Of a stretch of 37,648 nt of DNA, positions 1-37,648 are shown in pieces. The first letter of the stretch is position 1, and the number at the start of each line of letters is the position of its first letter. Made by a program: the position numbers and the translations under genes. The DNA is taken from positions 1 through 37,648 of the forward strand of contig JAUIAM010000030.1 of assembly GCA_030425485.1 (NCBI GenBank), given 5' to 3'. A model generated the notes under the pieces. The model did no database searches and was not told the origin of the DNA. It was given only the letters and a program-made list of their open reading frames with translations. Origin of the DNA: Verrucomicrobiia bacterium (GTDB taxonomy: Bacteria > Verrucomicrobiota > Verrucomicrobiia > Opitutales > Cerasicoccaceae).

Positions 1-32
1 ATAAAAATGTAGCCGGAGATGTCTCTATATTT

Positions 33-102
33 TAACCACGGATCACACAGATGTTCACGGATAACCCCGGAATCATCTGTGTGAATCTGCGAAATCTGCG
101 GA
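33..102. repeat. CCACGGAT-type intergenic repeat, copy 1
   Basis: This intergenic stretch contains CCACGGAT and CACGGAT blocks followed by ATCTGTGTGAATCTGCG. It holds a perfect 10-bp inverted repeat, CACACAGATG at 44-53 and CATCTGTGTG at 74-83. A related, shorter copy in the opposite orientation lies at 6061-6093. I recall similar CCACGGAT strings from intergenic DNA of environmental bacteria, but their function is not established. No gene is seen in positions 1-165. Confidence 0.5.
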
Positions 103-165
103 CACAATATTTCTTAAAATGCTCTAGCGGCCAGGTGATGCTTAGGTTAACGTGCTAAGGGCCGC

Positions 166-1152
<987 letters not shown>

Positions 1153-1252
1153 GTTTTTGCTTCGGTAGGGGTTCCCTTTATAGAGGACGTTCGTTGCGCT
1201 CATGTTTGGAAGGTTTTGAGCGAAATTGGCAGTTTATGGCGTGGTGTGCGAG

Positions 1253-2302
1253 CTAAAAACGGCTTTTTAGGGCGGTGTGGGCTTCGCGGACCATTTTTTC
1301 GGTGGCATCCCAGCCGAGGCATGGGTCGGTGATGGAGACGCCGTAGGCGAGCTCCTGATCCATTTTTTGGGTGCCTTCGTGGAGGTTGCTCTCGACCATC
1401 GCGCCGATGATGCCGCTCTGGCCCGCGACGATCTGGCTGACGGCGTCGGCCATGATCTCGGGGTAGCGGTTAAAGTCCTTCTTGGCGTTGTCGTGGCTGC
1501 AGTCGACCATGAGGGCGGGGCTGAGTGAGCTGGCCTTGAGCTTTTCGAGGTACTCGTTGACGTGGGCAGCGTCGTAGTTGGGCCCGGCTTTGCCGCCGCG
1601 CAGGACGAGGTGGCAGTAGGGGTTGCCCTTGGTGGTGACGGAGGCGGCGCGTCCCTCGTGGTCGATGCCGAGAAAAGTCTGTTGGCGGCTGGCTGCCTTG
1701 ATGGCGTTGATGGCGGCCTGGATGGTGCCGTCGGTGCTGTTTTTAAAGCCCAGTGGCATGGAGAGGCCGCTGGCCATCTGGCGGTGGGTCTGGCTCTCGG
1801 TGGTGCGGGCGCCGATGGCGGACCAGCAAATGAGGTCGGCGATGTACTGCGGGGTGATCGGGTCGAGCAGCTCGGTGGCGGTGGGCAGGCCCATGTCGAT
1901 GACGTCGCGCAGGAAGTGGCGGGCCATGGTGAGTCCGGTGGGGATGTCGTAGGTGCCGTCGAGGTGCGGGTCCATGATCATGCCCTTCCAGCCGACGGTA
2001 GTGCGTGGCTTTTCGTAGTAGACACGCATGACGACGTAGATGCGGTCTTTGACCTCGGCGGCGAGCTTGGCCAGCTTTCGGGCATATTCGGTACCGGCCT
2101 TGATGTCGTGGATCGAGCAGGGGCCGACGACGAGGAGCAGGCGCTTGTCGCTGCCGAAGATGATGTTCTGGATTTCTTGCCGGCTCTGAGCGACAAAGTT
2201 TTCCTGTGCCTCGGTGCGCGGGATGGCGCGCAGGAGTTCGTCCGGCGCGGGGAGGGGCTGCGTCGAGGCGACGTTGATGTCTGTTACCTGATGAGAGGAC
2301 AT
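1253..2302 (-). CDS. 3-deoxy-7-phosphoheptulonate (DAHP) synthase, AroF/G/H type
   Basis: This enzyme catalyses the first step of the shikimate pathway, condensing phosphoenolpyruvate with erythrose 4-phosphate. The type I AroF/AroG/AroH family is shown by LLLVVGPCSIHD, MRVYYEKPRTTVGWKG, GARTTESQTHRQMASGLS, GFKNSTDG and MVDCSHDN. With the ATG at 2302 the metal-binding Cys of GPCSIHD is residue 62, close to Cys61 of E. coli AroG, so I chose this start (349 residues). A TTG at 2347 has a better Shine-Dalgarno (GGGGAG seven bases upstream) and would add 15 residues, so that start cannot be excluded. Which of the three E. coli paralogues it matches in feedback control cannot be read from the sequence. 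Confidence 0.95.
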   Translation of the reverse strand: MSSHQVTDINVASTQPLPAPDELLRAIPRTEAQENFVAQSRQEIQNIIFGSDKRLLLVVGPCSIHDIKAGTEYARKLAKLAAEVKDRIYVVMRVYYEKPRTTVGWKGMIMDPHLDGTYDIPTGLTMARHFLRDVIDMGLPTATELLDPITPQYIADLICWSAIGARTTESQTHRQMASGLSMPLGFKNSTDGTIQAAINAIKAASRQQTFLGIDHEGRAASVTTKGNPYCHLVLRGGKAGPNYDAAHVNEYLEKLKASSLSPALMVDCSHDNAKKDFNRYPEIMADAVSQIVAGQSGIIGAMVESNLHEGTQKMDQELAYGVSITDPCLGWDATEKMVREAHTALKSRF

Positions 2303-2393
2303 GGTTGCAAAAGGTAATATGACGTTTGACAATCGGGGGTTTTTCAAGGCTTTTCTCCCCGCGGCTGGGTCTTCAAGCTAATCTATGTCGGTG

Positions 2394-2522
2394 TAAAAGC
2401 TCTTTTCGGCCCTTTTTCCGTTTTCTCCGTGTATGAATCTTGTTTCACTCCACCTCGAAAATCCGAAAAAATGCCACTGAAATAGCACTTACAGCCTCGT
2501 TTCTTGTCCTGAAGACAGAGCC
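2394..2522. repeat. dispersed intergenic repeat of about 130 bp, copy 1
   Basis: This block between the divergent DAHP synthase and ygfZ genes aligns almost end to end with 18438-18573. Shared blocks include TTTTTCCGTTTTCTC, CGAAAnnCCGAAAAAAT, CCTCGTTTCTT and TGAAGACA. The T-rich first part and A-rich second part can pair imperfectly (TTTTTCCG with CCGAAAAA). An open frame can be read from here into ygfZ through a TTG at 2440, but because the same DNA occurs in a non-coding setting elsewhere I treat that extension as an artefact. Confidence 0.65.
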
Positions 2523-2535
2523 AAGAGTGCCCGCT

Positions 2536-3429
2536 ATGATGATAATTGATAAGCACGATTACTTCCGCTTCAAACCTGCTGCGCTGATCCGCGTGAGCGG
2601 TGAGGATGCCCCGGACTACCTCCAGAGCCAGTTTACGAACGACCTGTCACGCTCCGAGCCGGGCAAGGTTACCTACGGCCTCTGGCTGGACCGCAAGGGC
2701 AAGGTCGCCGCGGACAGTTTCGTCTTTCACCTCGGTGAGGAGGAGTACCTGCTGCTGAGCTACTTTTGCCCGGCGGCTGAGATCATGGCCAAGCTGGAGT
2801 CGAACATCATCGCTGATGAGGTGGAGTTGGAAGACGTGACCGAGGGTGCGGTGCTGGCGGTGGCCTTTGGTTGTGAGGCGGGCGCACTTCCGGTGAAGGG
2901 GAGCTTTTTAAAAGAATCATCAGGCCAGGCGGAAGTGCTGGGCTTTGCGGGTAGGCTGGGGGCGGCCAGCCATGAAGTGCTTTGGCTGGAGCAGGCACCG
3001 GAGGCGGCCTTGGCTCTGCCTGAGGTGGACGAGGAAACGTTACGCTTTGCCCGCATCGAGGCGTGCATCCCTGCGGTGCCGGAGGACATCGGGGCGGGGG
3101 ATTTGCCGCAAGAGGGTGGTCTGGAGAAGGACGCGGTATCCTTTACCAAAGGCTGCTATCTCGGCCAGGAGGTCATGGCTCGCCTGCACGCTATGGGTAA
3201 GACGACCCGCGTGCTGCATCAGGTTGAGCTGGAGTCGCTTCCTGGGGAGGCTTTGCCGGTGGCCATTACTTACGATGAGGGCAAGTCGGCGGGTGAGCTG
3301 CGCAGCGTGGCTGCGTGCGAGGGGCGGGTGCTCGGGCTGGCCATGCTCAAGCGCCGGGCGTTGGACGCGGGCAGTGACCTATTATTAAATAGCGCATCGC
3401 AGATTCGTGTGCTAAAGTCGCTGGCCTGA
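2536..3429 (+). CDS. ygfZ: YgfZ/GcvT-like folate-binding protein
   Basis: A 297-residue protein of the YgfZ (IbaG/IscA-partner) family, related to the aminomethyltransferase GcvT. The family takes part in tetrahydrofolate-dependent maturation or repair of some Fe-S enzymes. The diagnostic motif KGCYLGQEV, with its conserved Cys, is present near residue 237. Other typical features are the N-terminal strand ALIRVSGEDAPDYLQSQFTNDL and LWLDRKGKVAADSFV. I chose the double ATG at 2536; the longer reading from TTG 2440 runs through a dispersed repeat. The stop codon overlaps the start of the next gene in TGATG, which suggests translational coupling. Confidence 0.88.
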   Translation: MMIIDKHDYFRFKPAALIRVSGEDAPDYLQSQFTNDLSRSEPGKVTYGLWLDRKGKVAADSFVFHLGEEEYLLLSYFCPAAEIMAKLESNIIADEVELEDVTEGAVLAVAFGCEAGALPVKGSFLKESSGQAEVLGFAGRLGAASHEVLWLEQAPEAALALPEVDEETLRFARIEACIPAVPEDIGAGDLPQEGGLEKDAVSFTKGCYLGQEVMARLHAMGKTTRVLHQVELESLPGEALPVAITYDEGKSAGELRSVAACEGRVLGLAMLKRRALDAGSDLLLNSASQIRVLKSLA

Positions 3430-3686
3430 TGGACGATAAGCTGGAGCAATTGAGCCAACTTTGCCAACGTCTTGGCTCGCCAGAGAAGCAAGCGCGTGTT
3501 ATGGCTGCACAACTTTTAAAGCGGTCGGGCCAGTTGGCGCGAGAGCGCGGTATCACTGAACCTGAGGCGATGGACTATCTTTTACGCCTTATGATTAGCG
3601 CACGTGAGGGGAATACCCTGCCTGATCCCCCTGCCCAAGCGGGTTTGGGCGGGGCGGTAGATGAAAAAAATCCCGATTTATCGTGA
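3429..3686 (+). CDS. small conserved-looking hypothetical protein
   Basis: An 85-residue protein that I do not recognise. Residues 1-60 are predicted helical and amphipathic (LEQLSQLCQRLGSPEKQARV, then MDYLLRLMISAREG); the last 25 residues are Pro/Gly-rich and probably disordered. Its ATG overlaps the ygfZ stop by one base (TGATG), so it is almost certainly co-translated with ygfZ. No signal peptide, membrane segment or metal motif is seen. A role as a partner of YgfZ would be a guess from position only. Confidence 0.65.
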   Translation: MDDKLEQLSQLCQRLGSPEKQARVMAAQLLKRSGQLARERGITEPEAMDYLLRLMISAREGNTLPDPPAQAGLGGAVDEKNPDLS

Positions 3687-3772
3687 GATTAGCGTTGACG
3701 ATGGGGCATGCTGCTTCACGTAATCGTAACCGTATTCTTAACCAGTAACAAAACATCAAAGACTACAAACCT

Positions 3773-4048
3773 ATGAATAAAGCAGAGCTTGTTATCGAAG
3801 TACAAAAGCAACTCGGCAAAGACGCATCCAAGGCCCAGGCCGAGCGTGCAGTCGACGCCTTCATCGACGCCGTCAAGAAGGGTGTTAAGAAGGACAAGGC
3901 CGTGCAGCTGATCGGTTTCGGTACGTTCTCCGTCACCAAGCGTGCCGCCCGTACCGGTGTTAACCCGAAGACCGGCGAAAAGATCAAGATCGCTGCCTCC
4001 AAGACCGTTAAGTTCAAGCCGGGTGCCGGCCTGAAGGCGGTTGTCTAA
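3773..4048 (+). CDS. hup: HU family DNA-binding protein
   Basis: A 91-residue histone-like nucleoid protein. It has the helical N-terminus MNKAELVIEVQKQLG, then VQLIGFGTFSVTKRAARTGVNP with the DNA-binding arm motif GRNPKTGE in the variant GVNPKTGEKIKI, and the C-terminal KTVKFKPGAGLK. The length is normal for HU/IHF. It forms dimers that bend DNA in the nucleoid. It stands alone: a 86-base gap precedes it, with a TTGACG box at 3695, and a strong intrinsic terminator follows at 4091. No Shine-Dalgarno is visible before the ATG. Confidence 0.96.
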   Translation: MNKAELVIEVQKQLGKDASKAQAERAVDAFIDAVKKGVKKDKAVQLIGFGTFSVTKRAARTGVNPKTGEKIKIAASKTVKFKPGAGLKAVV

Positions 4049-4090
4049 GCAGCGCTTACGCCTCAGTCAGTTTTTCTAAGCTCTCCCATG

Positions 4091-4119
4091 AGCCCGCGGT
4101 TCACGCCGCGGGCTTTTTT
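4091..4119 (+). terminator. intrinsic terminator of the HU gene
   Basis: A perfect 9-bp GC-rich stem (AGCCCGCGG at 4091-4099 with CCGCGGGCT at 4106-4114) with a 6-base loop is followed by a run of T to 4119. It lies 43 bases after the HU stop codon. Confidence 0.9.
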
Positions 4120-4210
4120 CTGCTCACTCGAAGGGTATGTCGATCAGCCCATAAAGGCATGAACTGTTATACCGTCTTCCTATAAGAGTGCTAAAGTCCG
4201 TGGGCCGGGT

Positions 4211-4276
4211 AGCAGTCGCGGATGGCTGTTGGCAGCCATCCCTGCCAACATCTTATCAATCATATAGGGAAACGGT
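4211..4276 (+). repeat. hairpin-plus-tail repeat, copy 1
   Basis: This repeat has a hairpin (GGATGGCTG at 4220-4228, loop TTGG, CAGCCATCC at 4233-4241) and a tail of about 35 bases ending CATCATATAGGGAAAC-like. A second copy lies at 35248-35313. The stem has one compensatory change between copies, T-A here and C-G there, while the loop differs and the tail is nearly identical. This copy lies 63 bases upstream of purH. Because the second copy sits in an unrelated context, it looks like a REP-like mobile repeat rather than a purH control element. Confidence 0.7.
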
Positions 4277-4339
4277 CTTACTCCTGCTGACGCGTAGCTT
4301 TTTACTTGCCCCATCTGCCGACCGGTTCAGCCTAGCGGG

Positions 4340-5884
4340 ATGAGTAAATGGGCACTTATTTCCGTCAGCGATAAATCCGGTCTGGTCGACTTTGCCAAGG
4401 GGCTCGTCGAGCAGCATGGCTACGGCATCCTCTCCACCGGGGGGACGGCCAAGCTCCTGCGGGATAGCGGGCTTGAGGTGACTGACGTGAGCGAGCACAC
4501 GGGCTTTCCCGAGATGATGGAAGGGCGGATCAAGACCCTGCACCCGAAGGTCCACGGCGGGCTGCTCTGCCGCCGCGACAAGGAAGACCACCTGGCCCAG
4601 GCCAAGGAGCACGGCATCGACATGATCGACCTCGTATGCGTGAACCTGTACCCGTTTGAGGAAACGGTGGCCAAGCGCGAGTGTACCTTTGAGGACGCGA
4701 TTGAGAACATCGACATCGGTGGCCCGTCCATGCTCCGCAGTGCGGCCAAGAACCACGCCAGCGTGACCGTCCTGTGTGACGCAGCGGACTACCACGAGAC
4801 CTTGGAAAAGCTGGCCGAGGGTGGTGAAGCTCTCAGCGGTTTCCGTCGCTATCTCGCGCTCAAGGTATTCCAGCGCACCAGTGCCTACGACGGCGCGATT
4901 GCCGCCTATCTCGAGAGCAAGTCTGAGTCCGAGGACGGCATACTCGGCCTGCCAGCCCAGCTCAGCCTGAACGTGCCCCGCGCGCAAGTTCTGCGCTATG
5001 GCGAGAACCCGCACCAGCAGGCCGCGCTCTATGGCCGCTTCCACGAGTGCTTTGAGCAGCTCCAGGGCAAGGAACTTTCCTACAACAATCTGATCGACAT
5101 CACCGCGGCCACGTACCTGATTGGCGAGTTTGAGAAGCCGACCATCGCCATCCTCAAGCACACCAACCCCTGCGGCGTGGCCAGCGCGATGGATCTGAAC
5201 GTATGCTGGGAGCAGGCCTTCGCCACAGACCAGCAGGCGCCCTTTGGCGGGATCATCGTGGCCAACCGCACCATCGACGACGAGCTGGCCAAGACCATTG
5301 CGGGGATTTTCTGCGAAGTCATCATCGCCCCGGGCTTTACCGACGAGGCCATGGCTATCTTTGGCAAAAAGAAGAACCTGCGCCTCATGGTGGCCCGCGA
5401 CTACCTGAACGCGGACGACCTGCGCGAGGTCAAGAGCGTGATCGGCGGCTACCTGCTGCAGGACCGCGACTACCGCGCCTCCAAGGAAGCCGACTGGAAG
5501 GTCGTGACCGAACGCCAGCCCACGGACGAAGAGATGGCCGCGATGCGCTTTGGCTGGCGCGTGGTCAAGCACGTCAAGTCCAACGCCATCGTTTACGCGG
5601 GTGCAGAGCGCACGCTGGGTGTCGGCGCCGGGCAGATGAGCCGCGTGGACAGCTCCCAGATCGCGGTGTGGAAGGCGGGCGAGGCCGGGCTGGACCTGAA
5701 GGGTTCGGTCGTGTGCTCGGATGCGTTCTTCCCCTTCGCCGACGGGCTGATCGCTGCGGCCGAAGCCGGGGCGACCGCCGCGATCCAGCCGGGTGGCTCT
5801 GTCCGCGACGAGGAAGTCATCAAGGCGGCCAACGAGCGCGGCATGGCCATGATCTTCACCGGCAAACGCCACTTTAAACACTAG
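4340..5884 (+). CDS. purH: bifunctional AICAR formyltransferase / IMP cyclohydrolase
   Basis: This bifunctional enzyme carries out the last two steps of de novo IMP synthesis. The N-terminal IMP cyclohydrolase domain (about residues 1-195) starts [18 protein letters not shown] and holds STGGTAKLL and [14 protein letters not shown]. The C-terminal AICAR transformylase domain holds [25 protein letters not shown] with the catalytic Lys-His pair, [26 protein letters not shown] and [10 protein letters not shown]. The 514-residue length is normal. It is monocistronic, followed by a terminator at 5923. Confidence 0.98.
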
Positions 5885-5922
5885 CAGGACACAGTCCTGC
5901 ACCTTAGATGCTGCGCATCTGG

Positions 5923-5954
5923 ATGGCTTTGCTTTGGGGCAAAGCCATTTTTTT
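5923..5954 (+). terminator. intrinsic terminator of purH
   Basis: A 10-bp stem (ATGGCTTTGC at 5923-5932 with GCAAAGCCAT at 5939-5948) with a 6-base loop is followed by seven T. It lies 38 bases after the purH stop codon. Confidence 0.88.
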
Positions 5955-6060
5955 GTGGCGGATGAGTGGCTCTCGGGCACCCCTGTCGGCTTCTGCTGGC
6001 ACAGGAGGGAGATGGGTGTCCTGCGGATGCCCTTGTTAAAATTGCGACGGTTGGGGAGAA

Positions 6061-6093
6061 TTTATCAGTGCAATCCGTGCTATCCGTGGTTTA
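6061..6093. repeat. CCACGGAT-type intergenic repeat, copy 2
   Basis: Read on the minus strand this is AAACCACGGATAGCACGGAT followed by TGCACTGATAAA. It matches the repeated CCACGGAT/CACGGAT blocks at the start of the window (33-102). It lies between the purH terminator and the M20 peptidase gene. Confidence 0.45.
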
Positions 6094-6173
6094 GAAAATG
6101 ATGTTCGCCTGTAATGTGTGCGCATTAAAAATTAAGAATCTATAAACGCTTAAATTTATAAATCTTTCCTCCC

Positions 6174-7556
6174 ATGCCGCTAGACCCGATTCAATTCCTG
6201 ACTGAGTATTCACGCTTTCCGAGTGTTTCCACAGACTCGGCTTATGCCGAGGGCATGACCGGGGCGCGCCAGTACATGATGAAGCAGCTTGAGGCGTTCG
6301 GGTTTGCTGTGGAGGAGATTGCCACGCCGAAGCACCCGATCATCCTGGCCGAGCGGGGACCGGATCGCGAGGACGTGCCGCACGTCATCCTCTATGGGCA
6401 CTACGATGTGCAGCCGGCCGACCCCTTCGAGCTGTGGAGTAGCCCGGCCTTTGAACCGGAGGTGCGGGACGGGCGTATCTACGGGCGCGGCACGGCGGAC
6501 AACAAGGGCCCGCAGGCCGTGCAGTTGACCGCGCTTTCGCGTCTGTTGGAGAAGGACCCCGAGCTGCCGCTGCGCCTGACTTTCCTTATCGAAGGCGAAG
6601 AGGAGATGGGCAGCCCGAGCTTTCCCGGCTTCTTGGAAAAGTACGGCCAGCGACTGAGCAAGGCCGACATGATCCTGCTCTCGGATACGGGGAGCCCCGG
6701 CCCGGAGCAGATCGTGGTGACGACCGGACTGCGCGGCATGCTCGGGCTCGAAGTCACGGTGAGCGGACCCAGGACCGACCTGCACTCGGGCATCAGCGGA
6801 GGCCCGGTGCTCAACCCCATTGCCGCGCTGGCCAGGATTTGCGCTTCGCTGCACGACGAGGACGGGCGGGTCAATGTGCCCGGATTTTACGACGCCGTGG
6901 TCGAGCCCTCGGACTGGGAGCGCGAGGAACTGAGCAAGCTGGGCGTGACCGAGGAACAGTACCGCGACATGCTGGGCGTGCCGGCCTTTAAACACGTGGG
7001 GGGCAACAAGCCCTTTGAGCTGATCCGGTTTTTCCCGACGCTGGAGTTTAACGGCATCGGTGGGGGCTACCAGGGCGAGGGGAGCAAGACGATTATCCCG
7101 TCCAAGGCTTTTGTAAAAATCACCTGCCGCCTGGTGCCGGATCAGGACGAAGCGGACATCGGTGAGAAGGTGCGTCAGGCGATTCTGGAGCGTTGCCCGC
7201 CGGAGGTACGGATCGACGTAAAAGTGACCGAGGGCGGGAGCCCGTACTTCGTCGCGCCCCCGGGGCGTCCGAACACGGACCCGGCGATGTCGCCCGTGCT
7301 GGCCAAGGCCTTTGAGGCTGCGGAGGTGTCTATCGGGGAAGCCTTTGGCAAGAGACCGATCTTCCTGCGCGAGGGCGGGAGTGTGCCGATCATCCGTCAG
7401 TTAAAGGAAGCAACGGGGCTGGACTCGCTCATGATCGGGCTCTTTACGCCGATGGATAACCTCCACGCGCCAGACGAGAGCTTTGGCTTGGAAATGATGG
7501 AGAAGGGGATCGACGCCTACGAGGGCATCCTGCGTCGTCTGGCTTACGGCAAGTAG
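6174..7556 (+). CDS. M20 family metallopeptidase (dipeptidase-like)
   Basis: A 460-residue dizinc M20/M25/M40 peptidase, probably cytoplasmic since no signal peptide is present. The metal and catalytic motifs are in order: LYGHYDVQP (H76, D78), RGTADNKG (bridging D109), EGEEEMGS (general base and metal Glu at 140-144), and the lid-domain motif RTDLHSGISGG. A late His lies in MDNLHAPDES near residue 435. The length and the dimerisation insert of about residues 190-310 fit the carboxypeptidase/dipeptidase branch (ArgE/DapE/CPG2 relatives). The exact substrate cannot be told. No neighbour shares its pathway. Confidence 0.9.
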   Translation: MPLDPIQFLTEYSRFPSVSTDSAYAEGMTGARQYMMKQLEAFGFAVEEIATPKHPIILAERGPDREDVPHVILYGHYDVQPADPFELWSSPAFEPEVRDGRIYGRGTADNKGPQAVQLTALSRLLEKDPELPLRLTFLIEGEEEMGSPSFPGFLEKYGQRLSKADMILLSDTGSPGPEQIVVTTGLRGMLGLEVTVSGPRTDLHSGISGGPVLNPIAALARICASLHDEDGRVNVPGFYDAVVEPSDWEREELSKLGVTEEQYRDMLGVPAFKHVGGNKPFELIRFFPTLEFNGIGGGYQGEGSKTIIPSKAFVKITCRLVPDQDEADIGEKVRQAILERCPPEVRIDVKVTEGGSPYFVAPPGRPNTDPAMSPVLAKAFEAAEVSIGEAFGKRPIFLREGGSVPIIRQLKEATGLDSLMIGLFTPMDNLHAPDESFGLEMMEKGIDAYEGILRRLAYGK

Positions 7557-7799
7557 GCCCATATATCGAGTCGGAGTACAAAAGACTCCTCAGGTGAGTA
7601 TGTGTGTCCGTATTATAGAATTAAATCATTTTATAGCTTTAAATATTGCTATGCAGTTGTTCTTTAAAAACTCTATGAAAAGTGCTTGCTAGGTTACTAT
7701 TCAGTTACATAACCAAGGGTAGATATTCGCTCATAGTCGCTACCATGATTGGTCTGCGGACTGGCTTATTATCATACTTAATCTCATCGTTTAGTTCCC

Positions 7800-10700
7800 A
7801 TGAAGCAAGTACGCCATCTCACTTGCCAAGCATTGGCTTGGCTTATTCTCCCCATGTCCTCTGCGCTGGCCGTGGACATCGTTTACCCCGATGACCAGGG
7901 GGCCTGGCCCCTGGAGACCGACCCGCTATGGGGCGTAGAGGATTCGCTCTTTCCGGGAGACAGCTACACCGATAACAATGTCACGGTAAATTTCGGTAGT
8001 CTCATTCCGGGTAATGTCTTTGGTGCGGTGAGCAACTCGGACGATGAGGTCTCTGGTAATACCGTCACTGTGAACGATGCTGCGATCGGCACGGATGTCT
8101 ATGGCGGTGCATCATCCGATGGTGCAGCCACAGATAACCTACTGGAGGTGAATGGCGGCACTATTGGCTCGGATGTCTATGCTGGTTACTCCATCTTTGG
8201 GGCAGCCACATCAAATAACCTGATGATAACCGGAGGTTTCATTAGCTCGGATGCTTATGGCGGCTACAGTATTGCGGGCTCGGCCACGGGCAACATGGTG
8301 ACGATGACGGGGGGTACCGTGATGGGTGACCTGACCGGGGGGTCGGCCTCGGGCTTCGTTGGTAATAGCAGCGGCAATATCGTGAACATTGTCAATGGCA
8401 CGGTATCCACGGATGTCATCGGGGGGTGGGCCTATTCTGGGTCAGCAAACAACAATGAAGTGACCATCTCTGGCGGTGTCATTGAGGATGACGCTATTGG
8501 TGGCTACGGTGTGTTAGGTGTGGTTGAGAATAACACGCTTACCATTTCGGGAGGTATGGTCTTGGACTCTGCTGCTGCCGGGGTCAGTGATGACACGGCC
8601 ACAGTGAAGGGGAACAAGATCATCGTGAATGGCGGCAGTATTGCTAACCTTGTCTCGGGCGGTTACAGCCAAGATGGCGTTGCGACGGGAAATACCGCTA
8701 CGATCAACACCGGCACATTTAATGGCGGCGTCGCTGGTGGTTCCAGCATCACGGGTAATGTAGCCGATAACACAGTTAACGTTGTCGATGGTACTTTTAA
8801 CGCGGATGTTTCCGGTGGTAGCAGTGCTAATGGTAATGCGCAGGGCAATTTGGCAACGATTTCGGGCGGCGACTTTAACGCAAACATCTACGGTGGCATG
8901 AGCACCACAGGCTCGGCAGCCAACAATGTGGTTAATCTCAACGACGGTACGTTTAATGGCGATGTTATGGGCGGGTACAGCCAGAGCGGCAATGCAACGG
9001 GCAATACGGTGAACTACAGCAATGGTACGCCCAATAGCGATATCATCGGAGGTCAAAGTGACAATGGTTCGGCCCAGGGCAATGCCGTCACGATTGCCAA
9101 CAACGTTGCTAACCATAACGTTTATGGCGGACGCAGCCCCCTCGGCCTCGCAGCGGGTAACTCCGTTACCATCAATAGCGGCGCGGTGAAGGAAAAGACC
9201 TATGGCGGTTTTTCTACCAGTGGAGATGCCACGGGCAACATGGTCACGCTCAACAGCGGTAATGCCGTGGAGGAGATTATCGGCGGTAGCACTGACAGCG
9301 GTGCAGCCTCCTCGAATAGTGTCAACATCACCAACGGTACGGCGCATGCCCAAGTATACGGTGGGATGAGCAATACCGGGGCGGCCACGGGCAATACGGT
9401 ATCCATCAGCGGCGGAACCTTGAATGGCGACATCGTCGGCGGGATGAGCACCGATGCTTCGGCGACCGGGAACATGATCAACATCAGCGGAGGTACTTTT
9501 AACGCAAACATCTACGGTGGGATGAGCACGAACGCAGATGCGACGGGCAATACGGTTACTATCTCCGGTATGCCGGACCTGAGCATGGCCCAGATCATGG
9601 GGGGCAGCGCAGCAGGGGATGCCATGACGGGGAACACCTTGAATATCTACAGCCCTGGCTTGACCGTGGACAGCCTTGGCGGGTTTGAGCAAGCGACGTT
9701 CTATTTGCCTTCGACGGTCGTGGCGGGGGACACCATCCTGAGTGTGACCAACGACGCCCTGCTGAATGGGACGACCTTTACGGTGAACTCGCAGATTGCG
9801 GCCTCTCCGCTGGATGTCGGCGACACGGTAAACCTGATTGACGCGGGCAACCTCGATGCGAATGCGACTTCTGCACAGGGCGGGTATGGCTCGACCCTGC
9901 TGTACACCTACGACCTGAATAAGTTGGGCAATATGCTTCAGTTGCAGGTGGCATCCATCGGGCTGGACCCCAAGACAAAGTCACTCTCGGAGGGCTTTAT
10001 CTCTGGCATCGGCATGATCACGCAGGGGGCCGACCTGGCGGCAAATGCGGGTATGACTGAAGCGACGAATGCAAGCCGTAGCCAGGGGGGTGCCATGAGC
10101 GGCTTTATGGCGGTCTCCGGTGGCAGCATGCGCTATAACACCGGTTCGTATGTCGATGTGGATGGCTTCTCGCTGATGGCTGGTGTCAGTAAGGCTTTTG
10201 ACATGGACGATGAGGAGTTGAGCGTCGGTGTGTTCTTTGAGTACGGCTATGGCTCGTATGATACCTTCAACTCCGTGCCGGGCGCACCGGATGTACGTGG
10301 TGGGGGCGACAGCGACTACTACGGCGGTGGTTTGCTCGGTCGTTTCGACTTCGAAGGGCACCGCACCGGGCACTTCTATCTGGAAGCTACGGCGCGGACA
10401 GGTAGCATATCCAACGACTACAGCAGCAATAATCTGGGTAGCACGCCCGGCATCACCACGAGCTATAACGCTTCCAGCATGTACTTTGGCGCATCGGTGG
10501 GTGGCGGCTTTCTCTGGCAGCCGGACAAGAGCTTGTCCTTTGATTTCTATGCGCGCGGCCTTTGGGCGCGACAGCAGGGCAGCGACGTAACGCTCTCCAC
10601 GGGCGAGCGGGTGAACTTTGCGGATACGAACTCGCTGCGCACCCAGGTCGGGACCACGGTGGTGTTTGAAGTCAGCGAATGGGTGGACGGCTATGGCGGT

Positions 10701-10928
10701 CTGGCCTGGGAGTACGAGTTTGATGGCGAAGCTAACGCCAACACGGGCGGGTACTCCATCGTGGCTCCATCGCTCAAGGGCAACACGGGCATCGCAGAGG
10801 CAGGCGTCTCGATCAAGCCGACGCAGCACGGGGACTTGTCCAAGATGCGTATCCTGATCGGCGTGCAGGGCTACATGGGTGAACGCGAGGGGGTAACCGG
10901 CAGCGGCCGTATCTCCTACGGGTTCTAA
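7800..10928 (+). CDS. autotransporter with 26-residue repeat passenger
   Basis: A 1042-residue type Va secretion protein. Residues 1-24 are a signal peptide (hydrophobic ALAWLILPMSSALA). Residues about 82-631 are some 21 tandem repeats of about 26 residues with the pattern GxATGNxVxIxGGTxxxxxxGGxS, which should form a regular beta-solenoid passenger. After a linker, residues about 770-1042 form an autotransporter beta-barrel with alternating aromatic strands and a C-terminal Phe (RISYGF), as is usual for outer-membrane proteins. No protease, lectin or adhesin motif is seen in the passenger and Cys is absent. Adhesion or surface-layer function is inference. A terminator follows at 10967. Confidence 0.85.
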   Translation: MKQVRHLTCQALAWLILPMSSALAVDIVYPDDQGAWPLETDPLWGVEDSLFPGDSYTDNNVTVNFGSLIPGNVFGAVSNSDDEVSGNTVTVNDAAIGTDVYGGASSDGAATDNLLEVNGGTIGSDVYAGYSIFGAATSNNLMITGGFISSDAYGGYSIAGSATGNMVTMTGGTVMGDLTGGSASGFVGNSSGNIVNIVNGTVSTDVIGGWAYSGSANNNEVTISGGVIEDDAIGGYGVLGVVENNTLTISGGMVLDSAAAGVSDDTATVKGNKIIVNGGSIANLVSGGYSQDGVATGNTATINTGTFNGGVAGGSSITGNVADNTVNVVDGTFNADVSGGSSANGNAQGNLATISGGDFNANIYGGMSTTGSAANNVVNLNDGTFNGDVMGGYSQSGNATGNTVNYSNGTPNSDIIGGQSDNGSAQGNAVTIANNVANHNVYGGRSPLGLAAGNSVTINSGAVKEKTYGGFSTSGDATGNMVTLNSGNAVEEIIGGSTDSGAASSNSVNITNGTAHAQVYGGMSNTGAATGNTVSISGGTLNGDIVGGMSTDASATGNMINISGGTFNANIYGGMSTNADATGNTVTISGMPDLSMAQIMGGSAAGDAMTGNTLNIYSPGLTVDSLGGFEQATFYLPSTVVAGDTILSVTNDALLNGTTFTVNSQIAASPLDVGDTVNLIDAGNLDANATSAQGGYGSTLLYTYDLNKLGNMLQLQVASIGLDPKTKSLSEGFISGIGMITQGADLAANAGMTEATNASRSQGGAMSGFMAVSGGSMRYNTGSYVDVDGFSLMAGVSKAFDMDDEELSVGVFFEYGYGSYDTFNSVPGAPDVRGGGDSDYYGGGLLGRFDFEGHRTGHFYLEATARTGSISNDYSSNNLGSTPGITTSYNASSMYFGASVGGGFLWQPDKSLSFDFYARGLWARQQGSDVTLSTGERVNFADTNSLRTQVGTTVVFEVSEWVDGYGGLAWEYEFDGEANANTGGYSIVAPSLKGNTGIAEAGVSIKPTQHGDLSKMRILIGVQGYMGEREGVTGSGRISYGF
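8043..9694 (+). repeat. about 21 tandem 78-bp coding repeats
   Basis: Inside the autotransporter gene, units of about 78 bp (26 codons) are repeated without spacers. They are diverged at DNA level but keep the residues Gly, Asn and Gly-Gly at fixed places. Units around 8870-8900 and 9490-9520 share near-identical DNA (coding FNANIYGGMST), so some copies were probably exchanged recently. A long open frame on the opposite strand (8514-9692) is a by-product of this periodicity. Confidence 0.85.
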
Positions 10929-10966
10929 GTTGCCCGCAGCATCGTAGCTGCGCAGGCTATTTTTAA

Positions 10967-11012
10967 AGCAAAGGCGCAAAGCGGCTCAGTCGTTTTGCGC
11001 CTTTGCTGTTTT
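10967..11012 (+). terminator. intrinsic terminator of the autotransporter
   Basis: A perfect 14-bp stem (AGCAAAGGCGCAAA at 10967-10980 with TTTGCGCCTTTGCT at 10994-11007) has a 13-base loop and is followed by GTTTT. The rest of 11013-11200 shows no convincing gene. Confidence 0.88.
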
Positions 11013-11200
11013 ATAGGCACGCACTGTGGCATGGAGAGGGACATGAGCGCTTGGATAGCCGGTTGCGCTCACTCCTGTGCGCGCCTTGGTTTATGTCTCT
11101 CCTGCGCGCCCTGCGACTCGTGAATCCACACTGCCGGGCGGAGGGAAGATGGAAGCGACGACGGCTTGCCTTGCCTAAGCGTTCGACTGGATAGGCACGA

Positions 11201-11230
11201 AAAAGGGAAGCCTTGTGGGGCTTCCCTTTT
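11201..11230 (-). terminator. intrinsic terminator of the pal-like gene
   Basis: A 12-bp stem (AAAAGGGAAGCC at 11201-11212 with GGCTTCCCTTTT at 11219-11230) lies 22 bases beyond the stop of the minus-strand lipoprotein gene. On the minus strand the stem ends in a run of T. Confidence 0.85.
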
Positions 11231-11252
11231 AGAAAGTCAGTTGAGGGGGCGA

Positions 11253-11828
11253 TCACTCGACGAGGATGACATCCACGCGCCGGTCATCGATGACGGACGG
11301 GTGGGTCTTGTCGAGGTCGGGGTCGGCTTCGAGTTCGCCGAGGGAGAGGACTTCCACGCGTGCGGGGCTGATGCCCAGGCGGACGATGTAGTCGCGCACG
11401 GCATTGGCACGGCGGTCACCCAGGCCGAGGTTGTACTCGGTGGTGCCGTACCAGTCGGTATGTCCTTCAGCGATGACCTTGGAGTTTGGGTTGCTCTGCA
11501 TGTAGCTGGAGACCTGGTCGAGCTTTCCACGCTCGCCGGAGGGGACGGTAAACTCGTCGAAGCCAAACTGGATGCTGGCCAGGATCTGGTCCTGACGCCC
11601 GAGGCCGCCGTTCATGCCGCCGCGGTCAAAGGAGGAGTCGCGCGGAGTGAGGCCCTCGCCCAGCGGAGTAGAGCTGATGGTGGCGGGGTCGATCCAGTCG
11701 GGTCGGTTGCCGCCGGTGGCACCGGCGAGGGTGTCGTCAGCGGTCGGCTCGGGGTCCGACTCACAACCGGTAAAGAGGATGCTGCTGCTGAGAAATAGTG
11801 TGGCGAGATAAAGACTGACCTTCTTCAT
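11253..11828 (-). CDS. pal: OmpA-family lipoprotein, Pal-like
   Basis: A 191-residue peptidoglycan-associated lipoprotein. It has a type II signal peptide with lipobox ILFTGC, so Cys22 should be lipidated. A disordered acidic linker of about 70 residues follows, then an OmpA_C domain (about 85-191) with GFDEFTV, AEGHTDWYGTTEYN and the LGDRRANAV motif whose Asp and Arg bind meso-diaminopimelate. It should anchor the outer membrane to peptidoglycan. No Tol genes lie nearby, which is unusual for Pal, so it may instead be a general OmpA-like lipoprotein. An AAAGG precedes the ATG. It is divergent from the CbiX-like gene over only 54 bases. Confidence 0.88.
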   Translation of the reverse strand: MKKVSLYLATLFLSSSILFTGCESDPEPTADDTLAGATGGNRPDWIDPATISSTPLGEGLTPRDSSFDRGGMNGGLGRQDQILASIQFGFDEFTVPSGERGKLDQVSSYMQSNPNSKVIAEGHTDWYGTTEYNLGLGDRRANAVRDYIVRLGISPARVEVLSLGELEADPDLDKTHPSVIDDRRVDVILVE

Positions 11829-11882
11829 TGCCTTTACTGTTGTTTTAATCTGATAGCTGGGGCAAGGAATTTCGTAACGCCC

Positions 11883-12719
11883 ATGTTAAATCCTTTGAAA
11901 ATAGCCGACAAGCCCATCCCCTTATTGCTGGACAACGGCTCGCTGCGTCCGGAAGCGACCCTCAGTCTGCGGCGGCTGGCCGGGGAACTGAGCAGTGAGG
12001 TGGGGGAGTGTGTCTGGCCGGTCTCGCTGCTGCACTCGAGTAAGGTCGATCCGGCGGAGCTCGGGGGCGAGCCTGCCCAGACCTTTGTGCGTTTTATTAA
12101 AGCGATGTACGCGGAGGGGCATCGGCGTTTCCGTGTGCTGCCGCTGTTCTTCGGGCCGAGTGGGGCGCTGGTGGATTACCTGCCGGAGAGGATTCGTCAG
12201 CTACAGCAGACGTGGCCTGAGCTGGAGGTAGAGATCGCGCCGCCGCTTTGCCCGGGCGATGCCTTTGCAGAGGAACTTGTGGTCGGCATGCTGGCCGATG
12301 CGGTCCGGACCGCACAGGATCAACTGGGCCTGGAGAGGCCGCGGGTGGCGTTGGTAGATCATGGCTCGCCTGCGCCTGCGGTGACGGCGGTTCGCGACCG
12401 ATTGGCGGAGGCGTTGGGCAGGGCCCTGGCGTCTGAGGTGGCCGAAGTGGCAGCCTGCTCGATGGAACGCCGAGAGGGGCCGGAATACGACTTTAACGAG
12501 CCGCTGCTGGAGCGTTTGTTGCGAAAGCCCGGTTGGCGAGATGGGCCCGTGATCGTGGCCATGCTGTTTCTGCAGCCGGGTAAGCATGCCGGGCCGGGCG
12601 GAGATGTGGCCCGGATATGCGCGGGTGCAGAGGCAGCGTACCCGAGCCTGCGCTGTACGATGACGCCACTGGTCGGCGAGCACCGGGATTTAATATCCCT
12701 GTTGGCGCGGCATTTCTAG
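11883..12719 (+). CDS. CbiX/SirB-like tandem-domain protein, N-terminal half degenerate
   Basis: A 278-residue protein with two CbiX (sirohydrochlorin chelatase) domains. The C-terminal half keeps both metal-binding histidines, in VALVDHGSPAP and LFLQPGKHAGPGGD. In the N-terminal half the matching sites read LLDNGSLRP (His to Asn) and LPLFFGPSGALVDYLPE (His to Ala). A single active site per molecule is therefore expected if it is a chelatase for sirohaem or cobalamin precursors. No tetrapyrrole genes are near, so the metal and substrate are open. It is divergent from pal. Confidence 0.8.
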   Translation: MLNPLKIADKPIPLLLDNGSLRPEATLSLRRLAGELSSEVGECVWPVSLLHSSKVDPAELGGEPAQTFVRFIKAMYAEGHRRFRVLPLFFGPSGALVDYLPERIRQLQQTWPELEVEIAPPLCPGDAFAEELVVGMLADAVRTAQDQLGLERPRVALVDHGSPAPAVTAVRDRLAEALGRALASEVAEVAACSMERREGPEYDFNEPLLERLLRKPGWRDGPVIVAMLFLQPGKHAGPGGDVARICAGAEAAYPSLRCTMTPLVGEHRDLISLLARHF

Positions 12720-12780
12720 CAGTCTAGAGCATCTTCGATTTAGTCTGTCCAACGAGGTGGGGCAATGGCTTGAAGCCAGC

Positions 12781-13446
12781 CTAGGCACTGGCGCTGGTCG
12801 GAAGCGAGCCCTCGATGAGCCCCTGCTGGATGGCGTAGCGGGTGAGGCTGGCCACGTCGTGCAGGTCGAGCTTCTTCATCAGGTTTGTGCGGTGGTTTTC
12901 CGCGGTCTTGACGCTGATGTTGAGCTTCTGTGCGACTTCCTTGGTGCTGTAGCTCTCGGCGATGAGCTGGAGAATCTCGCGTTCGCGGGCGGTGAGCACG
13001 TCCACACCCTTGCGGTTGGGAGCGTTGGGGTTGAGCACGGCCTCGCGGAGCATCTGGGCGACCTCGGGGCCGAAGTAGCTTCCGCCATTGGCCACGATTT
13101 CGATGCCCTTTTTGAGCTCGTTGAGCGGGGCGGCTTTTTCGACAAATCCGTGTGCACCGGCTTGGAGAAGCTCTCGCACAAGGGCGGGGTTCTGGTAGCC
13201 GGAAAAGACGAGAACGCGGGTGCCCTTGAGGTGCTTGGCAAATCGGCGGAGGACTTCTGCGCCGTTGAGGCCGGGCAGCATGACGTCGAGGATGACAAAG
13301 TCGGGCTTATGCTCCATGACCTGGTCGTAAGCCGACTGGCCATCGCCACTTTCGGCGACGACTTCGAATGTGGGGTCGGCTTGGACGATTTGGGAAATCA
13401 TGTCCCGCACCGCAGTCTGATCTTCAATGATGACGACTTTTTTCAT
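12781..13446 (-). CDS. NarL/FixJ-type response regulator
   Basis: A 221-residue two-component response regulator. The receiver domain has the acidic pair E8/D9, phosphoacceptor D54 in [14 protein letters not shown]82 in VLVFSG and K104 in GFVEKAAP. A LuxR-type helix-turn-helix occupies about residues 150-210 ([15 protein letters not shown], then [20 protein letters not shown]). No histidine kinase is beside it, so it is an orphan here. Its targets cannot be inferred. Confidence 0.95.
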
Positions 13447-13608
13447 TGTGCAGTTTGTTACAGAGTTTCATGTAGCACGATAAGGGCAAGCCATCACCCT
13501 CAAAAGCCGCAGTCTCCTCAGTTACCGTTAGGATTATCACGTAATCCGCATTGTAAAGGCTTTTTACTCTTAGTTCCACCTAGGGGTCCGAATTCAGATT
13601 TCCTTTAC

Positions 13609-13634
13609 AAATACCCCCATGGGGTGGGGTATTT
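13609..13634 (-). terminator. probable terminator after tRNA-Lys
   Basis: A perfect 9-bp stem (AAATACCCC at 13609-13617 with GGGGTATTT at 13626-13634) lies 28 bases beyond the tRNA 3' end. The T run is short on the minus strand and stronger on the plus strand (TATTTTCTTTTT), so it could act in either direction. Confidence 0.5.
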
Positions 13635-13662
13635 TCTTTTTGCCAGAATCTGAGGAAAAAAG

Positions 13663-13738
13663 TGGTAGGCCGACTGGGACTCGAACCCAGAACCAATGGC
13701 TTAAAAGGCCACTGCTCTACCGATTGAGCTATCGACCC
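13663..13738 (-). tRNA. tRNA-Lys (UUU)
   Basis: A complete 76-base tRNA read on the minus strand. The acceptor stem pairs GGGTCGA with TCGGCCT, the D arm is GCTCAATCGGTAGAGC, the anticodon loop CTTTTAA gives anticodon UUU, the T arm is CTGGGTTCGAGTCCCAG, and the CCA end is encoded. It is the attachment site of an integrative element: its 5' half (13698-13738) is duplicated at 18219-18259. The promoter of the present gene must therefore lie in element DNA. Confidence 0.96.
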
Positions 13739-13739
13739 A
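13698..13739. repeat. attachment-site direct repeat, tRNA side
   Basis: This 42-bp segment is identical to 18219-18260. It runs from the 3' strand of the anticodon stem through the anticodon loop and D arm to the tRNA 5' end plus one base. The flanking bases differ on both sides (AAT/GAA and TCTG/AAGG). Confidence 0.93.
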
Positions 13740-13784
13740 TCTGATTGAAAATCAGTATGTTATGACTCTTTGCAAACTTTAATT

Positions 13785-13804
13785 TGTCACCCGCACCTGT
13801 AACC
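13785..13804. promoter_or_regulatory. candidate integrase arm-type site, left end
   Basis: TGTCACCCGCACCTGTAACC lies 46 bases inside the left attachment repeat and just before the integrase gene. It matches TGTAACCCGC-T-ACCTGTAACC at 18072-18092 near the right end with one substitution and one inserted base. The core ACCTGTAACC occurs at 13795, 18069 and 18083. Confidence 0.5.
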
Positions 13805-13818
13805 GCATCCTCAAAACC

Positions 13819-14885
13819 GTGTCAAGTTCTCCAGAGTACGTAAAGGTAGCTCAGTGCCTTTATCGCCATTCGCAAAGCGGAGTTTACTACGCTCTCGTCA
13901 AGCGGGCTGGCAAGCAAATTCGTCGATCTTTACGAACGAAAGATCGCAAGCTTGCTGAGCGCAAGTTGGCCGACTTCCGTCGCAAGGTAGATAGAATGTA
14001 CAAGCAGGCCGGGGACAAGGCTGTGAGCTTCAAGGAATTTTCTTTGATGTGGCTGAACATTTCCCAGGCCGGTCACAAGACCCGCACGAATACGCGACAG
14101 GAGGCTTCGGTCAAGCAACTCACCTATTACTTTGGCATCAAGCGCGTGCGGGATATCACGATCCGCGATTGCGAGGCATGGCATGTGGGGCGTAGTCCCG
14201 ATGTGTCGGCTTCGACCTTCAACAAGGAACGGGATGCCCTGATCGGCATTTTTGATATGGCCGTGCGGGATGGGCTCATTCTCGACAACCCGGCACGGCA
14301 GATCGACCGCCGCAAGATCGCGAAGCCGCAGATCGTTATCCCCACTCGCGAGCAATACCGCTTGCTATTGCAAACCATGCGTGAGGATAATCCTCGGGCC
14401 GTACGGACTGCCAAGGGGGCCTTTCTGGTGGAATGCCTTGCCTGTTCGGGGATGCGGGTGGGGGAGGCAACTGCCATGCGCTGGGGGATATCGATTTTCA
14501 GCGCAAACTGTTCACCGTCACAGGTGGGCAGGCTGGCACCAAAAACGGGGACGTACGAGTTGTGCCGCTGTTCCCTGCCTTCAAGGATTTCCTCAAGCGG
14601 CTCAAGAAGGCGGTTGGGGGACGGCCTACCGCCTCTGATTTGCTCATCGGTATCGACAGTGCCAAGCAAGCACTGCAAACTGCCAGTGCCAAGGCTGAGT
14701 TGCCGCACTTCACGCATCATTCCATGCGCCATTATTTTGTCAGCAACGCCATCGAAGCTGGAATCGACTTCAAAACCATCGCGGCCTGGGTAGGACACAA
14801 GGACGGCGGCTTGGTGGTTGCGAAAACCTACGGTCACCTGCGCGATACCCATTCCGCCGAAATGGCCAAACTCATGAAAGCTTAA
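13819..14885 (+). pseudogene. int: tyrosine recombinase/integrase, frameshifted in a G run
   Basis: A phage-type tyrosine integrase that would target tRNA-Lys. It starts at GTG 13819. Residues 1-60 are an arm-binding-like domain, a SAM-like core-binding domain follows, and the catalytic domain starts near residue 170. Arg213 lies in CSGMRVGEATAMRW. The frame then breaks at the five G at 14483-14487; one more G would join it to GDIDFQRKLFTVTGG. The second frame keeps the Lys hairpin (GTKNGDVRVVPL), HxxR (HSMRH, about 301-304), WVGHKDGG and the nucleophile Tyr338 (KTYGHL). The product as written stops at 14793 without HxxR or Tyr. The repaired length is 355 residues. Programmed slippage is possible but unproven. 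Confidence 0.85.
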
Positions 14886-14906
14886 CCATCAACCGAAAGT
14901 ATCAAT

Positions 14907-15175
14907 ATGAGCGTTAAAGCCATCGAAGAAGTACAAACTCATGGAAACACAGTTCACCGTCGAATTTACCCAAGAGGAGGCTGAGGGGATACGCAGGATC
15001 GCAAAGCTGACAAGCATTCCAGAGGAAACGATCATCCGCTTTTCGCTTCGGGATTCTTTGGGGGTTCAATCAGTATGAAGGATTCAGTCAGGAGGACGTT
15101 TTTAACGCCATGGCCAATTGCATGGAGGACGGTAGGATTACACATGAAAGAAGCCGCCTTGAAGCTACATACTGA
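14907..15175 (+). pseudogene. frameshifted copy of the small gene at 15229
   Basis: From ATG 14941 one reads METQFTVEFTQEEAEGIRRI and onward to a stop near 15080. Skipping one G in the five-G run at 15060-15064 continues the frame as LGFNQYEGFSQEDVF to a stop at 15173-15175. The joined product aligns along its whole length with the protein at 15229 (LGFNRYKNFSREDIF there). A second in-frame start signal at 14907, coding MSVKAIEEVQTHG, resembles the N-terminus of that protein (MSDTTVVDMQSHG) but lies in yet another frame, so there may be two lesions. It is the upstream half of a tandem duplication. Confidence 0.7.
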
Positions 15176-15228
15176 CGAGAATGCGTTAAGGCTAATGGAC
15201 TCATAATCAATAAATAAAGGATACGAAA

Positions 15229-15516
15229 ATGAGCGATACAACTGTTGTAGATATGCAAAGTCATGGAAGCCAGAGTGCATCCATTCCCGCCAAGACTCAA
15301 TTTGCCATCGAATTCATCCAAGAAGAGGCCAAGGGCATCAGAAATATTGCCGAGGCTCTTGATGTATGCGAAGAGGACATCGTGAAGTTTTCACTTCGGC
15401 ATTGCCTTGGCTTCAACCGTTACAAGAACTTTAGCCGTGAAGACATCTTCGTAGGGCTCGTTAGCCATATTGAGGACGGGGAGTTTGATCGAGAATGGTA
15501 CACCATTAATTTCTAA
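15229..15516 (+). CDS. small ribbon-helix-helix-like protein
   Basis: A 95-residue protein with no family that I recognise by name. After a polar N-terminus of about 22 residues, the order strand (TQFAIEF), helix (QEEAKGIRNIAEALD), helix (EEDIVKFSLRHCLG) resembles the ribbon-helix-helix fold of small DNA-binding regulators; this is inference from pattern. The C-terminal 40 residues are acidic. AAGGA eight bases before the ATG is a good ribosome site. It is a tandem paralogue of the broken gene at 14907. The place right after the integrase fits a regulator or directionality factor of the element. Confidence 0.65.
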   Translation: MSDTTVVDMQSHGSQSASIPAKTQFAIEFIQEEAKGIRNIAEALDVCEEDIVKFSLRHCLGFNRYKNFSREDIFVGLVSHIEDGEFDREWYTINF

Positions 15517-15538
15517 ACTAAATGAGGTAACGAACATT

Positions 15539-15567
15539 GCGGGCTGGGTTGCATATTCCCGGCCCGC
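15539..15567. other. GC-rich stem-loop between small genes
   Basis: A 10-bp stem (GCGGGCTGGG at 15539-15548 with CCCGGCCCGC at 15558-15567, one G-T pair) has a 9-base loop. It stands out in AT-rich surroundings and ends 15 bases before the ATG at 15583. No T run follows, so it is not a normal terminator; it could limit translation of the next gene or be a repeat remnant. Confidence 0.55.
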
Positions 15568-15582
15568 CTTCCCATCAAAAAC

Positions 15583-16152
15583 ATGGATTCAGAAGATCAA
15601 AAATACACTGAATTGTTAGAGAGTTTGTATCGTAAATCTTACTCTATTTACGAGCGAACATCACTGCTTTTGGGCCATCGCTTATATTCCTTTGCTTCAA
15701 GCAAAGCGTTACCCTCAACACAGATGTCAATCGACCGTGTGGATCAGTTTAGGGAGCGATTGGCCGCGCCAAAATCGCTTGCTCCCACACTGGCTGAGGA
15801 CATTGAGTTGGAAATAATGCGAAATTTAATGGTACGTAGTGCCAATCGAAAATCCATGTCTGTGGATGTGGAGATGAAGTCAAGCATGGAGGGGGCAATG
15901 TGTCTGGCCGGTTACTTGGCGATGTGCATAAGTCGTGAGAAGTTTAGAGCCAACGTCTCAAGGTTCTGTAGGATACATGCGGTGAAGCCCAGCGGTATCA
16001 GTGATCGAACTATGCACCTGCTTGGATTGAATCGCTTGCATTACATTCTTGTTTTGCTTTATGAGGTGAGTCGTCAAGCCATCCTCGGTCACATGGGCAG
16101 AGGGAGATGCATTCCGGCATTACCTTACTTGTTTGCATGCCCAAGCATCTGA
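15583..16152 (+). CDS. hypothetical protein of the element, C-terminus probably frameshifted
   Basis: A 189-residue open frame with no recognisable family. It is predicted mainly helical, with a hydrophobic stretch around residues 105-115 (GAMCLAGYLAMCI) and another at LHYILVLLYEV. The last 25 residues (from about 16085) look unlike protein, whereas a second frame over the same bases reads EGDAFRHYLTCLHAQASEIS and stays open to 16354. The simplest view is a longer gene of about 256 residues that gained one base near 16092-16104. The gene is AT-richer than the chromosome flanks. Confidence 0.5.
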   Translation: MDSEDQKYTELLESLYRKSYSIYERTSLLLGHRLYSFASSKALPSTQMSIDRVDQFRERLAAPKSLAPTLAEDIELEIMRNLMVRSANRKSMSVDVEMKSSMEGAMCLAGYLAMCISREKFRANVSRFCRIHAVKPSGISDRTMHLLGLNRLHYILVLLYEVSRQAILGHMGRGRCIPALPYLFACPSI

Positions 16153-16354
16153 GATTTCTAAATCGACATATGATGAAACGATGAAAGCGTATCGGTCACA
16201 CCTATCAACCGCCCGTACGCTTACCAGTATATTGAGGGCACAGGCAGTGGTTGGTAATGATCGAGATATATATAATTTTATTGATGTTAACCGCGATGCT
16301 CTTGAGCGTCATGATGCCGCAAGAGGTAGTTTATTGCGCAGAAAGTGGTTATAA
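16070..16354 (+). pseudogene. displaced C-terminal part of the gene at 15583
   Basis: This frame is open from a stop at 16067 to 16354 and reads as a soluble helical protein, including DAFRHYLTCLHAQASE and NFIDVNRDALERHDAARG. It has no good start of its own (TTG at 16133 without ribosome site). It overlaps the end of the upstream frame by about 80 bases, as expected after a one-base insertion. An alternative is a small independent gene starting at TTG 16133 (73 residues). Confidence 0.45.
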
Positions 16355-16436
16355 AATTCCCCTCTGATATCTTATTGTGGCTATACAATATGGAGGTGAA
16401 TTGTCTGTGCGTTGGATGTGATGATCGTTTGTCTAG

Positions 16437-16464
16437 TTGCTTTCGGGCTCGACTTTGGTATAAG
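16437..16464 (+). promoter_or_regulatory. candidate sigma-70-type promoter
   Basis: TTGCTT and TATAAG are separated by 16 bases, ending 11 bases before the ATG at 16476. Transcription would start at or near the start codon, giving a leaderless message, in keeping with the lack of a ribosome site. Confidence 0.35.
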
Positions 16465-16475
16465 CATCCACAGGA

Positions 16476-16820
16476 ATGTTGAGCGCCTACCATCCAAGAC
16501 GCACACGACACTTTAAAAAACTAACGCCTACGTATCGACGTTTACTACGGCAATGCTCACGCGAAGACGAGGATGCGGAAACGCTATCTCTCGACGAATT
16601 CAGGGAAGAGCTTCAGCGGATCGTGACCGGTGGGCCTATGGACCAGATTGGGGAATCCCGTCAGCCCTCTAGAAGCAATGCGGAGAGCCTTTGGCCTGCC
16701 CGCCTACGCATCCGAAGGTACATTTCCCGGCACAAACGCCTGACGCCAGTTCGCAAACAATTAAAGGGTATTTTGCACTGGAACCTGATTCGCATTTCCC
16801 TTTTCGATCTTGATGTTTAG
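16476..16820 (+). CDS. hypothetical basic protein of the element
   Basis: A 114-residue protein that I do not recognise. It is rich in Arg/Lys at both ends (HPRRTRHFKKLTPTYRRLLR; LRIRRYISRHKRLTPVRKQ) with an acidic helical middle (EDEDAETLSLDEFREELQR). Nucleic-acid binding is possible but unproven. Its end overlaps the next ATG by 8 bases (ATGTTTAG), so the two are probably co-translated. Confidence 0.5.
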   Translation: MLSAYHPRRTRHFKKLTPTYRRLLRQCSREDEDAETLSLDEFREELQRIVTGGPMDQIGESRQPSRSNAESLWPARLRIRRYISRHKRLTPVRKQLKGILHWNLIRISLFDLDV

Positions 16821-17073
16821 CCAACGGGAGCACTGCGTTTGTTGTGACTCTCCGGACGCAGATGGTCTCGCAAATGTGCCTGTTGTTTGCGGCCAGAACA
16901 GGCTCCTCTGGTCAGTAGCAACTTGTGTTTGTGCGGATTGCGGGGCCGCAACAACGGTTTGCGGTGCATTCGTTTGTGACGGTGGAAACGGATATCAGTC
17001 GATTGCGATTAGTCGGAGGGTTAGCGGTTTATACATATTTGTAGGCACAGTTGTGGCTGACCAGCTTGATTGA
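16813..17073 (+). CDS. small Cys-rich protein, possible zinc-binding
   Basis: An 86-residue protein with nine Cys in its first 55 residues: C8, C10, C11, C26, C38, C40, C43, C50 and C55. The CxCC and CxCxxC spacing (EHCVCCDS, TCVCADCG) suggests one or two structural metal sites of zinc-ribbon type. The C-terminal 30 residues hold a moderately hydrophobic stretch (GLYIFVGTVVADQ). I recognise no family. The start at ATG 16813 lies inside the end of the preceding gene. Confidence 0.45.
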   Translation: MFSQREHCVCCDSPDADGLANVPVVCGQNRLLWSVATCVCADCGAATTVCGAFVCDGGNGYQSIAISRRVSGLYIFVGTVVADQLD

Positions 17074-17186
17074 ACTTCTCTCATTCCCTGTTAAGTCGGG
17101 CAGTGTCAACGTTGCTCCAAAAGGGGCGATGGGATTGCTGATTATCGCTGCTTGCGATTTCTGCATCATACACGATTATGGCCTGA

Positions 17187-17798
17187 ATGACCGCGGATCG
17201 GTATAAGGTAGAAGACGATGCATTTGATCACGTGCATGGTGTTCTGAGAAATAAGCTGGGTCTGACGACTGAGAGGGACATTGCCCAGGCAGAGATCAAG
17301 GGACTCGTGGCTGCATTTGACTTCGCCTATACCAATTATGAGACCGATCAGCTTCTTAGTTCAACGGATGTTTGCGATCTTCACCGGGTCTTTTTGGGTG
17401 AACTTTATGAATGGGCTGGTGCATATCGCACCGTCAATATGTCGTCCGATGTTATCCTGTGGTGTTCGGCCAATTACATTGAAAATCAAATGGCAGCGTT
17501 TGATCAATTGCTCAAATCGCTAACTCCATTTTCGCAATCACTTGGTATTGCAGAAGTCAGCCAGCGGATCGCCCAAATTCATGCTGAGCTTATCCTGATC
17601 CATCCCTTTCGCGAAGGCAATGGGAGGCTGGTGCGCCTCTTTTGCAATGTGCTCTTATCTCAGGGCTGGTTTGAGAATGTGGACGAAGATATTTTCTACC
17701 ACGAACGGGAACGCTATTTTACTTCGATCCGTGAAGCGTACGCAAACGGGACTTATACGGAATTAACTGCTATTTACCGCGAATTGCTTGAAGGGTAG
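17187..17798 (+). CDS. Fic domain protein (AMP-transferase type)
   Basis: A 203-residue Fic/DOC-superfamily protein. The catalytic loop HPFREGNGRLVR at 139-150 is the complete HxFx(D/E)GNGRxxR motif, so nucleotidyl (AMP) transfer to a protein target should be possible. The flap region NMSSDVILWCSANYIENQM lies at 84-102. I see no clear inhibitory [S/T]xxxE[G/N] helix at either end of the protein, and no typical small antitoxin gene directly upstream. Fic proteins of mobile elements often act as toxins that target gyrase/topoisomerase IV or other host proteins; the target here is unknown. It is the only long intact gene of the element. Confidence 0.92.
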   Translation: MTADRYKVEDDAFDHVHGVLRNKLGLTTERDIAQAEIKGLVAAFDFAYTNYETDQLLSSTDVCDLHRVFLGELYEWAGAYRTVNMSSDVILWCSANYIENQMAAFDQLLKSLTPFSQSLGIAEVSQRIAQIHAELILIHPFREGNGRLVRLFCNVLLSQGWFENVDEDIFYHERERYFTSIREAYANGTYTELTAIYRELLEG

Positions 17799-17970
17799 AG
17801 CGGACAGCCTGGCCGACTCCCTCATGCTCAAGCTGCTGTAATTCAGAGACGAGGGCTTGAGTACCAACTTCACCATATTCAACCCGATGAGACGACAGGG
17901 CATGGCGAATGGCCATGAAGCGCCGCTTCTTGGGAGTGTCAAATGCCGGACGGTTTTCGTGAAGTTTCAT
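17770..17970 (-). CDS. possible 66-residue protein convergent with fic
   Basis: A small basic, helix-rich frame (MKLHENRPAFDTPKKRRFMA, then SELQQLEHEGVGQAVRST). It overlaps the 3' end of the fic gene by 29 bases on the opposite strand. A TTGACT box with a TTAACT box 17 bases on lies just upstream, but there is no ribosome site. No family is recognised, and it lacks a clear Fic-inhibitor motif. It could be a fic antagonist by position, or a chance frame. Confidence 0.35.
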   Translation of the reverse strand: MKLHENRPAFDTPKKRRFMAIRHALSSHRVEYGEVGTQALVSELQQLEHEGVGQAVRSTLQAIRGK

Positions 17971-18068
17971 TAGGGGTAGTTAAGTGGATAATTAACCCAT
18001 AGTCAAACCGCATCTGGTAGGGCAATTTGCTGGTCATATCCTTACCCAATTGCGTGCTCAGTTTTGTA

Positions 18069-18092
18069 ACCTGTAACCCGCTACCTGTAACC
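18069..18092. promoter_or_regulatory. candidate integrase arm-type sites, right end
   Basis: ACCTGTAACC occurs twice, at 18069-18078 and 18083-18092, 14 bases apart and about 127 bases inside the right attachment repeat. The same string occurs at 13795 by the left end. Other short repeats follow towards the end: GAGTCTATTT at two places near 18108-18140, and GGACTaggggAGTCC at 18181-18195. Confidence 0.5.
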
Positions 18093-18218
18093 CAATGCGA
18101 AAAACAGAGTCTATTTCAGTCTCGTGGAGTCTATTTGTGATTCGACCTAAATCATTGACTATCAATGAAATGTCCAGTGTGGACTAGGGGAGTCCAACGC
18201 AGTCTAAACCATAAGGAA

Positions 18219-18260
18219 GGCTTAAAAGGCCACTGCTCTACCGATTGAGCTATCGACCCA
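18219..18260. repeat. attachment-site direct repeat, far end
   Basis: Identical over 42 bp to 13698-13739, the 5' half of tRNA-Lys. No tRNA 3' half follows, so this is a tRNA fragment and marks the right end of the element. Precise excision would rejoin the tRNA 3' half with this copy and its original upstream DNA. Confidence 0.93.
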
Positions 18261-18437
18261 AAGGAGAAACGTGAGAAAAAAGGCCATCGTCTGGACCTTG
18301 GCAAGCGTAAAAGACCCAAAAGAAGGCTCGATAGCCTGTCGGTGCGGTCTGTGGGCCGTTTGGGTAAGCCCTGCTGACTGCGATGTGAAGTGGATCTGCG
18401 GGGGAGGAGGGGTTAGGCGGTGTTTTCAAATTCATCA
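18261..18437. other. non-coding stretch beyond the element
   Basis: No convincing gene. This DNA should be the original upstream (promoter) region of the tRNA-Lys gene before integration. On the minus strand TTGCCA and a T-rich block 17 bases on could be promoter remnants. GCGTAAAAGACCC near 18305 is an inverted partner of GGGTCTTTTCGC near 18451. Confidence 0.4.
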
Positions 18438-18573
18438 AGGTCGTAGAAAAGGGTCTTTTCGCGTCTTTTTCCGTTTTCTCAGTTCATGAATCTGGATTCA
18501 CACCACTTCGAAAGCCGAAAAAATCCTCAAAATTACCTCTTTTTCCCTCGTTTCTTAATTTGAAGACACCGCC
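18438..18573. repeat. dispersed intergenic repeat of about 130 bp, copy 2
   Basis: It aligns along its length with 2394-2522 and ends exactly at the stop codon of the beta-phosphoglucomutase gene. Copy 1 lies between two divergent gene starts, so position relative to genes is not conserved. Confidence 0.65.
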
Positions 18574-19247
18574 TAGTGCGTTCCCAGGGGTGAGGGCTCC
18601 AGGAGCTCGGCCAGGCTCTTTACGATAAAATCTGCTCGGGGGAGGGCCTGTGCTGTGCCGATGCCGACGGCTTTCATCTTGGCGCGGTGGGCGGCCTCGA
18701 CGCCCGCTTCGGCGTCCTCGTACACGACGCACGCCTGCGGCTCCAGGCCAAGTGCCTTTGCGCCGCGCAGGAATACTTCCGGATCGGGCTTGGCATTCGC
18801 AACGCAGTTTCCATCGATAACGGCATCGAATAAGTCAGTGATCTTGAGCTTATCCAGGATGAGTGGAGCGTTTCGGCTGGCTGAGCCCAGGGCGATTTTT
18901 ACTCCCTGGGAGCGCAGCGACTGGATGTACTCGCGCGCACCGGGCAAGATCTCGTCTTCGCCCATCGCTGAGATCATTTCGACGTACCACTCGTCCTTCA
19001 GTCTGCTCATGTGCACGCGCAGGTCTTGACCGATGTCGAGTTGACCGACTTCGAGCAGGATATCGAGTGAGCGCAAGCGGCTTACGCCCTTGAGCCGCTC
19101 ATTGTCGAGCTCGGTAAACTCAAAGCGTAACTCGTCGGCCAGGCGTTTCCATGCTTCGTAGTGGTATTTGGCCGTATCGACAATGACGCCGTCGAGGTCA
19201 AAGAGGGCGCCGCGTGCCTGCTGGATAAAAGTGGGCAGTTTGGTCAT
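18573..19247 (-). CDS. pgmB: beta-phosphoglucomutase
   Basis: A 224-residue HAD-superfamily enzyme that converts beta-glucose 1-phosphate to glucose 6-phosphate. The HAD motifs are ALFDLDGVIVD (nucleophile and acid/base Asp), ALGSASRNA, ANAKPDPEVF (Lys) and VVYEDAEAG. The cap has RLKGVSRLRSLDIL, typical of PgmB. The ATG at 19247 leaves a 4-base gap after the stop of the GH65 gene; an earlier ATG at 19274 would overlap it. The two form an operon that phosphorolyses an alpha-glucoside and feeds the product to glycolysis. Confidence 0.93.
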   Translation of the reverse strand: MTKLPTFIQQARGALFDLDGVIVDTAKYHYEAWKRLADELRFEFTELDNERLKGVSRLRSLDILLEVGQLDIGQDLRVHMSRLKDEWYVEMISAMGEDEILPGAREYIQSLRSQGVKIALGSASRNAPLILDKLKITDLFDAVIDGNCVANAKPDPEVFLRGAKALGLEPQACVVYEDAEAGVEAAHRAKMKAVGIGTAQALPRADFIVKSLAELLEPSPLGTH

Positions 19248-19251
19248 GGAA

Positions 19252-21570
19252 CTAGTTTTCAATGGTGACGCCACATGTGGCCTCGATCGTTTCCCCCGGG
19301 TTGCAGGTATGCAGATTGCCGTAGAGGCTGAAGGTTTGGGGGGCGGTATTGGTAATCTCTGAGCTAACGGAGACGGAGCCGGGGGTCAGGACGGCTGTAA
19401 ACCAGAGACCCTTGCGGCAGAAGCGAAAGCTCAGCCGGGTCCAGGCTGCGGGTAGCTGGGGGGCGATGGTAATGGTCTCGCCCTCGTAGGCCCGCAGTCC
19501 ACCAAAGCCCAGGACAGCGGCCATCCATGCTCCGCCATTTGCGGCGGGGTGCGTGCCGCCGATGTACAGTGGCCCAATGAACTGCTTGGACTTTCCGGTG
19601 AGATCGATGGTGGCGGTGCGCAGAAAATACTTGTAGGCCCACTCGGTGCGTCCGAGCTCGGCGGCCAGCAGGGCGTAGACACAAGGGCTGAGGCTGGAAC
19701 CGTGCTCTGTGCGCGGCTCGTAGTAGTCCCAGTTAGCTGCTTTGATTTCGGCAGAATACTCCGACGAAAAAAGGTGGAGCATGAGGACAACATCCGCCTG
19801 CTTGAGCACCTGGGTCGCGGTGGCAACACCGTTTGCTCCGCCCCAGTATTCAGTGGGGTCGAGGAGGCGGTCTTTGAGTGCCGCCGGGGTGGTGTTTTCC
19901 AGGGTGAAGTAATCGCTGAACTGCTCGATGAGGCCCGTATCCTCGTCGGGTGCGGGGACGAAGAGTTTGGCCTGGAAATCCTTGAGGCACTCGCGGTCGT
20001 CGTAGTAGTCAAGCCGTTCGATTAGTGTTTCGCAAAAGGCGGTGTGGTCGCGCTCGAGCAGTTCGATGGTTTGGAGTGCAATGGTGGCTGTGGCTCGGGC
20101 CATGGCCGAGGTGAAAGCGTTGTTGTGGACGCGCTCGTGGTATTCGTCGGGGCCGACGACATCGCGCATTTCATAGCGGTCTGCCTCCGGCTTATACCAG
20201 GCGTAGGAGTAGAGGAATCGGGCGCACTCGAGGATGACTTCGGCCCCCCCGCTGATGAGGAGGTCTGCATCACCGGTAATATGGTAGTGACGCCAGGTGG
20301 CCAGGGCGACATCGGCGCTGATGTGCACTTGCTTGTCGCGGAAGTACGTCCGCATGGGACGGTTGGTGAGGACGTCGGTGATGTTAAACAGGGTGCAGGC
20401 ATCGTCGCCGGTTTCCTGACTTTCCCAGGCGTAAAAGGCGCCTTGGTAGCCGTACTCTGCCGCTTTCCGGCGGGCGCCGTTGAGTGTGTGATAGCGGTAA
20501 CGTACGAGGTTGCGGGCCATCACGGGTTGGGTGTGGTCAAAGAACGGCTGCATGAAAATCTCCGTGTCCCAGAAGATGGCGCCTTTATAAACCTGACCGG
20601 AGAGGCCGCGGGCGGGGATGGAGGCATGGCCCGTGGCAGGGGCGGCAATAAGCAGATGGTATATGGAGTAGCGCAGCGCGTGCTGGGCCTGGTCGTCGCC
20701 TTCGATCAGGACATCGCTGTTGAGCCAGCGTGCCTTCCAGCGGATGCTGTGCGCCTTTAGGAGTGCGTCATAGCCCGCCTGAGAGGCTGTGCTCAGGCTG
20801 CTCATGGCGGCAGTTGCGGGAGCCTCTGTGTCGGCTCCTGTGTGCGTGGCGATGTATTTAGTAAAGGAATAGGTTTCTCCCGCTTTGGCTTGAAAGCGGA
20901 AGCGCTGGGAGATGCCCTTGGGCGTTGTCGCGATCTCGGGTTCGGGGAGTGTTTCGCTGCGTAGCGATGTGGCTACGACAACCGTGATGCCGGCTTCGCC
21001 CGTGACGGAACTCAGGGTGAGGGTTTCCCCGTCGCTATGGGGGTGGAAGTCCTTCAGGTGTGGGCCGTTGATGTCCCATATGTCGCCCTCGATTCCGGTT
21101 TCAATTACCAACTCGCAGGATTTTGAAGCGGTGACGGCGTAGTGGAGCACGCCGAGGTGCTTGTTCTCAAGGCTGAGGAAGCGCTCCGAGCTAAGGGTGA
21201 TTTCGTTGCCGTCCTCCAACACAAAGGCGCTTTGGCGTGCGTGAACGGCGCGTGAGAGATCAAGCCGCTGGTGGTGCCGAACGGGGGAGGTGCTCAGGGT
21301 GGAGCAGGGGATGCCGTCGGCACTGACCTTGACGCCGAAGGCGTGCGGTGTGTTGACGGGTTCGCGCCACTGCTCACCGTGACGATCGTACAGGCCGGAA
21401 ATCGTGCAGGCGGCCAGTTGCTCCGGGCCATGCTCCTCCAGTGTGCCGCGCAGCCCGATGAAGCCGTTTCCGATGAGGAATTTGTTGCCATGCTTTTCGA
21501 TGTCGTCTGCCTGAAAGCTGTCGACGCAGACGGCCCATCGGGGGTCGGTTTGTGTGCTATGGTTTTGCAT
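19252..21570 (-). CDS. GH65 family disaccharide phosphorylase
   Basis: A 772-residue inverting alpha-glucoside phosphorylase of glycoside hydrolase family 65, releasing beta-glucose 1-phosphate. Family blocks are FLIGNGFIGLRGTLEE, IFWDTEIFMQPFF, GYQGAFYAWESQETGDD, DVVGPDEYHERVHNN (the general acid should be Glu476), KQADVVLML, EHGSSLSPCVYA and GPLYIGGTHPAANGGAWM. There is no signal peptide, so it works in the cytoplasm. Maltose, trehalose, kojibiose and nigerose phosphorylases all share these motifs, and the specificity cannot be told. ATG 21570 was chosen over TTG 21597. Confidence 0.93.
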   Translation of the reverse strand: MQNHSTQTDPRWAVCVDSFQADDIEKHGNKFLIGNGFIGLRGTLEEHGPEQLAACTISGLYDRHGEQWREPVNTPHAFGVKVSADGIPCSTLSTSPVRHHQRLDLSRAVHARQSAFVLEDGNEITLSSERFLSLENKHLGVLHYAVTASKSCELVIETGIEGDIWDINGPHLKDFHPHSDGETLTLSSVTGEAGITVVVATSLRSETLPEPEIATTPKGISQRFRFQAKAGETYSFTKYIATHTGADTEAPATAAMSSLSTASQAGYDALLKAHSIRWKARWLNSDVLIEGDDQAQHALRYSIYHLLIAAPATGHASIPARGLSGQVYKGAIFWDTEIFMQPFFDHTQPVMARNLVRYRYHTLNGARRKAAEYGYQGAFYAWESQETGDDACTLFNITDVLTNRPMRTYFRDKQVHISADVALATWRHYHITGDADLLISGGAEVILECARFLYSYAWYKPEADRYEMRDVVGPDEYHERVHNNAFTSAMARATATIALQTIELLERDHTAFCETLIERLDYYDDRECLKDFQAKLFVPAPDEDTGLIEQFSDYFTLENTTPAALKDRLLDPTEYWGGANGVATATQVLKQADVVLMLHLFSSEYSAEIKAANWDYYEPRTEHGSSLSPCVYALLAAELGRTEWAYKYFLRTATIDLTGKSKQFIGPLYIGGTHPAANGGAWMAAVLGFGGLRAYEGETITIAPQLPAAWTRLSFRFCRKGLWFTAVLTPGSVSVSSEITNTAPQTFSLYGNLHTCNPGETIEATCGVTIEN

Positions 21571-21997
21571 TGTGCGAGGGAGAGGGGGGTGAATCAAGCA
21601 GCGCTCGGTCTCTAGCTGTGATAGGCTTCAGGGCTACCTGGGTAGAATGGGTATACTGCTGCAGAAGCCCGGCTCTCTCAAGAATCGAGTCATATCCACA
21701 ACGGTAAAACAACTGGATGATCTGGTAACGAAAAGTGCATCCCGTATGGTTCCAATTGCTATCGAGTATTGTTTTAGCAGATACTTGGGGGATTGGTTAA
21801 GTACCGTATTGTGCAACTTAAATACCTGTGTCTGCTCTTGATGGGGCTTTGGGAGGCAGGGTTGATGGGGTAAATTCAGATTAGAAAAAACATTTTAGCT
21901 GACATGTGTTTATGTCGATGCTAAGGTGCGAGTACAATCCCATTCTTAGGCTGGGCCTTGCCTGGCGCTTCCCCTGTCACCCCCATTTGCGATTCCC
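21571..21997. other. divergent intergenic region, GH65 and sialidase-like genes
   Basis: About 430 bases between the GH65 gene (minus) and the sialidase-like gene (plus). Small frames here look like chance. It holds a candidate LacI-type site at 21884, a minus-strand ATTCTACCC at 21640-21648 matching the direct repeats near 25.9 kb, the palindrome CTACCTGGGTAG at 21634-21645, and GACATgtgtttATGTC at 21901-21916. Confidence 0.6.
21884..21899. promoter_or_regulatory. candidate LacI-family operator 1
   Basis: GAAAAAACATTTTAGC lies 98 bases upstream of the sialidase-like gene. It differs only at the central two bases from the site at 36368, and matches those at 26038 and 36665 at 14 of 16 positions. 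Confidence 0.55.
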
Positions 21998-23146
21998 ATG
22001 ATTTATACCGAAGTCAAATACATGCCCGAGCGGAGCAAAACGTTCCTCGGCAGCCCCGCTATCATACGGCTTGCGGATGGTGCGCTTGTCGCCACGCACG
22101 ATTATTTCTATGCCGAAAAAGACGGTTTTGATGATGGGCTCATGCGCATGTGCAGTGTTTATCGCTCGGAGGATGACGGTGCGACATGGCAAAATTGCTC
22201 TCAACTGATCGGAGCTTTCTGGAGCTCACTTTTCCTGCACAAGGACGCGCTGTACATGCTCGGATGCGACCGCCGTTATGGCTCGATCGTCATCCGCCGC
22301 AGCGATGATGGCGGTTTTTCGTGGACCTTTCCCCTTGATCGTGAGCGCGGCTTGCTCTTTGAGGGGGGGGAGGCGGCTGAACCGCCAAACTACCACTGCG
22401 CGCCCACACCGGTGCTCGTGCACGAGGGGCGTATTTACCGGGCCTATGAAGACAATGTATCCGCCATGTGGCCCTCGGGTTTTGAGGCCTTTGTTATCTC
22501 AGCCGATGAAAACGCAGATTTGCTCAAAGCTTCGAGTTGGAGCATGAGTAGCAAGCTGCCCTTCGACCCCAAGCGCGTGCCGTCGGACTGGGGCGAGACC
22601 GGGCCGGGCTTCCTGGAAGGGAACATGGTGGCGGCACCCGATGGCCAGCTCTGGAATATCCTGCGCATGAGTACGGAGCCGCATTCTGACTACGCGGCGA
22701 TGGTCAAGGTCTCAGGCGACGGTAAGGAGCTCAGCTTTGATTACGATAAGGACATTATCCGGCTGCCCGGCGGGACGCACAAGTTCACCATTCGCCGGGA
22801 CCCCGTAAGCGGGCTGTATTTTACGCTGGGCAACAACAACACCGTGCCGGGTAAGGCGAGTCAGCGCAACATTCTCTCGCTTTCTGCCTCCCGCGACCTG
22901 CGGAACTGGACCATCCTCAAGGAGGTCGTCACGGATGAGTCCGGCTTGAGCGAAGAAGACTCGCTGCGCTTGACCGGCTTTCAATATGCCGACTGGCAGT
23001 TTGATGGGGACGACATTATTGCCCTTGTGCGTACGGCCTGGCGCGGTGCGGTACGCTTTCATGACTCCAACCGCATCACTTACCATGTGGTGAAAAATTT
23101 CCGCCGCCTATATGAAGGCGTGGATGCGCTGAATACATCCGTGTAG
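21998..23146 (+). CDS. sialidase-fold (BNR/Asp-box) protein
   Basis: A 382-residue protein of the sialidase superfamily, a six-bladed beta-propeller. Two Asp-box motifs are visible, SEDDGATW and SDDGGFSW, and the repeated pattern of strands continues through PDGQLWNILRM and SASRDLRNWTI. There is no signal peptide. The true GH33 arginine triad and FRIP motif are not evident, so it may be an unassigned glycoside hydrolase or a sugar-binding propeller rather than a sialidase. It lies 14 bases ahead of a sulfatase on the same strand, which suggests joint action on a sulfated glycan fragment. Confidence 0.75.
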   Translation: MIYTEVKYMPERSKTFLGSPAIIRLADGALVATHDYFYAEKDGFDDGLMRMCSVYRSEDDGATWQNCSQLIGAFWSSLFLHKDALYMLGCDRRYGSIVIRRSDDGGFSWTFPLDRERGLLFEGGEAAEPPNYHCAPTPVLVHEGRIYRAYEDNVSAMWPSGFEAFVISADENADLLKASSWSMSSKLPFDPKRVPSDWGETGPGFLEGNMVAAPDGQLWNILRMSTEPHSDYAAMVKVSGDGKELSFDYDKDIIRLPGGTHKFTIRRDPVSGLYFTLGNNNTVPGKASQRNILSLSASRDLRNWTILKEVVTDESGLSEEDSLRLTGFQYADWQFDGDDIIALVRTAWRGAVRFHDSNRITYHVVKNFRRLYEGVDALNTSV

Positions 23147-23160
23147 TTTTTTTCTGATAC

Positions 23161-24693
23161 ATGACTACTGATTACAATAAGGGCGTTGGCACGACTCAGC
23201 AGCCAAACATACTCCTGATAATGACTGACCAGCAGCGCTGGGACAGCCTGTCGTGCTACGGTAATGAAGCCATCCATACGCCCAATCTCGACCGTCTGGC
23301 CAGTGAGGGCATTCGTTATGACCGCTGCTATTGTTCGAATCCGATTTGCACGCCCTCACGCGCGAGCCTGATGACGGGGCAGCCCGTGCCTGTGCACACG
23401 GTTGAGCGGTTATATGACATCCTGCCCGAGGATCGGGCCCTCTTCCCGTCGTACCTGCAGGAGCAGGGCTACCAGACGGCACTCTTTGGAAAGCTGCATG
23501 TCAGCGCGATTCGCCATGAGTTGGAGAATCGCAAGGCAAACGACGGCTTTGACGTTTATGAGTGGTGCCCCGAGCCGAGCTTATTGCTCGATCATCCCGG
23601 GCAAGCTTATGGCCGATGGCTTGAGCAGCAGCACCCGGCCTTTTACCGTGAACTGCTTGAGCACGGGAGGCAGGTACAGGATGTGCCACAGGCTTGCCAC
23701 ATGACGCATTGGGCCGCCTCGCGTACGATTGATTTTATCAAGGACAGGGACCCGGAGCGTCCGTTCTTTTGCAAAATGAGTGTGTTCGATCCGCACAACC
23801 CCTACCGCGATTATCCGCCTGAATACCGGGAGAAAGTGGATGTGAGCAAGATCGCTCCCACCATCGTTGACCGCGAGCCCATGGGCCGGATGCCCGCGCC
23901 CATCCAGCGCGAACACGAGCACGGCTACATGCTGGCCGGTACGGCCAAGGGGCCGTCATGGGGAGACAAGAAAGCCGAACCTGCGGCCACTGAGCAGAGC
24001 GCGGTGGAAACCTTTTATACGCCAGAGGCGATCCGGCAGGACCGGACGGATTATCTGGCCTCCATCGCCTTGCTCGATACCGAGGTTGGCCGGGTGCTTG
24101 ATGCACTGAGCGAGAACGGCCTGGAGGAGAATACCCTGGTGTTTTTTTGCAGCGACCACGGGGACATGCTGGGAGATCACGGCTTGCTGGCCAAGGGCGC
24201 GTATTTCTACGACCCCTCTGTGCGGGTGCCGCTCATGTTGCGCTGGCCGGGCAGGATCGACGCGGGCACGGTGAGCGAAGCCCCGGTGCAGCTTCACGAC
24301 CTGACGGCTACGGTGCTCTCCGCTGCCGGCCTGTCGCCGGATTTCCTGAGTGAGCAGATGCCCGATTCCCACGACTTGCTGGCGGCGCCCGGTGAGCCTG
24401 TGCGTGAGCACTGTGTTTGCGTTTATCACGGCACGGGAATCTGCGACGAGGGCGGGTACTTTACGCCGCCCATCTTCGGTGCCATGCTGTTTGATGGCCG
24501 TTACAAGCTGAACCTGTACTTTAACGAAGGGCAGCCCGATGAGCCCACTGAAGGTCAGCTCTTTGATCTGGCACGTGATCCGAGCGAGGTGGATAATCTG
24601 TGGGGGGCGCGTGAGTTCGAGCCCGTCCGTGAGCGATTAACGCGTTCGCTGTCGCAGTGGTATCAGTCGCATCATGTTGCTGGCAGCGTCTGA
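23161..24693 (+). CDS. sulfatase, cytoplasmic type
   Basis: A 510-residue arylsulfatase-type (S1 family) sulfatase. Its signature SNPICTPSRASLMTG has Cys63, which must be converted to formylglycine for activity. Metal ligands appear in LLIMTDQQRWD and VFFCSDHGDMLGDHG, with VFDPHNPY and GKLHVSA typical of the family. No signal peptide is present, so it should act on imported sulfated saccharides. It follows the sialidase-like gene by 14 bases in an operon. No sulfatase-maturing enzyme is in the window. Its N-terminus closely resembles the third sulfatase at 36781. Confidence 0.93.
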   Translation: MTTDYNKGVGTTQQPNILLIMTDQQRWDSLSCYGNEAIHTPNLDRLASEGIRYDRCYCSNPICTPSRASLMTGQPVPVHTVERLYDILPEDRALFPSYLQEQGYQTALFGKLHVSAIRHELENRKANDGFDVYEWCPEPSLLLDHPGQAYGRWLEQQHPAFYRELLEHGRQVQDVPQACHMTHWAASRTIDFIKDRDPERPFFCKMSVFDPHNPYRDYPPEYREKVDVSKIAPTIVDREPMGRMPAPIQREHEHGYMLAGTAKGPSWGDKKAEPAATEQSAVETFYTPEAIRQDRTDYLASIALLDTEVGRVLDALSENGLEENTLVFFCSDHGDMLGDHGLLAKGAYFYDPSVRVPLMLRWPGRIDAGTVSEAPVQLHDLTATVLSAAGLSPDFLSEQMPDSHDLLAAPGEPVREHCVCVYHGTGICDEGGYFTPPIFGAMLFDGRYKLNLYFNEGQPDEPTEGQLFDLARDPSEVDNLWGAREFEPVRERLTRSLSQWYQSHHVAGSV

Positions 24694-24842
24694 CGATCGT
24701 GCCGTGGCATGAGCGCTGTATTAAGTGACCTTGTGCGGCAAGTAACTCATCGCGAAGCGAAGACCAGGCAAGCTATTCTCGGCCATAGGGTGAATCTGCG
24801 TTGCGGCTTGTGCTGGGGCACCTTTTAGCTCATTTTAAAAGC

Positions 24843-25775
24843 ATGTCTGCCCTCGAAGATCTGAGCCGCCTGCACGGCGGGAAGTTTGCTCGACAGGCTG
24901 GGCCTGAGCCGGGACAGAGTCGCGACTACTGGCTCATCATGGAGTCCTTTCATCCGTTGTCGCCGGGCTGGATCACGCGCTGCCTGCAAATCGAGGAGAA
25001 TTGGGGCATGCGTTTTCAGGGGCAGGAGGAAAAGCAGCGCACGATGAAGACCTACGGCCTGACCTACGTCTATGCAGGGGAGGGTGAGTACAGTGACCCG
25101 CAGCATGACCAGCCCATCAGGGTGCGCGCGGGTGACTTGATCTGCCTGTTTCCTGAAGTGGGGCACGTCTACCGTCCCGCCCAAGGGCAAACCTGGAATG
25201 AGATTCACATCAGCTTTTCCGGGCTGGTATTTGATGCCTGGCGTGGAGCTGGGCTGCTGGACCCGGAGTTCCCCGTTCGTACCTTGGCCGGAGATGCGCG
25301 CGACATCGCCTATTGGCTGAATCGCTTTCACGAAGTGGTCTTGCCGCTGGCCAGGGTGGGGGCGGAGCCATCCCTGTCTGACAGTGGTCGGCTGCTGGCG
25401 CTCATCGCTGAGATGTGCACGGCCTGGGGGACGGCTAAAATGAGCGAAAATATCCAATGGGCTGATCGTGCCCGGGCCGAGATTATCGCGCTCGAGCCCG
25501 AGGCGCCGCTCGACCTCGTCGCGATGGGAAGGCGATTTGGCCTGGGGGAGCAGGCCTTTCGCAAGAAGTTCAAGCGGCTGTGCGGAGTGACGCCGACTAT
25601 CTTCCGCTCGCGCAACCTGGTTGAGCAGGCATGCCACCTGTTAATTACCAGCCATGCGTCCATAAAAGAGATCGCCTTTGAGTGTGGTTTTCGGAGCCAA
25701 CCCTACTTTTCCAGGCGCTTTAAGCAAATAACCGGATTGTCTCCTGAGGAATACCGCACACGTTCTGAGGTTTGA
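24843..25775 (+). CDS. AraC-family transcriptional regulator
   Basis: A 310-residue regulator. The N-terminal part (about 1-180) is a cupin-like AraC ligand-binding domain (YVYAGEGEYSD, VRAGDLICLFPEVGHVYRP). The C-terminal part (about 205-305) has two helix-turn-helix motifs, the first in DLVAMGRRFGLGEQAFRKKF and the second in SIKEIAFECGFRSQPYFSRR, ending TGLSPEEYR. It probably senses a sugar and activates neighbouring genes. ATG 24843 was chosen over TTG 24801. TTTTAGCTCA lies 11 bases before the ATG and resembles half of the LacI-type site. Confidence 0.92.
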   Translation: MSALEDLSRLHGGKFARQAGPEPGQSRDYWLIMESFHPLSPGWITRCLQIEENWGMRFQGQEEKQRTMKTYGLTYVYAGEGEYSDPQHDQPIRVRAGDLICLFPEVGHVYRPAQGQTWNEIHISFSGLVFDAWRGAGLLDPEFPVRTLAGDARDIAYWLNRFHEVVLPLARVGAEPSLSDSGRLLALIAEMCTAWGTAKMSENIQWADRARAEIIALEPEAPLDLVAMGRRFGLGEQAFRKKFKRLCGVTPTIFRSRNLVEQACHLLITSHASIKEIAFECGFRSQPYFSRRFKQITGLSPEEYRTRSEV

Positions 25776-25929
25776 GGTGGGTTGGTTTATAGCTCATTGT
25801 TTTTCAATGCCTTGTGGTTATTTCTGTTTCCGGTTTTGCCGGATTATGCGGCTGTTTGCATACCGAATCGGATATGACCAACACAAGTTCCTGCATGCGT
25901 TTGCCGTTGCTAAGCCCATCCCATGAGGC

Positions 25930-26005
25930 GTATTCTACCCTTATCAACCCCTGAATTGTATCCACACCTGTTGCCAGCTCGGCAAAGCGGTGTAGTCTAC
26001 CCTTA
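25930..26005 (+). promoter_or_regulatory. direct repeats, candidate AraC sites
   Basis: GTATTCTACCCTTA at 25930-25943 and GTAGTCTACCCTTA at 25992-26005 differ at one base and are 62 bases apart. The second ends 13 bases before the -35 box of the promoter at 26019. AraC-type activators bind direct repeats in such places, and an AraC gene is the upstream neighbour. No gene is seen in 25776-26219. Confidence 0.5.
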
Positions 26006-26018
26006 ATGCAGAATTACT

Positions 26019-26047
26019 TTGACAAGACGGCGGTCTTGAAATAACGT
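26019..26047 (+). promoter_or_regulatory. promoter of the beta-helix gene
   Basis: A perfect TTGACA -35 box at 26019-26024, a 17-base spacer and TAACGT as a weak -10. The spacer holds a perfect inverted repeat, CAAGAC at 26023-26028 and GTCTTG at 26033-26038. A weak -10 fits activator dependence. Confidence 0.5.
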
Positions 26048-26053
26048 TTTAGC
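26038..26053. promoter_or_regulatory. candidate LacI-family operator 2
   Basis: GAAATAACGTTTTAGC overlaps the -10 and the expected transcription start of the beta-helix gene promoter, where a repressor would block RNA polymerase. Similarity to the 21884 site goes on for four more bases (TAAC and TGAC). Confidence 0.55.
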
Positions 26054-26219
26054 TAACCCCGCGATGCTTGCCATCCTCGCCTGAGCGACAAGCAGCATCA
26101 TTACCCCTATGTTTTCTTCATCCAGCTCAACTCACACTTGCTAACAGGCGCGCCGTTTCGTTGGCGTCCGCAGGTCTGGGCAGGCTTCCCCCCACCAACC
26201 CTTTTACGACTAATCTGAT

Positions 26220-28094
26220 ATGCTCATGACGATACAATCCCTTCTCAAGACTGGCCGCTTGCTTGTTGCGGCTACGATGTTCATTGCACCCGTCCTGCAC
26301 GCGCAGGTTGATATTACGACGCTGGGTGTCGCGGCCAACTCGCGCAGTGACAGTACCCAGGCGATCCAGCGTGCTTTGGACAATGGCCCTTCGCAGCTTT
26401 ACTTCCCCAAGGGACATTACAACGTGGGCACACTTAAGATTCCCGCGAACCAGACCCTGGTTTTCGACCCGGAGGCTGTACTGGTCCCGATCGCCTCGCA
26501 AGTGCAGGACAAGAACCTGCTGGTCGTCGTGGGTGACGGCGTGCGTATCCAGGGCCTGCATCATGACTTTGCCGACGGCAATGTCAGCACGCCGGATGTG
26601 CCGGTGCACAATCTTATCTACGCCGAGGGCGTTTCTGATCTGGTGGTGACGGACGCAGATGTGGTGAACACGGACCCGCGCGGGATCGTTCCGCTGGAAG
26701 ACCGTAAGCGCCGCGGTCGCCTGCAGAACATCGATGGGACGGACCCGGCGAAGAACTACAGCCACATCGGCTATTACCGGGCCGCGACGCTGCTTTATAC
26801 GCTCCAGTGCACCGACGTCGTACTGGAGAATTCCAACGGCTACCGTCTGCATGCCATGTTGATTGCCACTGCCTCCACTAATGTGACGGCGCGCGGCAAC
26901 CATATGGTTAGCGGCAACTACATGACCTACTTCATCGAGGGGGCCGAGAACTTTCGCCACCACGATAACTGGTCCCGCGACGTGAAGTATCAGGTCTGCT
27001 GGTTTGGCGGCTCGCCCGACCCATCGCGCAAGCCAAATCTGCCCCGCGGCTCCTCGACCGTGGCCATGCGCGAAGTGAAGTATGGCGACGAAGGTTTTAA
27101 TAAGCACACCTCCGGGGCCTTCGACGTTCTCGTGCAGAACAATTACGCTGAGTATGGCAACACCCTGGCCTGGGGGAACAAAGGCCGTCAGGTTGTGATC
27201 GACGGCAATGTCGCGCGCTTCATTGCGGATTACGCCTACGGAAGTGAAGGCGGCGAGAATATCATCTTTTCCAACAATATTTCGGTCAACTCCACCGCGG
27301 GCGGCATCGTCTCCATGTACTGGGGAGAGAAGCTGCACATCACGGGTAACCTCATCATGGTTCGCCACGAGCACTGGGAGGAAGAGTGGAGCTGGTGGGA
27401 TGCGCCCTCCAAGTACCTCGGGCCCTTCGTGCGCTTGCACCACGGCCCCTCAAATGAAGAGGACATGTATGGCGCGGGCACGGTGATGATTTCCGGAAAC
27501 CTGTTCACTAATGAACTTTCCACCCGTACGGTTGACGTCTCAATCCAGGCCGGGCGCGATGTCACGGTCAGCGGAAACAAGTTCATCAACGGGCGGGTGA
27601 ACAAGTTTGGCCCGGGTAAGCTCACCGTCATGGACAACGAATTTGTCAGCCGACTGGAGTACGATCCGCTCACGATTAACGTCATGGCTCGCGGTACCGA
27701 GATGGCGATCATCAAGGGCAATGTTTTCCGCAAGGAAGCTCCTGTGATGGTAACCGATCGCGATGCCGCCTCCTCGGAGGCCAACAAGGTGCCGTACTTC
27801 CTCTTTACCGATGATGACCCCGGAGCCGAAGCGGAGGAAGGTGCCATCACGGAGGACATGCCTGCGATTTCTATCAGTGCCACCACACCGTTCTTCGGTC
27901 TGGTCGAGGACAACGCTATCATTGGCTGGCTGCAGGCTGTCGAAGCCAGTGTACGCCCCAACATTGCGGATGCGGCGATGATTGTGATCGGGAACACGAC
28001 CGATGGCTTTATCGACGTTGAAGCCGCCAACCCGGACGCGACCGTTCAGGTCGAGGGCAATGTCACGATACCCGAAGGTTTAATGCCAAGATAA
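26220..28094 (+). CDS. secreted right-handed beta-helix (pectin-lyase-fold) protein
   Basis: A 624-residue exported protein. A signal peptide covers about residues 1-28 (hydrophobic LLVAATMFIAPVLHA, cut near HAQ). The start of the mature part, DITTLGVAANSRSDSTQAIQRAL, with LYFPKGHYNVGTLKIPANQTLVFD, is typical of the N-cap of pectin-lyase-like beta-helices such as GH28 and polysaccharide lyases. Many NxxxxGNxV-type coils follow (VTARGNHM, VIDGNVARF, ITGNLIMV, VTVSGNKFI). I cannot assign a GH or PL family or catalytic residues. Among sulfatases it probably attacks a sulfated polysaccharide. An ATG two codons on is an equal start choice. Confidence 0.85.
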   Translation: MLMTIQSLLKTGRLLVAATMFIAPVLHAQVDITTLGVAANSRSDSTQAIQRALDNGPSQLYFPKGHYNVGTLKIPANQTLVFDPEAVLVPIASQVQDKNLLVVVGDGVRIQGLHHDFADGNVSTPDVPVHNLIYAEGVSDLVVTDADVVNTDPRGIVPLEDRKRRGRLQNIDGTDPAKNYSHIGYYRAATLLYTLQCTDVVLENSNGYRLHAMLIATASTNVTARGNHMVSGNYMTYFIEGAENFRHHDNWSRDVKYQVCWFGGSPDPSRKPNLPRGSSTVAMREVKYGDEGFNKHTSGAFDVLVQNNYAEYGNTLAWGNKGRQVVIDGNVARFIADYAYGSEGGENIIFSNNISVNSTAGGIVSMYWGEKLHITGNLIMVRHEHWEEEWSWWDAPSKYLGPFVRLHHGPSNEEDMYGAGTVMISGNLFTNELSTRTVDVSIQAGRDVTVSGNKFINGRVNKFGPGKLTVMDNEFVSRLEYDPLTINVMARGTEMAIIKGNVFRKEAPVMVTDRDAASSEANKVPYFLFTDDDPGAEAEEGAITEDMPAISISATTPFFGLVEDNAIIGWLQAVEASVRPNIADAAMIVIGNTTDGFIDVEAANPDATVQVEGNVTIPEGLMPR

Positions 28095-28164
28095 GCCATT
28101 CATCTTAACCCTCCACCGCTTAATACCCCCATGATTTCACGCCCCATTGCCACGATGCGCAGTA

Positions 28165-28183
28165 CTGGCAGGTTTCCTGCCAG
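28165..28183. other. perfect short hairpin
   Basis: CTGGCAGG at 28165-28172 and CCTGCCAG at 28176-28183 form an 8-bp stem with a TTT loop, 71 bases after the beta-helix gene. It lacks a T run on either strand, so it is a weak terminator at best. The rest of 28095-28380 shows no convincing gene. Confidence 0.45.
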
Positions 28184-28380
28184 GGGCGGGAGCATGGACA
28201 TGCATGCGGTCGAGATTGCCTGGCGCGCGCATGACTGCGTATGGCGGCCCGCGCGGCGTGGTAAATGTCCTGTTAATCGCGCTCAAGCTGGGCGCGGATG
28301 GCTGCCTCCACTCGGTTTGCGCATAAAGTTTTCTGTTGCTGGCCGATTATAAAGATAACCCCTGCGATAGCCCCCTCGCA

Positions 28381-31300
28381 ATGAAAGTTCACCCCACACA
28401 TACACCCCAGGCAATGCCGCCGAGGCGCGGTTTTGCCCTCATCGTAGCACTGGCCCTGATGGCCTTTGTCGTGCTGCTCATTATCAGTTTGTCCACGATG
28501 GTTGTGGTGGAGACTCAGTTGTCCACGACCCGGGGAGAACTGCGTACGGCTCAGCAGAATGCCCTGCTGGGGATGAATATCGCCCTCGGAAAACTGCAGT
28601 CTGCGGCGGGGCCTGACCAGCGTGTTACCGGTACTGCCGGGCTGATTGATGGGATGGGCGAGCCCTTGCACCAGCATTGGACCGGCGTCTGGGATGTTTC
28701 TGGCCGGGATTCGCATGCTCCCTTTGCCGAGCCTGCGCTCACCGGTTGGCTTGTTTCCGGCGTTGATACCGGAGGCAATCCGTTGACGCCCGGCAGCGAT
28801 GTGCAGGACCCTGTATTCCTGCTAGGGGAGGGGAGCGTTGATGACCCCGACCAGCGTGTGCAGGTGGGTAAAGTCGAAATCGAGGGACATGATACGGGCA
28901 GCGCAACGGGCCACTATGCTTACTGGGTTTCTGATGAGGGCGTGAAAGCCAAGGTCAACCTGAGCGATCCCCATCGCGATGCTCCCTCCGGTGATAGTGC
29001 ACAGAAGCGTTACTCGCTGCTCACGGCGCAGCGCTACGGCATCGAGTCTATTTCCACCGACGCTGAAAGCGGGGCGCAGAACACGGTGGGGGAGAGCCTC
29101 TACCCGCTGGATAATACCAGTAGCAATGCCTGGGTACGCCTGCTTTCGCTGGAGCAGATGGGTATTATTGACAGCTCCCTTGATACCACGCTCGAGCGCC
29201 GCTACCATGATTTAACCACTCATAGCTGGGGGCTGTTGACGAATACGGCCAACGGAGGCCTGAAGAAAGACCTCAGCCTGGCCTTTGAGATGGGGCTGAC
29301 GGATTTCAACAACGACGCGGACTTTTCCGGCTACGAGTCTGTCCGTAACCTGTCGGCGCATCAGGTGAATTATCTGTTCAAGTTCGATGACTTCAACGCG
29401 CCGCTGCCTGCCGCGGCCAACCCGATGGTGCGTGGGCCGACCTGGCACCTGCTGCGTAACTATTACCGCCTCTACAAGCCCAGCGATCCGGACTCCAGCT
29501 ATAAACCGCTGCACCCGGGCGGCGTACAGTCTACGGGGAGCCAGTACAAGATCGTGGCGCGACCCAACTACCCGCTGATACCGAATCACCAATCACTCCA
29601 GGACGGCTACTATCACACCAGTTCTGATCCGGTGGTGAGGCCGTATTTTACGGCCGGTGGAGGTGATATTGATCTGGCGCGCGAGACCGACATGCCGATC
29701 AACCCGGTCGTGCTGCGCCAGCAGCTTTTTATGAGCCTGCTGGCAGAAACGGTCAGCCCTCCAGACCCCGATGCGGGAACAGAGGGTACCTATCGCCTGA
29801 AGCTCAAGATTGCTCCCGTGATTACACTGTGGAACCCGTACAATGTGCAACTGGAGTTTGAATCGCTGGTCGTAAAATTGAACGAATTGAAGATTAAATC
29901 CAAAATCAGTGCGGATGGTGATGAGGTCGCGAGCTTGTCCGAGATGTTAGCTGATAGTGTGATCGAGCTGGATATCTCCTCTGTGAGTGGCGGTGCGATC
30001 ACGTTAGCACCGGGGCAGATGGCGATTTATGCCATGGACAATAACATTACTTATGCCAGCAATGATGTCTTCAGCCCCTGCTACAGCTACACCGGCTCGA
30101 TAGCATCGCTGCCGGGAGTTGTCTTTACCAACCTCGGAGCTGGCAATCAGCCCCTGGAGGTTTCGGGTAGTGCCTTCCTGGAGCTTTCGATCGAGTCTAC
30201 TTCATGGATGCAGGGTGTGGTCATGCTCCAGCGCGGTTCAGGGGGTGACCTGCGCGAGGTTCAGGGAAGCCGCCTGGAGATCGATGGGAGCATTACGCGC
30301 GCGCCGGAGGTAGCACTCTCAGTGCTGGTGGCAAATGGCTTGATCGGGGCAAACACGGCCCTGCCCATTGCGTCTCTGGACATTAGCCTCAAGCCTACCT
30401 ATCCGTCGGACGGTGTGCCGGTGCAGTTTCTGGCGAACTACAATCCACGGGCAACCATGGCGCGTCGCTCGACGGGGGACTCGGGCAAAGCGAATTGGGG
30501 TGAGGATACACAGAACCCCGGCAACTGGGCCTTTACGGCGAAAGAGGAAACGAGTGCCAACAGCACGTCGCTCCCGAGCAGCGCCTCCTGGGGAGATACC
30601 TTTGAGTATGGCTCGTATAACCGGGTGGTGCTCTTTGATATTCCGACCACGCCGCTGCAGTCGCTGGCCCAGCTTCAGCATGTCAACAATGTGACCCACT
30701 ATGCGCAGCAGCCCGCTTCGCCCATTGGCAATTCCTCCGCCAGCCCCTTTATCGGGCGCACTGCCCTGAGCCGGACGCTTACGTATTCGAGCGGTAACTA
30801 TACACAGGTCGACTGGTCGTACCTTTCCAACGAAGCGCTGTGGGATGCGTACTATTTTTCAACCCTCTCCCCCCGCGCTGATCTCGGCCTGAGCGATGGT
30901 GAGTGGAACGAGATCGTCACGGGCTTTGCCGATGGCACCTACGAGCTGGCGAACTCACGCATCCAGCTGATGCCCGGTACGAGCACGGAGGACTTTGCGG
31001 CTCTGGTCCTGGGGAATGCAGGCGGGACAGCCATCGATGCTGATGCCTACGATCGCGTAGGCTCGGAGTTGATTGTCAATGGCGCCTTCAACGTGAACTC
31101 CACTTCCGTCGAAGCGTGGAAAGCCCTCCTGAGCTCCACCAATGGACTTGAGGTGCTCTATGACGGCAACAAGACGGATACGGCGAATGGAAGCGCCTTC
31201 TCTCGCCTGAGCATGCCTGCGGATACCGCCGGGGCGGAGTGGATGGGCTATCGCGAACTCAGCGAAGCCGAGGTACAGGAGTTGGCCGAGGCGATTGTGG

Positions 31301-31785
31301 ATGAAGTGAAACTGCGCGGCCCGTTCGTCTCGCTGTCGGACTTTGTCAACCGCCGGTTGGCCGACGATGATACCGGGCTGAAGGGAGCGCTCCAGGCTGC
31401 TATTGATGCCACCGACATCAACGACGACTTTAACGAGACGGTCACCTCTGTGCCTAACATAACTTTTGACGCGCATGCCGTAGGGGCGACTGCGGCAGGT
31501 GCCACGGGGTATTTGACACAGGCAGATGTCCTGCAGACGATCGGTCCGGTACTGTCAGCGCGCTCCGACACGTTTGTTATCCGCGCCTATGGCGATTCGG
31601 TTAACCCTGTCACCGGGGAGAAGGTACATGCCTGGTGCGAGGCCGTGGTGCAGCGCGTTCCCGAATATGTGGATACCTCGGACGCGGCGACTGCCTCGCC
31701 GGGCACGCTCAGCGCGACCAACGATCGCTTCGGTCGGCGATTTGAGATCATTTCATTTCGCTGGTTAGGTGATGACCAGATATAG
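28381..31785 (+). CDS. Verru_Chthon cassette protein A-like
   Basis: A 1134-residue protein. Near the N-terminus, RRGFALIVALALMAFVVLLI is a prepilin-like segment: a basic Arg-Arg-Gly before a single hydrophobic helix, as in PilX-type proteins but without Glu5. The following TTRGELRTAQQNALLGMNIA and the C-terminal motif SARSDTFVIRAYGD with HAWCEAVVQRVPEYVD agree with my recollection of Verru_Chthon cassette protein A of Verrucomicrobiota. A large extracytoplasmic body follows with many Asn/Ser/Gly. In known cassettes, pilin-like proteins B, C and D come next; none is seen here. I chose ATG 28381 over TTG 28336. Confidence 0.75.
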   Translation: MKVHPTHTPQAMPPRRGFALIVALALMAFVVLLIISLSTMVVVETQLSTTRGELRTAQQNALLGMNIALGKLQSAAGPDQRVTGTAGLIDGMGEPLHQHWTGVWDVSGRDSHAPFAEPALTGWLVSGVDTGGNPLTPGSDVQDPVFLLGEGSVDDPDQRVQVGKVEIEGHDTGSATGHYAYWVSDEGVKAKVNLSDPHRDAPSGDSAQKRYSLLTAQRYGIESISTDAESGAQNTVGESLYPLDNTSSNAWVRLLSLEQMGIIDSSLDTTLERRYHDLTTHSWGLLTNTANGGLKKDLSLAFEMGLTDFNNDADFSGYESVRNLSAHQVNYLFKFDDFNAPLPAAANPMVRGPTWHLLRNYYRLYKPSDPDSSYKPLHPGGVQSTGSQYKIVARPNYPLIPNHQSLQDGYYHTSSDPVVRPYFTAGGGDIDLARETDMPINPVVLRQQLFMSLLAETVSPPDPDAGTEGTYRLKLKIAPVITLWNPYNVQLEFESLVVKLNELKIKSKISADGDEVASLSEMLADSVIELDISSVSGGAITLAPGQMAIYAMDNNITYASNDVFSPCYSYTGSIASLPGVVFTNLGAGNQPLEVSGSAFLELSIESTSWMQGVVMLQRGSGGDLREVQGSRLEIDGSITRAPEVALSVLVANGLIGANTALPIASLDISLKPTYPSDGVPVQFLANYNPRATMARRSTGDSGKANWGEDTQNPGNWAFTAKEETSANSTSLPSSASWGDTFEYGSYNRVVLFDIPTTPLQSLAQLQHVNNVTHYAQQPASPIGNSSASPFIGRTALSRTLTYSSGNYTQVDWSYLSNEALWDAYYFSTLSPRADLGLSDGEWNEIVTGFADGTYELANSRIQLMPGTSTEDFAALVLGNAGGTAIDADAYDRVGSELIVNGAFNVNSTSVEAWKALLSSTNGLEVLYDGNKTDTANGSAFSRLSMPADTAGAEWMGYRELSEAEVQELAEAIVDEVKLRGPFVSLSDFVNRRLADDDTGLKGALQAAIDATDINDDFNETVTSVPNITFDAHAVGATAAGATGYLTQADVLQTIGPVLSARSDTFVIRAYGDSVNPVTGEKVHAWCEAVVQRVPEYVDTSDAATASPGTLSATNDRFGRRFEIISFRWLGDDQI

Positions 31786-31795
31786 TACCCTATCC

Positions 31796-32506
31796 ATGAT
31801 GAGATACCTACGATTCAGCCTTTTCCTGCTTGCGACCCTATGCCTGTGTGGGGAGTTGAGTGCGCAAGCACCTGAACCCATGTCGGTGCGTTTCACCCCC
31901 TTGTCCTGGGAGCGCATGGACAGCAAAGGTCTGGGATTTGAGTCGCAGGGAACGTTTGAGCCACTGCGTATCTCCAGTGCTTACCGGGGCGGCGTGTACA
32001 CCTACACGGGGACGAACCCCATTGTGTTTTACCGCAGCAAGGCGATGCCCGATGGGACGGAAGCACGTACCCCCATTGCCACCGCAACGATCCCCAACGG
32101 CTGGCGCGACGTGCTGCTGCTCTTTATCGCGAACCCGCAGCGCGGGGAGGGACAGGCAGAGTACCGCGTCATCGTCATTGACGACAGCACCTCGAACTTT
32201 CCCTGGGGATCGTACCACATTTATAATCTGAGCGAGTACGAGATCGGTGGGATTTTCGGAAGTGAGAAATTTACCATCCCGGGTAAGAAGTCGAAAATCG
32301 TTACGCCGGATGCGGACAATAAGGTCGATGTGCAGATCCATTTTAGCCAGAAAATCGATGGGCAGTGGGTCCCCCGGGTGAACACACGCTGGCTGTATCA
32401 GAGTAATGCCCGGAGCATCATATTCGTCACTGATGATACGCAGGCCCGCCCGCCACGTATCAAGGTGAAGTCGATTGACCAGCTCAAGGTCGCGACCGAA
32501 CCATGA
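31796..32506 (+). CDS. hypothetical secreted protein, partner of the upstream gene
   Basis: A 236-residue protein with a clear signal peptide (MMRYLRFSLFLLATLCLCGE, cut near LSAQA). The mature part is rich in beta strands (VTYTYTG-like pattern, ATIPNGWRDVLLLFI, YRVIVIDD, IYNLSEYEIGG). I recognise no family. It starts 10 bases after the upstream stop, so it is in an operon with the Verru_Chthon A-like protein and could be exported or assembled with it. Earlier starts at 31769 (GTG) or 31772 (ATG) would overlap the upstream gene and add a polar stretch before the signal peptide. Confidence 0.75.
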   Translation: MMRYLRFSLFLLATLCLCGELSAQAPEPMSVRFTPLSWERMDSKGLGFESQGTFEPLRISSAYRGGVYTYTGTNPIVFYRSKAMPDGTEARTPIATATIPNGWRDVLLLFIANPQRGEGQAEYRVIVIDDSTSNFPWGSYHIYNLSEYEIGGIFGSEKFTIPGKKSKIVTPDADNKVDVQIHFSQKIDGQWVPRVNTRWLYQSNARSIIFVTDDTQARPPRIKVKSIDQLKVATEP

Positions 32507-32572
32507 CGCGGCCGGCCTGCTGGCCCGTGCTCTGTAAACGCAGCCCGATAACGCACAGACACGATTCTTTTT

Positions 32573-33940
32573 ATGTATAAACTTACTTCGCTTTTTCTCA
32601 CCGTTGGTTTTGCCATCGGACTCAGCCTTATCCCGGCGGAAGCCGCGGATCATCCGAACATCATCGTCATCCTCGCCGATGACCTCGGCCACGGTGACCT
32701 CTCGCTGACCGGAAGTGAGCACATCCAGACGCCGCACATCGACAGCCTGGCGGCGCACGGGAGCAGTTTCAGCGATGCCTACATCACGGCCCCGGTTTGT
32801 CTGCCCAGCCGCATGGGCTTACTCACGGGGAACTACCAGGAAAGCTTCGGTGTGCAGACGCTTGCCGGACCCGGAGGTACGCGAGACTTTGGCATCCCGC
32901 ACGACCGTCCCACGCTAGCACAGGACTTGAAGGCGCAGGGCTATGATACGGCGATCATTGGAAAATGGCACTTGGGCGAAAACGAGGAGTACCTGCCTAA
33001 CGCCAAGGGCTTTGATGACTTCTACGGGTTTCTGAATGGATGGTTCCCCTATTTTCAGGATAGCAAGGCCGGGCAGCTCTGGCACAATGACAAGAAGGTA
33101 CCGAAGGTGGAATACATCACTGACGACTTTGGCAAGAAGGCTGCCGCCTACATCGAACATCACCGGGATGAGCCGTTCTTTCTCTTCCTGTCCTTTAGCG
33201 CCGTTCACCTTCCCCTGGAAGCAAAGGAGGAGTCCATCGAGCCGTACCGGGAAATCAAAGACCTCAACACGCGCTTATACGCGGCCTTAACCAGTTCGCT
33301 CGATGACAATGTCGGGCTGGTGCTGGATGCGCTCAAGCAGCATGACGCCTACGATAATACCTTGATTTTTTTCCTCAGTGACAACGGAGGTTTCCCCCGT
33401 CGCTGGGCTTCAAATGCCCCCTTTCAGGGTGGCAAGTATGTGCTCTACGAGGGAGGGATTCGTACGCCATTCCTCGTCCAGTGGCCAGCGGGCGGAGTGC
33501 CCGCCGGGGAGCGTTTCTCTCAACCGGTCAGCGCGCTGGATATCTTTCCAACCGCCCTGGCTGCTGCTGGCGGTGTACACAGCGGCGAGCATGGTCTGGA
33601 TGGGGTGAACCTCCTACCACTGCTGCGCGGAGAGGAAAAGACGTTGCCCCGGGAGCGTTTGTACTGGCGCTATGGCCCCTATATGTGCGCGATGCGTGAG
33701 GGCGACTACAAGATTATCATGAACGGGGTGGGCGATAACAAAAACCCGCAGTGGGCGCTGTACGATGTCGTACGCGACCCGGGCGAAAGCAATGACTTGT
33801 CGCCGTCCATGCCGGAGAAGTTTGCGGAGATGCGGGCTTCGTTTGAGGCTTGGGATGATGCGCTACCGGAACCGGACTTTCTGGACCGCCGCCTGGTGAA
33901 GGGCGTGGCCTGGTGGGAAGTCAAGGACAAGGGCAAGTAA
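32573..33940 (+). CDS. secreted sulfatase
   Basis: A 455-residue S1-family sulfatase with a signal peptide (MYKLTSLFLTVGFAIGLSLI, cut near AEA), so it acts in the periplasm or outside. The signature APVCLPSRMGLLTG has Cys76 for formylglycine formation. Metal ligands lie in VILADDLGHGD (D36, D37) and FFLSDNGG; GKWHLGE and PFFLFLSFSAVHLP are also typical. The length is typical. It differs from the other two sulfatases in having an export signal, and it lies 66 bases after the hypothetical secreted gene. Confidence 0.94.
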   Translation: MYKLTSLFLTVGFAIGLSLIPAEAADHPNIIVILADDLGHGDLSLTGSEHIQTPHIDSLAAHGSSFSDAYITAPVCLPSRMGLLTGNYQESFGVQTLAGPGGTRDFGIPHDRPTLAQDLKAQGYDTAIIGKWHLGENEEYLPNAKGFDDFYGFLNGWFPYFQDSKAGQLWHNDKKVPKVEYITDDFGKKAAAYIEHHRDEPFFLFLSFSAVHLPLEAKEESIEPYREIKDLNTRLYAALTSSLDDNVGLVLDALKQHDAYDNTLIFFLSDNGGFPRRWASNAPFQGGKYVLYEGGIRTPFLVQWPAGGVPAGERFSQPVSALDIFPTALAAAGGVHSGEHGLDGVNLLPLLRGEEKTLPRERLYWRYGPYMCAMREGDYKIIMNGVGDNKNPQWALYDVVRDPGESNDLSPSMPEKFAEMRASFEAWDDALPEPDFLDRRLVKGVAWWEVKDKGK

Positions 33941-34076
33941 GTCTCGGGTTGCTTCCCTAAAGCCATCGTCTGGGATGGTGTGAGAGCATATAAGGCATCC
34001 GCAGATGACGTCGATTGTATCGAACCAGTCTGTGGGCTCAGTGGTTAAAATACAGAGTTATAACTGACTACGGTTT

Positions 34077-35147
34077 TTAATTAAAGCCGCTCCAGGGCTG
34101 TCTTGTGCCGGTCAGGGATTCGCGCAGTTGAGGGGTGCTTTCGGTTACGATTTCGGTCGTGGCTATCTCGCGTTGGTGAATGAGCGCCATGAGCAAATTG
34201 ACGGCACTCTCGGCCCGCTGAATAGAGTCCTCACCCGCGGTGGCCAGAGGAGGATCGAAGAGTGCGGGGAAGCCGTAGTCGCCCGAACCGACGACGGCGA
34301 CGTTGGCGGGAATTTGCATGCCCATCTGCTTAATGCAGTGGTATGCACCTATAGCCATGCCGTCGGTGACGGCGTAGATGCCGTCGATGTGCGCGTCCGC
34401 TTCGAGGCATTTACGCATGGCATTGGCTGCCGTTCGCTCGGTCAAGGTGTCTGCTACAATCTCCTGAACGGTGGAACCCAGGCGGGAGTACACTTGGCGC
34501 ATGAAGCTGTTGATGCGATGGTGGGTGACCTGCGTGACAGGTTGCCCGTACAGGACTGCCAGCTTCCGCCTCCCGTGGTCGACGAGAATATCCGCGGCTC
34601 GCGAGCCGATGTCTGTCGCTTCGCAGACATGAGGATAGCCCGGGACGCTACGGTTTACCAGAACGACGGGGTAGGGGAGCTGGACACGCTGGAGGAAGTG
34701 GTCGTCCTTGGGGGTCGTGTTGGTGATGATAGCGGCATTGAAGTGGCTTCCGCTGAGTAAGCCCGGAACTGAGGCGAGATCACCGGCGTTGAACATGTCG
34801 ATGGTGACCGTAAATTGATAGGGGCTGCCGTTTTTGCGTTCATTATCGACGGCCTTGCGGATGGCCTTGATGATGTGGTTAACGAGGGTCAGTGGGGCCT
34901 CGAAGCTGGTGATAACCGCCAGGGTGACGGAGTTGAGGGATTCGGCTCCACTGCGCAGCCGCCGTGCATTGATATTGGGCATGTAGCCGAGGCGTGCCGC
35001 CGTTTCGCGCACTTTAGCCACCGTGGCCGGAGAGATGCGGCGCTCGACATGTTTGTTGTTCAGCACGCTGGAGACCGAACCAATGGTCAAGCCAGCTGCC
35101 TCTGCGATTTGCCGAACGGTTATTCTGCCTGTTTTTCCATTTCCCAT
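34077..35147 (-). CDS. LacI-family transcriptional regulator
   Basis: A 356-residue repressor. The N-terminal helix-turn-helix is ITVRQIAEAAGLTIGSVSSV, followed by RISPATVAKVRETAARLGYMPN and the hinge helix ARRLRSG. The remainder is a periplasmic-binding-protein-like sensor domain (AAIITNTTPKD, VVLVNRSVPGYPHV, LAVLYGQPVTQVTHHR, DGIYAVTDGMAIGAY). It probably binds a sugar from the neighbouring pathway. ATG 35147 was chosen over TTG 35192. A palindromic site with a central CG lies 25-38 bases upstream of its ATG, which suggests autoregulation. Confidence 0.93.
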   Translation of the reverse strand: MGNGKTGRITVRQIAEAAGLTIGSVSSVLNNKHVERRISPATVAKVRETAARLGYMPNINARRLRSGAESLNSVTLAVITSFEAPLTLVNHIIKAIRKAVDNERKNGSPYQFTVTIDMFNAGDLASVPGLLSGSHFNAAIITNTTPKDDHFLQRVQLPYPVVLVNRSVPGYPHVCEATDIGSRAADILVDHGRRKLAVLYGQPVTQVTHHRINSFMRQVYSRLGSTVQEIVADTLTERTAANAMRKCLEADAHIDGIYAVTDGMAIGAYHCIKQMGMQIPANVAVVGSGDYGFPALFDPPLATAGEDSIQRAESAVNLLMALIHQREIATTEIVTESTPQLRESLTGTRQPWSGFN

Positions 35148-35171
35148 GACTGTATTGCCCCATCTTTTCCG

Positions 35172-35185
35172 CAAAAACGTTCTTG
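35172..35185. promoter_or_regulatory. candidate autoregulatory operator of lacI-type gene
   Basis: CAAAAACGTTCTTG is a palindrome around CG with one mismatched pair. With the preceding G it agrees at 12 of 16 positions with the GAAAAAANNTTTTAGC sites. It lies 24 bases upstream of the regulator start codon. Confidence 0.4.
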
Positions 35186-35247
35186 TTTGCAATCACCTAA
35201 CTTGGACTTGTTGGGATAACGCTGCCGGGCCAGGTCTGCCTGCCCCA

Positions 35248-35313
35248 TACAGCCGCGGACGGCTGAAGTCAGCCGTCCCTACCAACATTTTATCCATCAT
35301 ATAGGGAAACAGT
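35248..35313 (+). repeat. hairpin-plus-tail repeat, copy 2
   Basis: Second copy of the repeat at 4211-4276. The stem is GGACGGCTG at 35257-35265 with CAGCCGTCC at 35270-35278, loop AAGT, then the conserved tail ending ATATAGGGAAAC. It lies between the regulator gene and the PEP-CTERM gene. Confidence 0.7.
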
Positions 35314-35339
35314 ATAAGAAGGCTCGGCCTAAAATAAAA

Positions 35340-35396
35340 GGAGCAGTATGCACCTGAGTCTGGTTGTGCCGCCCAGCTCATGAGGCATACTGCTCC
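35340..35396 (-). terminator. terminator-like long stem-loop after the PEP-CTERM gene
   Basis: GGAGCAGTATGC at 35340-35351 and GCATACTGCTCC at 35385-35396 are perfectly complementary over 12 bp. On the minus strand the stem is followed by TTTTATTTT, as in an intrinsic terminator, about 100 bases after the PEP-CTERM stop. The loop is long (33 bases), and part of it pairs with upstream sequence at 35413-35422. Confidence 0.6.
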
Positions 35397-35499
35397 ACCC
35401 TGTAAAGCATACGACTCAGGTGAGGAGGGGAGATGCTATCTCCCTGTGCCCTCGGGTTGTCGCATGCGTGTACTTGCTGCAATAAAAGTGTGCCTTGCT

Positions 35500-36309
35500 C
35501 TATGCCTGATGGCGTGTCTTGCGCAGGCCGCGCAGGACGAAGAGGACGGCGATGGCACCAAGGGCGTACGTGTTGGAAGGCTCGGGAATCGTCGAGGTGC
35601 CCGTGGTGACGATATTATCAATGTTCATGAAGCGTGCGCTGACGTTGGGCAGGTTGCCCGATCCTGAGAATTCACGGAAAACGTACAGGCGCAGCTCAAG
35701 GGGGACATCGGTACCGATGGCGCCGAGGCTGGCCAGGGAGATGCTCAAGTTGGAGAATCCGCTAGAGGTGCCACCGACGTCATTAAAGGTGAATGTCTGG
35801 GTGGTGCCGATCTGATCGGCGCTGCTGGCAAAGCCATCCACGCTGCTCAAGAGGGAGAAGGACAGGGTGGTGCTGACGGGGTCTTCCGGAGCGCCACCGT
35901 AGAAAATCTGTGTGTCGAAGCTGACGCTGTCACTGCCACCAAAGATCAGGGTGTTGCCATTGGTAGGGGTCAGCGTGAAGCTGAAGTAATCGTCGTTACT
36001 GATGGCGTTGTCCAAGGTGGTTGAACTGAAGCCATTGTTGGCGAAGTTTTCCTTGATCGAAGGGAGGGGGTTGCCTCGATCGACATCCCCCTGGGGCGTG
36101 ATGCCCGGAGCGGTGCCAGTGGAGGTGATGTAGGTGAGGTCACCTGCGCTCTGGAGGGCGGTATTGTCGTAAGAGCTGACGGCGTAGGGGCCTGCTGCGT
36201 TGAAACCCACACCGGTAAAGTCATAGGTGGCCAGGGTTACGGCGTTCAAGGCAGGGGCGACCAAGCTGGCCAGGAGCACAGCTAAAGTGGAGGAGGGTAT
36301 GATTTTCAT
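35500..36309 (-). CDS. PEP-CTERM sorting-domain protein
   Basis: A 269-residue exported protein. A signal peptide covers residues 1-23 (LAVLLASLVAPALNA). The mature domain is Ser/Thr/Gly-rich and beta-strand-like, with no Cys. The C-terminus is a PEP-CTERM sorting signal: IPEPSNTYALGAIAVLFVLR then basic GLRKTRHQA. Such proteins are cut by exosortase and linked to the surface or exopolysaccharide. No exosortase gene is in the window. The domain may bind a carbohydrate, but I see no named family. Confidence 0.88.
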   Translation of the reverse strand: MKIIPSSTLAVLLASLVAPALNAVTLATYDFTGVGFNAAGPYAVSSYDNTALQSAGDLTYITSTGTAPGITPQGDVDRGNPLPSIKENFANNGFSSTTLDNAISNDDYFSFTLTPTNGNTLIFGGSDSVSFDTQIFYGGAPEDPVSTTLSFSLLSSVDGFASSADQIGTTQTFTFNDVGGTSSGFSNLSISLASLGAIGTDVPLELRLYVFREFSGSGNLPNVSARFMNIDNIVTTGTSTIPEPSNTYALGAIAVLFVLRGLRKTRHQA

Positions 36310-36367
36310 TAGTGGGTATCTTTGAGGTTGGGGATTTTACAAGGATGATTGAATAAAAGACTACGGA

Positions 36368-36383
36368 GAAAAAAGCTTTTAGC
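36368..36383. promoter_or_regulatory. candidate LacI-family operator 3
   Basis: GAAAAAAGCTTTTAGC lies 58 bases upstream of the PEP-CTERM gene and 397 bases upstream of the sulfatase. It differs from the 21884 site only in the two central bases. Confidence 0.55.
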
Positions 36384-36664
36384 AAGGCTTAATCTGCAAA
36401 ATTTCCGATGGCTTGTGCGAGGGGGATTTATGGAGGCTTATTGCAAATGACTCGGGTTATGGTTATATTATATTACAATGCGCGGGAGAGTCAAATGTGA
36501 GCGGCAAAAAAAGCTATGGCCCTGTCTATCAGGCTTCAGGGGCGATCTACGCAGTGTCTTGGTGGTACATGGCATCCCGACAGGGCTTCGCTTATCGGAC
36601 TTGTGGTGGAAGCGGAGTTATCGGTGACCGTATGCCTGGAACGGTGCTAAAGGTGTTGACACCC

Positions 36665-36680
36665 GAAAAAACGTTTTAGT
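36665..36680. promoter_or_regulatory. candidate LacI-family operator 4
   Basis: GAAAAAACGTTTTAGT has the perfect core AAAACGTTTT, the classic centre of LacI/GalR-family operators. It directly follows a TTGACA box and is 100 bases upstream of the sulfatase start. Confidence 0.55.
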
Positions 36681-36780
36681 CAATGGTGGGGTAGCCATCT
36701 GCGCCAGCCTGTCTTATTTGCACTTTTACCGCTTAGCTGCGAAGTTGTGGACAGGATTACGACCTAGCGATTTTTCACCC

Positions 36781-37648
36781 ATGAGTCAGACCAAGAAGCC
36801 AAATGTATTGCTGATTATGACGGATCAGCAGCGATGGGATTGCCTCTCTGCCGCCTCGGGTGGATGGGGCAGTACGCCTGTGCTTGACCGTTTGGCCAGC
36901 GAGGGGGTCTATTTCGAGCAGTGCTACTGTGCGGCACCTTCCTGTGTGCCTTCGCGGGCAAGCTTTTTCAACTTGCTCTCCCCAGGCCGGGTGGGCGCGA
37001 TGAAAAATGGTGATACCTGGCAGCCGCATTGGGTGGAGCAGTTTCAGCGCGCGGGCTACCGCACGCTCAACGTGGGCAAAATGCACACCCAGCCCTATGA
37101 TGTGGCGGGTGGGTTCGAGCAGCGGTTTGTGGTGGAAAATAAAGACCGCTCTTTTCTGCCCCGCTTTTATGATGACTGGGACCGCCACCTGAAGCAGCGC
37201 GGGGTCAAGGCCCCCAACCGCCACAGCTACAAGCATCACCCGGATTACGATACGGCTCTGGGGGCCTACCTCTGGGAGTTGCCGCCGGAGTTGCACTGGG
37301 ACTATTTCGTGGCGCAGACGGCTGAGTGGCTGATTAACGAGCACGACGAGCGTCCGCTGTTCATGCAGCTCGGTTTTCCGGGGCCCCACACGCCTTATGA
37401 TCCCCCGGCCGCCTACCTTGACCGGATCGACCCAGAGGGGATTCCGCTTCCGTCAGCCTTCTCCATGGATGAGGACATACCGCCTCATCGTGACTACCGA
37501 GACATCATGATACATGGTAATCACGGCGGGGTGAAGTGGTCGGACCAACCGACCGAGGCGCAACTGCGTAAATTGCGACACTACTATGCGGCCAACATGG
37601 CCATGATTGATGAACGTATCGGTGCAGTGCTCGCATCGCTACGATACG
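36781..37648 (+). CDS. sulfatase, cut by the window end
   Basis: At least 289 residues of an S1-family sulfatase, open to the last base. It starts MSQTKKPNVLLIMTDQQRWD, very like the sulfatase at 23161 and also without a signal peptide. The signature CAAPSCVPSRASF has Cys55 for formylglycine. Further blocks are TLNVGKMHTQPYD, MQLGFPGPHTPYDPP and the MIDERIGAVL helix. The C-terminal third, including the second metal-binding motif, is beyond the window. It is divergent from the PEP-CTERM gene. Confidence 0.93.
   Translation, partial: MSQTKKPNVLLIMTDQQRWDCLSAASGGWGSTPVLDRLASEGVYFEQCYCAAPSCVPSRASFFNLLSPGRVGAMKNGDTWQPHWVEQFQRAGYRTLNVGKMHTQPYDVAGGFEQRFVVENKDRSFLPRFYDDWDRHLKQRGVKAPNRHSYKHHPDYDTALGAYLWELPPELHWDYFVAQTAEWLINEHDERPLFMQLGFPGPHTPYDPPAAYLDRIDPEGIPLPSAFSMDEDIPPHRDYRDIMIHGNHGGVKWSDQPTEAQLRKLRHYYAANMAMIDERIGAVLASLRY

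Follow-up and report, generated by a model that had tools for sequence, protein, structure and literature searches.

A probable 4.5-kb integrative element at the anticodon region of tRNA-Lys(UUU) and the 5'-half polarity of its integrase relatives

With most integrases that target tRNA genes, the tRNA stays under the control of the host promoter. The question raised by the present locus is which half of tRNA-Lys(UUU) was supplied by the adjoining element, and from which DNA the tRNA is now expressed. The locus lies in the window, a 37,648-nt stretch of DNA from a bacterium of the Verrucomicrobiia. The sequence comparisons indicate that it very probably holds a 4.5-kb integrative element with its own tyrosine integrase, located at the anticodon region of tRNA-Lys(UUU) and belonging to a clade of reversed polarity. 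The direct repeats at 13698-13739 and 18219-18260 are identical at 42 of 42 positions with a spacing of 4521 bp, which is also the size of the element (~4.5 kb) if one repeat unit is included. Simple counting gives a chance of ~1e-17 for an exact 42-bp repeat within 37.6 kb. ARAGORN identified a single tRNA in the window, tRNA-Lys(UUU), with nt 1 at 13738 and nt 76 at 13663. The repeat contains nt 1-41 of this tRNA and one upstream base, and nt 42-76 are host DNA. Both the perfect repeat at the element ends and the supply of the 5' half, up to the anticodon arm, by the element agree with the original prediction in content and coordinates. A search for another tRNA-Lys(UUU) gene, which had been proposed with it, found none in the assembly (98.2% complete); among the remaining matches to the tRNA-Lys query, one is a tRNA-Lys with the anticodon CUU and one a tRNA-Asn. 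The features of the two ends are as follows.

13663-13738, minus strand: restored tRNA-Lys(UUU) (ARAGORN; Rfam RF00005, 73 bits; genus alignment)
13698-13739: putative attachment-site repeat of 42 bp at the tRNA end (repeat match; same block in genome G001)
13740-13818: element leader from the tRNA 5' end to the integrase start, the present upstream DNA of the tRNA and probable attP arm (sequence comparison)
18219-18260: putative far attachment-site repeat, corresponding to the displaced native tRNA nt 1-41 (repeat match; Rfam)
18261-18313, minus strand: native upstream DNA of tRNA-Lys, now displaced, that includes a candidate native promoter, TTGCCA-N17-TTTTTT, and is common to the empty sites of genomes G002 and G003

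The genes between the two ends comprise an integrase and a small set of other ORFs.

13819-14885, plus strand: tyrosine integrase gene with a frameshift near 14480, read in the frames 13819-14793 and 14433-14885 (Pfam PF00589)
15229-15516, plus strand: small ORF of 95 aa without a Pfam match, present in the G001 element as well
15583-16152, plus strand: ORF of 189 aa with no match in Pfam or PADLOC
17187-17798, plus strand: cargo protein of the Fic/DOC family (Pfam PF02661; PADLOC candidate defence family PDC-S04)

The PF00589 domain matches the window frame 14433-14885 at 1.4e-10 and the intact integrase of G001 at 2.7e-18, alongside weak integrase matches to a SAM-like domain. The G001 homologue is a single ORF of 355 aa, with which the two window pieces share 90 and 91% protein identity. 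The R, H-x-x-R, H and Y columns, which we take to be the catalytic motif of tyrosine integrases, are invariant across 11 aligned integrases. The window copy has probably lost self-mobility because its integrase is frameshifted. Among the five non-integrase ORFs of the element searched against Pfam, the Fic protein alone had a match. No match to a replication protein was found among the tested window ORFs; in relatives, such matches were Rep_1 in the G001 element and REP_ORF2-G2P in a tRNA-Met element. A phage origin is not supported, as neither close phage relatives nor phage genes were found with Pfam on the element ORFs, in phage records or in viral contigs. All 96 phage records matching the integrase have identities below 60% (~25% for the best among the matches listed), and three viral-contig loci carry integrase relatives at 24-32%. 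The PHROGs comparison covered the integrase and two replication proteins.

The polarity of the integrase relatives was examined in the loci of the best 80 of 110 relatives. An upstream tRNA faces the integrase with its 5' end in 60 of these loci and with its 3' end in one; three have only a downstream tRNA, the 3' end of which faces the integrase, and 16 have no tRNA. Far fragments were counted for blocks of at least 30 nt, a 22-nt match of locus L155 (beyond the tRNA, corresponding to its nt 61-82) and a second 24-nt copy of L114 having been dropped beforehand. Three duplicate pairs were counted once (L109/L088, L111/L087 and L179/L093; the contigs of L109 and L179 are as long as those of their partners, and the L111 element is as long as that of L087). 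The count gave 19 distinct elements including the one in the window, with duplicated blocks ending at nt 37-41. In the integrase tree, the branch of the window has 41 rows, 38 of them with a labelled tRNA, always facing with the 5' end (L156 and G003Thr have identical sequences, L134 contains an internal stop, and the tree leaves out partial loci). The integrase belongs to a large family, found chiefly in Verrucomicrobiota, whose members almost always adjoin the 5' half of a tRNA gene.

The strongest alternative, itself quite improbable, is that polarity varies freely across the wider clade, the tRNAs being merely near the integrase and the loci related by descent at one site. Near-copies do occur among the MAG loci, and far fragments are present in the minority of the loci read: in the DNA examined, they are absent in 48 of the 60 5'-facing loci of the survey and in 9 of 18 5'-facing loci of another set, where many contigs end early and several have 10-20 kb of room. 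There are also four 3'-facing relatives (G000 Leu-CAA, G171 Leu, G127 Leu and L145), three of which were placed in the tree, nested within the wider group. However, the 60 loci include 18 anticodon kinds, and all 19 of the elements with a far fragment, which span ten tRNA kinds, duplicate the 5' half. Furthermore, the three more distant integrases of the same genus that touch a tRNA (L196, L201 and L203) all face its 3' end, among the 30 of 36 PF00589 matches read. Six matches without a locus were omitted from this set, L208 gave no ORF, and L204 (the same as L073) lies at a 5'-facing tRNA-Arg. The 3' half of the 3'-facing tRNA-Leu(CAA) was sought in its own genome and none was found; the sole match of that search was one of 80% to the 5' part, on another contig.

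Comparison of four genomes within the genus shows a real insertion at tRNA-Lys. G002 and G003 have a single tRNA-Lys(UUU) at the same place, and a partial second copy is absent from the matches listed in the genus search. The upstream DNA of their tRNA-Lys corresponds to the window from 18261 onward, not to that from 13740. Alignment of the far flank with the G002 and G003 upstream DNA gave scores of 21 and 23, reached by 0 of 1000 shuffles, vs. 10 and 7 for the element side, for which 13 and 399 of 1000 shuffles scored as high. The far flank is homologous over only ~50 bp because the DNA beyond 18575 is no longer syntenic with G001-G003. In G001, a related element of 10.4 kb is arranged in the same way, with 42-bp repeats at L016:3813-3854 and 14297-14338 (0 mismatches, nt 0-41). 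There, the chromosome of G002 and G003 resumes 313-413 bp past the far repeat; the first 70 nt past it show no match to the empty sites (scores reached by 748 and 981 of 1000 shuffles), which may be explained by an integrase remnant at this position. Neither a 42-bp duplication without the element nor a tRNA joined to the DNA now at 13740, the two arrangements contrary to the original prediction, is seen in G002 or G003. The flank alignment and the genus comparison also uphold its claim that integration parts tRNA-Lys from its native upstream DNA.

The same comparisons bear on a second alternative, in which 18219-18260 is no attachment site but the relic of a second tRNA-Lys gene, or arose by segmental duplication. 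Rfam does score 18189-18259 marginally above its cut-off as a full-length tRNA (31.2 bits vs. 29). However, the identity is exact over 42 bp and ends inside the anticodon stem, and ARAGORN reports no tRNA at 18219-18260. With the same configuration in G001, a similar boundary in clade members at other tRNAs and one copy in G002 and G003, this explanation is very unlikely. Least likely of all is a conventional 3'-half element at the opposite flank of the tRNA with an incidental 5' repeat: 3' polarity is the bacterial rule in the consulted portion of the Islander report (3760 of 3919 islands; PMC4383910), whereas here no 3'-half duplication is among the repeats listed for 13000-19500, synteny with G001-G003 holds for the genes downstream of the tRNA, and the integrase abuts the tRNA 5' end in the window and G001 alike.

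In the preferred reading of an integrative element at the anticodon region, the restored tRNA would be expressed from element DNA. The original prediction held that the element brings a new promoter, for which the promoter scans offer no support. A sigma-70 consensus scan of 67 element-side upstream regions gave 7.76 vs. 7.67 for shuffles (8.16 in the integrase direction), and native tRNA-Lys upstream regions, for which alone an order-wide tRNA-Lys search was used as the source, gave 8.5 vs. 7.6 (n=28). A restricted scan gave an excess of +1.5 +/- 0.18 for native regions (n=25) and +0.05 +/- 0.10 upstream of restored tRNAs (n=60). In a paired comparison of the element side with the displaced flank, in which some of the 'native' flanks are remnants of other elements, the native side was higher in 5, tied in 3 and lower in 10 of 18 pairs (means 6.9 native and 7.5 element, p=0.09), showing no clear difference. 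An element side without a promoter was dropped as an explanation because this paired control in the same hosts gave no deficit, and the first contrast between native and element regions probably reflects lineage. A hand-picked candidate, TTGCAA-N17-ATTTTC, lies upstream of the restored tRNA as a lookalike of the native promoter. The further claim that dependence on the element favours its retention has little force: once excised precisely, the element would leave the tRNA joined to its native promoter again and the native gene restored. The tRNA would be harmed only upon a ragged loss of the integrase-side DNA.

Pairs of short repeats lie inside both ends of the element.

13786-13805: GTCACCC (13786) and GTAACCG (13799), probable arm-type repeats of the integrase, 13 bp apart, the second read by eye
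18073-18093: another probable arm-type pair, GTAACCC at 18073 and at 18087, some 131-145 bp away from the far repeat

Similar repeats near the position of the first pair occur in most of the window's branch. In the 15 elements tested out of the 19 with a far fragment, the heptamer lies within 150 bp of the tRNA in 13 and 131-148 bp from the far fragment in 12, against a background of 0.03 per 300 bp in the element middle. With comparable offsets on either side, the pairs resemble the arm sites of lambda-type integrases, and their recurring positions suggest such a role. By the proposed mechanism, attP would carry tRNA nt 1-41, and the integrase would insert the element by a crossover probably within the anticodon loop. 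The 5' half from the element would then join the host 3' half and restore the tRNA, and the native 5' half would be displaced by 4.5 kb together with the native promoter. The prevailing polarity of the clade is the reverse of that of usual tRNA integrases: the integrase gene, and probably one arm of attP, are found next to the tRNA 5' end.

A broader joint reading, for which we judge the chances to be even, is that a Verrucomicrobiota-centred clade of tyrosine integrases is committed to tRNA 5' halves, covering 18 anticodon kinds or more, and that the arm-type repeats determine attP polarity, one pair being located beside the integrase gene on the tRNA 5' side. Essential tRNA genes would then routinely come under element-borne upstream DNA. 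The native promoter would be left stranded beside a 5' tRNA half, from which transcription may run into the element, and elements would be stacked in layers, with old integrase remnants just past the displaced fragment. A broad bacterial clade with this opposite habit would offer many natural cases of an essential tRNA that needs expression from mobile DNA, and the determinant of integration polarity could be tested by comparison with the few 3'-facing relatives. For island finders and tRNA annotation pipelines, it is a warning that elements of this phylum land at the 5' flank of tRNA genes too. No description of this integrase clade was found in the literature covered by a partial search, in which '5-prime' is unsearchable as a word.

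Lambda-type tyrosine integrases use arm-type sites, and the present element resembles them in the short direct-repeat pairs on both sides of the core, known here by recurrence only, the PF00589 domain and the weak SAM-like matches. An element reportedly described by Zhao and Williams in 2002 (J Bacteriol 184:859, cited in PMC6563490) is also among the closest known systems. The pTN3-like elements of Thermococcales (IntpTN3) use the 5' half of a tRNA gene as attB (PMC5495485, PMC8371274). According to the consulted portions of these papers, the likeness extends to a 41-bp shared stretch and a restored tRNA parted from its original promoter. However, the pTN3 integrase gene is disrupted on integration, whereas here the whole gene is next to attP and points away from the tRNA, and in G001 it is a single ORF. 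The host is archaeal for pTN3 and bacterial here, and the likeness rests on the site arrangement, not on the integrase sequence. In the consulted portion of the Islander report (PMC4383910), which contains no description of a clade for them, the islands with a 5' tDNA fragment number 159 of 3919 and share the signature of an intact tDNA and a displaced 5' fragment with the integrase in between; anticodon-centred sites are a known class of tDNA sites there. The original prediction was right to take a 3'-end repeat as the norm, in that 5' polarity is uncommon by these counts, though already known from pTN3. Elements using the 5' half are known in both archaea and bacteria, and the window element joins this known kind.

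A repeat search of 13000-19500 in the window showed a 42-bp direct repeat whose two copies are identical throughout, bearing out the perfect repeat predicted for the element ends. Given the position of the tRNA-Lys(UUU) gene, the repeat comprises nt 1-41 of the tRNA plus one base. The features are as follows.

13663-13738, minus strand: tRNA-Lys(UUU), the sole tRNA called in the window by ARAGORN
13698-13739: first repeat copy
18219-18260: second repeat copy, the displaced 5' half
Between the copies: tyrosine integrase gene, oriented away from the tRNA, its start lying 80 bp from the 5' end of the tRNA
Between the copies: several short ORFs without Pfam matches
Between the copies: Fic-family protein (Pfam), a candidate defence family in PADLOC

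In the assembly, a frameshift near 14480 splits the integrase into frames 13819-14793 and 14433-14885, and its cause may be biological or an assembly error. The displaced fragment and adjoining element DNA (18189-18259) score as a marginal full-length tRNA in Rfam (31.2 bits).

The locus was compared with those of three further genomes of the genus (G001, G002 and G003; four in all with the host). G002 and G003 carry a single tRNA-Lys(UUU) in the same neighbourhood, and the genes left of the tRNA in the window are syntenic. The window DNA beyond the far copy aligns with the 70 nt directly upstream of the tRNA in G002 and G003 with scores of 21 and 23, matched by none of 1000 shuffles. For the DNA at 13740, the scores against the same regions are 10 and 7, values reached by 13 and 399 of 1000 shuffles. 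G001 has an identical layout, with an exact 42-bp repeat, ~10.4 kb between the copies and an intact integrase of 355 aa. The first 70 nt past its far repeat showed no match to the empty sites of G002 and G003: the scores were reached in 748 and 981 of 1000 shuffles. The G002/G003 chromosome picks up again 313-413 bp further out, and an integrase remnant sits in this gap. In none of the four genomes does the duplication occur without an element, or does a tRNA lacking an element adjoin the DNA at 13740; either arrangement would have refuted the finding. Both window copies carry A at acceptor-stem position 7, where it pairs with U66; G001, G002 and G003 have G there, with C66. One parental 5' half goes to each end, so the simplest reading is that A7 was present both in the incoming attP and in the native gene, which suggests that the element came from a host sharing this tRNA, or that the copies were homogenised later.

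The original prediction also held that the element brings a new promoter and makes tRNA-Lys expression depend on element DNA. The host assembly (98.2% complete) yielded no further tRNA-Lys(UUU) gene, and thus the restored gene is presumably expressed with element DNA upstream. An element-borne promoter could not be demonstrated; the promoter tests gave opposed results. The displaced flank retains a candidate native promoter, TTGCCA-N17-TTTTTT, of which TTGCCA occurs with identical spacing in G002 and G003. The dependence is therefore conditional, because precise excision would bring back the native arrangement.

Further out, synteny with G001-G003 ends at a MITE-like 162-bp inverted-repeat element (18414-18575, ends TAGGCGGTGT...ACACCGCCTA), and thus a rearrangement or a mis-join in the assembly may account for the connection to the DNA from 18576 on. 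The host genome contains at least 40 matches to this element with identities of 93-100% (40 of 72 candidates scored); nine of the listed matches begin at contig base 1. The region 18576-21597 encodes a HAD hydrolase and a 781-aa ORF resembling a glycoside phosphorylase. Its DNA has matches elsewhere in G001 (C35) and G003 (C129), and none in G002 at E <= 1e-10. 

The G001 integrase was searched against 273 genomes of the order, sampled evenly from a larger group: 23 had a match at E <= 1e-25, and a tRNA was present in 27 of the 29 such loci scanned. Closer reading of 21 loci (L080-L099 and L016, the G001 tRNA-Lys locus) showed that the 5' end of the tRNA faces the integrase in 18 and the 3' end in three (G171, G127 and the Leu-CAA locus of the host, G000). 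A far copy was seen in nine of the 18 5'-facing loci, every one a 5' half; none was found in the locus sequences of the other nine or of the three 3'-facing loci. A named genome collection was also scanned with an alignment of 11 integrases. The best 80 of 110 relatives are mostly from Verrucomicrobiota, some are from Kiritimatiellota, and a few are MAGs with other labels. In 60 of them the 5' end of an upstream tRNA faces the match at a distance of 81-262 bp, in one (L145) the upstream tRNA presents its 3' end, three have a downstream tRNA only (3' end facing) and 16 have no tRNA. Far copies of at least 30 nt occur in 12 of these 60, each a 5' half.

Together, the window, the nine order loci and the relatives give 19 distinct bounded elements (repeated loci counted once) at ten tRNA kinds: Lys UUU, Arg UCU, Arg CCU, Leu UAG, Leu UAA, Met CAU, Thr CGU, Thr UGU, Ser GCU and Cys GCA. 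The duplicated blocks are 32-43 nt long and exact in 18 elements (L162 has one mismatch in 38). In 17 of the 19, the start lies between nt -2 and 1; of the other two, one starts at nt 5, where the copies differ, and one is cut by a contig end. The blocks end at nt 37-41, which fits a crossover in the anticodon loop. The G001 element codes for a Rep_1 replication protein and, at L016 9894-11006 and 13460-13999, for a KAP P-loop NTPase (PADLOC PDC-S20) and a protein matching the candidate defence model HEC-09, these two suggesting defence cargo. A second clade element in the host (L086, G000:C33 132600-140478) lies at tRNA-Met(CAU) with a 40-bp 5'-half duplication, and encodes a PIN-domain protein and a REP_ORF2-G2P-type replication protein. 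A minimal member at tRNA-Arg(CCU) (L105 9885-11581) spans 1655 bp from tRNA to far fragment, of which the integrase match takes 1026, and has the heptamer pair described below at each end.

A quick maximum-likelihood tree of 85 integrases, built without bootstrap and with several long branches, places the window within a 41-row branch with SH-aLRT 95 (98 for 40 rows without L129). A labelled tRNA is present in 38 of the 41 rows, all 5'. The wider ingroup of 80 rows has 64 5' labels and three 3' labels, the latter nested. As a control, 30 of the genus's 36 PF00589 matches were read. The three more distant integrases that touch a tRNA (Val, Glu, Asn) have it at the downstream end of their gene, 3' end facing, and one wider-group member (Leu CAA) is likewise 3' end facing.

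Comparison of the regions upstream of the tRNAs in the window's branch (35 non-redundant of 39 sequences) showed a recurrent tandem GGGTTACAA-like repeat. Its information content peaks near -76 and -63 relative to tRNA nt 1, and 31 of the 35 have at least one pattern match. The window copies are closer to the tRNA, at -66 and -54. The heptamer was sought at both ends of 15 of the 19 elements and found on the tRNA side in 13, 47-80 bp in, and 131-148 bp from the far fragment in 12, against a background of 0.03 per 300 bp in the element middle. The Thr-CGU element has it on the tRNA side only, and L124 and L125 at neither end searched. The window copies lie at 13786, 13799, 18073 and 18087. From their placement, the paired repeats are read as candidate arm-type integrase sites. 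Different paired repeats, of GTATAGAAAA or GGTGGTCAA types, were read by eye at similar places upstream of the tRNAs of other subgroups (L138-L144, L149, L156, L158, L164 and L173), as if the putative arm sites change along with the integrase subgroup.

Within 1.5 kb past the far fragment, 6 of the 18 elements tested, out of 19 (two flanks being shorter than 1.5 kb), carry part of the beginning of another clade integrase, pointing the same way and at most 225 bp from the fragment. By E-value alone, three remnants are strong (G001 Lys, 2e-6; G000 Met, 3e-5; G001 Leu, 4e-16) and three marginal (4e-4 to 1e-3). The window site showed no such layer within this distance. At the tRNA-Met site, G002 has an integrase remnant beside the tRNA, G000 has an element plus a remnant, and G003 has a leader and a longer integrase start. 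Layered remnants are what repeated integration into an intact tRNA would leave. At the G001 tRNA-Leu(UAG) locus (L085), the start of a Thr-type sister-group integrase with its own GGTGGTCAA repeats adjoins the far fragment, probably two element types in tandem at one tRNA.

Recombination at the 5'-distal part of tRNA genes is described as considerably less frequent (Krupovic et al. 2019, PMC6563490, citing Zhao and Williams 2002), and Islander lists a 5' fragment in 159 of 3919 islands (PMC4383910). The pTN3-like archaeal integrases target the tRNA 5' half, with bacterial counterparts seldom met according to an archaeal review (PMC8371274), and Cossu et al. 2017 describe a 41-bp shared stretch and a tRNA cut off from its original promoter (PMC5495485). 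Because 5'-half elements are already reported, the window element belongs to a known kind. Phages with tRNA-dependent lysogeny meet a related problem with another solution, bringing in a whole tRNA gene (PMC10865867). Among the literature searched, the clade-wide polarity seems less known than the 5'-half elements themselves.
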